The notes under the pieces: generated by a model
The model's input: the letters and a program-made list of their open reading frames with translations, nothing else
Database searches by the model: none
What the model was told of the DNA's origin: nothing
Part shown: positions 1 through 64,000 of the stretch, in pieces
Numbering within the stretch: position 1 is the first letter of the stretch
How the letters are laid out: each line of letters opens with the position of its first letter
Made by a program: the position numbers and the translations under genes
NCBI RefSeq assembly: GCF_001586255.1
Contig: NZ_CP014544.1
Span: 1,891,501 to 1,955,500 of the forward strand
DNA from: Zhongshania aliphaticivorans
GTDB taxonomy: Bacteria; Pseudomonadota; Gammaproteobacteria; Pseudomonadales; Spongiibacteraceae
Direction of reading: 5' to 3'
Length of the DNA stretch: 64,000 bases

Positions 1-1206
1 CAATTCGCCAAGAATGCGGTGAACATCGCGGGTAGTGCTGCGGAATTCCGTATCGCCTAAACGGTAGGCCTCAAAATCCAAATAGAAAGTGGGTACATCA
101 ATCACGCCGACGTGATGTGTAACACCGTGGCTATCTTTAAACTCGATCAATTCGCCCTTGGCGCTTTGGTCTTCGAGTTTGACTTCATTGCGTTCAATTA
201 TGATTTCCCGGCGGGCCTCTTCGCTTTGCGCGACCGCAGGAATGACATCCAGGCGTACAAAGGAGCCAGCGGCGCCACGAATAAGGTCGACGACGTCGTC
301 TAAGCGCCAGCCGATGACATCCTGCATTTCACCGTTTTTGCCTTGCGCGACACCAATGATTTTATCGGCGGGCTGCAATTGCCCCTGCTTATCAGCGGGG
401 CCTGCAGGCACTAAGCGAACGACTTTGGTGTAGTCGTCTTCCATTTGTAATACGGCGCCAATACCTTCGAGCTTCAGGCTCATATTGATCTGGAAGTTTT
501 CCGATAGACGCGGAGAGAAATAGTCGGTGTGTGGGTCGTAGAGTGACGCAAAAGCATTAGCATAAAGCTGAAATGCATCTTCTGACTCAAGCTGGCTCAT
601 GCGCTTTATTTGGTTTTTAAAGCGCTTGCTGAGCAAGTCGATTATGCCCGCTTGGTCTTTGCCAGCAAGCTGGAGACCCAGCACCCGATTTTTGATTTGT
701 TTACGCCAAATTTCATCGGCGGCGGCACTGTCTTTTGGCCAAGCCTCTTTGGCGCGGTCAAGTTGAATGTCTTCATCCACCTCGAAGTCCATGGCCTTAA
801 TGGTTTCTGGCAGGGTGTCTAGCGCGCTTTGGAGACGGTCGATCATGCGCTGGCGGTAACGATTAAAAATCGCGAAGCCCGCATCAAGTTGCGCCTTTTT
901 AAGCTCGTTGTCTAAGCTCGTTCGGTATTTTTGGAATTCGTTGATATCACTTTGCAACAAAAACTGGCGATTTGGATCTAGGTCATCTAAAAATGAGTCG
1001 AGCAGATGAGCAGACAAGTCATCATTTAACGCCAGTTTTACGTAGTGGCGGGTGTCGAGCTGCTTAACCATGTCGCGAATAGCGGTGGCATGACTTGATT
1101 CCGGCGCGAGTGGCTTTATCGCTTCGGCCGAAACCCAAGCAGCGCTCAATTGAAGGAAAAGGGCAACTACAACGCAGTAACTGCGGGTGAATCTTTTATT
1201 AACCAT
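1..1206 (-). CDS. prc: Tail-specific (C-terminal processing) protease, partial
   Basis: Translation of the minus strand from ATG at 1206 gives 402 residues open to the window edge. It begins with a signal peptide (hydrophobic SYCVVVALFLQLSAAW, then SAEA). A helical N-terminal part typical of Prc/Tsp follows, containing phrases such as LDPNRQFLL and SLYDPHTDYFSPR. A PDZ-type segment (GIGAVLQ...VRLVPAGPADKQGQL) comes next. The S41 catalytic Ser/Lys region would lie beyond base 1 and is not visible. Prc is a periplasmic protease that degrades proteins from the C terminus and processes lipoproteins and penicillin-binding proteins. The gene is truncated only by the window boundary. Family assignment is firm; the symbol rests on overall layout. 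Confidence 0.9.
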   Translation of the reverse strand, partial: MVNKRFTRSYCVVVALFLQLSAAWVSAEAIKPLAPESSHATAIRDMVKQLDTRHYVKLALNDDLSAHLLDSFLDDLDPNRQFLLQSDINEFQKYRTSLDNELKKAQLDAGFAIFNRYRQRMIDRLQSALDTLPETIKAMDFEVDEDIQLDRAKEAWPKDSAAADEIWRKQIKNRVLGLQLAGKDQAGIIDLLSKRFKNQIKRMSQLESEDAFQLYANAFASLYDPHTDYFSPRLSENFQINMSLKLEGIGAVLQMEDDYTKVVRLVPAGPADKQGQLQPADKIIGVAQGKNGEMQDVIGWRLDDVVDLIRGAAGSFVRLDVIPAVAQSEEARREIIIERNEVKLEDQSAKGELIEFKDSHGVTHHVGVIDVPTFYLDFEAYRLGDTEFRSTTRDVHRILGEL

Positions 1207-1353
1207 TAAATACCGCATCTAAAAGCCTAGTGATCTTAAGTATCTTACACCGCTGCGGCACTGATTGCAGCGCTGAGCGACATCCGGAGGTCTATTAATA
1301 AAAAATGACATATTCCTTATCGATATACCGCGTTACACTAAAAAGGTCTACTA

Positions 1354-1749
1354 ATGAACCTGTTGGAGCTAGTTGAAGTGAGTAAAAACCCCAAAATTGC
1401 AGCAGTAGAGCGGTATATAAAAGCGCTATCGACCCATGATATAGCCGCCATCGATGACTTGTTTACAGACGATGCCACAATTGAAGACCCCGTTGGTAGC
1501 GAGCTGATTATCGGTAAAGCTGCCATCCTTCGATTCTATGAAGTGGGGTTTAGTTCCGGAATTTCTGCGCGGCTTGACGGCGCGGTGCGTTTGGCCGCTA
1601 ATCATGCGGTTTTTCCCTTTGTGGTTGAGCTAAATCCAGGTAACGGCGAAGTGCGTATGGAAATCATCGATCAGTTTAGTTTCAATGACGAAACCAAGGT
1701 TGTCGCGATGAAGGCATTTTGGAGCGAAGCCAATATGAGCACACCCTGA
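1354..1749 (+). CDS. SnoaL-like / ketosteroid isomerase-like protein
   Basis: 131 residues. The N-terminal part AVERYIKALSTHDIAAIDDLFTDDATIEDPVG is the usual opening of the SnoaL/NTF2-like fold (helix, then the acidic DDATIEDP strand), as in steroid delta-isomerases. The start ATG follows AAAAGG by seven bases. This cone-shaped fold serves as isomerase, hydratase or hydrolase, and the substrate cannot be read from sequence. The next gene is an acyl-CoA ligase, so a role in lipid or steroid catabolism is possible, but a 310-base gap separates them and they are not clearly one operon. Confidence 0.75.
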   Translation: MNLLELVEVSKNPKIAAVERYIKALSTHDIAAIDDLFTDDATIEDPVGSELIIGKAAILRFYEVGFSSGISARLDGAVRLAANHAVFPFVVELNPGNGEVRMEIIDQFSFNDETKVVAMKAFWSEANMSTP

Positions 1750-2059
1750 GCGCGCTATAAACTGCCCAGAGTGCTGTTATATTCCTTTAAAAATCATTAT
1801 ATTTACAATAAGTTAATTGGTTTAGTTAAAGTCTCATATCAGTAAATATGTGCCGGGCCTAGACACCCATGGGAGGTTTTGGGCTGGTGGCAACTGCGCT
1901 GTATTCTTGCATCAATATGCAGGCAACAGCGCAGACCTAATGCTTGAGCTAGCGCTTTCAGCACTTAATATTGATAAGTGTAAGCGTTTTATTCGGCAGC
2001 TAATTCACGACACTTTATAGTAGCGGCAATCGCTGCACGCTTTTAGGAGAGTAATAATA
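1750..2059. other. Intergenic stretch without a recognised gene
   Basis: 310 bases between the SnoaL-like gene and the acyl-CoA ligase. The first part is AT-rich (TTATATTCCTTTAAAAATC and similar), and the last 15 bases hold the AGGAG ribosome binding site of the ligase. No ORF of coding character, RNA gene or clear palindrome was seen. It probably holds the ligase promoter. Confidence 0.5.
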
Positions 2060-3688
2060 ATGACAAATGCCATGATGAACACCCAGCTCACCATCACATC
2101 GTTAATGAAACATGCAGAACGCGTGAATGGCGGGGTAGAAATAGTGTCTGTTACCGCAGACAATCCTCGTCATCGCTGCACTTATCGAGAGGCATTTGCA
2201 CGGGCAAGGCAACTCGCCAATGCACTGGTTAGCCTCGGTCTTAAGCCGGGCGATACAATTGCTACCTTTGCTTGGAACGACTATCGGCACTTAGAAATTT
2301 ACTACGGGGTATCTTGTAGCGGCATGATTTGCCACACCATTAACCCGCGTTTATTCCCCGAGCAAATAGAATACATTGTTAATCACGGACGAGATCAGTG
2401 GATATTTGTAGACCTCACAATTGTCCCCTTACTGGAAAAATTACAGCACACAATGCCTGACGTAAAAGGCTTTGTGGTGTTAACTGATGCCGCGCATATG
2501 CCGGAAACCAGCCTGCGCAATGCCCATTGCTACGACGAGCTACTGGCGGCAGAAAGTGACGAATTCAATTGGCCCGAACTCGACGAAAATACGCCGTCGG
2601 CACTGTGCTATACCTCGGGCACAACGGGTAACCCTAAAGGCGTTATGTATACCCATCGCTCAACCTTACTCCATTGCTATGCCAGTATTGCGCCGGACGT
2701 TTTCGGCTTGTCGATTAAAGATGTGGCCTTGCCAATAGTGCCCATGTTCCATGTGAACGGTTGGGGGATGGTGTACAGCGCGCCAATGACCGGTGCCAAG
2801 CTGGTCATGCCTGGGCCGAAAATGGGCGACGGCGAGACCCTTTGTGAGTTAATTAACGAAGAAAAAGTCACGGTATCGGCCGGCGTTCCTACGGTGTGGT
2901 TGGCGCTGCTCAACTATCTTGAAAAAACCGGCAAAACAGTCGAAAGTCTTAATCGCTTAACCGTCGGCGGGGCGGCCTGCCCGTACACCATCTTTGATGA
3001 TTTTCGCCGCAAACATGGTGTAGATGTTCAGCAGGGCTGGGGAATGACTGAAATGAACCCCCTGGGAACCTTTAACGGCAATGTCGCACCAGCTGTTGCG
3101 GAATTGCCGCCAGAGCAATACGACAAAATGCGCCTGAAACAAGGTCGTCCAGTATTTGGTGTTGAAATGAAAATTGTCGACGCCGAAAACAACGAGCTGC
3201 CCTGGGATGGCGAGAGTGCCGGGGCTGTAAAAGTCCGTGGGCCATGGATTATTGCGGAATACTATCGCTACGACGGCCAAACCCTCGACGCCGATGGTTG
3301 GTTTGAAACTGGCGATGTGGCGAGCATAGACGAATACGGCTACATGAAAATCACCGACCGCGTTAAAGACGTAATTAAGTCAGGCGGCGAGTGGATAAGC
3401 TCGATTGAGCTGGAAAATTGCGCGGTAAACCATCCTAAGGTTGCCGAGGCTGCCGTTGTCGGTATGCCGCACCCAACATGGAGCGAGCGCCCGCTTCTAT
3501 TAGTGATATTACAAGACGGCGAAAGCCTAAGTCGCGAGGAGATGCTGGCCTGGTTCGACGGTAAAGTCGCCAAATGGTGGATTCCGGAAGACTGCTTATT
3601 TGTTGAGTCACTTCCGCATACCGCAACTGGCAAACTCAGCAAAAAAGATATCCGTGAAACCTATAAAGATTACCAGTGGCCTGCGTGA
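2060..3688 (+). CDS. Long/medium-chain fatty-acid--CoA ligase (AMP-forming)
   Basis: 542 residues, full length for the ANL superfamily. Visible motifs in order are the P-loop-like YTSGTTGNPKGV (about residue 190), PMFHVNGWG, GWGMTEMNP, the ETGDVASID motif and the hinge DRVKDVIKSGGEWIS near residue 440. A C-terminal TATGKLSKKDIR supplies the catalytic lysine. The enzyme activates a carboxylic acid to acyl-AMP and then acyl-CoA in the cytoplasm. The overall pattern resembles AlkK-type medium-chain ligases. Start ATG is preceded by TTAGGAG. A thioesterase gene follows after a hairpin. Chain-length specificity is not readable. Confidence 0.9.
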   Translation: MTNAMMNTQLTITSLMKHAERVNGGVEIVSVTADNPRHRCTYREAFARARQLANALVSLGLKPGDTIATFAWNDYRHLEIYYGVSCSGMICHTINPRLFPEQIEYIVNHGRDQWIFVDLTIVPLLEKLQHTMPDVKGFVVLTDAAHMPETSLRNAHCYDELLAAESDEFNWPELDENTPSALCYTSGTTGNPKGVMYTHRSTLLHCYASIAPDVFGLSIKDVALPIVPMFHVNGWGMVYSAPMTGAKLVMPGPKMGDGETLCELINEEKVTVSAGVPTVWLALLNYLEKTGKTVESLNRLTVGGAACPYTIFDDFRRKHGVDVQQGWGMTEMNPLGTFNGNVAPAVAELPPEQYDKMRLKQGRPVFGVEMKIVDAENNELPWDGESAGAVKVRGPWIIAEYYRYDGQTLDADGWFETGDVASIDEYGYMKITDRVKDVIKSGGEWISSIELENCAVNHPKVAEAAVVGMPHPTWSERPLLLVILQDGESLSREEMLAWFDGKVAKWWIPEDCLFVESLPHTATGKLSKKDIRETYKDYQWPA

Positions 3689-3701
3689 GGTCAGCATTAA
3701 A

Positions 3702-3722
3702 ACCGGAGGCTTAGCCTCCGGT
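3702..3722 (+). terminator. Hairpin between acyl-CoA ligase and thioesterase genes
   Basis: Perfect 9-bp stem ACCGGAGGC / GCCTCCGGT with a three-base loop, 14 bases after the ligase stop, followed by ACTGGTTTT. This fits a weak intrinsic terminator or an mRNA-stabilising stem. The T-run is short and offset, so termination may be partial. Confidence 0.55.
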
Positions 3723-3756
3723 ACTGGTTTTAGCATATCCCCTGACAGGAGCAGTA

Positions 3757-4563
3757 ATGAGTGATTTTCAAACGCTGATGAGCAGCGTTGCTAGCACCAC
3801 AGACAAAAATCGTTACAGTGTTAACGTCGACGATACTTGGCTGCAAGGTAGAACCGCCTTTGGTGGTCTGAGTGCTGCGCTGGTCGTTGCGGCGATGAAT
3901 AAGCAGGTCGCGGCAGATCGCCGCTTACGTGCCTTGTCAGTGCTTTTTGTTGGACCGGTTCCGGCAGGTAAACATGAAATCCAGCTTCGCGAATTACGGG
4001 TTGGCGGTTCTGTAAGCCATTTGCAGGGCGAATTGATATGTGGCGACGAGGTAGCGCTGAGTGCTAGTGCGGCTTATGGCAAGGACCGCTCGTCAGACAT
4101 CAAGCTCGCAGGCCCCGAGATGCCTGCGGTAGGTGACCCTGAATTATTGGCGCGGCTACCCTATATTGAGGGCCTTACACCGGCTTTTACCCAACATTTC
4201 GATATGCGAATGGAATACGGCGAAATGCCGTTTAGCGGCGCCGACTCAGCCGATTTTGGTATCTGGCTACGCTTTCCCCGGCCTCAAGACATTGATATAA
4301 GCTCCTTGATTGCTTTGGCTGATGCGCCACCTATGCCTGGATTGAATATGATAAAACCGCCGGGTATAGGCAGCTCGCTGAGTTGGTATTTGGAGTTTCC
4401 CTGTGACTTACCCACTGCCGATGCATCGGATTGGTGGTATTGTGATTATCGATGCGTCGCTGCAGGGAATGGTTATTTTCATAATAATGCGACGATTTGG
4501 GGGCCGAATGGCCAAGCAGTAATGTTTAGCCGTCAAGTAGCCACAGTATTTGAAAAGAACTAA
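3757..4563 (+). CDS. Acyl-CoA thioesterase-like protein (TesB/4HBT_3 type)
   Basis: 268 residues with the layout of double-hotdog thioesterases. The N-terminal hotdog includes the typical TAFGGLSAALVVAAM helix and VLFVGPVPAGKHEIQL. The C-terminal half contains the SDWWYCDYRCVAAGNGY strand region. Such proteins hydrolyse acyl-CoA esters in the cytoplasm. Start ATG follows CAGGAG. It lies directly downstream of an acyl-CoA ligase, which suggests balancing or recycling of an acyl-CoA pool. Substrate unknown. Confidence 0.8.
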   Translation: MSDFQTLMSSVASTTDKNRYSVNVDDTWLQGRTAFGGLSAALVVAAMNKQVAADRRLRALSVLFVGPVPAGKHEIQLRELRVGGSVSHLQGELICGDEVALSASAAYGKDRSSDIKLAGPEMPAVGDPELLARLPYIEGLTPAFTQHFDMRMEYGEMPFSGADSADFGIWLRFPRPQDIDISSLIALADAPPMPGLNMIKPPGIGSSLSWYLEFPCDLPTADASDWWYCDYRCVAAGNGYFHNNATIWGPNGQAVMFSRQVATVFEKN

Positions 4564-4653
4564 TAGCAAAACTGCGCTGACTATACCTTGGTGGTATATC
4601 AACAAGTTTCGGGCGGCGATTACATATACCGGTATTTTATGTAAATTCTAAAT

Positions 4654-6168
4654 GTGGACGGGATTGTGGCGATAGATTTAAGCCCTTTTATTGAAAACAC
4701 CGCTCGCCTGCCTTCTATTCCCCGGGTAGTGACGCGTATCGTTACGCTTGCTCAGCAGGGTGAGATCGATATGCAGAATATCGCTGACCTTGTCGCTAGC
4801 GATCCGGCACTGGCCGCCAAGACCCTGCAATACGCTAACTCACCTTTATACGGAAACGAACACAGGATCGAAAACCTGCGTCGAGCCATCGTACTACTGG
4901 GTTTAAATACCACCGTTAATCTCGCTTTAAGCTTTTCATTAAAATCCTCGATTACAGAACCCCGGGGTTCTGGCCTGCATTACCCCCTATTTTGGCGGCG
5001 CTCCCTGTTGGCGGCCAGCGCCGCACTTGAATTGGGACGGTTGGCGGGAGAGCGAGGGCTAGAGGAGCTGTTTTTAGCGGGGCTATTGCAAGATATTGGC
5101 ATGATTGCTATCGACCGCATTCAAGATGACTTTTACGGCTCTCTACAAAGCGACCAGATATTTCATCAGCGGGTCCGAGAATACGAGCTTGAGCGCATGG
5201 GCGGTGACCACGCTGAGGCGGGGGCATGGCTGAGCAAGCATTGGGGCCTCGCCGACCGCACAACGTTGGCAATAGCAAACAGCCATCGACCGGGCGTTTT
5301 TGCCATTGGCGACCGCGACGGGCTATTTGTTCGCTGCGTCGCCTTATCTGGCGTGGTAGCCGACTATATTATTTTTGGCGAAACCAGTGACGCGAGAACT
5401 CAATTAGTTATCCAGTGTCAGCGCATACTGGAATTTAACACCGCAAAAATCGACACCCTGATTGCACGGATGCACGAAAAAATCCCTGAAATGGAAGCCT
5501 TGTTCGAGCTTAAACTCACCGAAAGTAGCAGCCAATCCAAGCTACTGGAGGAGGCGAATGCCACCCTGGCAGCAATGAATATTGCAAGCTTGCAACGCAG
5601 CCATCACAAGGCGGAACACGGTGGGGGGGCTAAATTAAGCAAAGAAGAGCGCTACGACAAAACCACAAAAGCCTTTTCGCGCAGGTTTGCCGATGGCTAT
5701 ATTCCCGATGCCTTCGATATCGCGGTGCGAACGGATCGAAATATTAGTTTTGCGCTCATCGAAGTTGTGAATTTAAAGGAGATACACAAACGACTTGCCG
5801 ATCCAGACGCCATTATTAGCGAGATGGCGCAAGTATTAGAAGGGACGGTGCGCTCTGGCGACGTTCTCAGCCGCTATCGCGATGAGCAGTTTCTTATCAT
5901 TCTTGCGGGAACCACGGTAGACCAAGCAAAAATGGTTTGTCAGCGTATGTACGACGCCGTTAAATCACTGAGTCAGCCCAGCAAAAAAGGGCCACTCGGC
6001 GGCGTTACAGATATTGGTATTAAACTGTGTATCGGCGTGGCTACCCATGGTCTAGGCTGTGAGTTTCGCAATGCAGAAGAGCTATTGAACGCCGCCCAAG
6101 CGGCGCTTCATACCGCTAAATTAACACCGGCAAGCCCTGTGGTTGAATTTAATCACGACGCTGACTAA
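4654..6168 (+). CDS. HDOD domain protein with degenerate GGDEF domain
   Basis: 504 residues from a GTG start; a second in-frame GTG lies four codons later. Residues ~10-210 form an HDOD domain (LPSIPRVVTRIVTLAQ, DPALAAKTLQYANSPLYG, RRAIVLLGLNTT). Residues ~340-500 look like a GGDEF fold (DVLSRYRDEQFLIIL, and IGVATHGLGCEFRNAEELLNAAQAAL), but the signature is RDEQF rather than GG(D/E)EF. That suggests a non-cyclising receptor or scaffold. HDOD proteins act in signalling without HD phosphohydrolase residues. Located upstream of cell-wall genes and overlapped only by an unlikely early start of the next ORF. Confidence 0.85.
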   Translation: MDGIVAIDLSPFIENTARLPSIPRVVTRIVTLAQQGEIDMQNIADLVASDPALAAKTLQYANSPLYGNEHRIENLRRAIVLLGLNTTVNLALSFSLKSSITEPRGSGLHYPLFWRRSLLAASAALELGRLAGERGLEELFLAGLLQDIGMIAIDRIQDDFYGSLQSDQIFHQRVREYELERMGGDHAEAGAWLSKHWGLADRTTLAIANSHRPGVFAIGDRDGLFVRCVALSGVVADYIIFGETSDARTQLVIQCQRILEFNTAKIDTLIARMHEKIPEMEALFELKLTESSSQSKLLEEANATLAAMNIASLQRSHHKAEHGGGAKLSKEERYDKTTKAFSRRFADGYIPDAFDIAVRTDRNISFALIEVVNLKEIHKRLADPDAIISEMAQVLEGTVRSGDVLSRYRDEQFLIILAGTTVDQAKMVCQRMYDAVKSLSQPSKKGPLGGVTDIGIKLCIGVATHGLGCEFRNAEELLNAAQAALHTAKLTPASPVVEFNHDAD

Positions 6169-6208
6169 GCGGGGCACGACGGCAACTCATTCGAGACAAT
6201 TGCACTTT

Positions 6209-7855
6209 ATGAAACACATTCAAATATGCATCCTGCTACTTAGTGGTTTTCTGTTCACTAATATTAGCGTGGCCAACGATCAAATCCGTCAGACTATTGA
6301 AAACTGGTCAAGTGGTTACCCCGCGGTGGCGTTAAACGAGACGGTTCTCAACAAAGACATTATTAATAGTTTTTATATCAACCGCCAATTTGAATTCGCT
6401 TGGTTTACCGCTAACACCTTGTCTGCCCAAGGGCGGGTGCTGGTTTCGAGTATTGCGGGCATAACAAAAGAAGGGCTGTTGCCGCTGGATTACCACAGTG
6501 CCAAAATTCAAACGCTACTGAACACGGATGCACCTACTCAGGATGTCGCGGCATTTGACATTTTACTCAGTGATGCTTTTCTGAGTCTTGCCAGCCATTT
6601 GCAGGCAGGGAAGGTCGATCCCCTCGCCTTAATAAGTACTGAGTGGGAGGCAAATCGGCGTCACAGTAATTTGCCAGCGCTACTACAACGGGTAGCGGAT
6701 AGCGGCGATGTTGCTACAGCATTAGATAGTCTTCGTCCCAAGCAAAGCCGCTATTACCGTTTGAAAATCGCCCTTGCTAAAGTCAGCGCGCTATCTAATC
6801 TAGCCTGGCAGCGTCCGCTCGCCGAGGCGCCAGTGCTTAAACCCAACACTAGCGACAATCGTATTCCCGCCATCACCGAGCGGCTAAAAGTATGGGGGGA
6901 TCTGCACAGTGGTCCCGGGCTCGAGAGCGACGGCCCGGCGGACGATGAGTCTCCGCTAATGTATACCCCGGCCTTGGCGGAGGCGGTAAAAGTGTTTCAG
7001 CGCCGCCATGGCTTAGAAGCTGACGGCATCATTGGCCGCGAAACCATTAAAGCAATAAATATTTCGCCCGAGGAACGCGCCAAACAGATTATTGTCAATA
7101 TGGAACGCTGGCGTTGGCTGGCGGCAGATCTGGGCGACAAGCACTTGCTTGTTAACATCGCAGCGTTTGAGCTTAAAATCATCGACAACAACGAAACTGT
7201 GTTTGTTAAACCCGTGGTGGTTGGCCGCAATTACCGCAAGACGCCGGTATTTAGCAATAAAATCCGCTATTTGGTGTTAAACCCAACGTGGACGGTGCCG
7301 TATAAATTGGCCGTTCAAGACAAACTACCGGATATTCAAAAAGACCCTGGCTACTTAAATCGACTAGGCATCCGGGTATTTCGCGGTGACTCAGCCGTGG
7401 CGATAGACCCCTATACGATTCACTGGAACGAAATTACCACGCGTAATTTTCCGTTCCGCTTAGTGCAGGGGCCGGGCCCGCAAAATGCACTTGGCCAAGT
7501 GAAATTTATGTTTCCCAATCCGCATGATGTGTATCTGCATGACACGCCGTCGCGGGAGCTGTTTAAAAAGGCCGAGCGGGCGTTTAGTTCAGGCTGTATA
7601 CGGGTGTCAGACCCCCTAGAACTGGCCGAATTTCTATTGCGCGATCAAGGCTGGGATAAGGAAAGAATTGCGGCGTCTATCGCCAAAGGCGTAACAGAAA
7701 CGGTGAGTTTAAAAACACCGCTGCCCATCCATATTGAATATTGGACGGCGTGGGTAGACCGCCAAGGTGTTCTAAATTTCCGAAATGATATCTACGAGCG
7801 TGACCAGCCATTGTGGCAAGCATTAAATAAACCCTTAATTCGTATTGAGCACTAA
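6209..7855 (+). CDS. ldtD: L,D-transpeptidase, YcbB/LdtD type
   Basis: 548 residues from the ATG at 6209, chosen because it opens a clear signal peptide (MKHIQICILLLSGFLF...SVA). The longer frame back to 6143 would overlap the upstream gene. Domains are an N-terminal scaffold, a peptidoglycan-binding helix region (ALAEAVKVFQRRHGLEADG, residues ~265-300), and a YkuD catalytic domain with HDTPSR and SSGCIRV, supplying the catalytic Cys and Arg. The enzyme makes 3-3 crosslinks in periplasmic peptidoglycan. It is directly followed by a MepK-like gene with no gap, the same neighbour pair as E. coli ycbB-ycbK. Confidence 0.88.
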   Translation: MKHIQICILLLSGFLFTNISVANDQIRQTIENWSSGYPAVALNETVLNKDIINSFYINRQFEFAWFTANTLSAQGRVLVSSIAGITKEGLLPLDYHSAKIQTLLNTDAPTQDVAAFDILLSDAFLSLASHLQAGKVDPLALISTEWEANRRHSNLPALLQRVADSGDVATALDSLRPKQSRYYRLKIALAKVSALSNLAWQRPLAEAPVLKPNTSDNRIPAITERLKVWGDLHSGPGLESDGPADDESPLMYTPALAEAVKVFQRRHGLEADGIIGRETIKAINISPEERAKQIIVNMERWRWLAADLGDKHLLVNIAAFELKIIDNNETVFVKPVVVGRNYRKTPVFSNKIRYLVLNPTWTVPYKLAVQDKLPDIQKDPGYLNRLGIRVFRGDSAVAIDPYTIHWNEITTRNFPFRLVQGPGPQNALGQVKFMFPNPHDVYLHDTPSRELFKKAERAFSSGCIRVSDPLELAEFLLRDQGWDKERIAASIAKGVTETVSLKTPLPIHIEYWTAWVDRQGVLNFRNDIYERDQPLWQALNKPLIRIEH

Positions 7856-8842
7856 ATGTTCATAAATCGTCTTAGTGTAAAACGCCATGTCTTACTGTTA
7901 ATTGCAATCGCTGTTACTAGCGTTTGCGCGCCCTTATTGCAGGCAAAAGACAGCCCTGCATTTGATCCCGGCTTGGCGTCATTCAGCGTCATGGTTGACA
8001 GAAAGCCACTGCGCGCAAGCACCAATATGCGGACTGTTATGCCGGGTAAAACGGTCAGCATTCAATTTACACAGCAAAAACTGGGTGAGTACTCGGCCAG
8101 TTTAGGCGGCCAAAATTTAAAACTCAGTGCGGCGGGACATCTTGCTTGGACCGCGCCCGCGAAACCGGGCTATTACCCCATTCGCCTTGTGCGCAATAAA
8201 GACAAGGCCCAAATCGCACTTCAAATGTTTGTCTTGCGGCCAGCAAATCAGATTGTTAACGGCAAGCTGAATGGCTACCAGATTGGCAGCTACCCCAGTG
8301 CATTAAAAGGGCTTGAAACCTATCAGCCACCTAAAGGTTTTATTGAGGTCACGCCAGAGCTAGAAAATTTATTTGTTTCACCCCATTTTAAACTCGGCCA
8401 ATTCTTGTGTAAGCAGCAGGGCGGCTACCCCAAGTATTTACTTTTGCACACCGGCTTGCTAGAGAAGTTAGAGCTGCTCCTAAGAACCGTCAACGCCAAG
8501 GGTATTCGCACTGACAGTTTTGTGGTCATGAGCGGCTATCGCACCCCGTACTACAATAAGGCTATTGGCAATGTTACCAATAGCCGACATATCTACGGCG
8601 GCGCTGCCGATATTTTTATCGATGTAAATCCGGTTAACGATTATATGGATGATATTAACCACGACGGCGCGGTGAACATTAAGGACGCTGAATACCTCTA
8701 TGCCATCGCCGACAAATTGGTAAGCCACAGTAAGCATCCGGAGTTAATGGGCGGGGTAGGTCTTTACGATAAAAATTCGGCGCATGGGCCTTTCGTGCAT
8801 GTGGACGTGCGGGGCACGCCAGCTCGCTGGGGACACAAGTAG
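7856..8842 (+). CDS. Murein endopeptidase, MepK/YcbK-like (M15 family, DUF882)
   Basis: 328 residues. A signal peptide is visible (HVLLLIAIAVTSVCAPLLQA). The C-terminal peptidase M15 domain has MSGYRTPYYN, the zinc-ligand stretch SRHIYGGAADIFID and the final FVHVDVRG. The family cleaves peptidoglycan cross-bridges, MepK preferring 3-3 links. This fits the L,D-transpeptidase immediately upstream: its TAA touches this ATG. An insertion at residues ~262-280 (DINHDGAVNIKDAEYL) resembles a calcium-binding dockerin/EF-hand loop. The N-terminal ~130 residues look like a beta-rich extension not present in short YcbK proteins. Confidence 0.85.
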   Translation: MFINRLSVKRHVLLLIAIAVTSVCAPLLQAKDSPAFDPGLASFSVMVDRKPLRASTNMRTVMPGKTVSIQFTQQKLGEYSASLGGQNLKLSAAGHLAWTAPAKPGYYPIRLVRNKDKAQIALQMFVLRPANQIVNGKLNGYQIGSYPSALKGLETYQPPKGFIEVTPELENLFVSPHFKLGQFLCKQQGGYPKYLLLHTGLLEKLELLLRTVNAKGIRTDSFVVMSGYRTPYYNKAIGNVTNSRHIYGGAADIFIDVNPVNDYMDDINHDGAVNIKDAEYLYAIADKLVSHSKHPELMGGVGLYDKNSAHGPFVHVDVRGTPARWGHK

Positions 8843-8972
8843 TTTTAAGCATTGGCATCACTGCCAACAACTACCCATCGCAAAAGGGAACGATTAAGCA
8901 ACACTGCCTTCTAAATTTTGGCGCTGAATAGGTTTGTATCAGCAGAAATAAAAATTAAGGTGTGGTGAATGG

Positions 8973-9812
8973 ATGCTATTTTTCGATAATCCTCCCTTGC
9001 ATAGCGCAAGCCGAGTTCTTGGGCAATCTGCACGGGAACGACTAGCAAGTCTGCTTGTTATGCTGATTTTCTATGGCGTAATAAGCAGTAGCCAAGCACT
9101 TTACGCCAGTGAAGCGACCGCCCCGCAAGCCTTAAATGACGACGAAATCACCGTAGTAAGTTACGACGAAAGCGACTATAACGACCCTTTGATGGGCTTT
9201 AATCGCGCGATATTTGCGTTCAATGACGTGAGTTACCGCTACGCCTTGATCCCCATTGCCAAAGGTTACCGCTACATTACCCCGGACCCCGTTGAAACGG
9301 GTATTAGCAACGTATTCGCCAATATCAAAGCGCCCATTCATATTGTTAATCACTTGCTGCAATGGCAGCCGCGTAAAGCGGGGAGTAGCACGGCACGTTT
9401 CCTGATTAATACCACCATTGGTATCGCGGGCATTTTTGACCCAGCGGCGGCGTGGTTTTCCTTGCCTAAGAACGAAACTGGATTTTCTGACACCCTGGCA
9501 CATTACGGCAGCGGCTACGGCACGTTCTTAGTATTACCTTTTGTTGGCCCAGCGGACCTGCGAAGCGGCACCGGAATAGTGGCAGATTATTTCCTCAACC
9601 CCATCCCCTATATCACTGAACAGCCCGACTCCAGTTATATTATGGCGGGCGATAAGTTACAGGCATTTGCGCCCCAAGCCGAAAGTTACGAGACGCTGCG
9701 CGCCAAAAGTGACGACCCCTATTTGTTTTTCAGAAACATGTATTTACAAGGCATCTTGCGTGACCAGCAATATCAACCGTCTGCTGACAACAATAAGCCC
9801 GACAATAAATAA
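8973..9812 (+). CDS. mlaA: MlaA/VacJ family outer-membrane lipid-transport protein
   Basis: 279 residues. The core has the family hallmarks YNDPLMGFNRAIFAFND (residues ~68-85), INTTIGIAGIFDPAA, FSDTLAHYGSGYGTFLVLPF and GPADLRSGTG. MlaA works in retrograde phospholipid traffic from the outer membrane. An N-terminal hydrophobic stretch (LASLLVMLIFYGVISSSQA) acts as a signal. There is no cysteine in the protein, so the usual lipobox is missing. It is followed after 15 bases by an MMPL/RND exporter gene, a pairing seen with HpnN-like exporters, so the two may form an alternative lipid-export unit. Confidence 0.85.
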   Translation: MLFFDNPPLHSASRVLGQSARERLASLLVMLIFYGVISSSQALYASEATAPQALNDDEITVVSYDESDYNDPLMGFNRAIFAFNDVSYRYALIPIAKGYRYITPDPVETGISNVFANIKAPIHIVNHLLQWQPRKAGSSTARFLINTTIGIAGIFDPAAAWFSLPKNETGFSDTLAHYGSGYGTFLVLPFVGPADLRSGTGIVADYFLNPIPYITEQPDSSYIMAGDKLQAFAPQAESYETLRAKSDDPYLFFRNMYLQGILRDQQYQPSADNNKPDNK

Positions 9813-9827
9813 ACAAGGAAACCGTCA

Positions 9828-12227
9828 ATGCTTGCGTCGTTGTTTGCCCGTTATAAGCTGATTTTGTTGGCGTTTACCTTGCTCGTTGGCTTTTTTGCTT
9901 GGCATAGCCAGAGTTTTGAAATTAATGCCTCTGCCGACACGCTAATTTCTGAAGACAATCGCGACTATATTCACAGTCAAAAAATCAATCAGCAATTTTC
10001 GCCAGAAGAGTTTCTGATCATTGCTTATAAGCCCAAAGCCGGAGGCGTTTTTTCTGCACAAAGTTTAGAAAATATCAGCCGTATTAGTCGCGAAGTCTCA
10101 GCGCTAGAGCGCGTAAAAGCGGTGCGCTCGGTAATGAACGTACCCTTACTGAGCAAGGCAGGAGAGGCCCTCAATGCCAATTTAGACCCAAGCGAATTCA
10201 CTCAAAATAAGCTTAATCTTAGCGAGCGTGAACTCAAGGCATTGTTTAACGACCACCCCATTTATGACGGACTGCTGGTGAATCACGAACAAACCGCCAG
10301 CGGCATTCAAGTTCTGTTTAAACCAGATTTAACGCTACAAAAGCTCAATGCTGATATTCTTGCCATTCAGGAAAAGCGACTCGAAGGCCCTTTAAGCAAA
10401 GCAGATAAAGCCAAGCTAAAGAGCCTAAAGCAACAGGCTGCCCCCTTGGAAAATGCATTGCGTGACAGCCGCAACAAAGAAGTAGAGCAACTCCGTGAGA
10501 TCATCAAACAATACCGGAATGACGCCGACCTTTACCTCGGCGGCGTGCATGTTCTGGGCTACCAGCTCATTAATATTATTCAGAACGACCTAAAAGTGTT
10601 TGGCGGCGCGATTGGCCTTGCGATTTGCATCTTAATTTATGCCATATTTCGCCGCTTCAGCTGGATTTTGATTACGGTGGCGTGCTGCGCGAGTAATCTA
10701 TTTATTACGGTTGGTGCCTTTGGGCTTTTGGGTTTAAAAGCCACGGTTATTTCATCTAATTTCATTTCTCTACAGCTAATATTAAGCCTCGCCATTGTTA
10801 TTCACTTAATTGTTCAATATCGCGAGGAAGCAGAAAAGGCAGCAGAGGCCTCCCAAAAAGAACTTGTCTTGCAAACACTCAAAGAAAAAATTGCGCCATG
10901 TTTTTTTGCTGGTTTTACCACCTCCTTGGGCTTTGCATCCTTGCTACTCAGCAATATAGAGCCGGTGAGTACCTTTGGCTTAATGATGATCATTGCCATG
11001 GTGGTGACTATTGTCTGTACGCTGCTACTATTTCCCGCATTATTGCTGCTATTCCCTCGGGAACACGTCACAGAATCGAGCAGTATTTTTAGCGGCGTTA
11101 TGCAAACCGCGCAAGGGTTTTGCACCAAGCGCAGCACCCTGATTATGGTGTTTAGCATTGCCTTTTTTGCCGTCAGTGTCTTTGGCTCATTGCGCTTAAA
11201 TGTCGAAAACAGCTTTATCAATTATTTTGCTAGCGATACCGATGTTCACAAAGAACTGAGCTTTATCGACAAGGAATTTGGCGGTTCAACTCAGCTAGAC
11301 ATTGTCTATACGCCGCCAAAAACAGCGAATCCAGACAAAAATTTATTGCTAAGGGCAGGGGACGTTCAGACTGCCCACAGTATTCAAAAATCACTGGCCG
11401 AGTTTGAGGCCATGGGTACTACACTGTCGGTGGTGAATTTCACCCAACTCGCAAAGCAGCTAAACAACAATAAACCACTAACAGAATACGAACTCACCGC
11501 CATTTATTGGACGCTTGATAAAAACGTGCGCGAAGACTTGCTCAGTAGCTATTTTATTGAGCCGCCGGCGCAGCTGCGTATTAGCGCCCGAATTAAAGAC
11601 AGTACCGAGAACCTTGATCGCGGTGTGTTACTTGCCGACATCCACAAGCAGATTCAGGCTCAGGGCGTCGCGCCAGAAGACTACAAGCTCAGCGGCCTGT
11701 TTGTACTATATCAAGCAATGTTAGATCAGCTATTTACCTCCCAGATTCTTAGTTTAGGCGCGGTGTTTCTCGCTCTTGGCATTGCCTTTTGCGTAATATT
11801 TAGGTCGATTCGCATCGCCTTGATCGCCATTGTCCCCAATATTATTTCGGCGATTGCGGTGTTAGGCGTTATGGGCTGGGCGGGTATTCCACTCGATTTC
11901 ATGACCATGACAATTGCCGCCATCGCGATGGGGATAGCGGTAGATGACACCATCCACTACACCCATCGCTACCTGCAGGAACTTGCCACGCACACGCCAG
12001 AGGAGGCGGTTGCCCGCAGTCACCGCAGTGTAGGCTATGCCTTAATTTATACGTCGCTCATTATTGCGCTTGGCTTTGGGCTATTGGTATTTTCCGATTT
12101 TGTGCCCGGCGTGCTATTTGGCTTATTGACTGGCTTGGCGATTATCATCGCGCTAATCGCAGATTTAACACTGCTGCCTGCAATGCTTCAAAAGTTTGTA
12201 CGTGGGCCAGCTGCGAGTAAGGCGTGA
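9828..12227 (+). CDS. MMPL/RND-superfamily exporter (HpnN-like)
   Basis: 799 residues with two repeats, each a large periplasmic loop followed by a block of about five membrane helices (residues ~255-410 and ~630-790). An additional N-terminal helix comes first. The second block has MGIAVDDTIHYTHRYLQ, the DD-H signature of MMPL-type RND permeases. Expected role: proton-driven export of a hydrophobic lipid. ATG follows AAGGAAACCGTCA. It sits 15 bases after mlaA, so co-transcription is likely. Substrate unknown; hopanoid or phospholipid are options. Confidence 0.85.
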   Translation: MLASLFARYKLILLAFTLLVGFFAWHSQSFEINASADTLISEDNRDYIHSQKINQQFSPEEFLIIAYKPKAGGVFSAQSLENISRISREVSALERVKAVRSVMNVPLLSKAGEALNANLDPSEFTQNKLNLSERELKALFNDHPIYDGLLVNHEQTASGIQVLFKPDLTLQKLNADILAIQEKRLEGPLSKADKAKLKSLKQQAAPLENALRDSRNKEVEQLREIIKQYRNDADLYLGGVHVLGYQLINIIQNDLKVFGGAIGLAICILIYAIFRRFSWILITVACCASNLFITVGAFGLLGLKATVISSNFISLQLILSLAIVIHLIVQYREEAEKAAEASQKELVLQTLKEKIAPCFFAGFTTSLGFASLLLSNIEPVSTFGLMMIIAMVVTIVCTLLLFPALLLLFPREHVTESSSIFSGVMQTAQGFCTKRSTLIMVFSIAFFAVSVFGSLRLNVENSFINYFASDTDVHKELSFIDKEFGGSTQLDIVYTPPKTANPDKNLLLRAGDVQTAHSIQKSLAEFEAMGTTLSVVNFTQLAKQLNNNKPLTEYELTAIYWTLDKNVREDLLSSYFIEPPAQLRISARIKDSTENLDRGVLLADIHKQIQAQGVAPEDYKLSGLFVLYQAMLDQLFTSQILSLGAVFLALGIAFCVIFRSIRIALIAIVPNIISAIAVLGVMGWAGIPLDFMTMTIAAIAMGIAVDDTIHYTHRYLQELATHTPEEAVARSHRSVGYALIYTSLIIALGFGLLVFSDFVPGVLFGLLTGLAIIIALIADLTLLPAMLQKFVRGPAASKA

Positions 12228-12242
12228 TATGATCCCTATACG

Positions 12243-12791
12243 TTAATGATTTTCGTGGCCATTTTCTTGCTTGGAATCAGTCTGGCTTAAAACTTGGTAT
12301 TGCAGGGCGGTCATGTCCGGCAGTTTTTGTAAAAAAGCCACCATTGCCCATATCCGATCGTCACTATGAGTTGTTCCCCACGCGGGCATGCCAGATGCTT
12401 TTATACCGTGTTTTATCGTCCAAAATTGTCGTTTGGCCAGGTTCTCCTTAGTTATCTTTCCACTGTTCTGCGTACTGAGATTGGGTGGGGCAGGATAAAG
12501 CCCAAGACTCATCTCACTGCTTTGCTGTCCGGGTTGTAAGTGGCAGGCAGAGCACATTTCATTGTAGTCAGTAGCGCCGTTAATCAACAAATCGACTTGT
12601 TGTAAGTCAGGAACGGTGATGTCTTTAGACGCTACGGTGACCGAGCGATCCCGCGCGGTGTCCAGCAACCAATAGGTGAGTTTATGGTGGGGCGTATCAG
12701 CCCCAAATGGGTAGACACCTGCATATATTGTTGCGGCAATAACTATCAGAGCAAACATTGCCAAGGCAAATAATGATTTTAGCATTTTCAT
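12243..12791 (-). CDS. Periplasmic or membrane-anchored c-type cytochrome
   Basis: 182 residues from ATG at 12791, with AAGGAA ribosome binding site. An N-terminal hydrophobic helix (LFALAMFALIVIAATIYAG) may remain as an anchor. A single haem-binding motif CSACH lies at residues ~83-87 and a distal MPAW methionine ligand near 140. It closes the minus-strand copper cluster (CopA, CopB, small Cys protein, then this gene). Cytochromes c of this type recur in copper-resistance loci, presumably linked to periplasmic Cu(I)/Cu(II) redox chemistry; that role is inferred. Confidence 0.85.
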   Translation of the reverse strand: MKMLKSLFALAMFALIVIAATIYAGVYPFGADTPHHKLTYWLLDTARDRSVTVASKDITVPDLQQVDLLINGATDYNEMCSACHLQPGQQSSEMSLGLYPAPPNLSTQNSGKITKENLAKRQFWTIKHGIKASGMPAWGTTHSDDRIWAMVAFLQKLPDMTALQYQVLSQTDSKQENGHENH

Positions 12792-12815
12792 TTGGTGTTC
12801 CTTTTTTTTGCAGGC

Positions 12816-13163
12816 CTAGTGCTGATGAGCGTGGCTATCGTCGTGGCTCTTTACCGGCTCACTTTCAGTCTGAGCTTTAGGGGCAACCGGAGTTTGGCCC
12901 TGTTGACTCGGGCTGTCGTGAGCAGTGGGATCAACGCTAGGTTTGAAGTGAGATGCACATTTACTCATCATTGCCTGCATGACTAATGCGTCTTTAGCAA
13001 TATCCTGCGGTGCGACACCATTGTCGAGTAAGGTTTTGAGTGTGCCGCAATCTGCCTTGCCCGCAGAGGATTGGTGGCCGCTGCCTGCAAAGCTCGGGCT
13101 AACACTGCCGAATATTATTAGGAGGGCGGGGTATAGCCAATTCTTAATTACTAATCTTGTCAT
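12816..13163 (-). CDS. Small secreted Cys/His protein of the copper cluster
   Basis: 115 residues from ATG at 13163, chosen because it starts a good signal peptide (MTRLVIKNWLYPALLIIFG...SFA). A longer frame starts at 13190. The mature part has two cysteines (DCGTLKTLL and MMSKCASHF) spaced about 29 residues apart. The C terminus is rich in His and Asp (HDDSHAHQH), suited to binding metal. No known family recognised. It lies between copB and the cytochrome c gene, in the same direction, so a periplasmic copper-handling role is inferred from context. Confidence 0.7.
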   Translation of the reverse strand: MTRLVIKNWLYPALLIIFGSVSPSFAGSGHQSSAGKADCGTLKTLLDNGVAPQDIAKDALVMQAMMSKCASHFKPSVDPTAHDSPSQQGQTPVAPKAQTESEPVKSHDDSHAHQH

Positions 13164-13178
13164 AGTGTTTGCCTCGCA

Positions 13179-13201
13179 AGCCGCTGGCATTGCCAGCGGC
13201 T
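13179..13201 (-). other. Perfect hairpin between copB and the small Cys/His gene
   Basis: 10-bp perfect stem AGCCGCTGGC / GCCAGCGGCT with a three-base loop, in the gap after the copB stop. No T-run follows on either strand, so an mRNA-processing or stabilising element is as likely as a terminator. Confidence 0.45.
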
Positions 13202-13215
13202 CGGATAAATAGTGA

Positions 13216-13941
13216 TTAGAACCAAGCGCGAATACCGGCTACCCATTGCAGTGCTTCGATATCGCCGCCGTCGGCTCTGCTAAGGTCCGCAGTATTGCCG
13301 TATTTTTTTGACCAATTAATGCCAATATAGGGCGCAAATTCGCGGCGAATTTCGTAGCGTAGGCGCAATCCTGCATCGATTTTAGCCAGGCCGCTGCCTT
13401 GCTCATACTTTGGCGCATTGCGGCTATAAAGGGTGGTTTCTAGCTCGGGACTAAGGATCAGTTTCTGGGTAAACATGAGCTCGTATTCGGCATCGATGCG
13501 CAATGCAGTTTGGCCGCCTTTGCCAAAAAATAGCGCGCTGTCTATTTCAAAGAAATAGGGTGCTAAGCCCTGTAAGCCAACGGCAAACCAGTGCTGGTTT
13601 TGCTCTGGATTAAAGTCGCCGCGCCACCCGGTTTGAAGGTCCCAGTAGGGGGCTATTGCGCGACTGTAAAGCACTTGCAGTTCAGATTCTTCGCGCTGGC
13701 CGTCGACAAATTCACCTTCGGTTTTTAGCCATAATTTGTCGAGGTTTTTACCGAGCCATACTTCGGCATTCCAGTTGCTAATATCGCGATCGTTGCTTTG
13801 GGCATCGTGGTTAAGACGCTGTTCCAGTTGGTTTATTGACACCATGCTAATAAGCGGGTCGGCTGCCTCGTGGGCAAGGCTGATATTGTTTGCCGCCATG
13901 CACAGTATGCTCGCGGTGAATCTGTGTTTAGTCATTTTCAT
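13216..13941 (-). CDS. copB: Copper resistance protein B (outer membrane)
   Basis: 241 residues. After a signal peptide the sequence follows the CopB/PcoB pattern: LEQRLN..., WNAEVWLGKNLDKLWLKTEGE, QVLYSRAIAPYWDLQ-GWRGDFNP, IDAEYELMFTQKLILSPELE, YEIRREFAPYIGINW and a terminal WVAGIRAWF. This is an outer-membrane beta-barrel ending in an aromatic residue. It sequesters or transports copper together with CopA. The ATG overlaps the CopA stop (ATGA), so translation is coupled. The usual Met-rich N-terminal segment is absent, so this is the short form. Confidence 0.9.
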   Translation of the reverse strand: MKMTKHRFTASILCMAANNISLAHEAADPLISMVSINQLEQRLNHDAQSNDRDISNWNAEVWLGKNLDKLWLKTEGEFVDGQREESELQVLYSRAIAPYWDLQTGWRGDFNPEQNQHWFAVGLQGLAPYFFEIDSALFFGKGGQTALRIDAEYELMFTQKLILSPELETTLYSRNAPKYEQGSGLAKIDAGLRLRYEIRREFAPYIGINWSKKYGNTADLSRADGGDIEALQWVAGIRAWF

Positions 13942-15863
13942 GCTGCACCTCCGTCATGGCTGATGCGCACTTCGCGCATCATACCGGGCATGTGGTAGAG
14001 CAGGTGGCAGTGATAGGCCCAGCGGCCCATTGCATCTGCCGTCACGAGGTAACTGATTTTTGAACCGGGTTGAACCATAATTGTGTGCTTACGGGGAATG
14101 TATTCAGGGTCGCCGGTTTCTAGTTCGCTCCACACACCGTGTAAATGGATAGGGTGGGTCATCATAGAGTCGTTTACTAGGGTAATGCGCACGCGCTCGC
14201 CAAAACTCAGTGCGAGCGGCTCGGCATCCGCAAAGGGGATCCCATTTACCGACCACATATAGCGGTGCATATTGCCGGTAAGGTGTAGCTGAATCTCACG
14301 ACTGGGTTCGCGGCGGTCTTCCGTTGGATGCAAGTTGCGGAGTTGGCTATAGCGCAACACTTTACGACCATATAGCTGCTGGTGGTTGCGCAGACCAATG
14401 CCGGGGTCATCGAGTCCGCTTTGCGGGCTGTCGGCGCGGGCGTCTACCTGCGGGCCAAATTCAGTTTTTACATGGGTGATTTCATTATTGCTGCCAAACC
14501 CCGCTTTGCCCAAGGGCGCTGGCATCGCCATACTCATGGCGGCCATACCGTGTTGACTGTGATCCATGCCTTTCATATTGCTCCTATCATGGCCACTGTG
14601 ATCCATTTCTTTCATGCTGCCCATAGCGTGCTGGCTATGATCCATTCCCGCCATGCTCCCCATGTTTTGGTCGCCATGGCTCATACCTGCCATCGCCATG
14701 CCCATGTCGCGGTGGCTTAGAACCGGGGCGGGGTCCATATTAGGAATGGCTGCACTTAAGGCTGGGTTGGCGCTGAGGGTGCCACGCGTAAAGCCACTGC
14801 GGTCTATGCTTTGCGCAAATACGCAATATGCACTGTCGTCACTGGGCTCAACAATGACGTCGTAGGTCTCTGCCACGCCGATCCGGAATTCATCAATGGT
14901 AAAGGGCTCGACGTTTTGGCCATCGGCGGCGACCACGGTCATTTTAAGGCCGGGAATACGCACATCGAATATCGTCATGGCGGCGCTGTTGATAAATCGC
15001 AAACGAATTTTTTCGCCGCGCTTAAAGAGTCCCGTCCAACCTTGGTCTGGCGTTGCGCCGTTCATTAGGTAGGTGTAGGTGTATGCAGTTACGTCGGCGA
15101 TATCTCGTTCGCTCATGCGCATTTGATTCCACATGCTGCGATCAGACCATGTTTGGCTTAGCCCTTTTTCTTTAATATCTCGCCATAAATCACCGGCGGT
15201 ACGTTCGTTAAAATTATAGTAATCACCGCGTTTTTTCAGCTTGGCGTAAATAGCTTCTGGCGCCTCATCTGACCAGTCAGAAAGCTGCACCACGTAGTCC
15301 CGGTCGTAAGCGACTGGATCGGGTCCTTTCGGTTCGATCACAATGGCGCCATAGACGCCGGTCTGCTCCTGAAACCCAGAGTGGCTGTGATACCAATACG
15401 TACCGCTTTGCTGAACGTTAAAGGCATAGTCAAAATACTCACCGGGCTTAATACCAGCAAAACTCATTCCCGGAACACCATCCATTTCCGCAGGTAAAAT
15501 CATGCCATGCCAGTGAATGGAACTGTCGTGGGCAAGGTGGTTGCGCACTCGCAGGGTGATGTCGTCGCCTTCCCGCCACCGTAAAATCGGGCCGGGCACA
15601 CTGCCATTAACAGCCGTAGCTATTCTCGATTTACCAGTAAAGTTGACTGGCTGATAGCCAATATCCAAATCAAAATGTTTGCCGCTTAAGGTTTGTTGCT
15701 CCACTGCTGTGGGTGCTTTCTCTATGCCCCAGCTTAAGGGGCTGCCACTTAAGCCAATAAGCGCACCAGCGCTCGCCGCGCCGGTCACAAACCGACGCCG
15801 GGATACGCTTGTGGTGGCCAATGTACTTAGGGTTGGTGATGAAATGTGCGTAGTATGCTTCAT
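13938..15863 (-). CDS. copA: CopA/PcoA-family periplasmic multicopper oxidase
   Basis: 641 residues from ATG at 15863, which has GGAAG eight bases upstream and begins the Tat signal (VSRRRFVTGAASAGALIGL); the frame extends 13 codons further without support. Copper-ligand motifs are SIHWHGMILP, GTYWYHSHSGFQEQ, HPIHLHGVW and WAYHCHLLYHM, the last with the type-1 site. Residues ~395-460 hold a Met/His-rich run of four to five degenerate repeats of the form GMDHSQH / EMDHSGH. The protein oxidises Cu(I) and stores copper in the periplasm. Start of the copA-copB-small protein-cytochrome set. Confidence 0.92.
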   Translation of the reverse strand: MKHTTHISSPTLSTLATTSVSRRRFVTGAASAGALIGLSGSPLSWGIEKAPTAVEQQTLSGKHFDLDIGYQPVNFTGKSRIATAVNGSVPGPILRWREGDDITLRVRNHLAHDSSIHWHGMILPAEMDGVPGMSFAGIKPGEYFDYAFNVQQSGTYWYHSHSGFQEQTGVYGAIVIEPKGPDPVAYDRDYVVQLSDWSDEAPEAIYAKLKKRGDYYNFNERTAGDLWRDIKEKGLSQTWSDRSMWNQMRMSERDIADVTAYTYTYLMNGATPDQGWTGLFKRGEKIRLRFINSAAMTIFDVRIPGLKMTVVAADGQNVEPFTIDEFRIGVAETYDVIVEPSDDSAYCVFAQSIDRSGFTRGTLSANPALSAAIPNMDPAPVLSHRDMGMAMAGMSHGDQNMGSMAGMDHSQHAMGSMKEMDHSGHDRSNMKGMDHSQHGMAAMSMAMPAPLGKAGFGSNNEITHVKTEFGPQVDARADSPQSGLDDPGIGLRNHQQLYGRKVLRYSQLRNLHPTEDRREPSREIQLHLTGNMHRYMWSVNGIPFADAEPLALSFGERVRITLVNDSMMTHPIHLHGVWSELETGDPEYIPRKHTIMVQPGSKISYLVTADAMGRWAYHCHLLYHMPGMMREVRISHDGGAA

Positions 15864-15991
15864 CGAAAACTTCCAAAATAAGTTGAAATCTAAACCTGCC
15901 AATCAAACCTTATAACGCCGACTAAGCAGGGTCAGTAAACAATTAATTCGTAACGCCACATGTGCGACGCGCTAATAAGTTGGCTAGTAAT

Positions 15992-16010
15992 ACAGGCACA
16001 ACTTGCCTGT
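15992..16010. terminator. Hairpin after the CopI/CzcI-like gene
   Basis: Stem ACAGGCA / TGCCTGT with a five-base loop, two bases beyond the stop codon of the minus-strand gene at 16013. No clear T-run follows, so it is a weak terminator candidate separating that gene from copA. Confidence 0.4.
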
Positions 16011-16012
16011 GA

Positions 16013-16447
16013 TTAGCTAAAAATGGGGGGTTTAAATAGTGAGGAAGCGTGCTGGGGAAGTAATTGGAGATCGAAATCTGATGTTACATCACGTGAATTA
16101 ATAGCCTGATTCGCGTTGTCTGCGGAAAGCAGGGCGAAGGTGCTGCAACTGCCGACGCAGCATTGGCATGTGGCCTCACATTGAATCTCGCCTGCGCCTG
16201 CACCTGCACCGTGGGCCGCGGAATGCTGACTCATTTCGACATGCTGTTCTGGGCCGAGGTGTTGACCGTTATGTTCACTGTGACTTGTGCCGAGACAGTG
16301 GCCATCTGCTGACGCGATTGCCTGGGGGTTAGTTAGACTGGTAGTAGGGTGGTTCATCATTAACATCGGCGCAGCAGCAAGCACTGATTTACTGAAATAA
16401 ATCAATATCAAGAAGCTAAGCACATGGATGTTAAGAATCTTCTTCAT
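16013..16447 (-). CDS. Small His/Cys-rich secreted protein (CopI/CzcI-like)
   Basis: 144 residues with a signal peptide (IHVLSFLILIYFSKSVLA). The mature part is rich in His, Met and Cys: MLMMNHP, GHCLGTSHSEHNGQHLG, HVEMSQHSAAHG and a CEATCQCCVGSC cluster. The C terminus SLFKPPIFS recalls the (R/K)PP tail of the two CzcI-like proteins elsewhere in this window. Located between cueR and copA on the copper strand. A periplasmic copper-binding or sensing role is inferred from composition and neighbourhood; no biochemical family was firmly recognised. Confidence 0.7.
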   Translation of the reverse strand: MKKILNIHVLSFLILIYFSKSVLAAAPMLMMNHPTTSLTNPQAIASADGHCLGTSHSEHNGQHLGPEQHVEMSQHSAAHGAGAGAGEIQCEATCQCCVGSCSTFALLSADNANQAINSRDVTSDFDLQLLPQHASSLFKPPIFS

Positions 16448-16527
16448 AATTTGTCAGCAGTTTACGCGTATTAATAAGACTCATTTTCTAAAGACAAGTT
16501 CGATATGTTTGCGATCTAACATTAATA

Positions 16528-16944
16528 CTAGGTCTTTTTAGTGCTAGCGCCAACACATGGTTGCTCTAAACCTTGAAGTATGGGGCACTCGGCACGGTCA
16601 TCACCATGGCACTCGGTAGTTAAGCTCTGCAATAGATTGCGCATGGCGCTGAGCTCGGCAATTTTGTCGTCTAGTTCTTTTAAATGAAGTTCGGCGAGAG
16701 CTTTTACATCGCTGCTGGCCCGTTCGCGGTCTTGCCACAGCGACAATAATTGCTTTATTTGGTCTAAAGAGAAACCTAAAGAGCGGGCGCTTTTTACAAA
16801 ACTCAGCGTATGCAGGTCATTTTTTGAGTAGATACGGTAGCCCGCAGGGCTGCGGTGAGATTGCTCAATAAGACCAATCCCCTCGTAGTGACGGATCATT
16901 TTTGCCGATATGCCGCTGGCTTTGGCGGCTTCACCAATATTCAT
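16528..16944 (-). CDS. cueR: CueR-type copper-responsive MerR regulator
   Basis: 138 residues from ATG at 16944, with AAGGAG eight to ten bases upstream; a longer frame to 16965 lacks this support. MerR-type HTH: NIGEAAKASGISAKMIRHYE. Diagnostic residues are S77, C112 and C120 (CHGDDRAEC), exactly the CueR Cu(I) ligand spacing, with Ser rather than Cys at 77 as expected for a +1-metal sensor. It activates copper-efflux promoters by DNA distortion. It is the last gene of copZ-copA-cueR; its start lies at the stop of the ATPase gene. Confidence 0.93.
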   Translation of the reverse strand: MNIGEAAKASGISAKMIRHYEGIGLIEQSHRSPAGYRIYSKNDLHTLSFVKSARSLGFSLDQIKQLLSLWQDRERASSDVKALAELHLKELDDKIAELSAMRNLLQSLTTECHGDDRAECPILQGLEQPCVGASTKKT

Positions 16945-16945
16945 C

Positions 16946-19417
16946 TCAGGCTCCTTCCTTCTCATTGTTTGAGCTAACGCTGTCTGGTCTCCAGCGTTTC
17001 AATAGTAGGGCATTGCTGACCACGCTCACGCTGCTAAAGGCCATCGCCGCACCGGCTATAACGGGACTTAATAAGCCAAACGCGGCCAGCGGGATGCCGA
17101 TAGCATTATAGATAAAGGCCCAAAAAAGGTTTTGTTTAATCTTACGGTAACTGCGCTGGGAAATCGCAATCGCATCCGCCACCAGTGCTGGGTCACCGCG
17201 CATTAAGGTAATACCTGCGGTGTGCATAGCAACGTCTGTACCGGTTGCCATGGCAATGCCAATATCGGCCGCGGCGAGGGCAGGGGCATCGTTTATGCCG
17301 TCGCCGACCATGGCGACAACGCGGCCTTCGCTGCGCAGTTGGCTGACTTTCTTAGCCTTGTCATCGGGCAAAACATTGGCGATAAAATCACTCAGGCCTA
17401 ATTTTTTGGCAACTGCGCTGGCGCTGCCTTGGTTGTCGCCGGTGAGCATAATCGTTTCTATTCCCTTCTCGCGCAGTTGCGCGATGGCCTGGGCAGCGGA
17501 GGCTTTGATCTCGTCGCCAAAGGCCAGTAAACCAATCAGTTGTGGACTAGCACCTTCAACCGCCAACCATGACAGGGTATTGCCTTGGGCTTCTAAGTCT
17601 TCGGCGGTTTGTGCTAAATCGCCAAGATCAATATTCAGCTCTTTCATTAAGCGCGTATTGCCCAGACTTAGTTGCTGCCCATTAACATGGGCACTCACCC
17701 CGCGACCGGCCAAGGCTTTGGCATTACTGGCTTGGTCAACGCTGATATTTTGTTCCTCGGCTCTCGCCATAACCGCTTTTGCCAGTGGATGGTCGCTGCC
17801 GGATTGCACGGCGGCCGCAAGGCGAATTAATTCGCGCTCATCGCCATTTACAGCCTTGGTGGCGGTAAGGCTTGGTTTGCCCACTGTTAACGTGCCGGTT
17901 TTATCGAAAATCACCGTGGTGGTTTTGTGGGCGATTTCAAGCGCTTCAGCGTCTTTGATCAATATGCCGTATTTTGCTGCCACGCCAGTACCGGCCATGA
18001 TCGCCGTGGGCGTGGCTAAACCAAGTGCGCAAGGGCAGGCGATAACCAATACCGCTACCGCATTGATTATTGCGCCTTGAATATCGCCGTTATAAATCCA
18101 CCAGGTGACCAAGGTAGCGAGGGCAATAATTAACACTACCGGTACAAACACCGCGCTGACTTGATCTACCAAACGTTGGATCGGCGCTTTGGCGGCTTGG
18201 GCATTTTCGACCATGCGAATAATGCGCGACAGGGTTGATTCGCTGCCGATTGCGGTGGTTTCAATCAGTAAGACGCCGTCGGCATTGATCGCGCCGCCGG
18301 TGACTTTATCACCCACGTCTTTGCTAACAGGCAGGTTCTCGCCGGTGAGCATAGACTCGTCGATGTGACTGGCACCTTCTTTAATTACGCCGTCTACGGG
18401 GATCTGCTCGCCGGGTTTTACAATAACCAAATCGCCGCTGCGGATATTCTCGACGGCCACTTCCTTGTCACCATTCTCGCCACGAACTCGCGCGGTGGCG
18501 GGGCGCAGGGATTGCAGGGCCTGAATGGCCGCTGTGGTTTGGCGTTTGGCGCGGCCTTCTAACCATTTACCCAGTAGCACCAAGGTAATAACAACCGCAG
18601 AGGCTTCAAAGTAATAGTGGCCGCTAGCATGGCCGCCGCCATGCGCCTGCTCCGCAAAATACGGGCGCATTAATTCAAACACACTCAGGCCGTACGCGGC
18701 GCTGGTGCCGAGCGCGACCAGTAAATCCATATTGCCGGTTTTGGCTTTAATCGCGGCCCAGCCAGCGCGGTAAAAGCGCGCGCCCAGCCAAAACTGTACC
18801 GGTGTCGCGAGTAGAAATTGCAGCCAGCCCGGCGCCATCCACTGACTGCCAAACACGCTGAAAACCATCGGCAAAAATAAGGGCGCCGATAAAATGGCGC
18901 CAATAATAACGGCGCGGGCTTCTTTATTGGAGGCGCTGTTTTGTGTATCTGATTTTACCTTGGCGTGCTCAGTGTCTAGCGATGCTTGGTAACCCGCATT
19001 GCTGACGGCCGCGATTAATTCGGCGCTGCTAATGGCATCTTTAGCAATTTCAATATTGGCGATTTCTGTTGCTAAATTTACGCTCACCGCAAGCACACCG
19101 GGTGTTGCCTGCAAGGCTTTTTCAATTCGGCCAACGCAAGAGGCGCAGCTCATGCCGTCAATGTTAAGGCGAACCGTGCTAGTACTTACATGGTAGCCGG
19201 CATTTTCAACTGCCGCGCTCAGTTGTTCGCTGGGCACCGCTTTGGCTAAGGTAATTTGCGCCGTTTCGGTGGCTAAATTAACGCTAACGCTGGCAACGCC
19301 ATCGACGGCGTTTAAGGCTTTTTCAATATGGCTGACGCAGGAAGCGCAGCTCATGCCTTCTATGCCAAAGCGGAGTTTCTGGTGAGTCGAGTGGGTGTTA
19401 GGTGCGGCTGCAGTCAT
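16946..19417 (-). CDS. copA: Cu(I)-exporting P1B-type ATPase
   Basis: 823 residues. Two N-terminal heavy-metal domains each carry GMSCASC (residues ~21 and ~88). Eight membrane helices follow, with the CPC motif ([14 protein letters not shown]) that defines Cu+ ATPases, the phosphorylation site [17 protein letters not shown] in the N domain and [16 protein letters not shown]. It pumps cytosolic Cu(I) to the periplasm, where the multicopper oxidase encoded nearby can act. ATG preceded by AAAGGAG. Middle gene of the CueR-controlled operon. To be distinguished from the multicopper oxidase also called CopA at 13938-15863. Confidence 0.95.
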
Positions 19418-19428
19418 GGCTAGCTCCT

Positions 19429-19701
19429 TTACTCATGGTTAGCGAGTGCTATCGGTGACGCCTGATAGCCCGCCTCAGCTATGGCGGCAATGATGGTGTC
19501 GGAATCAATGTCGGCGTCGTTAACGATGATGTCTGCTGTTTTAGCCGCCAAATTAATCTCGACCCCGTCAATACCGTCAAGTTCATTGAGCGCCCGTGTG
19601 ATCCTGCCTACGCAGGCGCCGCAGTTCATGCCAAGAATAGTCAGTTGCAACGTCGTTTTATTGTGAACACTGCTAGGGGTATTACGTTTAGATGCGCTCA
19701 T
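19429..19701 (-). CDS. copZ: CopZ-like copper chaperone (single HMA domain)
   Basis: 90 residues from ATG at 19701, with GGAGGG ribosome binding site; upstream in-frame sequence crosses the promoter and is excluded. A single HMA domain carries [15 protein letters not shown] and the usual GYQASPI ending, preceded by ~22 extra residues. It would deliver Cu(I) to the ATPase encoded 11 bases downstream. The metal site is CGAC rather than the CASC of the ATPase domains. First gene after the CueR operator. Confidence 0.85.
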
Positions 19702-19729
19702 GATTAAGCCCTCCGTTGATCGAGGCTTG

Positions 19730-19760
19730 ATCATTGACCTTACCACAATGGTAAGGTCAA
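19730..19760 (-). promoter_or_regulatory. CueR operator and promoter of copZ-copA-cueR
   Basis: A perfect inverted repeat of 11-bp arms, TTGACCTTACC and GGTAAGGTCAA, separated by five bases (19734-19760). Read on the minus strand, -35 TTGACC (19760-19755) is followed by a 19-bp spacer and a -10-like AATGAT (19735-19730). The overlong 19-bp spacer with a dyad inside is the hallmark of MerR-family promoters. The copZ start codon is 29 bases further on. Confidence 0.92.
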
Positions 19761-19774
19761 GGGCTTTATTAACA

Positions 19775-20929
19775 TTATCCGGCGAGACGTTCGCGCTCTC
19801 TGCCAATGAGAATTGGCGCGCTGAGTTGCTCCCGTACTGGCGTGATTGTTTGCGGGGCAAACACGCTGAACTGCATTAAACGTAGCCGCAAGGTGGCGCC
19901 GATCTGGAAGCGGGGCACATCGTGATGTAAATGCGGCAACTCGACACGAAGGGTGGAATGGCTTTGGGCAAAAGTGCTATGTGCAAAGCTAACTTCGGCG
20001 CGCACAATTGGCCCGGTGCGTTGAATGCTATTTACCACCACGTCTATGCCCGCTTGCTCAGCGTCGGCAATGCGTAAATCGCTGGGGCGAACATAAACAT
20101 CGACCGCGCCCTCATCCAGCACGGCAGTATTTGCCGTGCTTGGATAGGCACCGATTGCTGAGTCGCCAACATGCACTACGTCGCCCCGCCATTGCGCGGC
20201 GATAATATTACTGTCGCCTAAAAAGTCGAACACCAGAGGCGAGGCGGGTTGTTCATAAACTTGATCGACACTGCCGAGCTGGGCGATTTCGCCTTTTTGC
20301 ATAATTACCACCCGGTCGGCCAATTCTAGCGCTTCCTCTTGATCGTGGGTAACGAACACCGTAGTGACGCCGGTTTGCTGGTGCAAATCTCGCAGCCATT
20401 GCCGCAGTTCTTTGCGGACTTTGGCGTCTAGGGCGCCGAAGGGTTCGTCAAGAAGCAGAACTTTGGGGTCGATAGCCAAAGCGCGGGCAAGGGCCACCCG
20501 CTGACGCTGGCCGCCAGACAATTGGTGGGGATAGCGATCTTCTAAACCGCCCAATTGCACTAGCTTTAATAATTCATCGGCGCGGGCGCGAATCGCTGCA
20601 GCGGGGCGACGAAAGGCGCGGGTTTTAACCCGCAAGCCAAAGCTCACGTTCTCGCGCAGGGTCATGTGCTTGAACAAGGCGTAATGCTGAAACACAAAAC
20701 CAATTTGCCGCTCACGCAATGGGGTGTTGGCCATGTCGACCCCATCAAAGTAAACGCTGCCAGTGTCGGCACTTTCTAGGCCGGCAATAATGCGCAGTAA
20801 GGTGGTTTTGCCTGAACCAGATGGCCCGAGCAGCGCGAGTAGTTCACCAGACTGAATATTAAGACCCACATTGTCGAGGGCTTTGAATTGGCCAAACTGT
20901 TTGCTTATGCCGCTTAATTGAATTTCCAT
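19775..20929 (-). CDS. cysA: Sulfate/thiosulfate ABC transporter ATP-binding protein
   Basis: 384 residues from ATG at 20929; the frame opens five codons earlier at a TTG with less support. Walker [10 protein letters not shown], signature [15 protein letters not shown], Walker [16 protein letters not shown] and the switch H in [16 protein letters not shown] are all present. A C-terminal TOBE-like region follows ([12 protein letters not shown]). It energises the CysT-CysW permease for sulfate uptake. Last gene of sbp-cysT-cysW-cysA, all minus strand. Confidence 0.93.
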
Positions 20930-20955
20930 TGTTTGTGTTTCCAATAAGGTCGAGA

Positions 20956-21816
20956 TTAATGTTTTAAACCGTGGGCTTTTTCGAGCACGGCTTTTATGGC
21001 CAGCGTCACGAGTGCCAATGAGGCTAAAATCGAGGCCATGGCAAAGGCGGCGGCAAAGTTGTATTCGTTGTAAAGAATTTCCACGTGCAGGGGCAGGGTA
21101 TTGGTTTCACCGCGAATATGCCCAGACACCACCGACACCGCACCGAACTCACCCATGGCCCGTGCATTACAGAGCAGCACACCATAGAGCAGGCCCCAGC
21201 GAATATTGGGCAGGGTGACATGCCAAAACGTCTGCCAACCGTTGGCGCCGAGACTCAGGGCAGCTTGTTCTTCGTCGCTGCCTTGTTCCTGCATTAACGG
21301 GATCAACTCCCGCGCAATGAACGGAAAGGTGACAAAGATACTGACCAACACAATGCCGGGCAGGGCAAACAAAATTTGAATATCGGTGTTGTCTAGTAAG
21401 GGCGCCGCCCAGCCGCTGGCGCCAAACATCAGCACAAAGATCAAACCGGTGACCACTGGCGATACCGAAAATGGCAAATCAATCAGGGTGGTTAATAAGA
21501 CCTTGCCGCGAAACTCAAACTTGGCAATTGACCAGGCTGCTGCGACCCCAAAAATAAGATTCAAGGGTACGGAAATCGCCGAGGCGATGATCGTGAGCCT
21601 AATTGCCGCTAGGCCGTCGGCATCGCTCAAGGCCTTGCCGTAGGTTTGCCAGCCATTGCGTAATGCTTCGGCGAACACGGTAAATAAGGGCAGTAGCAAA
21701 AACAGTATTAAAAAACTCAGCGCAATAGTCGTTAATACCCAGCGCGTGAGCTTGCCTTCACTAATAGCCGAATGGCCTGCCACTTTTATACTATTTTTCT
21801 GCGTAGACGGGTTCAT
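20956..21816 (-). CDS. cysW: Sulfate ABC transporter permease CysW
   Basis: 286 residues with about six membrane helices and the ABC permease EAA loop ([20 protein letters not shown]). The segment [20 protein letters not shown] is typical of CysW. Its ATG overlaps the cysT stop (ATGA), so the two permease subunits are translationally coupled. It forms the channel with CysT. Confidence 0.92.
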
Positions 21817-22682
21817 GCGACAAACCCCTTATCTGGAGCAGCATTTACATTGCCCGAGCTAGCTTTATAACGCTGACTCCAGGCTTGTAAGGCATTAATG
21901 AGAATCAGCAGCACAAAGGAAATGAGCAACATGGCGGCGGCCACTGCGGTGGCGCCAGCGTAATCGTATTCTTCTAATTTAATCACAATGAGTAAGGGTG
22001 CTACTTCGGACACATAGGGCACGTTACCAGCAATAAAAATCACCGAGCCGTATTCGCCAACGCCACGTGCAAAGGCCAGCGCAAAGCCGCTTAATAAAGC
22101 CGGTAGCAGGGTGGGAAATACCACGTGATACAGGGTTTGCCAACGGCTGGCGCCAAGCGAGGCGGCGGCTTCTTCAAGTTCTTTTTCCAGTTCCCGCAAC
22201 ACCGGCTCTACACTGCGCACCACAAAGGGTAAGCCGATAAAGGTCAGCGCAATCACAATACCAATGGGGGTAAATGCAATTTCAATACCGACCATGTTAA
22301 ACAAGTTACCGAGCCAGCCGCTACCCGAGTAAAGAGTGCTTAGCGCAATACCGGCAACCGCCGTTGGTAGAGCGAAGGGCAGGTCGATAATGGCATCGAA
22401 TAGACCCTTGCCAGTAAAGTCATAACGCACAAACACCCACGCAATAATTAGACCAAACACTGCATTGATAATGGCCGCCGCTAAGGCGGTGGTGAAGGAG
22501 ATCATCAAGGCGTGGGTCACCCGTTCACCCGTGATTAAATCCCAAAATTGCGCCAGACCTAATTCGGCGGTTTTAAAGAATAAGCCCGACAGCGGAATAA
22601 CGACGATGAGCGCGAGATATAGCACGGTGTAAAATAGCGCGGGCGCAAAGCCCGGTAGCGGCGACTTAGTTTTGAATTTCAT
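21813..22682 (-). CDS. cysT: Sulfate ABC transporter permease CysT (CysU)
   Basis: 289 residues from ATG at 22682; a GTG at 22718 would add 12 residues but has no visible ribosome binding site. The EAA loop reads [22 protein letters not shown], and [19 protein letters not shown] is typical of CysT. Six membrane helices. Partner of CysW in the inner-membrane sulfate channel. Follows sbp by about 40 bases. Confidence 0.92.
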
Positions 22683-22723
22683 ACTGATTTCAGCCTTAGC
22701 CTTTATTGTTGAGGTCACCGTAA

Positions 22724-23755
22724 TTAACGACGTGGCCGATAGAGTTGGTCAAACACGCCGCCATCTTTAAAGTGCTTGGCTTGCACCTGCTCCCAGCCGC
22801 CAAATTCTTGGTTGATATTGACTAACTTGAGTTCGGGTAAATGAGGGATCTCCGCGCTGCTTATCAGCTCAGGTTTGGCTGGGCGGAAGTAATGTTTGGC
22901 GATAATGGTTTGCCCTTGGGGGCTGTATAAATATTCGAGATAGCCTTGCGCAATAGTGGCCACGCCGTGCTTTTGGGCGTTAGCAGCAACCACGGCAACC
23001 GGCGGTTCTGCCTTAATCGATATGGACGGCAGTACAATTTCAAATTTGTCGGCGCCAAATTCATTGAGGGCTAAATACGCTTCGTTTTCCCAAGTAATAA
23101 GCACGTCGCCAATGCCGCGTTGGGCGAAGGTGGTGGTTGCAGCTCTTGCTCCGGTGTCTAATACGCTGACCCGTTTGAATAAGGTGCTGATAAATTCTTC
23201 CGCAGCGGCATCGCTGCCGTAGGCGTGCTTAGCAAACGCGTAGGCGGCCAAGTAATTCCAGCGCGCGCCCCCCGAGGTTTTCGGGTTGGGGGTAACCACA
23301 CTAATGCCGGGTTTGATTAAGTCTGGCCAGTCGTGGATTTTCTTGGGGTTGTTTTTGCGTACCAGCAGCACAATGGTGGACGTGTAGGGGGCACTATTAC
23401 TGGCAAGTTGCGATTGCCAGTTTTCCGCCAATTTGCCGGTTTGCTTGCTGATGACGTCGATGTCGTAGGCCAGCGCCAGCGTCACCACATCGGCGGATAA
23501 ACCATCGATTACTGAGCGAGCTTGTTTGCCGGAACCGCCGTGAGACTGCTTGATGGCAATTTGGTCACCGGTTTTTTCCTTCCAGTAGCGACTGAACTCA
23601 GCGTTAAACTCTTGATACAGTTCCCGGGTTGGATCGTAGGAAACATTTAGTAAGCTGTAATCTTTGGCATCAACTGTTGTGCTGGATAGCAAACTGGCGA
23701 GTACTAATGACCCCGCAAAGGGCGCAAACAAACGAGTTCGGCGTGAGGTTTTCAT
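22724..23755 (-). CDS. sbp: Periplasmic sulfate-binding protein
   Basis: 343 residues with signal peptide (FAPFAGSLVLASLLSSTTVDA). Hallmarks are LLNVSYDPTRELYQEFNAEF, QSHGGSGKQARSVIDGLSADVVTLAL, NPKTSGGARWNYLAAYAF and LITWENEAYLA, as in Sbp/CysP. It captures sulfate or thiosulfate for the CysTWA importer. ATG follows AGGA. First gene of the operon and divergent from a sigma54-type activator, which suggests local control. Confidence 0.93.
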   Translation of the reverse strand: MKTSRRTRLFAPFAGSLVLASLLSSTTVDAKDYSLLNVSYDPTRELYQEFNAEFSRYWKEKTGDQIAIKQSHGGSGKQARSVIDGLSADVVTLALAYDIDVISKQTGKLAENWQSQLASNSAPYTSTIVLLVRKNNPKKIHDWPDLIKPGISVVTPNPKTSGGARWNYLAAYAFAKHAYGSDAAAEEFISTLFKRVSVLDTGARAATTTFAQRGIGDVLITWENEAYLALNEFGADKFEIVLPSISIKAEPPVAVVAANAQKHGVATIAQGYLEYLYSPQGQTIIAKHYFRPAKPELISSAEIPHLPELKLVNINQEFGGWEQVQAKHFKDGGVFDQLYRPRR

Positions 23756-23948
23756 TTAGCGTCCTATAAGACAGAAAGTGGCGTTTGTCATCTTGTTATC
23801 AAACTTTATGCCAGATTCAATGGTGATATTAAGCTATTGTTTTATAAGAATATTTTTATATCACTTTATTGATTTAGAAATAATTAGTCATATATGAAGT
23901 ATTTGTGCGCTATATTTGGCGGAATTTACGCTAATTAAGACGCCATAA

Positions 23949-25514
23949 ATGACCGTTAAAGCTGACAAACACCTCCTTGCCCTGTGGACTGAAGCGGGAA
24001 AGCATGCCGTGCTTAGCGACTTAATGCCGTCGCTTATTGAGGTGTTACGGGAAATAGCGCGCATCGACGAGCTGTACTTATTTGCGTTTAATGGCGCCGA
24101 TGAGTGGCGCTTAAGCGGTGGTTGGCGCGATGAGCATGTGCCCGAGAGATTAAGCCAGCAGGCGATTACTGATGCCTCGGCGTTAGACACAATCCAGCGC
24201 TGGGCGCGCGCTACTGCACAGCTAAGTGAGCAAAGCGATGCCAGGCATCGGGCTGCGCTCAAGGTTCTGCTGGGCTCAGATTACGACGATGGAATATCCC
24301 TGTTAATACCGCTGCGGCGTGACACCGGCATGCTGGGTGTTGCGGTCTTGATTTGCGAATCGGCATGCACGCGTAGTCAATGCGAGCAGCTCATGGCCCT
24401 TGCCGAACCACTGCTGGCCTGCATCGAAAATGACCAACAACTTACTCATATTCAGCGCTTGCGGGCCAAGGCTGAGGCGGATCGTCAAAACCTTTTGGGC
24501 CGTTTGGGGCTGCGTTCTATTTCAGAGAATATTGTCGGCGTCGATGGCGGGTTAAAGCAGGTGATGCGCCGTGTTAATCAAGTTGCGCCAAGCCCTGCTG
24601 GGGTCCTTATTCTAGGTGAAACCGGCGCGGGCAAAGAGGTCATCGCCCGCGCGATTCACGAGCGCTCAGCGCGCCATAACGGGCCGTTTCTGCGCGTTAA
24701 CTGCGGCGCGCTGCCCCCAGAACTGATTGACTCCGAATTATTCGGTCACGAAAAAGGCAGCTTCACCGGCGCGCTAGCCAGCCGACGCGGGTGGTTTGAA
24801 CGGGCAGGGGGAGGCACATTATTTCTCGACGAGGTCGGTGAGCTTCCCCCCGCCGCGCAGGTGCGGTTACTGCGGGTGTTGCAAGACGGGATTATTCAAA
24901 AAGTCGGCAGTGAGCATGATGTACAAGTTGATGTTAGGGTGATTGCAGCCACTCATCGCGACCTTCCTAAGATGGTACAAGAGGGCAGTTTTCGCGAGGA
25001 TTTGTGGTATCGCCTCGCCGTGTTTCCGATAATCTTACCAACCCTGAACGAACGACTTGACGATATTGAAGACCTCGCCAAGCATTTTATTCAGCGCGCC
25101 GCGATGCGCATGGGGGTGCCCGTACCACCGCTGTCGGCCGCAGATGTGCGCAATTTAAAGCGCTATAGCTGGCCTGGTAATATCAGGGAGTTAGGCTCGG
25201 TACTTGAGCGTGCGGTAATACTGGGTCACGGAGAATACCTTGATTTAGAGATGGCGCTGGGCGCGCCATCGCCCAAACCACGTGCTGTTCTTAACCAAGC
25301 TAGCCCGGCTGGCAAGAATAATGCCCCGGAAAATGAGTCTTTAGAGGCGGTCATCGCCGCGCATATCAAGCATATTCTCACCGAGACCAAGGGTCGAGTA
25401 GACGGCCCTTATGGCGCGGCTAAACGTTTAGACATCAATGTCAGTACCCTGCGCGCCAAGTTGCGAAGGTTGGGTATTGATGCCAATGAATTTAAAAATA
25501 ATGAACAGTTCTAA
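23949..25514 (+). CDS. Sigma54-dependent activator, NorR-like architecture
   Basis: 521 residues. The N-terminal ~180 residues form a GAF-like sensory region. An AAA+ domain follows with Walker A GETGAGKE, loop 1 GSFTGA (Ser replacing Ala of the canonical GAFTGA), Walker B GGTLFLDEVGELP and sensor-type VRVIAATHRDL. The C-terminal Fis-type HTH is GPYGAAKRLDINVSTLRAKLRRLGI. Such proteins hydrolyse ATP to open sigma54-RNA polymerase promoters. It is divergent from the sulfate uptake operon, so a sulfur or nitric-oxide related signal is possible; the inducer cannot be read from sequence. The GSFTGA change might affect sigma54 contact. Confidence 0.85.
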   Translation: MTVKADKHLLALWTEAGKHAVLSDLMPSLIEVLREIARIDELYLFAFNGADEWRLSGGWRDEHVPERLSQQAITDASALDTIQRWARATAQLSEQSDARHRAALKVLLGSDYDDGISLLIPLRRDTGMLGVAVLICESACTRSQCEQLMALAEPLLACIENDQQLTHIQRLRAKAEADRQNLLGRLGLRSISENIVGVDGGLKQVMRRVNQVAPSPAGVLILGETGAGKEVIARAIHERSARHNGPFLRVNCGALPPELIDSELFGHEKGSFTGALASRRGWFERAGGGTLFLDEVGELPPAAQVRLLRVLQDGIIQKVGSEHDVQVDVRVIAATHRDLPKMVQEGSFREDLWYRLAVFPIILPTLNERLDDIEDLAKHFIQRAAMRMGVPVPPLSAADVRNLKRYSWPGNIRELGSVLERAVILGHGEYLDLEMALGAPSPKPRAVLNQASPAGKNNAPENESLEAVIAAHIKHILTETKGRVDGPYGAAKRLDINVSTLRAKLRRLGIDANEFKNNEQF

Positions 25515-25623
25515 ACGCTCCTTGTTTTATTAACTAAGGGTTAACGGGTCTAGGGATTTAATCCACGACCAAAAATGTTATGCTTTTCAGAGTTATTTGA
25601 TTTCAACGGGTTTATGTATCTGT

Positions 25624-25986
25624 ATGCATAAAAAAGCATTGTCCTATATATTGTTAGTCTTGATTGCTTTGCAGTCATTGACAACAATGGCCGATGTGCA
25701 TCCCATAAATCACGCGGACACGGTTCATTTTTCTGGCGATGAGGCGCATAGCAACGCGTCGGAAAAAGGCGAGGACTCAGGGCAAGAAACTACCGCCCCC
25801 TCGCAACTTGATCTTACCGCAGACGGTTTGTCTCATTGTCATCACCATGGCTGTCTTGGTCATTTCTACTTGTCTGGCAAGCTCGCAGAGCCAGATTTTC
25901 TGCAACACAATCAATTTCATAGTCATTACCACGCCAGTATTCCTACGGCCCCGTTTTCCTTGCTCTACCGCCCTCCAATAGTCTGA
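25624..25986 (+). CDS. czcI: CzcI-like small secreted protein of the czc operon
   Basis: 120 residues from ATG at 25624; the frame extends nine codons to a TTG without benefit. Signal peptide MHKKALSYILLVLIALQSL...MADVH. The mature part is His-rich with CHHHGC and HSHYHAS, and the C terminus is LLYRPPIV. It aligns by eye along its length with the protein at 60685-61050 (same signal, ...ALIVLQSG-MGDAH, CHHCCHGHAH, ILRPPKA). CzcI proteins precede czcC in heavy-metal efflux operons and are thought to tune regulation or metal supply in the periplasm. Function here is by position. Confidence 0.75.
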   Translation: MHKKALSYILLVLIALQSLTTMADVHPINHADTVHFSGDEAHSNASEKGEDSGQETTAPSQLDLTADGLSHCHHHGCLGHFYLSGKLAEPDFLQHNQFHSHYHASIPTAPFSLLYRPPIV

Positions 25987-26070
25987 TTTTACTCATTAAG
26001 TCATTTACCGGTATTGCGCTTTTCGCGGCAATGCACGGAATTAATTTTCTTAAATAAGTAGGATCGAACT

Positions 26071-27432
26071 ATGTTAGCCATGCCCACAAGGCCGAGTTTC
26101 GGCGGGTGGAATCGGCGGGTGTTAAGCGCCCGCTGTATTCTGTGTTGTTTATTATTTGCTTTTTCTTCAGGGCTAAGTGCAGCGCTACCAGCGCTGTCTT
26201 TGGCGGATGCTGTGCAGCGTTCCCTGGCCCAAAATCCACGTTTAAAAGTCTTTCCGTTTCGCGCTGCGGCCCTGCAAGGGCAGGCCGAAACCGCCAAGTT
26301 GCGCCCAGCTTATGAACTTGGTGTAGATGCAGAGAATCTTGGTGGCTCTGGCGAGTTCGCGGGGGTTGACGGCGCAGAACTGACTGTTGCCTTGTCTTCG
26401 GTTATCGAAATGGGCGATAAGCGGGCTGCGCGGCAAGGGCTTGTGTCGAATAGCTACGCAGTGCTGGAGGCCACGCGGCAGGTGGAATCACTTGCGCTAT
26501 TGGGCGAAGTTACCCGTCGCTACGTTGCGGTGTTAACTGCCCAGAAAAAGGTCGCCTTAGCAGCAGAAGACGTTGAACTGGCCGAAGAAAGCTTAGCCGT
26601 CGTCGCTAAGCGGGCTAAGGCGGGCGCTACGCCGGAGGTGGAAGTGAAGCGTGCGCAGGCGGCTAGTGCGCAGGCGAAGCTGAGCTTGCTCGCAGAACAA
26701 CAGCATTTTGCCTATTTGAAGATGGCCTTGGCTGCACTGTGGGCTTCGACTACGCCAGACTTCAATGCTGTGCAAGGTGACCTATTCCAGTTTGGCGCGG
26801 ATGTGGGATTTGAGAGCCTGTATACCAAGCTTGAAAAAAATCCCGCAATTGAAGTTTTCGCTGCTGAGTCTCGCCTCAAAGAGGCCGAGCTTCGACTTGC
26901 GCGAACCGAGGCGCGTGCAGACATCAGCTGGTCATTTGGTGTGCGTCAATTCCAAGCAAATAACGACACGGCGTTGCTTGCAGGATTCAGCGTGCCCTTG
27001 TTTTCAGGCAAGCGAAATTCCGGCGCGATCAAAACGGCCTACGCCGAGAAAAATCAAATATTGATACAGCGCGAAGCGGCGCTACTTGAATTACACACAC
27101 AGTTGTACCGCGCATTTTATAGCCGACAACAAGCGATTGTTGCGGTTAAGACCTTAGGCATCACGATTATTCCTGCACTTGAACAGGCCTTAAGCGCAAC
27201 CCAAACGGCTTATGAAGGCGGGCGCTATGGCTATCTCGACTACGTTAGTGCGCGGCAGGAGTTACTGGCGGCAAGGCGCGGACGGATTGAAGCGGCCGCT
27301 GCCGCTTTGCAGTATGGCGCCGAGATTGAACAGCTAACCGGTCAATCCCTTTCCGCACAAGCTCTGCGCGCAAACCATCGTGCTGAGGCGCATGACGACA
27401 GAGCCAATACCTATTCAGGAACATTCCAATGA
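26071..27432 (+). CDS. czcC: CzcC-type outer-membrane efflux protein (TolC family)
   Basis: 453 residues. The signal peptide is preceded by a basic N-terminal stretch (signal hydrophobic core CILCCLLFAFSSGLSAALPA). Two OEP repeats are visible: LADAVQRSLAQNPRL..., and YEGGRYGYLDYVSARQELLAARR near the C terminus, the family's most constant phrase. It forms the trimeric outer-membrane duct for the CzcBA pump. Stop overlaps the czcB start (ATGA). Confidence 0.9.
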   Translation: MLAMPTRPSFGGWNRRVLSARCILCCLLFAFSSGLSAALPALSLADAVQRSLAQNPRLKVFPFRAAALQGQAETAKLRPAYELGVDAENLGGSGEFAGVDGAELTVALSSVIEMGDKRAARQGLVSNSYAVLEATRQVESLALLGEVTRRYVAVLTAQKKVALAAEDVELAEESLAVVAKRAKAGATPEVEVKRAQAASAQAKLSLLAEQQHFAYLKMALAALWASTTPDFNAVQGDLFQFGADVGFESLYTKLEKNPAIEVFAAESRLKEAELRLARTEARADISWSFGVRQFQANNDTALLAGFSVPLFSGKRNSGAIKTAYAEKNQILIQREAALLELHTQLYRAFYSRQQAIVAVKTLGITIIPALEQALSATQTAYEGGRYGYLDYVSARQELLAARRGRIEAAAAALQYGAEIEQLTGQSLSAQALRANHRAEAHDDRANTYSGTFQ

Positions 27433-28388
27433 ACGTAATTACATTGAAAACTCATTCCGCTTTTAAGCTGCTTAGTGCGTGCTTGTTAATGATGTTGTTC
27501 GCGGTTCAGGTCTGCGCAGCAGGCAGTGAACGTGAGCAGGCCAGCCACGACGAGCATGAAGAACATGGCGAAGAAGCTCATATCGCGCTGACGCAGGCGC
27601 AAATAGCCCACGCGGGTCTTTCGCTAACAAGCGCCACAGGAGGCACTATTCGCGAGGTGTTGCCGGTTTATGGCGTGGTTGCGGCGAATGCCGAGCGAGT
27701 GCAGTCAGTACACGCGCGGTATCGCGGTATTGTTCGCGATCTTAATAAAAGTCTTGGCGATACCGTTCACAAAGGTGAAGCGCTGGTGGCCGTGGAGGCC
27801 AACGAGAGTTTAAAAACCTATGCAATCACGTCGGCGCTAAATGGCGTGATTACCCAGCGCAATGCCAATGTTGGTGAACAAACTGGCGATGCGCCACTGT
27901 TAGTTGTGCAGGATTTTTCCACTCTCTGGGTGGAGCTTTCAATTTTTCCAAAAGACCTTGGCGACATAAAACTAGGTCAAAGTGTGCGTATTATTAGCCT
28001 TGATTCAACACAGACTGCCGATGGCAAAATTATTTATATTGCCCAGCAAAGTAGTGGTGTTAACCAGGCTATTACTGCGCGGGTACTTATTGATAATCAA
28101 GGTGGCGAGTGGAAACCTGGCATTTTTGTTAAAGCGCAAATCACCCGCGCTGAAATTGCGGCGCCGGTGATCCTTCGCAACGAGGCTATTCAAATTATCG
28201 ACAATGCGCCGGTTATTTTTGTGCAGGGCGAGGAGGGCTTTGAGCCGCGGCTTGTGACACTGGGGCGCAGCGATGGTGAGGTGAGTGAGGCCTTGAGCGG
28301 GCTTAGCATTGATGAAGTGTATGTCAGCAAAAACAGCTTTGTACTGAAATCCGAATTGGGCAAAGAGGACGCTGAACATGGACACTAA
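27429..28388 (+). CDS. czcB: CzcB-type periplasmic adaptor of heavy-metal RND pump
   Basis: 319 residues. A signal peptide precedes a His/Glu-rich spacer (EQASHDEHEEHGEEAHIAL), typical of metal-handling CzcB proteins. A beta-barrel and lipoyl-type domain follow (GDTVHKGEALVAVEANESLKTY / ITSALNGVITQRNANVGEQT), with a C-terminal HMGB-like segment ending KEDAEHGH. It links the inner-membrane CzcA to CzcC and may pass metal ions. Coupled to czcC by a 4-base overlap. Confidence 0.9.
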   Translation: MNVITLKTHSAFKLLSACLLMMLFAVQVCAAGSEREQASHDEHEEHGEEAHIALTQAQIAHAGLSLTSATGGTIREVLPVYGVVAANAERVQSVHARYRGIVRDLNKSLGDTVHKGEALVAVEANESLKTYAITSALNGVITQRNANVGEQTGDAPLLVVQDFSTLWVELSIFPKDLGDIKLGQSVRIISLDSTQTADGKIIYIAQQSSGVNQAITARVLIDNQGGEWKPGIFVKAQITRAEIAAPVILRNEAIQIIDNAPVIFVQGEEGFEPRLVTLGRSDGEVSEALSGLSIDEVYVSKNSFVLKSELGKEDAEHGH

Positions 28389-28483
28389 TCAAAAACAATC
28401 AGCCCACTGTTTAACACCCAGCCCGCAAGGCGCTGGGCGCGGTGACGGTACCAGCGCATACGAACTGCAAGCAGGAGTTCGCT

Positions 28484-31400
28484 ATGATCGATAAATTAAT
28501 TCAGTTTTCTATCGCGCGGCGCTGGCTAGTGATGTTTCTGGTCTTTGCTACGGCGGTCTTAGGCGCTTGGAATTACCAGCAGCTGCCGATAGACGCCGTA
28601 CCCGACATTACCAATGTGCAAGTGCAGATTAATACCGAGGCCCAAGGCTATTCGCCATTGGAGGTAGAGCAGCGCATTACGTATCTGGTGGAATTAGCCA
28701 TCACCGGATTGCCGAATGTAGCAAGCACCCGTTCGCTTTCACGCTATGCCCTGTCTCAGGTAACGGTGGTGTTTGAAAAGGGCACCGATATTTACTTTGC
28801 CCGCAATCTAATCAACGAACGCCTACAGCAAGCAAAAAGCGAAATGCCTGCGGGCATTGAACCCGTTATGGGGCCGGTGGCCACGGGCCTCGGTGAAATA
28901 TTTCATTATGCGGTTCACGCTACACCAGGCGCGGTGCAGCCAAGCGGTGAAGCTTATGACGCTACCGCGCTGCGCACCTTGCAGGACTGGGTGATTCGGC
29001 CACAGCTGCGCCTGGTTGCGGGCGTAACCGAAGTGAACACCATTGGCGGTTTTGAAAAGCAATTTCATATCAGCCCAGAACCCGCAAAACTACTGGCCTA
29101 CCGGCTTAGCTTTGATGACGTGGTGCAGGCACTGAAAGCCAATAACGCCAATGTTGGCGCGGGCTATATTGAGAAAAACGGCGAGCAATACCTAATTCGT
29201 GCACCTGGGCAGGTCGCCGACATTGCCGAAATTAAGCGCATTATCCTTGCCCGCCGTGGGGGAATACCGATAACCGTAGCCGATGTAGCCGACGTTGGCT
29301 TTGGCAAAGAGTTGCGCACTGGCGCGGCAACCCTCGATGGTAAAGAGACGGTGTTGGGCACTGCCGTGATGCTGCTCGGCGGCAATAGCCGAACGGTTTC
29401 CCAAGCGGTGTCGGCCAAGCTAAAGGAGATCAACAAAACCCTTCCCGACGGCGTGATTGCCGAGCCAGTGTATGACCGCACGGTACTGGTTGATAAAACC
29501 ATTGCAACAGTGCAGGCCAATCTCGCCGAAGGTGCGGTATTGGTGGTTGTGGTGTTATTGCTGATGCTGGGTAATATTCGCGCGGCATTAATAACGGCAA
29601 TGGTTATTCCGCTGTCCATGCTAATGCTAATGACAGGCATGGTGCAGGCACAAGTGAGCGCCAATCTTATGAGCCTAGGCGCCCTCGATTTCGGTTTGAT
29701 TGTGGATGGCGCCGTTATTATTGTCGAAAACTGCATTCTGCGCTTGGCGGGACGGCAGCATGAGCTTGGCCGCATTTTGAAACTCGAAGAACGTTTTAAA
29801 ACCGTGTTTACCGCCACCCGCGAGGTATTTACACCGAGTTTGATTAGCGTGCTGGTGGTGATCTTGGTGAACCTACCGATTTTGGCCTTAAGCGGTGTAG
29901 AGGGCAAAATGTTCACTCCAATGGCCATGACGGTCATCATGGCTTTGCTATCGGCCTTGGTCTTGTCGCTGACCTTTGTTCCCGCCGCGGTGGCACTGTT
30001 TATGACGGGCCACATTGAAGAAAAAGACAATGCCATTGTTCGTTATTCAAAGCAGATCTACGCGCCGGTAATTACCTGGGCGATTAAATTTCGCGTAGCG
30101 GTATTATCTTCTGCCTTAATCTTTGTGGCCTTGGTGAGCGTGCTGGCAACGAGAATGGGTACCGAGTTTATTCCCAATCTGGATGAGGGCGATATCGCGA
30201 TTCAAGCTTTACGCATTCCTGGCACCAGCTTAAGCCAGTCTCTTGAGATGCAGTTTCAGCTGGAAAAAGCGGTACTGGAAATTCCAGAGGTGAAAACCTA
30301 TTTCTCCCGTGTCGGCACCGCTGAAGTTGCCAGTGACCCGATGGGGCCGAATATTTCCGACGGCTACGTAATGCTCAAAGAACGCAGTGACTGGCCAGAT
30401 CCCACTAAAACCAAGGCTGAATTGCTAAATGATATTGGCGAGCAGTTGGCGCTGTTACCGGGCAATGCCTTTGAGATCAGCCAGCCGATTCAACTGCGTT
30501 TTAATGAGTTGATATCGGGCGTGCGCTCAGACGTGGGCATAAAGGTATTTGGCGATGATTTGACGCAGCTACTTAAAACCGGCGCCGAGATCGCAACGGT
30601 ATTAAATGGCATCGACGGCGCAGATGGTGTGAAGGTGGAGCAGGTCTCTGGCTTGCCAATACTGTCGGTTGAGGCTGATCGCGCCGCGCTCTATCGCTAT
30701 GGTTTAAATGTGGCCGATGTCCAAGCGGTGCTTGCCGCCGCGACCGGCGGTGAGGCCGCGGGCTTAATTTTTGAAGGTGATCGCCGCTTCGCCATTGTGG
30801 TGCGCCTGACCGAAGAGATCAGGGGCGACGTACAAGCATTAGAGCGCCTACCAATACCACTGCCCGAAGGCGGGTATGTACCGTTGCGAGAAGTGGCTAG
30901 CCTTAACTTAGCCCCTGGCCCGAACCAGATCTCAAGGGAAAACGGCAAGCGCCGGCTCGTGGTTAGTGCCAACGTAAAAGGCCGAGATTTAGGCGGCTTC
31001 GTGGCCGAGGTACAGCGCGAAATTGCGCAGCAGCTAAGGCTTCCACCTGGCTATTGGCTTGAATACGGCGGCACCTTTGAACAGCTACAATCCGCATCCC
31101 AGCGCTTAAGCCTATTAGTGCCGGTCACATTGGTGATGATTTTTGCGCTGTTGATGGTGACCTTTGGCTCAGCAAAAGACGCCGCACTGGTGTTTAGCGG
31201 TGTGCCGCTGGCCTTAACTGGCGGAGTAATTGCGCTATGGCTACGGGATATTCCTTTGTCTATTACCGCTGGGGTTGGCTTTATTACCCTGTGCGGGGTT
31301 TCCGTGCTGACCGGGGTAATGATGGTGTCGGCATTTATAGATGAACTAAAGCGCGGCACGCCAATAGAGAAAGCGATTCACGACGGCGCCATGCTCCGCC

Positions 31401-31621
31401 TACGGCCAATCTTGATGGTTGCCCTTGTGGCGGCGCTGGGCTTTTTGCCGATGGCGCTTAACACCAGCACGGGGGCCGAGGTTCAGCGACCGCTAGCGAC
31501 GGTTGTTATAGGGGGCATTATCTCGTCGACGTTGCTCACTTTGTTTGTGCTTCCCGGCTTATACAGGCTGGCATGGCGCAAACCCAAAGTGAGCCATGAA
31601 CGCGGCGATTTGCTGTCATAA
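28484..31621 (+). CDS. czcA: CzcA-family heavy-metal efflux RND transporter
   Basis: 1045 residues from ATG at 28484 (AGGAG upstream; MIDKLIQFSIARRW is the family start). Typical HME-RND layout of 12 membrane helices in two halves with large periplasmic loops. The diagnostic helix-4 signature is LDFGLIVDGAVIIVEN, with the proton-relay Asp/Asp/Glu expected for divalent-cation (Zn, Co, Cd) exporters. Early motif VPDITNVQVQINTEAQGYSP is conserved and recurs in the second copy at 63414. Fourth gene of czcICBA. Confidence 0.93.
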   Translation: MIDKLIQFSIARRWLVMFLVFATAVLGAWNYQQLPIDAVPDITNVQVQINTEAQGYSPLEVEQRITYLVELAITGLPNVASTRSLSRYALSQVTVVFEKGTDIYFARNLINERLQQAKSEMPAGIEPVMGPVATGLGEIFHYAVHATPGAVQPSGEAYDATALRTLQDWVIRPQLRLVAGVTEVNTIGGFEKQFHISPEPAKLLAYRLSFDDVVQALKANNANVGAGYIEKNGEQYLIRAPGQVADIAEIKRIILARRGGIPITVADVADVGFGKELRTGAATLDGKETVLGTAVMLLGGNSRTVSQAVSAKLKEINKTLPDGVIAEPVYDRTVLVDKTIATVQANLAEGAVLVVVVLLLMLGNIRAALITAMVIPLSMLMLMTGMVQAQVSANLMSLGALDFGLIVDGAVIIVENCILRLAGRQHELGRILKLEERFKTVFTATREVFTPSLISVLVVILVNLPILALSGVEGKMFTPMAMTVIMALLSALVLSLTFVPAAVALFMTGHIEEKDNAIVRYSKQIYAPVITWAIKFRVAVLSSALIFVALVSVLATRMGTEFIPNLDEGDIAIQALRIPGTSLSQSLEMQFQLEKAVLEIPEVKTYFSRVGTAEVASDPMGPNISDGYVMLKERSDWPDPTKTKAELLNDIGEQLALLPGNAFEISQPIQLRFNELISGVRSDVGIKVFGDDLTQLLKTGAEIATVLNGIDGADGVKVEQVSGLPILSVEADRAALYRYGLNVADVQAVLAAATGGEAAGLIFEGDRRFAIVVRLTEEIRGDVQALERLPIPLPEGGYVPLREVASLNLAPGPNQISRENGKRRLVVSANVKGRDLGGFVAEVQREIAQQLRLPPGYWLEYGGTFEQLQSASQRLSLLVPVTLVMIFALLMVTFGSAKDAALVFSGVPLALTGGVIALWLRDIPLSITAGVGFITLCGVSVLTGVMMVSAFIDELKRGTPIEKAIHDGAMLRLRPILMVALVAALGFLPMALNTSTGAEVQRPLATVVIGGIISSTLLTLFVLPGLYRLAWRKPKVSHERGDLLS

Positions 31622-31627
31622 AAATTT

Positions 31628-31653
31628 GGAGGATCGCGGAGCCGCGATCCTCC
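31628..31653. terminator. Strong hairpin between czcA and sbtB (convergent)
   Basis: Perfect 12-bp stem GGAGGATCGCGG / CCGCGATCCTCC with a two-base loop, six bases after the czcA stop and between convergent genes. There is no T-run on the plus side; AAATTT lies on the minus side. A bidirectional terminator is plausible, or a REP-like element. Confidence 0.6.
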
Positions 31654-31717
31654 CCACAAACAATACGTTTTGCGGCAGATTTGTATTAGGGCTTAACGTA
31701 GCGTAATTCAAATCGTG

Positions 31718-32020
31718 CTAAAACTTCTCTGGTCTAATCACTTCAACATCGCTCATAAACAGAATCATGGCGTAGTTATCGTAGTAGGTTTCTTTTAGGT
31801 GGCTGGCAATCTGGCTGGCGATAGCCGCGTCGCTAACTACCTCAATCCGAATATTGCCGTTGGCATCCCAGGCGGCACTGCGACTACCTCGACCACCTTT
31901 GCCACGGGCATCAGTAATGGTGTAGCCCTGCGCGCCGAGGCGCTCAATATCCTTGATTAAGATATTTTCTAGCGCCGCTTCGGTGACAATGGTTAAAAGT
32001 TTTTTTATGTTGTCGCTCAT
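31718..32020 (-). CDS. sbtB: SbtB-like PII-type signalling protein
   Basis: 100 residues with the PII-like ferredoxin fold: KKLLTIVTEAALENILIKDIERLGAQGYTITDARGKGGRG, where the last glycine-rich run corresponds to the B-loop nucleotide site, then IRIEVVSDAAIASQIASHLKETY. Directly downstream of sbtA by three bases. SbtB proteins bind adenine nucleotides and gate SbtA bicarbonate transporters. ATG preceded by GGAG. Confidence 0.85.
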   Translation of the reverse strand: MSDNIKKLLTIVTEAALENILIKDIERLGAQGYTITDARGKGGRGSRSAAWDANGNIRIEVVSDAAIASQIASHLKETYYDNYAMILFMSDVEVIRPEKF

Positions 32021-32023
32021 TGT

Positions 32024-32968
32024 TTAAGCTCCAAAAAAAGCGTGTATGTATTCCGCCATCGCGTAATAAATGGGGATGCCGATCACCACGTTAAAGGGGA
32101 AGGTGATACCCAGTGACGCCGCCAAAGACAAGGTCGGGTTTGCCTCGGGCACCGAGATCCGCATTGCCGCAGGTACCGCGATGTAGGATGCACTGGCGGC
32201 GAGTATGGCGAGCATTGCGGTACCGCCCACGGAGAAGCCCAGTAAGCAGCCAGTGGCCGCACCAAGTACCGCCGACAGCATCGGCATGCTAATACCAAAC
32301 ACGATCAGGAAAACGCCGTACTTTTTCAGGCTGCCCACGTGCTTAGAGGTGATTAGGCCCATTTCTAAGAGGAAGAGGGCTAAAATGCCTTTAAATAAAT
32401 CGAAGAACAGGGGTTTGATCGACGCCAATTGCTCGGCACCGGCAATCCAGCCAATGAGCAGGCCGCCGATCATGAGAATGATGCTCTTACCCAGTAGCAC
32501 TTCGTGGCCAACTTGCGCCCAATTTGTCTGCTTGGAGAATCCCTTGGCGATCACGATGCCGACCAGAATGGCAGGTATCTCGAGCATTACCACAAAAAGT
32601 GGCATTTGCTCCTCGTAGTAGATCCCACGCGCGCTCATATAGGCCACCGCGACCGCAAAAGTACCCATGCTCACCGAACCGTAGTGTGCGGCGATAGAGG
32701 CCGCGTCCACCCGACTAAAGCGGCCTAGGTAGCGCAGGAGAGGGAAGGCAATGAGGGGTAAAAGGATACCGAGGCCAATAACCACCAGCATCTGCGGTAA
32801 CAGTTCCAAAAAGGGCTGTTTGGCGAGTTCGATACCGCCTTTCATGCCAATGGTTAGCAGCAACATAATGCTAACAAGATCGTAAATGGCGGGGGGAAGT
32901 CGTAACTCAGAGCGGAGCAAGCCGGCACTGAGACCGAAGATAAAAAACAAAATCACGGGATCTATCAT
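32024..32968 (-). CDS. sbtA: SbtA-family sodium-dependent bicarbonate transporter
   Basis: 314 residues, about ten hydrophobic helices. Family-like features are the opening DPVILFFIFGLSAGLLRSELRLP, the early GMKGG motif (LLLTIGMKGGIEL) and the C-terminal inverted repeat with ASASYIAVPAAMRISVPEANP. It imports bicarbonate with sodium. Immediately upstream of its PII-like partner, which makes the assignment strong. A heterotroph would use it to feed carboxylases or pH control; that use is inference. Confidence 0.87.
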   Translation of the reverse strand: MIDPVILFFIFGLSAGLLRSELRLPPAIYDLVSIMLLLTIGMKGGIELAKQPFLELLPQMLVVIGLGILLPLIAFPLLRYLGRFSRVDAASIAAHYGSVSMGTFAVAVAYMSARGIYYEEQMPLFVVMLEIPAILVGIVIAKGFSKQTNWAQVGHEVLLGKSIILMIGGLLIGWIAGAEQLASIKPLFFDLFKGILALFLLEMGLITSKHVGSLKKYGVFLIVFGISMPMLSAVLGAATGCLLGFSVGGTAMLAILAASASYIAVPAAMRISVPEANPTLSLAASLGITFPFNVVIGIPIYYAMAEYIHAFFGA

Positions 32969-33130
32969 GCCACACCAAACCTCTTACCAGACGCTAGCTG
33001 GACGGGCTAGCGATTGCGCGCAATCTAGCGAATGGCGATGAAATAAGCCAATGATTTTCTGGCTTCGAACCACGAATAGCAGCGGGAATATTCACGATAG
33101 TGAAATAGTGAGTGCCGCCGGTCTTTTTCC

Positions 33131-34018
33131 TCAATGTGAATGCTGAGGAGTGTCACGACAAAACTCGTCGGGAAACTCCAGTTCAATGGTGGTGTGGCTC
33201 AACTGGTACTTGGCCATGGCCGCCGCGATATCCGCTTTGAGTGATACCAGCTCGGGCTGGGCGTAATGCTGGTTCAGAATTAGGTGCGCGGTTAACACAT
33301 GATGCTCGCCGTCTAAAGACCATAGGTGGAGGTGATGAATATCGCTCACGTGGCCAATGGCTTGCAGATCGCCCTGAATTTGGCTGCGCAGCTCGCGGTC
33401 TGGGGTTGCTTGCAAGAATAGGCGCAGGGTTTCGATTAGGGTTTTCACCACATTAAAGAGGATAAACACGGTAAACCCGATGGAGAGCAGGGGGTCTAAA
33501 ATGGGGAGTTCAACCACCATTAACACCAAGGACAATACTAGGATGGCAACCCAGCCCAGAACATCTTCCAGTAAATGCCAATTGAGCATGCGCTCGTTTA
33601 GGGTTTTACCGTGGCTTAACTTGTAGGCGGCATAACCGTTAACCGCCACTCCAAGAATTGCCAAGCCCAGCATCCCGGTTGCATTAGGCATTTCTGGGTG
33701 CGCCAAGCGCGGAACCGCCTCGCTCAAAATCCACATTGCGCCCAGCACCAACACCACGCCGTTGATAAGCGCGCCGAGTAAGGAAAAACGGCGATAACCA
33801 TAGCTATAGTGGTGGCTGGCCTCTTTGTCTGAGATTTTATTGAGCACCCAGGCGGAGCCAATCGCAAGACAATCTCCCAGATCATGCACCGCGTCCGCCA
33901 TTATCGCGGTGCTATTGGTTAAATAACCACCAATAAACTCAACGATGGTAAAACCAAAATTGAGGGCGAAGGCCCAACCGATGCGTTCTGAGGCGCTATG
34001 ATGGTGATGATCGTGCAT
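33131..34018 (-). CDS. CDF-family cation (zinc) efflux transporter
   Basis: 295 residues, six membrane helices. The His-rich N terminus (MHDHHHHSASERIGWAF) and metal-site residues in helix 2 (AVHDLGDCLAIG) and helix 5 (HLLEDVLGW) show the H/D pairs expected of Zn/Cd-exporting CDF proteins. The cytoplasmic C-terminal domain includes HLHLWSLDGEHHVLTAHL. It exchanges cytosolic Zn2+ for protons. Lies between a bicarbonate transporter and a divergent DUF3754 gene. CzcD-like in sequence; the symbol is not assigned because several CDF subgroups share these motifs. Confidence 0.88.
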   Translation of the reverse strand: MHDHHHHSASERIGWAFALNFGFTIVEFIGGYLTNSTAIMADAVHDLGDCLAIGSAWVLNKISDKEASHHYSYGYRRFSLLGALINGVVLVLGAMWILSEAVPRLAHPEMPNATGMLGLAILGVAVNGYAAYKLSHGKTLNERMLNWHLLEDVLGWVAILVLSLVLMVVELPILDPLLSIGFTVFILFNVVKTLIETLRLFLQATPDRELRSQIQGDLQAIGHVSDIHHLHLWSLDGEHHVLTAHLILNQHYAQPELVSLKADIAAAMAKYQLSHTTIELEFPDEFCRDTPQHSH

Positions 34019-34157
34019 GTTTAATCTCAGATTGATGGCTGTTGGACAAAAACATTACCCCTCGCAAAAACAATAGCCTATGCTGCGTGGCAATGTCGAG
34101 GCAGGGAATCCTCTAAATCAAACAAAACGCTCTCTATAAAGACAAAAGGTTGTTGCC

Positions 34158-35348
34158 ATGCCAAATCTGGCCTTACTCCACTTTATCCCATTTCGTCGTG
34201 CAGATATTTTACAAATGTGTCTACAAGAAGGGCAGTTAGACGCGGAAAGTTTGGTGCAATTTAGAGCCGGTGCCGCCCATATTGAAAGCCATTTTCGCGA
34301 CGACTTCCACCGCACAAAGCACGCTCTTAAAGATACCTATTTCAGCCTGGATCCCGATGCAGACACCCGCCTGGTGTATCTCGACAACAGCGATAGTTTG
34401 GCTAGCGCAAAAGACCTAGCGCAGCAGGTGGCGCAATTACTCGAGCGTGCGAATTACGACAAGGTAACCCCTGAGGTCCTCGCTAATGCGCTGGATTCAG
34501 CGTCCTTATTCCATATTAGGCTTATGGTAAACCTCGATGATTTTGACGAGGTCTTACTGTATACCCGTGGCGCCAGCGAGCGCTCAGAGGAAATACGCGG
34601 TCCGTTTAACTTGTGGCGCAAAACGGTTCATTTCATTAACTACGATAGAGTTGTCCTCTATTTACGCTTTAAAGACACCGCGAACGGAAGCAGCGCGGCG
34701 GCGGATTGTCGGCCCGGATCAACGATGTTGAAACTATTCCAAAACGTGCCCGATGCCGACTTAGAAATGCTGTTTCCCAATACCCAAGTTGGGATGCGTT
34801 TGCGCGACAAATTAATGATAGGCATACCCGCACTCGTTAGTGGTGGCATTGTGCTCACCACAAAACTCGGTGCGACCTTGGTCTTAACTGCGTCTTTGTT
34901 AGGCTTTTGGCTGGGATGGCACAAGGAATCGGTAGCTTTAGACCGCAACGCCATCATTGTACTGTTGGCGGGCGCCGGTACCATTGGCGCCTATTTATTT
35001 AAGCAGTTCAGTAATTTCAAGAATCGTAAATTGCGCTTTACTGAAGCGCTGACGAGGAATCTCTACTTCAAATTACTGGATAATAATGCGGGGGTTCTGT
35101 ACCGCCTACTCGACGACGCCGAAGAAGCTGAGTGTAAAGAGAGCTTGCTAGCCTATTACTTTCTATTGGCGGCCCACCAGCCCCTCAGTGCGCAAGAACT
35201 GGATCAGCGAATCGAAGTTTGGTTTTCCCAGCGCTGGCAGTGCCAATTAGACTTTGATGTTGATGACGCGCTACGTAAACTTGCGGCGTTAAAGCTAGCG
35301 TATTTGGAGGACAATTACTGGCATATTTGCAAGGACGAAACCGCCTAG
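34158..35348 (+). CDS. DUF3754/TMEM143-like membrane protein
   Basis: 396 residues. The first ~240 are soluble, with phrases such as HFIPFRRADILQMCL and NLDDFDEVLLYTRGA, typical of the DUF3754 (TMEM143) family. Two membrane helices follow (LMIGIPALVSGGIVLTTKLG-ATLVLTASLLGFWLGW; IIVLLAGAGTIGAYLFKQF). The C-terminal part (~115 residues) resembles a winged-helix-like tail (DDALRKLAALKLAYLEDNYW). Function is unknown for the family. Divergent from the CDF transporter. Confidence 0.7.
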   Translation: MPNLALLHFIPFRRADILQMCLQEGQLDAESLVQFRAGAAHIESHFRDDFHRTKHALKDTYFSLDPDADTRLVYLDNSDSLASAKDLAQQVAQLLERANYDKVTPEVLANALDSASLFHIRLMVNLDDFDEVLLYTRGASERSEEIRGPFNLWRKTVHFINYDRVVLYLRFKDTANGSSAAADCRPGSTMLKLFQNVPDADLEMLFPNTQVGMRLRDKLMIGIPALVSGGIVLTTKLGATLVLTASLLGFWLGWHKESVALDRNAIIVLLAGAGTIGAYLFKQFSNFKNRKLRFTEALTRNLYFKLLDNNAGVLYRLLDDAEEAECKESLLAYYFLLAAHQPLSAQELDQRIEVWFSQRWQCQLDFDVDDALRKLAALKLAYLEDNYWHICKDETA

Positions 35349-35471
35349 CGAAAACCAAATAAGTAAGGCGAAACTAATTCAAGATGGCATGCAGTACCGA
35401 GAGCGAATTCCCTCTATGTCACATTTTAATAAAATCGAGCAAGTCATGATTAGGATTAAATAGCAGACAAA

Positions 35472-35515
35472 AGTCGCACTGCTTAGTCACACTAAATTAG
35501 CTGAGCAGTGCGACT
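35472..35515 (-). terminator. Intrinsic terminator after the repeat protein gene
   Basis: 12-bp perfect arms AGTCGCACTGCT / AGCAGTGCGACT around a 20-base loop, four bases past the stop of the minus-strand gene at 35520. On the minus strand the stem is followed by TTTT. This fits a rho-independent terminator and could also block read-through from the left. Confidence 0.7.
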
Positions 35516-35519
35516 AATA

Positions 35520-35972
35520 TTACAAAACGGTAGCTAGCACGGGAGCAGCTGCATTTACCAAGTCAATGGCGACGGGGAGTAAGCCAGCGGTTAAATCTCC
35601 GCCAACCAATGGAATACCTGCATCTAATAAACCGCTGGCCAAAACACTATTAAGCAAGGGCAGGGCAGTATTCACCGTGTCTATTGCAACAGGGCCAAAT
35701 CCCGCTAAAACACTGCTGCTTAAACCTGTTACGGATGGGAGTGTGCTCACCAGAACACTATTTACCAGTGGCAATGCCGTATTAACTGAATCAATCGCGA
35801 GCGGGGTTAAGCCGCCTAAGATAGCTGCCGTTGGCAGGCCAGTATCAAGTAGGTTTAATGACGGTATTGCGCTTCCGCTAAGGGGCCCAAGCGCTCCAGA
35901 CAGCAAGTCTTGAGCGTGACTCACGGTACTAATTGATAAAAGTAGTGTTAAGGCGACGAAGTGCTTTTTCAT
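35520..35972 (-). CDS. Secreted protein with three internal repeats
   Basis: 150 residues with a signal peptide (HFVALTLLLSISTVSHAQ). The mature part consists of about three degenerate ~40-residue repeats. Their cores are PLAIDSVNTALPLVNSVL, PVAIDTVNTALPLLNSVL and PVAIDLVNAAAPVLATVL, separated by Gly/Leu/Ser-rich linkers. No Cys, His or charged active-site cluster is visible, so a structural or aggregating role is more likely than an enzyme. No family recognised. ATG preceded by GAGGA. Confidence 0.7.
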   Translation of the reverse strand: MKKHFVALTLLLSISTVSHAQDLLSGALGPLSGSAIPSLNLLDTGLPTAAILGGLTPLAIDSVNTALPLVNSVLVSTLPSVTGLSSSVLAGFGPVAIDTVNTALPLLNSVLASGLLDAGIPLVGGDLTAGLLPVAIDLVNAAAPVLATVL

Positions 35973-36673
35973 GGTAATTTCCTCACGTAGATAAATAACT
36001 ATGACACAAGTTGGTTTTCAACCATGGCTGAGCAAATTCGGTGCCAAAGGCTGATCTTGGCCGGTGTCGCTGTAAAAGTGATTACCTATGACAGGTGATT
36101 TAAGCCTTATAAATCGGGTATATCAGACTCTGATGTTATAGGGAGAATTTGGCGTAAAATTCAAAATCAGCTCAAATTGCCGCTGCGACAAGTATGCCCA
36201 TGGGGCTTGCGTGATAAGAATGGATTATATTTGGGCATAATATCGTGAAGATGGCCTTTCGCTTGAACTAAGCTGGGGCGTTACACGCAGCGCTAATTAT
36301 GCGACATAGCACCCTGAGTCTAGGGCTAAATGTGAACCTGGGCTATTCAGTGGCCTTATAAAATCAAAAAACTAGATTGCGCCAATTATTAGCCGTTAAT
36401 GTAGTAAAAAGCCGAAAATTGCGTTTAAGCGTCACGGAGCATAAGTCGTCTTTTTGTGATGGCACAGAGCGATTCTTACGCAGAAGTTGATCTTCGGTTT
36501 GACCCCTCGTTGCAAAGTGAGGATATTAGGCTTTGCGAAATTAACAACTACAACGGCTCGCATCTTGCTACTCTATAATTAAATCCGATAAAAGATGACG
36601 GTGATATGCGTAACACATTGATTAATATATCCTTATTTTTAGACGATGCATCGGCATTGTTTGGCTGTGAGCA
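35973..36673. other. Long intergenic region, mostly without a gene
   Basis: About 700 bases between a minus-strand secreted-protein gene and a plus-strand gene. Only short frames occur. One is a 41-codon frame at 36459-36584. Another is a 23-codon frame from ATG 36606 whose TGA overlaps the ATG of the next gene at 36674. AT-rich stretches suitable for promoters are present at both edges. No RNA gene or repeat was recognised. Confidence 0.4.
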
Positions 36674-37477
36674 ATGAGCTCAGTCTTGCGTCGCAATTTG
36701 CGAATTAAAGTAAGAGGCGCTAAACAGGCCGGCTATGTGATTACCACAGAACTGGTGCTTCTCGCCGCTGCCTTGCTGGTGGGTACAATCATTGGTTGGA
36801 TCGCCATACGCGACGCACTCTTGCAGGAAATGTTTGATTTCGCCTCTGCCATTGAGGCAAATACCTATTTCGCTTTTGATGGCTTGTCTGCTGGTCAGCA
36901 GCCCAACGCATTCGAAAACTCCTCGCCGACTAATTTTTCGGGGCGTTCGGCGTATATTGCGAACAACAATGGTGAGGGCGGGGTAGTATTAATTAATGGG
37001 GGTGGCGACGACACCACCACAGATCCAGTAGACCCGCCAATTGACCCCCTCGACCCCGTTGTTGACCCTGTGACGCCAACCGATCCAGGCCCAAGCGCGC
37101 CAGTGTATACGGAAATCCCATTTCTAGATGTTGTCGATCCTGACCCCTTGGCATTGGTGGTTATAACGGAGAAGGTCAGTATCTTGGACTGTATATCCAG
37201 CGCCACTCGCTACAATATTAATATTGCCAAAGTGCTTGGTGGCGATTTGACTGGTCAGTGTGAAGTGCTAATAAACGAAGTGCCCGATCCAAGTACCATT
37301 CCTGCGGACATTGAAAATATTGTATTTCTATTATTAATTGACCCTGTTACCGGTCTTACCACGGATCGTGTGAGCATTGCGGACTGTATGGCTCGTTTGG
37401 CCACAGCGAGCGCTGGCCAAATTTATATCGAGGATTTGGCCGCAGAAGGTATTGGAAGCTGTACGATTCTTCCTTAA
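36674..37477 (+). CDS. Single-span pilin-like anchored protein of unknown function
   Basis: 267 residues. A basic N terminus is followed by GYVITTELVLLAAALLVGTIIGWIAI, a hydrophobic helix with a Glu near its start, reminiscent of pilin or Tad-type segments but not a canonical prepilin cleavage site. An Asp/Pro-rich linker follows (DPVDPPIDPLDPVVDP, residues ~120-150). The C-terminal part has two similar segments, each with a Cys pair: VSILDCISSATRYNINIAKVLG...C and VSIADCMARLATASAGQIYIED...C. Family not recognised. It may be a surface or secretion-system protein. Confidence 0.65.
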   Translation: MSSVLRRNLRIKVRGAKQAGYVITTELVLLAAALLVGTIIGWIAIRDALLQEMFDFASAIEANTYFAFDGLSAGQQPNAFENSSPTNFSGRSAYIANNNGEGGVVLINGGGDDTTTDPVDPPIDPLDPVVDPVTPTDPGPSAPVYTEIPFLDVVDPDPLALVVITEKVSILDCISSATRYNINIAKVLGGDLTGQCEVLINEVPDPSTIPADIENIVFLLLIDPVTGLTTDRVSIADCMARLATASAGQIYIEDLAAEGIGSCTILP

Positions 37478-37654
37478 GTGTAAATTATGATGGCCTAAGC
37501 TGCGCGTCGCTATGCTTCCTTACCGCAATCGGACAGTCTTACCGTGGCGTCTTCGCTTTGCTAAGATATTCCTTAAGCTTTTATCGTCGATATAAAAACG
37601 ATTTGCGTAGACTGCCCGTACAAACCTTTCTTTGAGTCATTAAAAGGCTATTTC

Positions 37655-38812
37655 ATGTTGAATTTCAGTTTCTCTAACGTAACCCGCATCCATTTCGGTG
37701 AGGGCCAAATTCAGGTTATTACCAAGGAAATACCCGCCGACGCAAAGATCCTTTTAGTTTACGGCGGTGGCTCAATAAAAAATAATGGCATTTACGAACA
37801 GCTCTCCCTAGCACTGACCAATCATAGCGTTGTGGAATTTTCCGGGATTGAACCCAATCCAAGCTATGAAACCTTAATGAAGGCGCAAGCCCTGATTACT
37901 GAAAATAATCTTGACTATATTTTAGCCGTTGGCGGTGGCTCCGTGGTTGACGGCGCAAAATTTATTGCCGCAGCGGCGTGTTATGACGGCGAAGACCCAT
38001 GGGACATCATTGCAAAGCGGCAGCGTATTCGTGCGGCGCTGGACATCGGTGTGGTATTGACCCTGCCCGCGACGGGCTCCGAAAGTAATGCTGGCGCGGT
38101 GGTTACCCGCCACGGCCACAAAGGCACATTCTCTAGCCCCCTCGTTAGGCCTAAGTTTGCTGTACTCGACCCCGCAGTGACTTTGAGCTTGTCAGATCGT
38201 CAAATAGGTAATGGCGTGGTCGACGCCTTTGTTCATACCATGGAGCAGTACCTCACTTACAGCGTAAATGCCAAAGTGCAAGATCGCTTTGCTGAAGGGC
38301 TTTTGCAAACCTTGATCGAAGAGGGCCCAAAGGCACTGGCGCTCGCAACTAAAAATGATCTTGCCGTGCGCGGCAATATTATGTGGGCCGCGAGTCTCGC
38401 CCTTAATGGCCTGATTGGTGCCGGTGTTCCACAAGACTGGACTACCCATATGATTGGCCACGAACTCACCGCAGCGCACGGAATTGACCACGCTCGTACC
38501 TTGTCTATTGTGCTGCCAGCGGTTTTAAAAGTACGGCGGAGTGTTAAGCGAGCAAAACTGCTTCAATACGCTGATCGGGTCTGGGGGATTAGGGACGGCG
38601 ACGAAGAAGCCAGAATTGATCAGGCAATTGCCGCAACCGAAGCGTTTTTTAGCGCGATGGGCTTGCCTGTTAGGTTGGCAGAGGTCGATCTCGGCGCTGA
38701 GCACATCGATGAACTACTTGCCAAGCTTACTGAACATGGCATGGTGAAACTCGGCGAGCAGGGCGAAGTTACCCCGCTTGTTAGTCGCCAAATTTTAGAG
38801 ATGGCGCTGTAA
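37655..38812 (+). CDS. Iron-containing alcohol dehydrogenase (YqhD/BDH-like)
   Basis: 385 residues. The N-terminal Rossmann-like half has LVYGGGSIKNNGIY and LAVGGGSVVDGAKFIA for NAD(P) binding. The C-terminal helical half supplies metal ligands in DAFVHTMEQYL, WTTHMIGHELTAAHGIDHARTLSIV. Opening MLNFSFSNVTRIHFGEGQI is typical of the YqhD/butanol dehydrogenase group. It reduces aldehydes, probably with NADPH, in the cytoplasm. ATG follows AAAGG. A GST gene follows after 69 bases, which would fit aldehyde/electrophile detoxification. Confidence 0.9.
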   Translation: MLNFSFSNVTRIHFGEGQIQVITKEIPADAKILLVYGGGSIKNNGIYEQLSLALTNHSVVEFSGIEPNPSYETLMKAQALITENNLDYILAVGGGSVVDGAKFIAAAACYDGEDPWDIIAKRQRIRAALDIGVVLTLPATGSESNAGAVVTRHGHKGTFSSPLVRPKFAVLDPAVTLSLSDRQIGNGVVDAFVHTMEQYLTYSVNAKVQDRFAEGLLQTLIEEGPKALALATKNDLAVRGNIMWAASLALNGLIGAGVPQDWTTHMIGHELTAAHGIDHARTLSIVLPAVLKVRRSVKRAKLLQYADRVWGIRDGDEEARIDQAIAATEAFFSAMGLPVRLAEVDLGAEHIDELLAKLTEHGMVKLGEQGEVTPLVSRQILEMAL

Positions 38813-38881
38813 CAGCCCCTTGTGAGCTGCCCCGTCAGCTTTTAGTTAAAAAAAGCCGCACTACCTTTAAAAGGCGCCAAT

Positions 38882-39490
38882 ATGATTACTGTTCACCATT
38901 TAAATCAATCGCGTTCAAAGCGCGTAATCTGGCTTTTAGAAGAGCTGCAAACACCCTACGAAGTGGTGCATCATCAGCGCAACCCGCAAACAAATCTTGC
39001 ACCTGCTAGCCTTGCGGCAATTCATCCGCTGGCTAAATCACCGGTTATTGTCGATGGTGAGCGCACTTTGTGTGAGTCGGGGGCGGTGATGGAATACCTG
39101 TTAGATCAAACTCCCCAACACAGCTTACGTCCGGCTAAAAGCGAGCCATGCTATTACGACTACCTAGAATGGCTGCATTTCGCAGAAGGTTCTCTGGCCA
39201 TGCCAGTGATTATAAATATGATTATGAAACGCGAAGAACGGGCAGGCAATAAGCCCCTCGACGGTTATATTGCCAAAGAGCTCGCCCTCGATTTTGCTTA
39301 CATAGAGGCGACATTGGGCCGCAGGGACTATTTTGCAGGGGACCGATTCACGGCGGCAGATATCATGATGTGCATGATTTTGGAGATCGCTTATGCGCAT
39401 GGCTTGCTTACTGATAAAGCGAAGACCCTAGCGTATTTGAGTAAGCTACAAGGCAGAGAGGCATACCAAAAAGCGGCGAGTTTTGCTTAA
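38882..39490 (+). CDS. Glutathione S-transferase family protein
   Basis: 202 residues. The N-terminal thioredoxin fold reads ITVHHLNQSRSKRVIWLLEEL, with HPLAKSPVIVDGERTLCESGAVMEYLL carrying the cis-Pro and the ES glutathione-contact pair. The C-terminal all-helical domain ends GDRFTAADIMMCMILEIA. Expected role is conjugation or reduction of electrophiles with glutathione. The Ser in NQSRS is the likely catalytic residue, as in beta/theta-like bacterial GSTs. Confidence 0.9.
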   Translation: MITVHHLNQSRSKRVIWLLEELQTPYEVVHHQRNPQTNLAPASLAAIHPLAKSPVIVDGERTLCESGAVMEYLLDQTPQHSLRPAKSEPCYYDYLEWLHFAEGSLAMPVIINMIMKREERAGNKPLDGYIAKELALDFAYIEATLGRRDYFAGDRFTAADIMMCMILEIAYAHGLLTDKAKTLAYLSKLQGREAYQKAASFA

Positions 39491-39500
39491 GGTTTTATCC

Positions 39501-39528
39501 AGCGCTAGTGGCTAGCTGCACTGGCGCT
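39501..39528. terminator. Hairpin between convergent GST and CPBP genes
   Basis: Ten-pair stem AGCGCTAGTG / CACTGGCGCT (one G-U pair) with an eight-base loop, 10 bases after the GST stop and before the convergent CPBP gene. No T-run is evident. Confidence 0.4.
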
Positions 39529-39568
39529 TGCTTAGCCCATCTTAGCGCTGAGCGGAACAAGCGCTGCG

Positions 39569-40438
39569 CTAGAAAGGCCAAAAAACCTTGGGGATGTTTC
39601 CCTGCTTTAAAAGGGACGCCACATCCATACCCACCGCAACACCGGCATGCACAAAGAATCCTCCCCAAATTGACGCTGAACGCAGCGCCAAAATTCCTAA
39701 AAACAGCCCAAACAGTATCGCTCCCCCGGCTTCCGGCCATAATTTAGGAAAGTGAATCATTAAATACGGTACGCACATTATCCATACCGCATTAGCGCCC
39801 ACCGCCGGCCGTAGCGCCTGCAGAAAAAATCCCCTGAAGAAAAATTCGAGGCAAATGAACTGACCAAGATAAAGGCATTCCCAGGCGAGAAAATCGAACC
39901 AGCTTCGGCCAGCTAAGCGATAGAAGGGGTAGTGGGCAACAAAGTCTCGGTTAGAGGCGGCAATGACAACAAACAGTAATATTGGCGAGAGCAGTAATAA
40001 ATAGCCCGCCCAGTGCTGACTGGTGTTATTCCAGCGCCAACCAAAATCAGCCACCGGCAATTTGATATAGCGCTTAATGACGAGTGCCGGAATCAGTACA
40101 TAACCAAGCACATGCCAGGCTGTCCACCAGGCGTAGGTAATTAGCTCGACAAAGCCCGTCTGCCTAAGGGACTGATACAGATAATGCGATGGTTTATCGA
40201 TTGTTTCACTCAACATTTGCAGTAGGGCGACGAATACCGAAGAGTATTTAAGGTAGTGAATGATTAACAAACAGACCGAAACACAGGCTAATACCACAAA
40301 TACTCGGCGCAGGGCTTGGGGACGGTTCAGCGTATAGCTCGGCGCATTGGCATCTATTTCATCTAGTGCAAGCAAGATTTGCTTAGGATGCAGATCTTTT
40401 ATAATGCGTTTACCAATACCGGTGCTCGTCATACTCAT
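39569..40438 (-). CDS. CPBP-family intramembrane protease-like protein
   Basis: 289 residues, about seven hydrophobic helices after a soluble N terminus (IIKDLHPKQILLALDEID). The CPBP motifs appear as LEFFFRGFFLQALRP (ExxxR, with only one of the usual two glutamates), YLMIHFPKLWPE and FVHAGVAVGMD. CPBP (CaaX-like) proteins cleave membrane or prenylated substrates, and many bacterial members act in bacteriocin self-immunity or scaffolding. The reduced EE motif makes catalysis less certain. Confidence 0.75.
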   Translation of the reverse strand: MSMTSTGIGKRIIKDLHPKQILLALDEIDANAPSYTLNRPQALRRVFVVLACVSVCLLIIHYLKYSSVFVALLQMLSETIDKPSHYLYQSLRQTGFVELITYAWWTAWHVLGYVLIPALVIKRYIKLPVADFGWRWNNTSQHWAGYLLLLSPILLFVVIAASNRDFVAHYPFYRLAGRSWFDFLAWECLYLGQFICLEFFFRGFFLQALRPAVGANAVWIMCVPYLMIHFPKLWPEAGGAILFGLFLGILALRSASIWGGFFVHAGVAVGMDVASLLKQGNIPKVFWPF

Positions 40439-40597
40439 CAGCAGTTCTCTATTAAATAGCCTAGCGCAAATTTTAACCCCTCATTCTACTCGGCTTTTAT
40501 AGGCGATGTAGCAATGCAGACGCAAATTGCGGAGACGGTACAAAGCCTAGGACAGATCAGCTAAGCTTGGCGCCGAACCCTATAGGAATACCCAGAG

Positions 40598-41350
40598 ATG
40601 GTGCCGAATATTGCCATTATTAGCCGTAACATGCTCTACAACATACTTACGCTCGGCGTCAGCTTGTTTATTGCGTGGCATTTACTCTTGGCAGGCGATT
40701 TTTTTTATGGCTTTTGGCATGACCATATCGGGATTGCTGAGAATATTAGTCAGTATGGCCCAGAGAATATCTATCGAACGGGCTTTGCAGACACGACGCG
40801 CGCGCAACGCATTGATTTATTTAGCCAAATTTGCCACTCGATTAGCCATCAGGGCGCGGGTCTGGCTGATATACGCTATTCAATTCCCGATAAAGGCATT
40901 AACAGCCCCTTATTACACCAGGCTGAAATCATTCACTTACAAGATGTCGCCAATTTAATTAGCGCGCTACAAAAAGGCGAGCCCCTACTGTTTTTGCTGT
41001 GGGCGGCTCTTCTCGCTAGCTTCATTGCTAAATCCTGGCGTTTGCCATCTTGGCGCCAGCTATTACTGGCAAATGTCTTCTGGATCGTCGCCGTCGCAGC
41101 ACTGATCATGGTCGTTGGGTGGGTTAGTGTCTTTTATAAGCTTCACACACTTATCTTCCCAGATGAGCACCAGTGGTTCTTTTATTATCATGAGTCGCTG
41201 ATGTCGACCATGATGCAAGCACCCGATTTATTTTTGTATATCGGACTTTCTCTGGCTGGGGTGAGCGCATTACTTTTTTGCTGTCTACACTGTCTAAATC
41301 GTGTCTTACAGCGGCATTGGCGGCGCCGACGTCCAAGTAACGAGCCATAA
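40598..41350 (+). CDS. DUF1461-like integral membrane protein
   Basis: 250 residues with about four membrane helices: LGVSLFIAWHLLLAGDFFYGF, LLFLLWAALLASFIA, LLLANVFWIVAVAALIMVV and LFLYIGLSLAGVSALLFC. The conserved HQAEIIHLQDVANLISAL segment (His-x5-DV) and FPDEHQWFF match the TIGR01906/DUF1461 pattern as I recall it. Function of the family is unknown. Basic C-terminal tail. Confidence 0.6.
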   Translation: MVPNIAIISRNMLYNILTLGVSLFIAWHLLLAGDFFYGFWHDHIGIAENISQYGPENIYRTGFADTTRAQRIDLFSQICHSISHQGAGLADIRYSIPDKGINSPLLHQAEIIHLQDVANLISALQKGEPLLFLLWAALLASFIAKSWRLPSWRQLLLANVFWIVAVAALIMVVGWVSVFYKLHTLIFPDEHQWFFYYHESLMSTMMQAPDLFLYIGLSLAGVSALLFCCLHCLNRVLQRHWRRRRPSNEP

Positions 41351-41605
41351 ACTAAACGCATGCTGGAAGCAAATCGGGGGAAGCCGGGAACTGTGGTGTG
41401 CACAGCATGTCGGATATCCCGTTAGCTAGCTAAATACTAGGGAAGAGCGCATTTGAATGTTACCATATGATGTTAGATTAGCCGGCCCGGCGCGGCCCTA
41501 GTCAATGAAACGTCAATTGCACCGCACAGGCCGACTTGGTTACAATTGGTGTATAAATTGCTTATATATTGCTAAACCATTAAAGAAGTGAGACTTACCG
41601 GACAC

Positions 41606-42106
41606 ATGTCTAAACGTAAAGCCATGTATGGCATTTCCAGAATTGACGATGAGATTTACCGCACTCATGCTTGGCGGGTCAGTCTAAGGCGTCAGAACAA
41701 GTTACTGGTTAAAAATTTCCCCGATAAAACCTATGGCGGAAAGCGCAAAGCCCTGCTCGCGGCAAAAGCCCATCGGGACGAGGTCATTGACCAATACCCA
41801 CCTACGACTCGCCAACAATTTTGCAACGCTCCTCGACGCCATAACACATCTGGCATTCCCGGCGTTTATCGCTACGCCAAGCGTTACAAACTTAAAGATG
41901 GCTGTATTAAAGAAATCTGGTATTGGGAGGCTCACTGGCCTGCCAAAAAGCCGGGAGATTTTGGTAAAGCGACATTCTCGATACAGCGTTATGGCGAGAA
42001 ACAAGCAAAAGCACTTGCCGTGGCCGCTCGGGAAGCCGGAGTTCAACAATTAAAAGGCGTCTTTTGGGCAAGTGAACGGGGCGCATCGCAACTCGCTTTA
42101 TTTTAA
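41606..42106 (+). CDS. AP2-domain (DNA-binding) protein
   Basis: 166 residues from ATG at 41606; an upstream GTG in the same frame at 41588 would add six residues. The N-terminal part (YGISRIDDEIYRTHAWRVSLRRQNKLLVKNF) and the C-terminal part (SGIPGVYRY...IWYWEAHWPA...FSIQRYGEKQAKALAVAARE) each resemble the three-strand-plus-helix AP2 fold. This looks like a tandem. Bacterial AP2 domains are known mostly from homing endonucleases and phage proteins; no HNH or other nuclease motif is visible here. Probably a stand-alone DNA-binding protein, possibly regulatory. Confidence 0.65.
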   Translation: MSKRKAMYGISRIDDEIYRTHAWRVSLRRQNKLLVKNFPDKTYGGKRKALLAAKAHRDEVIDQYPPTTRQQFCNAPRRHNTSGIPGVYRYAKRYKLKDGCIKEIWYWEAHWPAKKPGDFGKATFSIQRYGEKQAKALAVAAREAGVQQLKGVFWASERGASQLALF

Positions 42107-42521
42107 TTATATAAATATAAATGCCGTGGGCGCGCACTATGCAGCCCACCTGCCGCACTCGTAACCCCTCTGAAAGGACCTTTCCCGCCTTACATTAACG
42201 AAGCCACTGCGGCTCTTTGGCGCAACGCACACCTAAACCAGCCGTTAAGTGTGTATAAAAAGCCATCAACAAAATAATCCGCATAAGACGAAATTTGAAA
42301 CTTGACAGTTTCAGGCGACATTGAAAACGCGAAAGCAATGCGACGCATTGATAATAAATTTTACTTTTATGTTAATAAAATTAATTTAGGCCTATTGCAA
42401 TCTACGTTGCCATTTAGCAGGCCATCATCTCAGCTTTTTTGGCGACCTCGTGAGTATCTCGGCATTTCTCATTGTCCCATGGGTAACTAAAGAAAAATAT
42501 TAACACCACGGGGAGGCCAAT
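42107..42521. other. Intergenic region without a supported gene
   Basis: 415 bases, AT-rich in the second half. A 62-codon frame (42302-42490) has no ribosome binding site and unlikely composition. GAGG before 42522 is the ribosome binding site of the next gene. A short GAAAGG/CCTTTC dyad lies near 42174-42186. Nothing else seen. Confidence 0.4.
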
Positions 42522-42980
42522 ATGCATATTGAAACCATCCAAGATATTGTGGAGTGGTCGGCGGCATTTCACCGATCCTTCAGGACACATTTACAAGCGA
42601 GTGTGGCGACCAGCCAAGATGAGCGCGCGAAGATGCTCAGTCATTATATTGGCGACCATCAGCTTAATTTAGCCAAAACCATAGATGCATTAACACCCAC
42701 TGAGAGTGCGAATGCCTTGGGTACTTGGTGCACTGAGTATTTTAACGAGCAACCGCTGCCAAATACCGCAAAAATAAATCCGCGCTGGGCTGAATTATCA
42801 GCCGATGAAATATTTTCTGATGTGAATGGGATTTACGAACAGCTAGTTGATCTTTATCGGTATTTACTAAGCCGCTGTGCAGCGACGCCAGCGTCTGAAA
42901 CGCTGCAGCAGCTCATCGATATTCATGAGCATCAATTGAAGCTGATGGCGCACTCCGTGAATCGCTTACAAGACATTTAA
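42522..42980 (+). CDS. Hypothetical four-helix-like protein
   Basis: 152 residues, soluble, almost wholly helical in pattern. His and Glu/Asp recur in heptad-like spacing (WSAAFHRSFRTHL, MLSHYIGDHQLNLAKTIDAL, LIDIHEHQLKLMAHSVNRL), suggesting a ferritin- or hemerythrin-like bundle. No canonical ExxH pair series is complete, so metal binding is only a possibility. Well-placed GGGGAGG ribosome binding site. A redox-linked sulfurtransferase gene follows after 209 bases. Confidence 0.6.
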   Translation: MHIETIQDIVEWSAAFHRSFRTHLQASVATSQDERAKMLSHYIGDHQLNLAKTIDALTPTESANALGTWCTEYFNEQPLPNTAKINPRWAELSADEIFSDVNGIYEQLVDLYRYLLSRCAATPASETLQQLIDIHEHQLKLMAHSVNRLQDI

Positions 42981-43189
42981 ATGTGCGCTGCTCGTCGTCA
43001 TTGTCTTGATTTAGCTATCTCATTCCCGTGCGATTTAATCATTTAACCGCAAGATTATTTAGTTGGGAATCACAGTGCTCAACAAAAGCAACAATGATTC
43101 AAGAGAGCGAGCAGCCGCTAATTCCGTCATCGCAAAAAGGAACGGAACTGACACTGAACGTTAAATGATAGCTGTAAAAGGAGATCAGT

Positions 43190-44557
43190 ATGCAATTAAA
43201 GCGCCTTGAAACCCCTGGAATTGCTCATTATGCCTATTTACTGGCTGATGGCGGTGAAGCGGTCATAGTTGATCCTCGGCGCGATATTGGCGAATATCTC
43301 GACGCGGCGCGAGATATGGGCACACGAGTCAAATACGTGCTGGAAACACATCGTCAGGAAGATTTTGTTATGGGCTCTGCCTACCTGGCTGAGCAAACCG
43401 GCGCGCGTATCGTTAATAGCGGTCACAAATTATTTGGCCATGGCGATGTGCAATTGGACGATAATGAAACACTTTCGGTTGGTCGTTTAACCGTTCAGGC
43501 CCTACACACGCCGGGACATACGCCGGAAAGTACCTGCTACGCTGTCTATTCGCCTCAGAATAAAAATTCGCCTTGGTGTGTATTCACAGGCGATACGCTT
43601 TTCTTTGGCACAACTGGACGAACCGATCTGCCGGATGAAAACGCGTCTATTGAAAATGCTGCGCTTCTACACGACTCTGTTCACGAGAAAATTTTTGATT
43701 TAGGCGATACCGCGTTAATTTTACCTGCCCATGGCCCAGGTTCGGTGTGTGGTAGCGGTATGGCAGATCGCTCCTACTCCACAATAGGTGATGAAAAGCA
43801 ATATAACGAGGTTTTTACATTAAGTCGTGAGGAATTTTCTAAGAAGAAGGGCGGTGAACGCTTATCACGACCGCCTTATTTTAGACACATGGAAAAAGTC
43901 AATCTCCAAGGCGGGATCAAATCTCAGTTTCAGCCCAACTCAGTGCAAATATTAAATGCTGCGGAATTTGCCAACCAAAGCGGGGGCGAGCTAATTATAG
44001 ATACCCGCGATCCTGAAGGCTTTGCTGGCGGCCATATAGATAATGCTCACAGTATATGGCTTGGCGGTCTTTCGGTATTTGGTGGTTGGATAGGCAATGA
44101 GCACGTGCCGATTTACTTGCTTACTGAACGGCAGGCGGATATTGATATCGCGGCCATGCATTTGTCGCGCATTGGTATCGATAATATTCGGGCAGGTCTT
44201 GCCGGGGGCTTTGGTAAGTGGCGGAGTTCTGGTTTACCAATTCAAATGTCCGGCACGATTTCGCCAAGAGACTTATCTGCTAATTTAGAGCGCTATCAAA
44301 TACTCGATGTTCGTGAAATCGACGAGTATGACGCCGGTCATATACCGAACGCTACACATATGTTTGTCGGTAGCTTGGAAGCGCAGCTCGGAAAATTACC
44401 TTTCGATAAGGAAAAACCGGTAGTGGTGACTTGCGGGGTCGGACACCGTGCTAGCTTGGGCGTGAGTATTTTACTCAGAGCGGGCTATAAAAGCGTAATT
44501 AATTTAATCGGCGGTATGAGTGCCTGGAAGGCGATTGATTTGCCGACGCAAAACTAG
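43190..44557 (+). CDS. MBL-fold hydrolase fused to two rhodanese domains
   Basis: 455 residues. The metallo-beta-lactamase domain (1-240) has ETHRQEDFVMGS in place of HxHxDH, but keeps HTPGHTPEST, FTGDTLFFGTTGRTDL and LPAHGPGS. The first rhodanese-like domain (~255-355, IIDTRDPEGFAGGHIDNA) lacks a catalytic Cys. The second (~365-455) has VVTCGVGHRAS, an intact active-site loop. The layout matches persulfide dioxygenase/sulfurtransferase fusions, which process glutathione or protein persulfides. The altered first metal motif is typical of one subgroup; whether it still binds iron is unclear. ATG follows AAAAGGAG. Confidence 0.85.
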   Translation: MQLKRLETPGIAHYAYLLADGGEAVIVDPRRDIGEYLDAARDMGTRVKYVLETHRQEDFVMGSAYLAEQTGARIVNSGHKLFGHGDVQLDDNETLSVGRLTVQALHTPGHTPESTCYAVYSPQNKNSPWCVFTGDTLFFGTTGRTDLPDENASIENAALLHDSVHEKIFDLGDTALILPAHGPGSVCGSGMADRSYSTIGDEKQYNEVFTLSREEFSKKKGGERLSRPPYFRHMEKVNLQGGIKSQFQPNSVQILNAAEFANQSGGELIIDTRDPEGFAGGHIDNAHSIWLGGLSVFGGWIGNEHVPIYLLTERQADIDIAAMHLSRIGIDNIRAGLAGGFGKWRSSGLPIQMSGTISPRDLSANLERYQILDVREIDEYDAGHIPNATHMFVGSLEAQLGKLPFDKEKPVVVTCGVGHRASLGVSILLRAGYKSVINLIGGMSAWKAIDLPTQN

Positions 44558-44610
44558 CTTCGCCGTTTAAATGCGAACTCACAAACGCGTATACATAAAT
44601 AGGAGGAGTA

Positions 44611-45237
44611 ATGGTGAAACTAAGCAAAAAATCTATGGCTCTAGCCATCGGGTTCACAGCCCTACTTGGATGTGAGGAGTCTAAGCAGCAAGTAAGTAAT
44701 ACTCTTGAAGGTAACACCGGGCCCGAAGTCGGGGCCATGGGCCACGCGAAATTTGCCAGCATTCCCGCCGCCGAAGCCAAGATTGCGCCCACGGGGGAAA
44801 AAGACGTTTACGGCACAGTTTATTTTTCGCCAGGCGAGGGTGAAAAAGACATGCAAATCGAGATATCGTTAAAAGGTCTCAATCCTGGGCTCCATGGCTT
44901 TCATATTCACCAACGGCCTGATTGTGGCGATGCTGGAAATGCGGCGGGCCCTCACTTTAGTCCTAGCAAAAGCGTCCATGCAGCACCAGAGGCAGACGAG
45001 CATCACGCAGGCGATCTTGGAAATATACGGGCTGACGAATACGGTAAGGTTGAGGCACGCCTAATAAGTAAATCCCTTGCATTTTCAGGCATAAATAATG
45101 TGTTAAATCGCGCAGTCGTTGTCCATGCCGGAAGGGATGACCTCCGTAGCCAACCTAGTGGCGATGCTGGCGAGCGTATTGCTTGTGGTGTGATTCGGCC
45201 TACACAGGACGTGCTGGTCCGTGCAAGTCAAAAGTAA
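44611..45237 (+). CDS. sodC: Cu/Zn superoxide dismutase, lipoprotein form
   Basis: 208 residues. Signal peptide ends in a lipobox (FTALLGC), so it is a likely periplasmic lipoprotein. Catalytic features are HGFHIHQRPDCG (two Cu ligands), AGPHFSPSKSVH, HHAGDLGNI (Zn and Cu ligands), VVVHAGRDDLRSQPSGDAGERIACGVI (final Cu His and disulfide Cys). It converts periplasmic superoxide to peroxide and oxygen. AGGAGGAG ribosome binding site. Follows the MBL/rhodanese gene by 53 bases, possibly co-transcribed. Confidence 0.93.
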   Translation: MVKLSKKSMALAIGFTALLGCEESKQQVSNTLEGNTGPEVGAMGHAKFASIPAAEAKIAPTGEKDVYGTVYFSPGEGEKDMQIEISLKGLNPGLHGFHIHQRPDCGDAGNAAGPHFSPSKSVHAAPEADEHHAGDLGNIRADEYGKVEARLISKSLAFSGINNVLNRAVVVHAGRDDLRSQPSGDAGERIACGVIRPTQDVLVRASQK

Positions 45238-45271
45238 CCACGCTCAATTAGATAGTGTAATTGGCTATAAA

Positions 45272-45296
45272 AAATAAGTGCCTCAGCGGCTTATTT
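45272..45296 (+). terminator. Probable terminator after sodC
   Basis: AT-rich stem AAATAAG / CTTATTT with inner GC pairs, 34 bases after the sodC stop, followed by a CTATTACTCTTTT tract. Moderate support. Confidence 0.5.
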
Positions 45297-45475
45297 CTAT
45301 TACTCTTTTAACTGACAGCATGCCGCAGGGGCGCTTACTTACTTTACAGTGTGTAATTTTTCAATAGCTTATTTAGGCGCAGGGCTTGCAGCACCAGCTT
45401 GAATAACTGCAAATGATAGCGTGCCAAAACAAAGCGCTGAGCTGGGCAATAGCACGTGTATCGGCAAAATTTAAA

Positions 45476-46075
45476 ATGAGCGCATATATGAAATATTGCA
45501 TCGCAGTATTAGGTCTCTTAGTCGCAAGCTTCACCTATGCGCTCGACGGTATTGAGTTAATAACTAACGCTGACGCCTTGCCGCAGAAAGCGATTAAATA
45601 CGCTGCGCCACTCCAAAAGGAGATAAGCGACTCACTAGACATTGGTGACAGCCTGTCGAACGGCACACTACTTTTGATCAACAAAAATAATCTACATTAT
45701 CGCGCTACCATTCAGCTCGAAACCAGTATGACGGTTACAGCTGAAGGTCCTCACCTTGATTTAATCGACTGGAAGCACTGCACCTCGCAATGGCATAGCT
45801 TGACGGAAGCAAAGAACGGGGAGTATTCGCTGCCCAATTTCGATGACATTAATGTCGACTGTTTCCCAAGGGTTTCTGATGAAGAGCTTAAAGCAGAAGT
45901 GTTACGCGTCGGCGGTGAACATTGGCTAGGCATCTTAGAGGGTGAAGGCTGGCCCGAAGCTTATCGGCCCGTGGAAATTTCGCTTAGTACTGTTCGCATA
46001 AAAATTGAGGAAAAAATAGGCGTAAACTGGCGTGTGCTAAGTCTTATCAATATGAGTGTACCTATGGGCTGCTAA
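45476..46075 (+). CDS. Hypothetical secreted protein
   Basis: 199 residues from ATG at 45476; other in-frame ATGs lie at 45413 and 45488. Signal peptide MKYCIAVLGLLVASFTYA follows the third of these. The mature part has two cysteines in KHCTSQWHS and VDCFPRV and ends VPMGC. No family recognised. First of a string of unrecognised small genes on the plus strand leading up to dif. Confidence 0.6.
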   Translation: MSAYMKYCIAVLGLLVASFTYALDGIELITNADALPQKAIKYAAPLQKEISDSLDIGDSLSNGTLLLINKNNLHYRATIQLETSMTVTAEGPHLDLIDWKHCTSQWHSLTEAKNGEYSLPNFDDINVDCFPRVSDEELKAEVLRVGGEHWLGILEGEGWPEAYRPVEISLSTVRIKIEEKIGVNWRVLSLINMSVPMGC

Positions 46076-46140
46076 GTATTCCCGTTGCGCCGTAAAAGGC
46101 CCTTTCTTGTTTATATCTGCACGCTAACGAGGTTCGTATA

Positions 46141-46557
46141 ATGCGCGTTAATATTATAATTTTAGCTGGAATCTGTGTGCTACTGCAGGCTTGCGCTGGC
46201 AGCAGGGCGAGTTATGAGGCCTTAATAGAAACAAAAAATGATACCGCCGCCATTTATTTATCTGTGGGTGAAACCAAGGAGGTCTTGGCGATTAGTAATG
46301 GTTTTCCCGGTTGGTGGGGTATTTATCCTGGAATCGCGTCGCTCTCACCCGACATTGCGAGCGTGAGCTGTAATGCAGAGCGAAGCATAATTCCTTTTCG
46401 TTCCCCAGGCGTGGTTTTGGGTGGCGAAGTTTGCTATTTAACGGCGAACAAACTTGGTGAAACCTGGTTGATACACGGGAATAAATACAATTTAGATATA
46501 AGCAGCCCTGAATTGCCAGACGATAAAGTTAAGCTTATTGTGACGAAAGCTGAGTAA
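46141..46557 (+). CDS. Hypothetical lipoprotein
   Basis: 138 residues. Signal peptide with lipobox (ICVLLQAC, then AGSRAS). The mature part is beta-rich with Cys in VSCNAERS and EVCYLTAN. Possibly an Ig-like or IgG-fold lipoprotein; no family recognised. Its TAA abuts the ATG of the next gene. Confidence 0.65.
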   Translation: MRVNIIILAGICVLLQACAGSRASYEALIETKNDTAAIYLSVGETKEVLAISNGFPGWWGIYPGIASLSPDIASVSCNAERSIIPFRSPGVVLGGEVCYLTANKLGETWLIHGNKYNLDISSPELPDDKVKLIVTKAE

Positions 46558-47586
46558 ATGTTTTGCTTAGCAGGGATCAAGCATAATTCTTGTCGCCACC
46601 GTCGGGACATATCTGAGTCCTCCCGCAGTTTGTTAGCTCAAAGCCAGTTTGTGGTGCTAGATAATACGGTGACGACCACCGCGCGAGTCATCCGTTTATT
46701 CCTTATTTACCTATCTTTACTGGCGGCTTCCTCCAGCCATGCGCTAGAGCATTCTAGCCGCAATTGGCAACTAACCGCGCCTGAGCAAAAAGCAATGACG
46801 CTAAGTATAGCAAGCCGCCTGGATCAACCTCGGATCTTAACACTCAGTGTTGATGGGCATACGCTTTTTGAAAAGCCTATGCGTCACGCTGAGTTGTTGG
46901 GCGCTTGCCAAGAGAAGCGTACGCACGCACCTCGTTTCATCGTTAGCGAGCTTATGGAAGGGGTAGGGCTTGAGCAAGCGTATATGCTACGAAAAAATAA
47001 CGGCTGGCAGTTACTGGCGATTCCTAGTGTAGAGGGTATATCGCGGGTTGATGAGATTGCAGGCTGCTATCGCGCGGCGAGCAATTGGTCCTTGGATGGT
47101 GACGCCATTGATTGTGAGTGTGATGTAGACGAGCTTAGCAAACCGCAGTTATTTACGGACCAATGGGCTGACTTACTTAGCGACTACCAAACCGGTTTGT
47201 ATTTAAATGAATCAACAAGCGAGATTAAGCCAAGGCTAATACAGAATACGGCTCATATAGAGACCTTGTTGGAGCGCGCGCGTGCTAACAAGTCGATTAG
47301 ATTTGAAAAAGCGGTAAAAGGGCGCCGATGGCTCATTATTGAGCATAAAAATAGTATCTACGGTTCCTTTTCCCTTGGTCTAATTAAGCAGGAAAATTAC
47401 TGGTCTGTTTGGTATTACGTACGCGGCAATAGCAAGTCCTTTAATACGATCAATGATATCGAAAACGTAAAAGCAAATCTTTTATCTGCCACGCTGTGTA
47501 TCAAGGAGTGCGATTGGTGGGACAAGTCAGAAAGCGTTGATATTGGTCTTGATACCTTAATCCTCAAGGTGAATGAACGAGAATGA
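46558..47586 (+). CDS. Hypothetical protein with internal export signal
   Basis: 342 residues from ATG at 46558, which touches the upstream stop. A GTG at 46669 (codon 38) directly precedes a signal-like stretch RVIRLFLIYLSLLAASSSHA and may be the true start. The mature part contains four cysteines (GACQEKR, AGCYRAAS, DCECDVDEL). No known domain identified. Likely co-transcribed with the preceding lipoprotein gene. Confidence 0.5.
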   Translation: MFCLAGIKHNSCRHRRDISESSRSLLAQSQFVVLDNTVTTTARVIRLFLIYLSLLAASSSHALEHSSRNWQLTAPEQKAMTLSIASRLDQPRILTLSVDGHTLFEKPMRHAELLGACQEKRTHAPRFIVSELMEGVGLEQAYMLRKNNGWQLLAIPSVEGISRVDEIAGCYRAASNWSLDGDAIDCECDVDELSKPQLFTDQWADLLSDYQTGLYLNESTSEIKPRLIQNTAHIETLLERARANKSIRFEKAVKGRRWLIIEHKNSIYGSFSLGLIKQENYWSVWYYVRGNSKSFNTINDIENVKANLLSATLCIKECDWWDKSESVDIGLDTLILKVNERE

Positions 47587-47646
47587 GCAGGCCTTGTGCA
47601 CAAGATCAGCTATTGATTTGAGTGCATTAAAATTAAAGGAAACTTC

Positions 47647-48078
47647 GTGAACACGTGGGCTCGGCTAAGATTACAAATCTCTCTGGAATACCAGCAGCTT
47701 GTGGCGAGGCTGCATGGTGTTTTTACGTCGAAGAGGGCGCCGCTTGCCAAATATCGCGCACGTAAAATACGCGTCCAGCTTGAAATGAATGCAGTACTTA
47801 TTAAGCAATTTCAGGATGCCAAGCGGAAGCAAAAGAAGTCGTACCACTGGGGTGAAATTGGCTGGCAGGTAGAAAATGCTGCCGCAGAGTGTGAAATAAT
47901 ATTGCGTTCGTCAGATTCGGAAGATGTAGCGCACTATTTTGCCCGGGTTTTGCCTGCCATTTCGGCTTTGGCCAACCATTATCGCCTGAGTCAACTCGAT
48001 GAAAGTGGCTATGCATTAGCTACAGTACGAGAAATTGAACGTGCGCTACTTCAAAACTCAGATAAGATTCAGAATTAA
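47647..48078 (+). CDS. Hypothetical cytoplasmic helical protein
   Basis: 143 residues from GTG at 47647 (AAAGGA upstream). Very basic first half (LAKYRARKIRVQLE, DAKRKQKKSYHWGEIG) and helical throughout; no signal peptide, unlike its neighbours. No family recognised. Its end overlaps the longest frame of the next gene, but that gene's likely ATG is 13 bases beyond this stop. Confidence 0.55.
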   Translation: MNTWARLRLQISLEYQQLVARLHGVFTSKRAPLAKYRARKIRVQLEMNAVLIKQFQDAKRKQKKSYHWGEIGWQVENAAAECEIILRSSDSEDVAHYFARVLPAISALANHYRLSQLDESGYALATVREIERALLQNSDKIQN

Positions 48079-48091
48079 AACAGGTGGGAAC

Positions 48092-48415
48092 ATGAAGGTA
48101 ATAAAAAGGGTGGCCATCACTGTGTTGCTCGGATGGAGTGTCTTAGGCAATGCGGCATTAGCACCATCGGCAGTTCATCTAAGAGACTTGGACACGATGC
48201 TTGAGTTTATTCACAAACATCAATATGTCGCGATGAGCCTAGAAAGCATCGATCTAGTATCACTAACGATTTATTACAACAATAACTGTGAGGCAAAATT
48301 CGTACGAAGCAAGCCTAGCTTGTTAAGTCTAGGGCGGCCAGCAGGCCCGCAGCCTGGCATCGAGTTTGAACGCAGTACTTGCCCATTAACTGAAACCAAT
48401 GAAACCTCCCAATGA
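48092..48415 (+). CDS. Hypothetical small secreted protein
   Basis: 107 residues from ATG at 48092 (AGGTGGG upstream; starts MKVIKRVAITVLLGWSVLGNAAL, a signal peptide). The mature part has two cysteines (NNNCEAKF and RSTCPLTE). No family recognised. Confidence 0.55.
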   Translation: MKVIKRVAITVLLGWSVLGNAALAPSAVHLRDLDTMLEFIHKHQYVAMSLESIDLVSLTIYYNNNCEAKFVRSKPSLLSLGRPAGPQPGIEFERSTCPLTETNETSQ

Positions 48416-48454
48416 TTTCAAACACAGCACGACAGTAAGGCACCATTAAAGTCT

Positions 48455-48691
48455 GTGAATAAATGGCTGCTATCTGGCTTAAGTTTATTGCTGCTTGAAA
48501 TATTAATAGCAGTAAGCTTGCTCAAATTCTTTTTGTGGGTTGAACGAGGTTACTGCGCACCGTATTTTCGCGCATCAGGGCATTGCTACGCGGACTGGTT
48601 TACTGTGTTTGAGTCCGTGTTCTATGTGGCGTCAGTAATACTAATGAGTAGCGCCGTCATTATCGTTTGGCGGTATTTCTTCCGCAGGTGA
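48455..48691 (+). CDS. Hypothetical small membrane protein
   Basis: 78 residues from a GTG start. Two membrane helices (LLSGLSLLLLEILIAVSLLKFFLWV and FYVASVILMSSAVIIVWRYFF) flank a loop with two cysteines (CAPYFRASGHC). Ends 38 bases before dif. No family recognised. Confidence 0.5.
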   Translation: MNKWLLSGLSLLLLEILIAVSLLKFFLWVERGYCAPYFRASGHCYADWFTVFESVFYVASVILMSSAVIIVWRYFFRR

Positions 48692-48729
48692 CTAGATATC
48701 CAGCATAAGTTAGATCAGCTTATTTTTGT

Positions 48730-48757
48730 ATTTAACATAATATACATTATGCGAAGT
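48730..48757 (-). other. dif: XerCD dif site (chromosome dimer resolution site)
   Basis: Read on the minus strand, the 28 bases are an arm ACTTCGCATAA, central TGTATA and an arm TTATGTTAAAT. This differs from the E. coli dif sequence, as I know it, at only three of the first four bases; the last 24 bases are identical. The first arm corresponds to the XerC side and the last to the XerD side. The site lies in an intergenic gap, between the last plus-strand hypothetical gene and the first Tn3 transposase. This is where XerCD, activated by FtsK, resolves chromosome dimers, so the window covers the replication terminus. Confidence 0.93.
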
Positions 48758-48907
48758 TATTGATGTTCGGTACTTCGCCAATCTTAAGTGTTTCTTAATT
48801 ATTGGCCTATACGCTAGATACACTGGGTGTTTGACTGTTTCCAGAGAAGTTGGCCTGAAATAATACATTAACTCATTGTTTTAATTGAATTAATATGCTG
48901 ATAAAGT

Positions 48908-51900
48908 TCATGCAACTTTCAAAGCTCTCATTTGAGTAATCGTTGATTTAAATGATTTACTTGGCAACCTGTCAAAATCGTATACCCCGTGCATATTGAC
49001 GTGCGCCCATGCTATGACTGAGCCATTAGAAATTGAATTAATTACCTCTTGGCGCTGACTATCATCTAGCTGACAACAATAGTCAGAAAGGAACAGGTAA
49101 TTCCAGATAATAATGGCGTTCTTAAGAAGAGTCTTACACAACATCGCTTTCTGTATATCACTTTCAGTACCCACCCTTAGCTTTCCTTGACGTGCAAAAA
49201 AGACCGCTTCAGATAGTTTCTGGCCATGTTCGACCCGATTTAATTGCTTTTGAACATGGCGGCGTATTTCTGGGTGCTCTAAATAACTTAGAATGTAAGA
49301 GGACTTCAATAATTGACCAAAGCCCTGAAGGGCTTTATAAACATCTGATTTTGGTGATTGAGCTGACATCATCCTGAATATATGTGCTGCAGAGCAATAA
49401 CCAAGTTTGATTGATGCCATGAGATGTAGAACTTTATCCCATTGGCTTAAGATACTTTTCCTATTAATGGTGCTTCCTGGCTTCAATACACGCCCTTTCA
49501 TGGCCTGTTTAGTTTTGTCGTCATAGGTACATAAGGCTTGTTTATGGATTTTGGCAAATCGGGGTGCAAACGACACATTTATAAAATGCATTCCTGCAAA
49601 CACTGCTTCGGTAAAGCCGTGCTGGTCTGTTGAATGCCAGTGTCTCATTTCACCCTCTGGATACAGCGCCCGCGTTGATTCAACCATACCGTCGAGCATT
49701 GATGCGGCTTCACGATCAGATGAAGTATGAACATTGATGTTAAAGAACGCTTGGAATTCATCTGTATAAGAGTTCGCAGTGATACCTTGTTCTTTGCCGT
49801 AATATTTATAAGAGAAATTGGCTAGAAGGGAATTAACAGCAACTGTAATTTTTTTGCCGTCGCTACTAGTATGTAATTCACCTTCATTGTTGTGGAACAC
49901 CTTCGGCAGAGGCAGTGACTGAATAAATGACACCATAGCTTCATTGGCTTTCGAGAGTGAAGAGGGGGATAACCACTGTTTCTCAGTGTCACGCAGTTGC
50001 TTTTCAGATATATTCCGGGCAGCTCTGGCCATATTGTGGTGTCCAAGGTTAGTGCCTAAACTCATGATAGTGGCATAAACTTGTTTTAGTTTGATGCTAG
50101 ATAATTCTTTTCCCGATTTATCAGTTTGCAATACCTTAGAAAACTCCGAGTATTTATCTATCTCGGCCAACAGTTCGTAAAGTGTCACCGCTTTATGGTT
50201 GCTCAGCAGTGTTGGTATGAATTTCGAATTATCGTAATCGGCGTCTAATTTCTTCAGCAACCAACCTGATGGTCGCTTCTGAAATCCCTCGATCTCATTC
50301 CGATCAATCATGTCGTTCACGCAGTAGTACTGTTGATTCAGGTGACGACCGATTTTCTCCAAGACCTGTGGTCCGTCGACAAACGACTCAAGATTTGCTC
50401 GGCGAATCAATGTTTCCCGATCTGCAAGCCATTCCTGCAGGGGGATCAAGTAGCTTTGGTCCTCTCTGTATTTATACGAGTATTTTAAAATTAATTTCTT
50501 GTCTCGAATCCCTATTATAACCGCGCAAAATAGAAGTATTTTCCAGCGTGAAATGGTGGGTAAATTAGACTCTTCCATGACGAGCTCTTTTTCTGATTCA
50601 TTCAAAAACTCGGTGGGAGCTTTTTTATTGGACTCGCTTTCGTTAGAACGAAAGTACTCGATAGCCTCGATGAGATCAGGGTTGGAATTCTCACTGTCAA
50701 AGGTTAATGCTCGAAGTGCAGGAGAAAGCTTGCGTATTAGGCTCGTATGTTGATCAAACAGATAATGGTAATACCCCTTACGTTTTTGCATATTGATCAA
50801 GTCATTTTCGAATGTGTCGAACACGCGGCTGATGTCGTCCTCGTCACCTTCCCCAAAGAAAGCTTCAATCAAATGGATTACTTGCTCATTTCGTTGCGAA
50901 AGTGGCTTTTTTCCGTCTTTGGAAATGGTGTAAATTTCCCGAATCACGGCGCGCGATTGTTTGGCTGTATCTACAACTTGCCGATTCGCTTCTAGATGTT
51001 CCTCCTCACGTTGCGCTTTAACAGTCTGATCTTTCTTCTTTGCCATATTGACGGCACTTCGAATCACCTTCTTGAATGCGATGAAGGTGGCGTCTTGCCG
51101 TTGATAGAATTGGTCTTGGACAAAGCAGGCTAGATTAAGACTTAAATTTGCTTCGTTCTTTTGGCGACGTAATTGAGCAATATCATTCTTGCTGATTTGG
51201 TCTGAAAAATGACGAATGCCTTCCGGCATTAGATTAACAGACGTCAAGCTCGATTCAGCAGCAAAAAACATATCGCGACAGTATGAAAGTATTCTTGCAT
51301 TCCTGCTCATTGCTTGAAGGGAGTCGTCCTGATCGATTGTTTTTAGATGACTTAGTGAGAACGACGTTTTGTTTGAATGAACTTGGTTTAAAAGCAATTC
51401 CCGAAGGGAGCTAGTGCTGTGCTGATGCCATTTATCCAGCACGGATGACTCATATTCCCGCATACTCTCGGTAACGATCTTCGTTAACGTTGCATAAGAA
51501 GGGATACTTACGCGCTTAGCCCAGCAGTGATCCAACAACGAGAATAAGATTCTTTCGGCCTCATACCTCCGTGCAACCAGTAACCGAGCTACACCCATCA
51601 GTTCATTTGCGAAAGAAGATTTATAAGCATGCCAACCATGTGCCTGCAGAATGTGTTGCTTGTCTTCATTTTGTAGCGTCGTAGAGTACTCGCTAGGCTC
51701 AAAAGAGTAGCTAGAGCCCAAGTTCAAACGTTTTACAGCTGAATTTATATCTCGTTTATGTGCGGTTGATAAATCGAAGAACCTGCCTTTGGACTGAAAA
51801 TATGCTTTGTGAAGTAAGTAGCCAACTTTACGGTGAGATTTCTTATTACGCAGGTATTTGCGGGTAACCGTATCAAGGTTTATATAAACCATCCGCTCAT

Positions 51901-51970
51901 CGACTGTTAGGCTTGGGATACTGTCGAATATTCTTCGACGATGTCGGCTTAATATGATTAAATCTGACAA
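48908..51970 (-). CDS. tnpA: Tn3-family transposase (element 1)
   Basis: 1020 residues from a TTG start with an excellent AAAGGAG six bases upstream. Full length for Tn3 TnpA. N-terminal DNA-binding region of the DUF4158 type (AFRSxxRR-like opening), central helical part and C-terminal DDE catalytic region. Candidate catalytic Asp residues lie in VHTSSDREA and WHSTDQHGFTEAVF, with Glu in NRVEHGQKLSEAVFFAR. Catalyses replicative transposition. Low GC relative to the housekeeping part of the window. Intact reading frame. Confidence 0.92.
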   Translation of the reverse strand: MSDLIILSRHRRRIFDSIPSLTVDERMVYINLDTVTRKYLRNKKSHRKVGYLLHKAYFQSKGRFFDLSTAHKRDINSAVKRLNLGSSYSFEPSEYSTTLQNEDKQHILQAHGWHAYKSSFANELMGVARLLVARRYEAERILFSLLDHCWAKRVSIPSYATLTKIVTESMREYESSVLDKWHQHSTSSLRELLLNQVHSNKTSFSLSHLKTIDQDDSLQAMSRNARILSYCRDMFFAAESSLTSVNLMPEGIRHFSDQISKNDIAQLRRQKNEANLSLNLACFVQDQFYQRQDATFIAFKKVIRSAVNMAKKKDQTVKAQREEEHLEANRQVVDTAKQSRAVIREIYTISKDGKKPLSQRNEQVIHLIEAFFGEGDEDDISRVFDTFENDLINMQKRKGYYHYLFDQHTSLIRKLSPALRALTFDSENSNPDLIEAIEYFRSNESESNKKAPTEFLNESEKELVMEESNLPTISRWKILLFCAVIIGIRDKKLILKYSYKYREDQSYLIPLQEWLADRETLIRRANLESFVDGPQVLEKIGRHLNQQYYCVNDMIDRNEIEGFQKRPSGWLLKKLDADYDNSKFIPTLLSNHKAVTLYELLAEIDKYSEFSKVLQTDKSGKELSSIKLKQVYATIMSLGTNLGHHNMARAARNISEKQLRDTEKQWLSPSSLSKANEAMVSFIQSLPLPKVFHNNEGELHTSSDGKKITVAVNSLLANFSYKYYGKEQGITANSYTDEFQAFFNINVHTSSDREAASMLDGMVESTRALYPEGEMRHWHSTDQHGFTEAVFAGMHFINVSFAPRFAKIHKQALCTYDDKTKQAMKGRVLKPGSTINRKSILSQWDKVLHLMASIKLGYCSAAHIFRMMSAQSPKSDVYKALQGFGQLLKSSYILSYLEHPEIRRHVQKQLNRVEHGQKLSEAVFFARQGKLRVGTESDIQKAMLCKTLLKNAIIIWNYLFLSDYCCQLDDSQRQEVINSISNGSVIAWAHVNMHGVYDFDRLPSKSFKSTITQMRALKVA

Positions 51971-52040
51971 GATTGGCTCCTTTTCCTAGTTATTAGATTA
52001 TTTTATATTGCCTTCTTTTCATATAACCAACGCTGAAAAT

Positions 52041-52079
52041 GTTTTGTACAAAACAAATTAACTAGATTTTGGTTATAAT
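52041..52079 (+). promoter_or_regulatory. Palindrome and promoter between tnpA and the SprT-like gene
   Basis: A perfect 14-bp palindrome GTTTTGTACAAAAC (52041-52054), then an extended -10-like TGGTTATAAT with TATAAT at 52074-52079. The gap separates two divergent genes. The palindrome could be a repressor site or a recombinase subsite. Confidence 0.45.
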
Positions 52080-52154
52080 GTCGGGATTTGTTATTCCTAT
52101 AAGGCTGGTTTGGCGCGCTTTTTCCTTTCTTCAATAAGCTGAAGGATGTAATGT

Positions 52155-53015
52155 GTGTTATTTCTATTAAATGCGCAGTCAATGAATCCAACCACAGACC
52201 TTTATCAAGCCTTAGAAAAAGCTTACGGGCATTTCAATAGCGAATTGTTCGATAAAGCCCTACCCGAAGTGATTTTTACGTTTCAACGAAAAAGCGGAAT
52301 AATGGGGTACTTTTCACCTGAGCGGTGGGGAAATGCAGCCGGTGATACACGTAATGAAATCGCTATTAACCCCTCGTTTTTGGCCAGTTCCCGCCTGATT
52401 GAAATTTGTCAAACGTTAGTCCATGAAATGGTCCATTGCTGGCAGCATCAATATGGTAAACCCAGTCGAAAGGGCTATCACAACCTAGAGTGGGCAAAGA
52501 AAATGATGAGCGTTGGTCTAATGCCATCGTCAACGGGTGAGCCAGGAGGCGAAATTCTAGGACAGGCGATGGGTGACTACATTATTGAAGAGGGACAATT
52601 CATTAAGGCGTTTGAAGCGTTGACTGAGAGTATTAAGTTCGACTTCCCTTGGTTTGATAGAAAGGCTTTACCAAGGTTATATAACCCCGTTATAGCTGCG
52701 TTTCCTAGGAAAGACGAACATCAAGCAGTGGCCGGTGGATTGAAATTGAAATCTGAAAGTACGCTTCCCTCAGAACTAACCCAAGGGTTGATCGAGAATG
52801 GCGCGGTTCGAACTTTGGTCAACTATGAAGGTTATCAAGACCGTGAGACTCTCGCAGGAATGGCCCCAGATGCGTTTGTCATCCACGAAGCGCCAAAGAA
52901 ACCGACTCGAATAAAATATATTTGCGAAGGTTGTGGTACCAAGATTTATGGAAAGACGAAGTTGAACATTAGTTGTGACGATTGTAGCCGCTCTTTCTAC
53001 GCTGTCGATCAATAA
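52155..53015 (+). CDS. SprT-like zinc metalloprotease-domain protein
   Basis: 286 residues from GTG at 52155 (GAAGGA eight bases upstream); an ATG nine codons later is the alternative. The SprT domain has LYQALEKAYGHFNSELFDKALPEVIFTF and the zinc motif LVHEMVHCWQHQYG, with a further HNLEWAKKM. The C-terminal zinc ribbon is CEGCG...CDDCS. SprT/Spartan proteins cleave DNA-bound proteins or act as metal-dependent DNA-associated proteases; in bacteria they are often on mobile elements with unknown role. A ~90-residue middle region is unassigned. Passenger gene of element 1. Confidence 0.8.
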   Translation: MLFLLNAQSMNPTTDLYQALEKAYGHFNSELFDKALPEVIFTFQRKSGIMGYFSPERWGNAAGDTRNEIAINPSFLASSRLIEICQTLVHEMVHCWQHQYGKPSRKGYHNLEWAKKMMSVGLMPSSTGEPGGEILGQAMGDYIIEEGQFIKAFEALTESIKFDFPWFDRKALPRLYNPVIAAFPRKDEHQAVAGGLKLKSESTLPSELTQGLIENGAVRTLVNYEGYQDRETLAGMAPDAFVIHEAPKKPTRIKYICEGCGTKIYGKTKLNISCDDCSRSFYAVDQ

Positions 53016-53156
53016 ATTATTGCCAGGTAGCGCTGGCCTTGTGCGTTACTTTTAATCACATGATTAGCCAGTTAGTAGAATAATATAGGCAGCATGGTGT
53101 TCCAACTCGGCTCAAAAGTACCGGCGGTTAATTGGCAGAATGTTGCACCTATAAGG

Positions 53157-54389
53157 CTAAACATTGCGCTCTTTACCACTAGCAGCTCGCTTTTTGTCAT
53201 CAGTCTGGACATAAACGGTGTCGGTGGTGGACATACTCGCGTGGCCCAGATCCTCGGATACGTCTTTAAGTGAGCGGCCGCGTTCGATCTCTAAACTCGC
53301 ACCGGTATGCCGTAGCCAATGTGACGTTGCTTCCTTGAAATTACTGGCATTATCTTCGCCGTAGCGTGCTTTCATTTGGTCGTATGCTTGATCAAATACT
53401 TCCTGCACTAACCTTGATAATTGTCGCGCCGTCATTCCCCCACGACCTCTGAGTTTTTCAATAATAGGGTGGTTTTCACCAGGCACAGGTAACTTGTTTA
53501 AGCCTCGGTAGAGCCGGTAGCGTGTTAAATAGCTTAGAAAGCTTGGAGGAACCGTAATATCGCGGACTTTCCTGCCTTTACCATAGATCTTCAGCCACCA
53601 ATTGTTGTCATTATCCTTCCAAAAGTGACTCATGGTGGGCGACCATTCTGCGCGATCTGAGTACTCAGAAATGCGCAGAAAAAGGGTTTTTAATGATGCA
53701 ATGAGAAACAGGCTTCGCTCATATCGCGAGTCGTCATCGGCCATGGTATGAGCAACCTCCAGCAGGAAATTCCACTGGTCTTCCGTTAAGCGTTTTACGT
53801 CCTTGACCTGTGCATCTTTGATCAAATATCGACAATCCTTCTTGGCTAATTGAACAGGGTTGCCGTAGCAGTATTCTTCATCAGTTAGATGTTTATAGAA
53901 GGCATTAACGGCGGTAAACGTCGCTTGTAAGGTTTCTTGCGAGGGACGGTATTTTTTCTTGTCCGGCTTTGATATGTCGCCTTTGGCAATCATCAGCCGG
54001 AATGGTGCCCATTCAGTGTTACTTGTGTACAGGCCGCCTTTAATCAGAAATTTCTCAACATTCGATAAACATATCCACGTTAATGGCGGTCGCCAGCAGA
54101 AATCTGCATATTCCAAAATATCGGCTTTTCGGTATTGGTCGACTGGCTTATCCTTGATGAGAAATGCCCAGAGGAGAAATTTCTCGACTTCAGAACGAAA
54201 TCGCGTAAATGTGTGTTCTGATTTGTTGCGGCCAATATAAGATAGAAATTCCTGACCCCATAGCCACGCTTTATATTTCCATTGATCGGTATCGGCTAAA
54301 ACCGCTACGAGGTCAGGAAACTCTTCAATCCTTACATCTTTGAGGTCTTTGTATGTGGGGTACAGCGGGACAGGTTTAGGGATGGCCAT
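53157..54389 (-). CDS. Tyrosine recombinase/integrase (element 1)
   Basis: 410 residues from ATG at 54389, which has AGGA seven bases upstream; ATG at 54404 would add five residues. The SAM-like N-terminal domain reads RSEVEKFLLWAFLIKDKP. The catalytic domain has Arg in FLRISEYSDRAEW, Lys in IYGKGRKVRDITVP, the box SHWLRHTGAS (HxxR), DLGHASMSTT and Tyr in TVYVQ. Probably resolves cointegrates or integrates the element. Its own promoter would lie in 54405-54602. Confidence 0.88.
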   Translation of the reverse strand: MAIPKPVPLYPTYKDLKDVRIEEFPDLVAVLADTDQWKYKAWLWGQEFLSYIGRNKSEHTFTRFRSEVEKFLLWAFLIKDKPVDQYRKADILEYADFCWRPPLTWICLSNVEKFLIKGGLYTSNTEWAPFRLMIAKGDISKPDKKKYRPSQETLQATFTAVNAFYKHLTDEEYCYGNPVQLAKKDCRYLIKDAQVKDVKRLTEDQWNFLLEVAHTMADDDSRYERSLFLIASLKTLFLRISEYSDRAEWSPTMSHFWKDNDNNWWLKIYGKGRKVRDITVPPSFLSYLTRYRLYRGLNKLPVPGENHPIIEKLRGRGGMTARQLSRLVQEVFDQAYDQMKARYGEDNASNFKEATSHWLRHTGASLEIERGRSLKDVSEDLGHASMSTTDTVYVQTDDKKRAASGKERNV

Positions 54390-54404
54390 GAATTTTCCTG
54401 ACAT

Positions 54405-54602
54405 CTACAGATAAGAGTATATAATCGACTATCAGTATTCTAGCACCCCGCACGCCCTATTTCCAATACGTCAGGGTATCGGAATTTTTGAGTCTGCTGG
54501 AGCCCTTTTTGCCAGACGGCCCCCATGATAATTCGTTAGGCCAATTCCCACCCGAAATAGCGAACATTAGTTCTCTGGCGCAAACCAGCGTCATAACCCC
54601 CC
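54405..54602. other. Gap upstream of recombinase 1, possible element end
   Basis: About 200 bases with no gene, between the recombinase start and the eptA promoter fragment. TATACT-like -10 elements for the recombinase are near its start. Two C-runs (54521-54524 and 54597-54602), read on the minus strand, look like Tn3-type G-rich ends. Which one is the real terminus cannot be decided here. Confidence 0.35.
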
Positions 54603-54653
54603 AGATTCAACTTATAGACAAAAATGCCCAATTAGGAATTTTAGACAAGCCCA

Positions 54654-54670
54654 CTTAAGACTATCTTAAG
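54654..54670 (+). promoter_or_regulatory. PmrA-type box upstream of the eptA fragment
   Basis: Perfect direct repeat CTTAAG-N5-CTTAAG, the form recognised by the PmrA response regulator, followed by AATTATAGCCTAT as a possible -10. It lies 93 bases before the start codon of the eptA-like fragment, the expected geometry for PmrA-controlled lipid A modification genes. Confidence 0.75.
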
Positions 54671-54762
54671 AATTATAGCCTATCGTTACGTACATTGACT
54701 GAATGTGGATTAGCAAAAGCGCTTCTCCCAACACTCCACCTACGTAACGAGAAGCTATAACA

Positions 54763-54942
54763 ATGCACTTTGGCCGTCGCCTAACGTCATATCAGCTATT
54801 GATTGCCGTCGCCCTATTCCTAGCGCTAAGCGCAAACACCACGTTCTTTCAGAACATACTGCAGATATACCCTTTGCAGGACAATGCTGGCTTTCTTGAG
54901 GGTCGGCCGTCATTCTGGAAAAATTCGCCAATTGTACCTTAA
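54763..54942 (+). pseudogene. eptA: Truncated phosphoethanolamine transferase (eptA) 5' fragment
   Basis: A 59-codon frame from ATG 54763 (GAGAAG upstream). The first ~45 residues (LIAVALFLALSANTTFFQ, NILQIYPLQDNAGFL) match the first membrane helix and following loop of EptA/MCR-type enzymes. After codon ~46 the sequence diverges, and it stops at 54942 within what looks like the left end of the second Tn3 element. The catalytic domain is absent here and may lie beyond the far end of that element. Normally the enzyme adds phosphoethanolamine to lipid A under PmrA control. Confidence 0.6.
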
Positions 54943-54960
54943 ATTATTGATATATAAGTC

Positions 54961-57900
54961 TTATTTCGCTTTTTCTGTCTCCAGTATCTTGATTCCAAAA
55001 TCCAGCGGCGGAATTACTTTTTCCAGATCCAAATTGTAGTCACCAAAGCGATTAATATTAGAATTTCGGTATGGTGAGAGCCCATTAAGCAGCTCTTTGT
55101 TGATTATCACACCCTCTTTCGACAAATGCTTCAGAACATGGGTCATTTTCTCAACGTTATAGAGAATCACCATATTAGCTACTAGCTGGTTGTATTTAAC
55201 GATTTTCCGCTGCTCATGACGGACGTTTTCTGCAATGATGCCCTCACCTCCAAAAAAGAGCCATTTAATAAAACCGTTAAATTCCTCACTTTTGTTTGTG
55301 GCTGATTGAATGGTTTTTCGAAGCTCAATTTCATCGATATAGCGCAGTAAAAAGAGTGTTCTTATCGCCTTTCCCAGCTCTTTAAATGCCAAATATAGCT
55401 TGTTTCTACGACTGTAGGTCCCAAGCCTACGCAAAATCGTTGAGGCGGTAATTTTGCCTTTCTTGATCGATATGACGACGCGAAGCATATCTCGAAGATG
55501 CCGCTCGATTAATTTGAAGTCTATGCTTCCTGCAAACAAGGGCTCAATACTTTTGTATCGATATCGATTGTCAGGTCGGAAAAGCAACAAATCCTGAATG
55601 TTGCGGATTCGAGGCATGAGATTGATGCCCAGCAAATGTGACAAACCAAATACTGGATAGCTTTGCGCCTGTGTGTCGCCATGTAACGTATCGGGCTGGA
55701 TGTCAGATTTGTTGTTCATTAGTCCGTCTAGTATGTACACCGCTTCATAGACACCGCATGGAATAAAATGACTGAACAATGCAATGTAGGTATCGGAAAC
55801 ATGGTAGTAACCAATACCACCATAACCGCCATATCGAATATGGTATTCCGTTAACAGGTTCTGTTCGTACAGATCCCACATCGTTCCATCAGCCGACGCG
55901 TGCTTGCCGCTGCCCCAGTATTTAGGTAGATCAAATTTATTGTAAGCATTGACGACTTGGGTGATCGCTTTGTCCAAGCGATCTTCGGAAGCATGTCTAA
56001 GGTTGAGCCAGGCAATCTGCTTTCTGCTGATATTCTTCACAGACTTGGCTGTTTGAACTGGCCCTAGATTACAGCCATAGCAAAATAACGTGGTGATGAA
56101 ACGCTTTTCGGGTTCATCTATACGTAATTCATTCCCTGACAACGGCCCAAATAGTTTATGCAGACCAAGCCACTTTTCAGTGTCGGTAAGGATGTCAATA
56201 ATGCTTACTTCAGGGAGGTTTTCCGTAATCAGTGCATCGAGTTTTTGCAGTTCGGCTAACGGTTGTTCACTTCTTATCGGACTGATCGACAGCTTACCCT
56301 CTTTGATCGAGGCGTGAAGATTGGCAGGAAATCGCTCGTCTACCTGTTTTGATCGATCTGATAGCTCCTGCTTTAAGTTAGTAACAAACAAATGCGCATT
56401 ATTCAGTGGCATCTCCACCTGTTCACTATACTCGTCTAATTCGTCATCCAATGTTTCATCGTCCACCAGTTGCTCGCGATAGTCATCAAATTCGACGCTA
56501 AACGGAATATACAAATCGCCCGATGAGAGCTCGTGCTTGATGTGTAACAACAAACAGAGTTCAAGGTATTTTCTATGGAAAAGTCGTTGAGTTATTCCGG
56601 TTTCGTTCTTCGTGTTCGACAGGATCAGCTTGCGCCATTTTTCTGTAAACCAACTGGTATCAAATGGCTCAGGCAAATGCTGATTAAGTGTCTCTTCGCT
56701 GATAAATTCTGATCGAGTACTACGCAAACTCTTTAGCAGGATAAGCAATGTCGTGCTGCTGGTATCGCTGGAGCTTGATTGCAAATCCAGTATATCCAGA
56801 CAATTGAAAAGCAAAGCGCGTTTCTGGCGGTAATTGCTTAACATGAAGGGGTAGTAATTGTTTCCGGCATAAGCAATGTGCTGATTGCAACGATCAATCA
56901 GCGCGCTAGCGTCATCGCCCAAGACACCTCCAATCGCTTGCAGTTTGGCTAATTGTTCAGAATCTTGGTCGTAAGCGATAAGAACGTCGCGAAATTTTGC
57001 AATCAAGGCATCGATTTGTTTTTGGTGCTCCAGGATATATTTGTTCAATGCGGCCTGGGCACCAGCTTCCATGCTTCGCAGCATCTTGATATACAAGTTT
57101 GCAACATCGTCCAAGGCTTTACTATGTTGTTGGCGAATCAATATTACGGCAAGTGCATAGCGCTTATGGACTTTGAGTCGTGCCATTTCGGGGGCTGTTA
57201 ATGCACGAGCCTCTAGGGCAAACTGCCGATATTTCACAACCGGAATGTTGGCCTCAGGGAGAGTTTCACCTAATGTTTGGAGCCAATGAACATGCTGAAG
57301 ATAACTTCGAACTTCTTTGTTACCCGGCTTTTTGGGTTCACGTTTAAGAATATTCCAGGCACTGTAAGCGCCATCGGACGGGTTCAGTAATTCATCAATT
57401 TTTTGTTTGGCTTCTGGCGAGAGATCCAGTCCAATCTCGCGAAAACAGGCATCATTGACTTTATTTCTTGCTGCGCGAGCGATTCGTTTGAGGACTGTAA
57501 ATCCGGGCAGCTCGAAATGATGATGCGCCAATTCCTCTAGCATCACGTTGATGATATCTGCGAGCATCTCTTTTGTCTCTGATGCATTTTCAGCAATTTG
57601 AGTGAGCCAAGGCTGGTCGCTTAAATCGAATGGCTTTATGCCGAGATATTCCCTTAATTGTTGTTGCTGACGTGATCGAGACCCCGACCGGTCGTAGTCT
57701 TTGAGCTGTTTAAGAGTAATCGGTCGTTTTATACCCATCGCATCGAGCACATGCTGCATAATCGAGCGTGGCACTGAGGCCACAGGCACAAAGTATCCGA
57801 GTCGTTGAAGTAATTTTAAATTCAGAATGAGCCCGACACGTAGAATCGGCCTTTTTTCTGATGAGATCAGTATTAGTTCTTCTGGTGTTGGAGTGTAATA

Positions 57901-57969
57901 CTCCTTGAGCTCTTTATCTGTGATGGTGTTGCGCAGTCGAGGATAGGCAGTTTCATGCAGACTGCTCAT
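54961..57969 (-). CDS. tnpA: Tn3-family transposase (element 2)
   Basis: 1002 residues, full length, ATG with AAAGGA upstream. N-terminal DUF4158-like opening (YYTPTPEELILISS...LNLKLLQRLGYFVP) and a catalytic C-terminal half. Key acidic sites are GKHASADGTMWDLY, VSDTYIALFSHFIPCGVYEAVY and a Glu within SEEFNGFIKWLFFGGEG. Clearly different from the element 1 transposase, so the two are not copies. Twenty-nine bases downstream of the recombinase gene. Confidence 0.93.
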   Translation of the reverse strand: MSSLHETAYPRLRNTITDKELKEYYTPTPEELILISSEKRPILRVGLILNLKLLQRLGYFVPVASVPRSIMQHVLDAMGIKRPITLKQLKDYDRSGSRSRQQQQLREYLGIKPFDLSDQPWLTQIAENASETKEMLADIINVMLEELAHHHFELPGFTVLKRIARAARNKVNDACFREIGLDLSPEAKQKIDELLNPSDGAYSAWNILKREPKKPGNKEVRSYLQHVHWLQTLGETLPEANIPVVKYRQFALEARALTAPEMARLKVHKRYALAVILIRQQHSKALDDVANLYIKMLRSMEAGAQAALNKYILEHQKQIDALIAKFRDVLIAYDQDSEQLAKLQAIGGVLGDDASALIDRCNQHIAYAGNNYYPFMLSNYRQKRALLFNCLDILDLQSSSSDTSSTTLLILLKSLRSTRSEFISEETLNQHLPEPFDTSWFTEKWRKLILSNTKNETGITQRLFHRKYLELCLLLHIKHELSSGDLYIPFSVEFDDYREQLVDDETLDDELDEYSEQVEMPLNNAHLFVTNLKQELSDRSKQVDERFPANLHASIKEGKLSISPIRSEQPLAELQKLDALITENLPEVSIIDILTDTEKWLGLHKLFGPLSGNELRIDEPEKRFITTLFCYGCNLGPVQTAKSVKNISRKQIAWLNLRHASEDRLDKAITQVVNAYNKFDLPKYWGSGKHASADGTMWDLYEQNLLTEYHIRYGGYGGIGYYHVSDTYIALFSHFIPCGVYEAVYILDGLMNNKSDIQPDTLHGDTQAQSYPVFGLSHLLGINLMPRIRNIQDLLLFRPDNRYRYKSIEPLFAGSIDFKLIERHLRDMLRVVISIKKGKITASTILRRLGTYSRRNKLYLAFKELGKAIRTLFLLRYIDEIELRKTIQSATNKSEEFNGFIKWLFFGGEGIIAENVRHEQRKIVKYNQLVANMVILYNVEKMTHVLKHLSKEGVIINKELLNGLSPYRNSNINRFGDYNLDLEKVIPPLDFGIKILETEKAK

Positions 57970-57998
57970 ATTTCAAATTCCTTTAAAAACAGAGTCTG

Positions 57999-59249
57999 TT
58001 AATCCCAGTGTTTATCGGTGCGAGGATCGCGAACGCTAACCTCCAGCATGCATTGATTCTCTGACGCGATCTCGTGCATTCGGTGAAGTAGTTCATCTAG
58101 GATTTCATCCAATGAATCGTAGTCACTGTGCTCGACCATAATCTCGTAATGCCTTCCTTCTAAATTGACTTTATTCATTGACAACGGCGACAAGCAATAC
58201 CCCTCGATTAATTTTTTTGCTCTGTCAGTGCGCTTGGAAAGCTTGCTATAAGGCTCTAGAACGAGAAGAACCTCCAATAGCGTTTGGATGGTTTTTTGTT
58301 CATCTTGTTCGATTGGCGCAATTACCGTAGCAATTCCCGTTTCTGTACGATACTGAGCAAATGGATCTGGCGAGTCTATGTATCGCATCGCGGACTGAAC
58401 ATCTTTCCAACCCACGTATTCCATCAAGGATTTCGTATCCCAACCTTGCGCATTTGCCCAGGTGGCGAAACCTCTTCTTAGAGAGTGACTGCTAAACAAG
58501 TTCGCCTCATCTATGTCGGCTCGTGAACAGCACTGCTGAATAATGCCGATGATGCTTGCGGGATGAAGTGCGTCTTCGGATATATGTCCCCAACGATTAA
58601 TCGAACGAAAAACCGGCCCGACCTTTATTTGCGCCGCACTGACCCAATCTAAATAAGCTTCGACAGGACAAAGTTGTTTTAATGCAGGAGCCTTGTATCG
58701 CCGCCCCAGTCTAGAATGATCGCCTTTACTGCGGGGGACAAATATGTCCATCCCTTTTCCAGACTCCGCCTGAATATGCTCTACACTAAGTCGGGCTAAT
58801 TCATCACTGCGGAACGCACGCCAGAAACCGATCAACAATAGGGCTTTATCCCGGATCGATTGCAGCGCTTCTTTTGGTGAGCCAGTTTCAATAAAATGAT
58901 CAAACGAGCTTACCAGTAGCGTTAGCTGGTCAAGCTGAATTGGTTTGGCTTGCTTTGGGACGACTGGGTGCAATTCGGCGATGCCCTTTAACACTTTTTT
59001 TACATGCGGGGCTTTGGTCGGGTCAGGAAAGCCCTGATCAAGATGCCAGGCCGCTAGACCAGCTAGTCGTTGACGCAGTGTGTTTACTGACAAAGTATTT
59101 GCATAATCCACCAAATAGCGAGCCACGCTATCGGCGGTCGCAGGAAGAAAACCACCCCAGTGACTTTCAAAATGTTCAACAGCCGCACGGTAACTTAAAC
59201 GCGTGTTATCGCGTGTTGCCGCCCGGATATAGTGATCAAGGTCTGTCAC
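57999..59249 (-). CDS. Tyrosine recombinase (element 2)
   Basis: 416 residues from GTG at 59249, two bases after the cadR stop, with AGGAAGTAAGG in the end of cadR as ribosome binding site. The N-terminal core-binding domain reads RLSYRAAVEHFESHWGGFLP. The catalytic domain has Arg in WRAFRSDELARL, Lys in VPRSKGDHS, HSLRRGFATWA, a Trp at the second His position (VGWKDVQSAMRY) and the Tyr. An extra ~110-residue C-terminal extension (EQDEQKTIQTLLEVL...) is unassigned. Likely resolvase of the element, co-transcribed with cadR and tnpA. Confidence 0.87.
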   Translation of the reverse strand: MTDLDHYIRAATRDNTRLSYRAAVEHFESHWGGFLPATADSVARYLVDYANTLSVNTLRQRLAGLAAWHLDQGFPDPTKAPHVKKVLKGIAELHPVVPKQAKPIQLDQLTLLVSSFDHFIETGSPKEALQSIRDKALLLIGFWRAFRSDELARLSVEHIQAESGKGMDIFVPRSKGDHSRLGRRYKAPALKQLCPVEAYLDWVSAAQIKVGPVFRSINRWGHISEDALHPASIIGIIQQCCSRADIDEANLFSSHSLRRGFATWANAQGWDTKSLMEYVGWKDVQSAMRYIDSPDPFAQYRTETGIATVIAPIEQDEQKTIQTLLEVLLVLEPYSKLSKRTDRAKKLIEGYCLSPLSMNKVNLEGRHYEIMVEHSDYDSLDEILDELLHRMHEIASENQCMLEVSVRDPRTDKHWD

Positions 59250-59251
59250 CC

Positions 59252-59677
59252 TTACTTCCTTTTGTTATCTGTAAACGTATGCTGCGATTTTGGCGATAGT
59301 TCATTTAATATTCCGCACTGATCGATAGATCGTGCGCGACCACATTTATGTCGCAACCGCTTTAGATCACGCTGAAGATTTTGGAGATCCGTGATACGGG
59401 TCTCGACAATGTGCAGGTGAGCATCAATCATGTCATTCACCGCTTCACACGGTGTGCCTGGTGAGTGTTGTAGCGAGATGAGGTGTTTGATTTCGCTTAA
59501 CGTCAGATCCAGCGCACGGCAATTCTTGATGAATGACAATTTTTCAAGCGCGCCAGTACTATATATACGGAAGTTGCCGTCAGTACGAGCAGGCTCGGAG
59601 ATTAAGCCTTCCTTTTCGTAGTGGCGTATCGCTTGGATCGAACAGCCACTGCGTTTAGCGAGCTCACCAATTTTCAT
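59252..59677 (-). CDS. cadR: CadR-type Cd/Pb-responsive MerR regulator
   Basis: 141 residues from ATG at 59677; upstream in-frame codons cross the operator. MerR HTH KIGELAKRSGCSIQAIRHYEKEGL. Cysteines at 77, 112 and 121 (TPCEAV, HKCGRARSIDQCG) match the CadR/PbrR ligand set closely; the last pair is two residues wider than in P. putida CadR as I recall it. Activates the divergent CDF transporter promoter when Cd, Pb or Zn binds. Unusual here because the transposon recombinase and transposase genes follow directly on the same strand. Confidence 0.9.
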   Translation of the reverse strand: MKIGELAKRSGCSIQAIRHYEKEGLISEPARTDGNFRIYSTGALEKLSFIKNCRALDLTLSEIKHLISLQHSPGTPCEAVNDMIDAHLHIVETRITDLQNLQRDLKRLRHKCGRARSIDQCGILNELSPKSQHTFTDNKRK

Positions 59678-59688
59678 AGGTTTCCCCC

Positions 59689-59719
59689 TTGACTCTATTG
59701 TTACTATAGAGTGTAGCCT
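59689..59719 (+). promoter_or_regulatory. CadR operator and divergent promoter
   Basis: -35 TTGACT at 59689-59694 and a 7-bp inverted repeat ACTCTAT / ATAGAGT (59692-59698, 59706-59712). A -10-like TAGCCT follows after a 19-bp spacer. The long spacer with the dyad inside is the MerR-type arrangement. Reads towards the CDF gene; cadR starts 12 bases to the left. Confidence 0.88.
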
Positions 59720-59747
59720 TGGTATATCCATCTAACAAGAGTCGGCT

Positions 59748-60644
59748 ATGTCAACAGATTCGAAAGTGTGCTGCGGCTCTAGCAGCACAGCGCCAACACA
59801 GGCTGAAGCGAACAGCGATATGCAGGCTGGAGCCAGCCACGTAAGCGTGTTTCATGTCACTGATATGGATTGCCCGTCAGAAGAGAACCTGATTCGCACT
59901 GCATTTGCTAGTTTTGATGAGGGGCTCACCTTCGAATTCGACATTTCCAACCGCAGGGTGCGGATATATCACCCAGATATTGCGGAGACAGTGGAAAAAA
60001 CCATGATCTCTGTTGGTCTTCGGGCACAACTGATTTCATTGGAGCCGGTAGATTTTGATGCCGTTCGGCAAGCCCAGGTAACGGCAAAGTCCGACGAAGT
60101 AAGAGAGGCGCGGGTATTACGGTGGTTGCTGGCAATCAACGCGGTCATGTTTGCACTTGAGTTTGGCGTGGGCATTGTGGCGCAATCCACTGGCTTAATC
60201 GCTGACTCGCTGGATATGTTTGCCGATGCTGCGGTCTATGGTGCGTCGCTGTATGCGGTGGGTAAGGCCGCTCGACTTAAGCTCAAGGCTGCCCATTTCT
60301 CTGGCTGGCTACAGCTCGCGCTTGCTGTGGGCGTCCTACTCGAAGTCTTTAGGCGAGCTGTCTACGGGAGCGAACCCGTTTCAGTACTCATGATGGGGGC
60401 AGGCGCCGTTGCCTTGGTAGCGAATATTGCTTGCCTCTTGCTAATCTTCAAATCGCGTAACCAAGGGGCACATATGAAGGCCAGCTGGATATTCTCAGCC
60501 AATGATGTGTTGGCCAATACCGGCGTCATCATTGCCGGCATTCTAGTGGCGATGACGGGATCACACATTCCGGATTTGGTGGTTGGGGTTATTATTGGCT
60601 TTATTGTTTTAAACGGCGCTCGGCGTATACTTCTGCTACGATAG
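59748..60644 (+). CDS. CDF-like cation transporter with N-terminal metal domain
   Basis: 298 residues. The N-terminal region has CCGSSS and a heavy-metal-associated-like segment VFHVTDMDCPSEENLIRTAF (residues ~35-105), absent from standard CDF proteins. Then six membrane helices with LIADSLDMFADAAVYGASLY (D-x3-D) and SWIFSANDVLANTGVIIAG (N-D pair rather than H-D). No long C-terminal cytoplasmic domain. This form is commonly found next to cadR and probably exports Cd/Zn. Directly under the CadR promoter. Confidence 0.85.
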   Translation: MSTDSKVCCGSSSTAPTQAEANSDMQAGASHVSVFHVTDMDCPSEENLIRTAFASFDEGLTFEFDISNRRVRIYHPDIAETVEKTMISVGLRAQLISLEPVDFDAVRQAQVTAKSDEVREARVLRWLLAINAVMFALEFGVGIVAQSTGLIADSLDMFADAAVYGASLYAVGKAARLKLKAAHFSGWLQLALAVGVLLEVFRRAVYGSEPVSVLMMGAGAVALVANIACLLLIFKSRNQGAHMKASWIFSANDVLANTGVIIAGILVAMTGSHIPDLVVGVIIGFIVLNGARRILLLR

Positions 60645-60684
60645 CGACCTGTTTTCGAGATCAAGTGATCAGATAGATTAAAAA

Positions 60685-61050
60685 ATGCTTAAACGTGTCC
60701 TGACATATTTTTTGCTTGCACTGATTGTTTTGCAATCCGGTATGTCTATGGGCGACGCACATCAACTGCACCAGTCAAGTTCTGAGCATGTGACTTTCGA
60801 CGAGGCCCATCAACATCTTGGCGTGCTTGAAGTTGAAAAACACGACGTCAAAACTCTTACTACAGATACGTCGGCCTCTTCGACATTGGATTGTCATCAC
60901 TGCTGCCACGGTCACGCTCATTTTTGTCCCGCTATTCTAGTCTCTACCGATCAGCTTTTATTGACGAAGAGTTCATCACCTGTTTCCTTTTATTCGGAAA
61001 GCGCTTTTCCCAATACCTTCGAAACCATCCTGCGCCCTCCTAAAGCATAA
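60685..61050 (+). CDS. czcI: CzcI-like small secreted protein (second czc operon)
   Basis: 121 residues. Signal peptide MLKRVLTYFLLALIVLQSGMSMGDAH is closely similar to that of the first copy at 25624-25986. The mature part has HQLHQSSSEH, CHHCCHGHAHFC and a C-terminal ILRPPKA. The invariant points between the two are the signal, the Cys/His knot and the RPP tail. Precedes czcC as expected for CzcI. Confidence 0.75.
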   Translation: MLKRVLTYFLLALIVLQSGMSMGDAHQLHQSSSEHVTFDEAHQHLGVLEVEKHDVKTLTTDTSASSTLDCHHCCHGHAHFCPAILVSTDQLLLTKSSSPVSFYSESAFPNTFETILRPPKA

Positions 61051-61110
61051 GCCCTAAGTACCGTTTTTTACCCGCACTTGCGGAATTACGACTTATATTA
61101 GGACTTATCC

Positions 61111-62382
61111 ATGCAATTACTCACTTTTTACAGGTGCCATAAGCCCTGTGCGTGGCTTGCTTTTCTACTCTGCAGTTTGACCATCACGGCAAATGCTGCG
61201 TACGCCGATACCAAGCTGACTCTAAATGACGCGCTAGCCCGCACGCTGTCAAACAATCCACAACTCTACCAATACAGATTCACACAGGAAGCGCTGAGCG
61301 CCCGAAGGCAAACCAGCGCCTTACGCCCAGCGATGGCATTTGAACTTGAGGTAGAAAACTTCGCTGGATCCGGCAGTACGGCAGGATTTGATTCAGCAGA
61401 AACCACACTGGCGATATCGTCAGTGATTGAACTGGCAGGTAAACGTCAGGCCCGCGTTTCCTATACAGATGCTCGTATCAATCAGGCGGAATGGGAACAA
61501 CAAGCCACTACCCTTGATGTGCTCGGTGAGCTGACGACCGCCTATATAGAGGGCTTGGCAACCCAGGCCAACATTCGGCTCGCTGAGGAATCTCTAGCAC
61601 TGTCCCAATCGTTGTTAAAAACCCTCAAAACACGCTCCAAACAGGGAGCGGCACCTGAAGCGGAAGTCATGCGTGGGCAAGCCGCCGTTGCGCGTGCGGA
61701 AATCCGTCTTGCTTCGTTGGAGGAACAGTTTCAGCGCCAGAAAGTGCAGCTCGCTCGGTTTTGGGGTGACACCACCCCGGCATTTAGCACACTGGAGGGG
61801 AGCCTTTTTGAATTCGGAGAAAATTCAGGCTTTGAGCAGCTGTATGCGCGAATAAAAACTTCCCCGACTATTCAGGTGTTTGCAAGTGAGGCGCGGATCA
61901 GGGATGCCGCAGTGACATTGGCTCGCGCAGGTGGACGCAGTGATCTGACGTGGCGTGCAGGCATCAAACGCTTCGAAGAAACAGGCGATTCAGCATTCAC
62001 CGTGGGGCTCTCCATTCCCTTGTTCTCTAATAAGAGAAACAGCGGTGAAGTGAAAGCGGCTCTGGCCAATCGCAATGCCGTGGATTATGCCCGACAGGAT
62101 CTGCTCTTGCGTTTGCATGCCCAACTTTTTGAAGCCTGGTCGCTCAGAAAGCAAAGCATCGCGGCCGCCAATAAAACCCAAAATGTGGTGATCCCAGCGC
62201 TAGAAAACGCACTTAAATTAACCCGTGAAGCTTACGAAAATGGTCGTTATCGCTATCTCGATTTGATTGCCGCTCAGGAAGAGTTGCTGGCGACCAAGCA
62301 GGCGCGTATCGATGCGGCATCGACAGCTCTCATCTGTCAGGCGCTGATAGAAAAGCTATCCAGTGAAGCTCTTAACCGCTAA
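61111..62382 (+). CDS. czcC: CzcC-type outer-membrane efflux protein (second copy)
   Basis: 423 residues with a signal peptide (CAWLAFLLCSLTITANAAYA). Clear homolog of 26071-27432, with shared phrases NFAGSGSTAGFDSAETTLAISSVIE and YENGRYRYLDLIAAQEELLATKQ. Forms the outer-membrane duct of the second Czc pump. ATG follows TTAGGA. By eye the two copies are paralogous rather than recent duplicates. Confidence 0.9.
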   Translation: MQLLTFYRCHKPCAWLAFLLCSLTITANAAYADTKLTLNDALARTLSNNPQLYQYRFTQEALSARRQTSALRPAMAFELEVENFAGSGSTAGFDSAETTLAISSVIELAGKRQARVSYTDARINQAEWEQQATTLDVLGELTTAYIEGLATQANIRLAEESLALSQSLLKTLKTRSKQGAAPEAEVMRGQAAVARAEIRLASLEEQFQRQKVQLARFWGDTTPAFSTLEGSLFEFGENSGFEQLYARIKTSPTIQVFASEARIRDAAVTLARAGGRSDLTWRAGIKRFEETGDSAFTVGLSIPLFSNKRNSGEVKAALANRNAVDYARQDLLLRLHAQLFEAWSLRKQSIAAANKTQNVVIPALENALKLTREAYENGRYRYLDLIAAQEELLATKQARIDAASTALICQALIEKLSSEALNR

Positions 62383-62429
62383 ATCAATCGTTTACATCGG
62401 GTTTGATCACCATCAGACCTCAGGAATTT

Positions 62430-63401
62430 ATGACTATGAAAAATGCAATTATCACCGGTCTTACAGTCTTAATCCTTGTTTTCAGCACTTACCTACACGC
62501 GGCTGGCGACCATATTAATCACGAAGAGAATCCCTCGGCAGATCACAAAGAATATGGCCATGAGGATGATGGAGAGGATGAGCATGGCCACGGCGAAGAA
62601 AACAGCAGTCGTATTGATGGCGAGATGGCACAGCAAGTGGGGATCGTAACCAGTCGTGCAGGTTCCCAGGAACTTAATCAAACCATTACTGTTTACGGCT
62701 CGTTGGTGTCGGGGCCAGAACAATTAAGTCATGTGCGTGCCCGCTTCGAAGGCTTAGTCAAATCTGTACGTGTGACCATTGGTGATCGAGTAAAAACCCG
62801 TGATCTGTTGGCGGAAATTGAATCCAATGAAAGCCTTAAGACTTACCAACTCCACTCGCCTATTTCAGGCCGCATCGTTCAGCGTCACGCCAACACCGGC
62901 GAAGTAACCCAGGATCAAATTCTGTTTTCCATTGCTAACTTTGACACTGTGTGGGCGGAACTGCGGGTCTATCCCGCTCAGCAGTCCTCGGTTGCAGAAA
63001 GTCAGGACGTCCATATTCTGACTGCCGATGGCAGTGTCGAATCCACAGTAAATCATATTGTGCCCTCGCTGGAATCCCCTTATCAGTTAGCGCGAGTCAA
63101 ACTGGACAACAGCAAGCAAACCTTATCTCCGGGAATGATGGTAGAAGCGCGTGTACAGGTCGGTCGCTTTCCAGTTTCTTTGGCTGTTACAAAAGAGTCG
63201 GTGCAAATACTTGGTGGTCGGCAGGGTGTTTTTGTAAAGATCAATGATGAATATCGTTTTAAACCGCTCGTGCTGGGTCAAAGTGACGACCATTTTTATG
63301 AGGTCGTCGATGGGCTTGAGTCCGGCGATGAATATGTCAGTAAAAACAGCTACCTGATCAAAGCCGATATCGAAAAATCCGAAGCCGAACACGAACACTA
63401 A
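62430..63401 (+). CDS. czcB: CzcB-type periplasmic adaptor (second copy)
   Basis: 323 residues from ATG at 62430 (AGGA upstream); ATG at 62436 is also possible. Signal peptide, then a very His/Asp/Glu-rich spacer (HINHEENPSADHKEYGHEDD...). Lipoyl and barrel regions follow (GDRVKTRDLLAEIESNESLKTY, HSPISGRIVQRHANTGEV), and the tail EKSEAEHEH matches the first copy's EDAEHGH. Links CzcA and CzcC. Confidence 0.9.
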   Translation: MTMKNAIITGLTVLILVFSTYLHAAGDHINHEENPSADHKEYGHEDDGEDEHGHGEENSSRIDGEMAQQVGIVTSRAGSQELNQTITVYGSLVSGPEQLSHVRARFEGLVKSVRVTIGDRVKTRDLLAEIESNESLKTYQLHSPISGRIVQRHANTGEVTQDQILFSIANFDTVWAELRVYPAQQSSVAESQDVHILTADGSVESTVNHIVPSLESPYQLARVKLDNSKQTLSPGMMVEARVQVGRFPVSLAVTKESVQILGGRQGVFVKINDEYRFKPLVLGQSDDHFYEVVDGLESGDEYVSKNSYLIKADIEKSEAEHEH

Positions 63402-63413
63402 AAGGGACGCATT

Positions 63414-64000
63414 ATGATTGATTCTATTGTGCGCCTAGCCGTTGAAAGGCGCTTGTTAATTCTCTGTTTTATTTTTGTCATCGTTGGAGTCGGCGTGTGG
63501 AGTTATCAAAAGCTCCCCATTGATGCGGTACCCGATATCACCAATGTGCAGGTACAAATTAACACGGCTGCTCCGGGTTACTCGCCGCTAGAGTCCGAGC
63601 AGCGAATCACGTATCCGGTAGAAACTGCGCTAGCGGGTTTACCCAAACTTTCCTATACACGCTCGCTGTCACGTTATGGCTTGTCTCAAGTCACGGTGGT
63701 GTTTGAAGAAGGCACTGATATCTATTTTGCACGCAACCTGATTAACGCCAGGCTGGGTGCAATCAAAAGTGCCTTACCGCCTGGGCTTGAACCGGAAATG
63801 GGGCCGATTTCTACCGGCTTGGGCGAAATTTTTATGTATACGGTGCAAGCCAATCCTGATGCCCGCATGGTTAACGGTGAGTCCTATAACGCGACCGCAT
63901 TGCGAGAAATTCAGGACTGGATTATCAAGCCCCAACTCGCTCAGGTAAAAGGCGTTATCGAGGTCAACAGCATCGGTGGCTACAACAAGCAATATCATGT
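63414..64000 (+). CDS. czcA: CzcA-family heavy-metal RND transporter, partial (second copy)
   Basis: First 195 codons, open at the window edge, from ATG 63414 (AAAAGGGA upstream). Starts MIDSIVRLAVERRLLILCF and contains LPIDAVPDITNVQVQINTA and GTDIYFARNLINARL, nearly the same as the first CzcA. Diverges more in loops. Fourth gene of the second czcICBA operon. Confidence 0.92.
   Translation, partial: MIDSIVRLAVERRLLILCFIFVIVGVGVWSYQKLPIDAVPDITNVQVQINTAAPGYSPLESEQRITYPVETALAGLPKLSYTRSLSRYGLSQVTVVFEEGTDIYFARNLINARLGAIKSALPPGLEPEMGPISTGLGEIFMYTVQANPDARMVNGESYNATALREIQDWIIKPQLAQVKGVIEVNSIGGYNKQYH

Follow-up and report, generated by a model that had tools for sequence, protein, structure and literature searches.

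A XerCD dif site and a candidate second, single-recombinase dimer-resolution module at the replication terminus of Zhongshania aliphaticivorans

The window analysed here is a 64,000-nucleotide stretch of the Zhongshania aliphaticivorans chromosome (NZ_CP014544.1, positions 1,891,501 to 1,955,500), and features are numbered from its first base. At 48730..48757 on the minus strand, in an intergenic position between open reading frames, lies a 28-bp sequence that reads ACTTCGCATAA TGTATA TTATGTTAAAT from 48757 to 48730. With the arms named as in the published layout, the XerC arm occupies 48747-48757, the centre 48741-48746 and the XerD arm 48730-48740. The sequence-only reading had described this sequence as identical to E. 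coli dif over its last 24 bases and as lying between a host gene and a Tn3 transposase. Both descriptions are accurate: relative to the E. coli sequence printed in PMC2731167, mismatches occur at positions 1, 2 and 4 only, and the site is flanked on the left by orf48035 (48092..48415, plus strand), a host gene common to G002, G011 and G017, and on the other side by a frame matching PF01526 from 48908. Nothing else in the window matches at up to three mismatches, a threshold reached in none of 100 dinucleotide-preserving shuffles, and at the same threshold there is no second dif-like 28-mer in the genome, which is a single contig of 4,204,359 bp. A half-site search allowing two mismatches returned no more extra matches than its reversed-pattern control. 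Both XerC and XerD are encoded in this genome, each scoring above its curated cut-off.

The suggestion that the window represents the replication terminus is supported by both GC skew and KOPS polarity, which switch at dif. Skew is positive in ten 20-kb samples between 0 and 1.87 Mb and negative in ten between 1.98 and 3.97 Mb. Over the contiguous region from 1.74 to 2.14 Mb, the raw cumulative maximum falls at chromosome position 1,962,406, which is 22 kb from dif and within the cluster of transposons. When the composite transposon described below is left out, the maximum moves to 4.4 kb from dif, and when everything from 68 bp beyond dif through the end of the composite is left out, it moves to 30 bp, a figure that is partly set by the cut, because the edge of the cut is itself close to dif. 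Within 200 kb there are 22 plus-strand and 2 minus-strand KOPS to the left, and 5 plus-strand and 14 minus-strand KOPS to the right, hence they converge at dif. The idea that the 28-mer is a copy borne by a mobile element (an IMEX att site or a pdif), the chromosomal dif being elsewhere, was rejected as exceedingly improbable: it does border mobile DNA, but it is single-copy, shares its flanks on both sides, to 48825, with G002, and marks the switch in skew and KOPS. Judged by its conserved XerD arm, its copy number, the accompanying xerC and xerD genes and its position, the sequence is the real XerCD/dif dimer-resolution site of this chromosome.

The site adjoins an accessory island. Homology to G002, a dif-bearing genome of the same genus, spans dif and ends at 48825, 68 bp past it, in keeping with the earlier estimate of a transposon cluster within about 100 bases. 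Position 48826, where homology to G002 stops and that to G011 starts, is the left border of a first Tn3-family element (element 1), the DNA of which is 93% identical in G011, another species of the genus, over 4.2 kb from 48825 onward. Element 1 includes a transposase gene (48908..51970, minus strand; PF01526, E 3e-94) and a SprT-like gene (52155..53015, plus strand). A right inverted repeat of the element was sought and none could be defined, and scanning genome contigs with an alignment of the transposase yielded no relatives. As element 1 is also present in G011, it is possible that it has a preference for the terminus.

Further right, an eptA-like phosphoethanolamine-transferase gene is interrupted after its first 45 codons (54763..54897, plus strand) by a composite transposon of the Tn3 family extending from 54898 to coordinate 91530. 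The terminal repeat of the composite (54896..54931, plus strand) recurs in inverted form outside the window, exactly at 69170 and with two mismatches at 91497, and the 5-bp flank at 54893..54897 recurs at the far end, at 91531-91535, likewise outside the window. A Tn3-family transposase (54961..57969, minus strand) and an adjoining second tyrosine recombinase, int2 (57999..59249, minus strand), lie at its left end; its cargo includes MerR regulator, cation-efflux and CusB/HlyD-type genes. Two other Zhongshania species, G001 and G016, have part of the composite at 99.9% identity. Three of the four Tn3 transposases in the genome are found within about 41 kb of dif, all in one cluster. Pairs of the form CTTAAG-N5-CTTAA(T/G) are present at 48780-48805, beside dif, and at 54653-54675, before the cut eptA-like gene; these resemble PmrA boxes, so the dif/eptA locus apparently has two promoters for eptA.

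Between dif and the eptA-like gene, about 5.7 kb (<6 kb) from dif, lies a second, self-contained module consisting of a recombinase gene and an inverted repeat. Neither this pair within the island nor its relation to loss of dif across the order had been noted in the sequence-only reading. The gene, int1 (53157..54404, minus strand), encodes a 415-aa tyrosine recombinase, and the 28-bp repeat upstream of it (54459..54486, minus strand), AATTCCGATAC CCTGAC GTATTGGAAAT, has 11-6-11 symmetry, is the proposed core site of int1, and occurs once in the genome when up to two mismatches are allowed. The active site, compared with the catalytic-residue list for tyrosine recombinases in PMC5357621, is complete (R244, K276, H362, R365, H388 and Y398), and two alignments, of 38 and 16 proteins, show all six residues to be invariant throughout. 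Int1 scores far under the NCBIfam cut-offs of XerC, XerD, XerS and XerA (for XerS, 38.6 against a cut-off of 267). A PDB sequence search gave two weak matches, one of which was XerA (5e-4), and PADLOC gave no result. The frame is open and 97% identical to that of int1 in G008, a genome without dif. A role as the resolvase of element 1 is not favoured, as int1 is conserved (96%) between G000 and G008 while the neighbouring transposase and SprT-like protein are only 36% and 50% identical; this implies that int1 is not carried in one fixed transposon.

The genus is divided with respect to these systems. Half of the 18 genomes carry dif and XerD together (G000, G001, G002, G004, G007, G010, G012, G013 and G014), and the other nine carry neither (G003, which is only 84% complete, G005, G006, G008, G009, G011, G015, G016 and G017); int1 is found in all nine of the latter. 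Gene order is orf48035-orf48430-dif-eptA in G002 and orf48035-repeat-int1 in dif-less G017, and int1 adjoins eptA in dif-less G016 and G006, so that int1 occupies the dif locus in these Zhongshania species that lack dif. A quick tree was made from 93 of the 126 distinct sequences of the int1 family, omitting fragments and named duplicates. In it the int1 genes of the genus fall into two well-separated clades, which makes repeated gain of int1 probable. Five of the genus genomes have more than one int1 copy or fragment, some beside Tn3 genes, as expected of a mobile gene.

The distribution of dif, int1, XerD and XerC was also studied in 293 genomes of the order, evenly drawn from a larger group and including drafts, with thresholds of three mismatches for dif and E values of 1e-40, 1e-85 and 1e-70 for the three proteins respectively. 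A dif match is present in 188 genomes. Relatives of int1 are found in 74 of the 81 genomes without XerD, as against 19 of the 212 with it (Fisher test, odds ratio 107, p 1e-42, ignoring kinship). Broken down by state, 170 genomes have dif and XerD only, 74 have int1 only, 17 have all three, 23 have XerD only, one has dif only, two (G104 and G187) carry int1 and XerD with no dif detected, and six have none of the three. XerC was matched in 214 genomes, comprising the 212 with XerD together with G180 and, weakly, G035; this profile also catches XerD, and 162 of the 293 genomes pass the curated XerC cut-off. Of the 74 XerD-less int1 genomes, 73 are without XerC, the exception being the weak match in G035 (3e-71). 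XerD is absent from 74 of the 93 carriers of int1, although it is present in the genome of the window itself. The 74 genomes are spread over 15 families, three of which (f1, f16 and f41) also include dif-plus members, so several independent replacements of XerCD/dif are likely.

Not every genome is accounted for by one or other system. At the set thresholds, and with drafts included, 29 of the 293 have neither dif nor int1, of which 23 have XerD. All of dif, XerC, XerD and int1 were undetected in four genomes of family f8 (G069, G129, G238 and G257; 99-100% complete) and in G077 (89% complete), which may have another substitute system. In G053, two extra dif-like sites (on C3 and C4, with 3 mismatches) accompany the main dif, and are perhaps the dif sites of secondary replicons.

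Where both systems occur in one genome of this sample, they are usually neighbours. The nearest int1 copy and dif are less than 20 kb apart on one contig in 15 of the 17 genomes, with a chance probability of 2e-27 if kinship is ignored. The distance is 57 bp in G074 and G181, 68 bp in G115, 0.7 kb in G138, 0.8 kb in G166, 0.9 kb in G268, 1.1 kb in G287, 1.3 kb in G283, 1.6 kb in G223, 4.2 kb in G184, 4.4 kb in G000, 4.7 kb in G264, 5.4 kb in G066, 9.8 kb in G261 and 18 kb in G056; in G207 and G260 the two are on separate contigs. These 15 pairs represent fewer than 15 events, because several share a genus (G074/G181; G138/G184/G223/G261; G056/G287), and the copy near dif in G283 is broken. Outside this both-system sample, the two are 1.1 kb apart in G001. 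Two of 80 int1 loci from named relatives also have dif-like sites: in L237, dif and the repeat are 188 bp and 75 bp upstream of int1, and in L181 a site with 3 mismatches is 7 kb from int1.

These named relatives are the best 80 of at least 530, and were used to ask how widely the repeat accompanies the gene. Many int1 relatives are preceded by an 11-6-11 inverted repeat, most often of the form ATGTCCRATAC N6 GTATYGGACAT. Pairing at 9 or more of 11 positions within 300 bp upstream was found at 44 of the 74 loci with enough upstream DNA, compared to 171 of 2284 control windows; at least one of these 44 (L178) is not family-like, the consensus matching another site in the same locus. The consensus itself was searched for at 42 of the 80 loci, including 28 of the 30 that failed the pairing test, and matched within 5 mismatches at 24, compared to 4 of 1359 control windows, although this is not an independent test, because the consensus was built from loci of the same kind. 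Of the 28 failures retried, 11 match at this level, and another 11 have nothing better than 9 mismatches, the same number as among all 42 loci. Scanning the 293 genomes at up to two mismatches identified the repeat in 36 of the 93 with int1 and 10 of the 200 others (p 1e-12), with the reversed pattern matching 9 of the 293. The remaining 57 int1 genomes have no match at this level, and some matches are distant from int1 (for example in G038, G161 and G115). For the group B proteins (36-39% identity in A2), short palindromes were sought up to 700 bp from 15 int1 genes with no obvious site, and none was common to them. One f38 genome, one f44 genome and eight of the twelve f26 genomes sampled with int1 have a separate repeat; in those eight, the f26 form, ATTTCCGATAA N6 TTATCGGAAAT, lies 24-210 kb from int1. 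A palindrome of roughly 28 bp, adjoining the gene or located in the terminus, was found for part of the family, and no site was found for another part.

The distant repeats are informative with regard to position. GC skew changes from plus to minus across int1 in seven of ten one-contig genomes. The clear exceptions are G083 and G114, in which the repeat is 210 and 164 kb from int1 respectively, and these distant repeats explain both failures of the int1-centred test. In G083 the last sample before the switch ends at 1,855,000 and the first one after it begins at 1,862,001, with the repeat at 1,857,994; in G114 the corresponding samples end at 2,140,000 and begin at 2,148,001, with the repeat at 2,143,783. 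Both switches fall inside sample gaps of 7-8 kb, and in each case one adjoining sample is weak (-0.010 and +0.009). Agreement between skew and repeat is coarser in G141 and G300, and G160 has no skew flip across int1. In G236 (family f44), over 260 kb round the switch, the skew maximum is at 1,673,281 and the repeat at 1,677,505, 4.2 kb apart, so that the site lies at the GC-skew switch in G083, G114 and G236. The perfect repeat in G236 reads ATTTCCGGTAA TAAAGA TTACCGGAAAT; it is the only family-like one of four perfect 11-6-11 repeats in that stretch.

CTX-type elements are known to form tandem satellites at dif. In G236 the repeat is followed by two tandem 2442-bp copies of a filamentous-phage-type satellite (G236:C1:1677505-1682416; L285 and L286). 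The copies are the same except for 5 bases, every one of them in the repeat's left arm, and each copy ends in a site with an altered left arm. Their products are a filamentous-phage-type replication protein (PF05144, 6.5e-68) and a helix-turn-helix, repressor-like regulator. We read this arrangement as a naturally preserved trace of recombination at the repeat, for which int1 would be the candidate enzyme. Among the part of the other loci examined for satellite copies beside the repeat, one partial repeat was found (L221).

Relatives of int1 extend to bacteria of note for chromosome maintenance. Colwellia psychrerythraea ND2E has a relative with 59% identity and the consensus repeat without mismatch, and Saccharophagus sp. 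K07 has one with 61% identity and a repeat with 4 mismatches; further named relatives are found in Microbulbifer, Kangiella, Marinicella and Parahaliea. XerD over the cut-off is absent in 21 of 24 named int1 genomes, four of which, including ND2E, have weaker matches. It is present in the other three, Marinicella sediminis, Catenovulum sediminis and the uncultured genome of L237. In Catenovulum sediminis (L217) the int1 relative and repeat are on chromosome 2 and XerD is on contig C1, possibly one resolution system per chromosome. A tblastn search of 72,556 plasmid records placed int1 relatives on 1491, all but two of which (1489) show less than 60% identity; 50,697 phage records gave one weak match. 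All eight large plasmids or chromids inspected, picked from the 20 best listed, have a family-like repeat upstream of the gene: the consensus matches within 4 mismatches in seven, and the eighth has a perfect palindrome of related sequence. Pseudoalteromonas chromids also carry int1 relatives, even though PMC7858055 reports dif2 sites of the XerCD type on chromids of this kind, which speaks against displacement there.

Taken together, these observations make it very likely that the 28-mer is the XerCD site and that int1 with its repeat is a second, single-recombinase dimer-resolution module, which has displaced XerCD/dif in most of its carriers. On a chromosome dimer, the two copies of the repeat would be brought together at the terminus by four int1 subunits, and strand exchange in the 6-bp centre would yield monomers, as in XerH/difH, XerS/difSL and XerL/dif; control by FtsK may be envisaged. 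Modules akin to those of large plasmids and chromids would repeatedly have come to rest at the terminus beside dif, with dif, xerC and xerD then being lost in most int1-carrying lineages, although both the direction from plasmid to chromosome and the order of gain and loss are inferred. The genome of the window would represent the two-system state. An int1-type module appears to have replaced the standard system in many related marine bacteria. The broader proposition, that a plasmid-type module displaced XerCD/dif many times in marine Gammaproteobacteria and is the substitute used by Saccharophagus and Colwellia, with the genome of the window having both systems, is reasonably probable.

The better of the two alternatives for int1 is that it is an ordinary integrase or Tn3 resolvase, with dif alone serving chromosome maintenance and the proximity of the two reflecting chance or an insertion hot spot. 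The Tn3 genes adjoining int1 copies in G000, G008 and G011, the multiple copies and fragments in five genus genomes, and the use of dif as a target by some insertion sequences (PMC10132070) would be as expected on such grounds. The near-exclusive association of int1 with loss of XerD, XerC and dif would not, nor would the occurrence of a single match in 86 of the 93 int1 genomes (at E 1e-40, not all candidates having been scored in some genomes), the repeat and the terminal location seen in families distant from the island of the window, or the independence of int1 from any one fixed transposon in G000 and G008; this explanation is accordingly considered unlikely. Alternatively, int1 could derive from dimer-resolution modules of plasmids or chromids and do no more than tolerate the loss of XerCD, the chromosome relying on a third, unseen system and int1 having some other task. 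The plasmid records carrying int1 relatives and the six genomes without dif, XerD and int1 lend themselves to this, but in G083, G114 and G236 the skew switches where the repeat lies, and in Zhongshania species without dif the place of dif is taken by int1, so that this alternative is held to be quite improbable.

A second module that displaces XerCD/dif would bear on a question posed by Carnoy and Roten in 2009, who left open how bacteria with large genomes but without dif/Xer unlink dimers, and named Legionellales, Saccharophagus degradans and Colwellia psychrerythraea among such taxa (PMC2731167). XerL provided the answer for Legionellales in 2022 (PMC9765430); int1 and its 28-bp site are now candidates for Colwellia psychrerythraea ND2E and a Saccharophagus. 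Among the CC-licensed PMC papers listed, surveyed by title and the start of the abstract, no account of an int1-type system was found. A supposedly core system would have been swapped in several lineages, and if so, two-system genomes permit direct comparison of both at one terminus. They would also be a natural counterpart to the laboratory replacement of dif by Cre/loxP, which according to PMC2731167 works only at the terminus.

In comparison with known systems, the dif of the window resembles E. coli XerCD/dif in its 28-bp length, last 24 bases, XerC and XerD, terminus position and KOPS convergence, and departs from it only in outer bases of the XerC arm, which differ among species (PMC2731167). 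XerH/difH and XerS/difSL, as described in PMC5357621, share with the proposed module a single recombinase gene and a terminus site, with the gene beside the site as in int1 group A, although int1 is longer (415 aa, versus 354-362 aa for XerH and 356 aa for XerS) and its site has 11-6-11 symmetry rather than the 11-bp centre of difSL. Going by the published description in PMC9765430, XerL is likewise a single recombinase of similar size (catalytic Tyr387, against Tyr398 in int1) acting on a site with near-perfect dyad symmetry of the arms, and in L. pneumophila its gene and site are apart, as in int1 group B; its orthologues are, however, reported there across Legionellales only. The plasmid-encoded tyrosine recombinases for dimer resolution treated in PMC11724359 are matched by the int1 relatives with an upstream repeat on all eight plasmids and chromids inspected. 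In contrast to those modules, most chromosomal int1 carriers of the order have no detected XerCD/dif, and the int1 module itself lies in the chromosome terminus.
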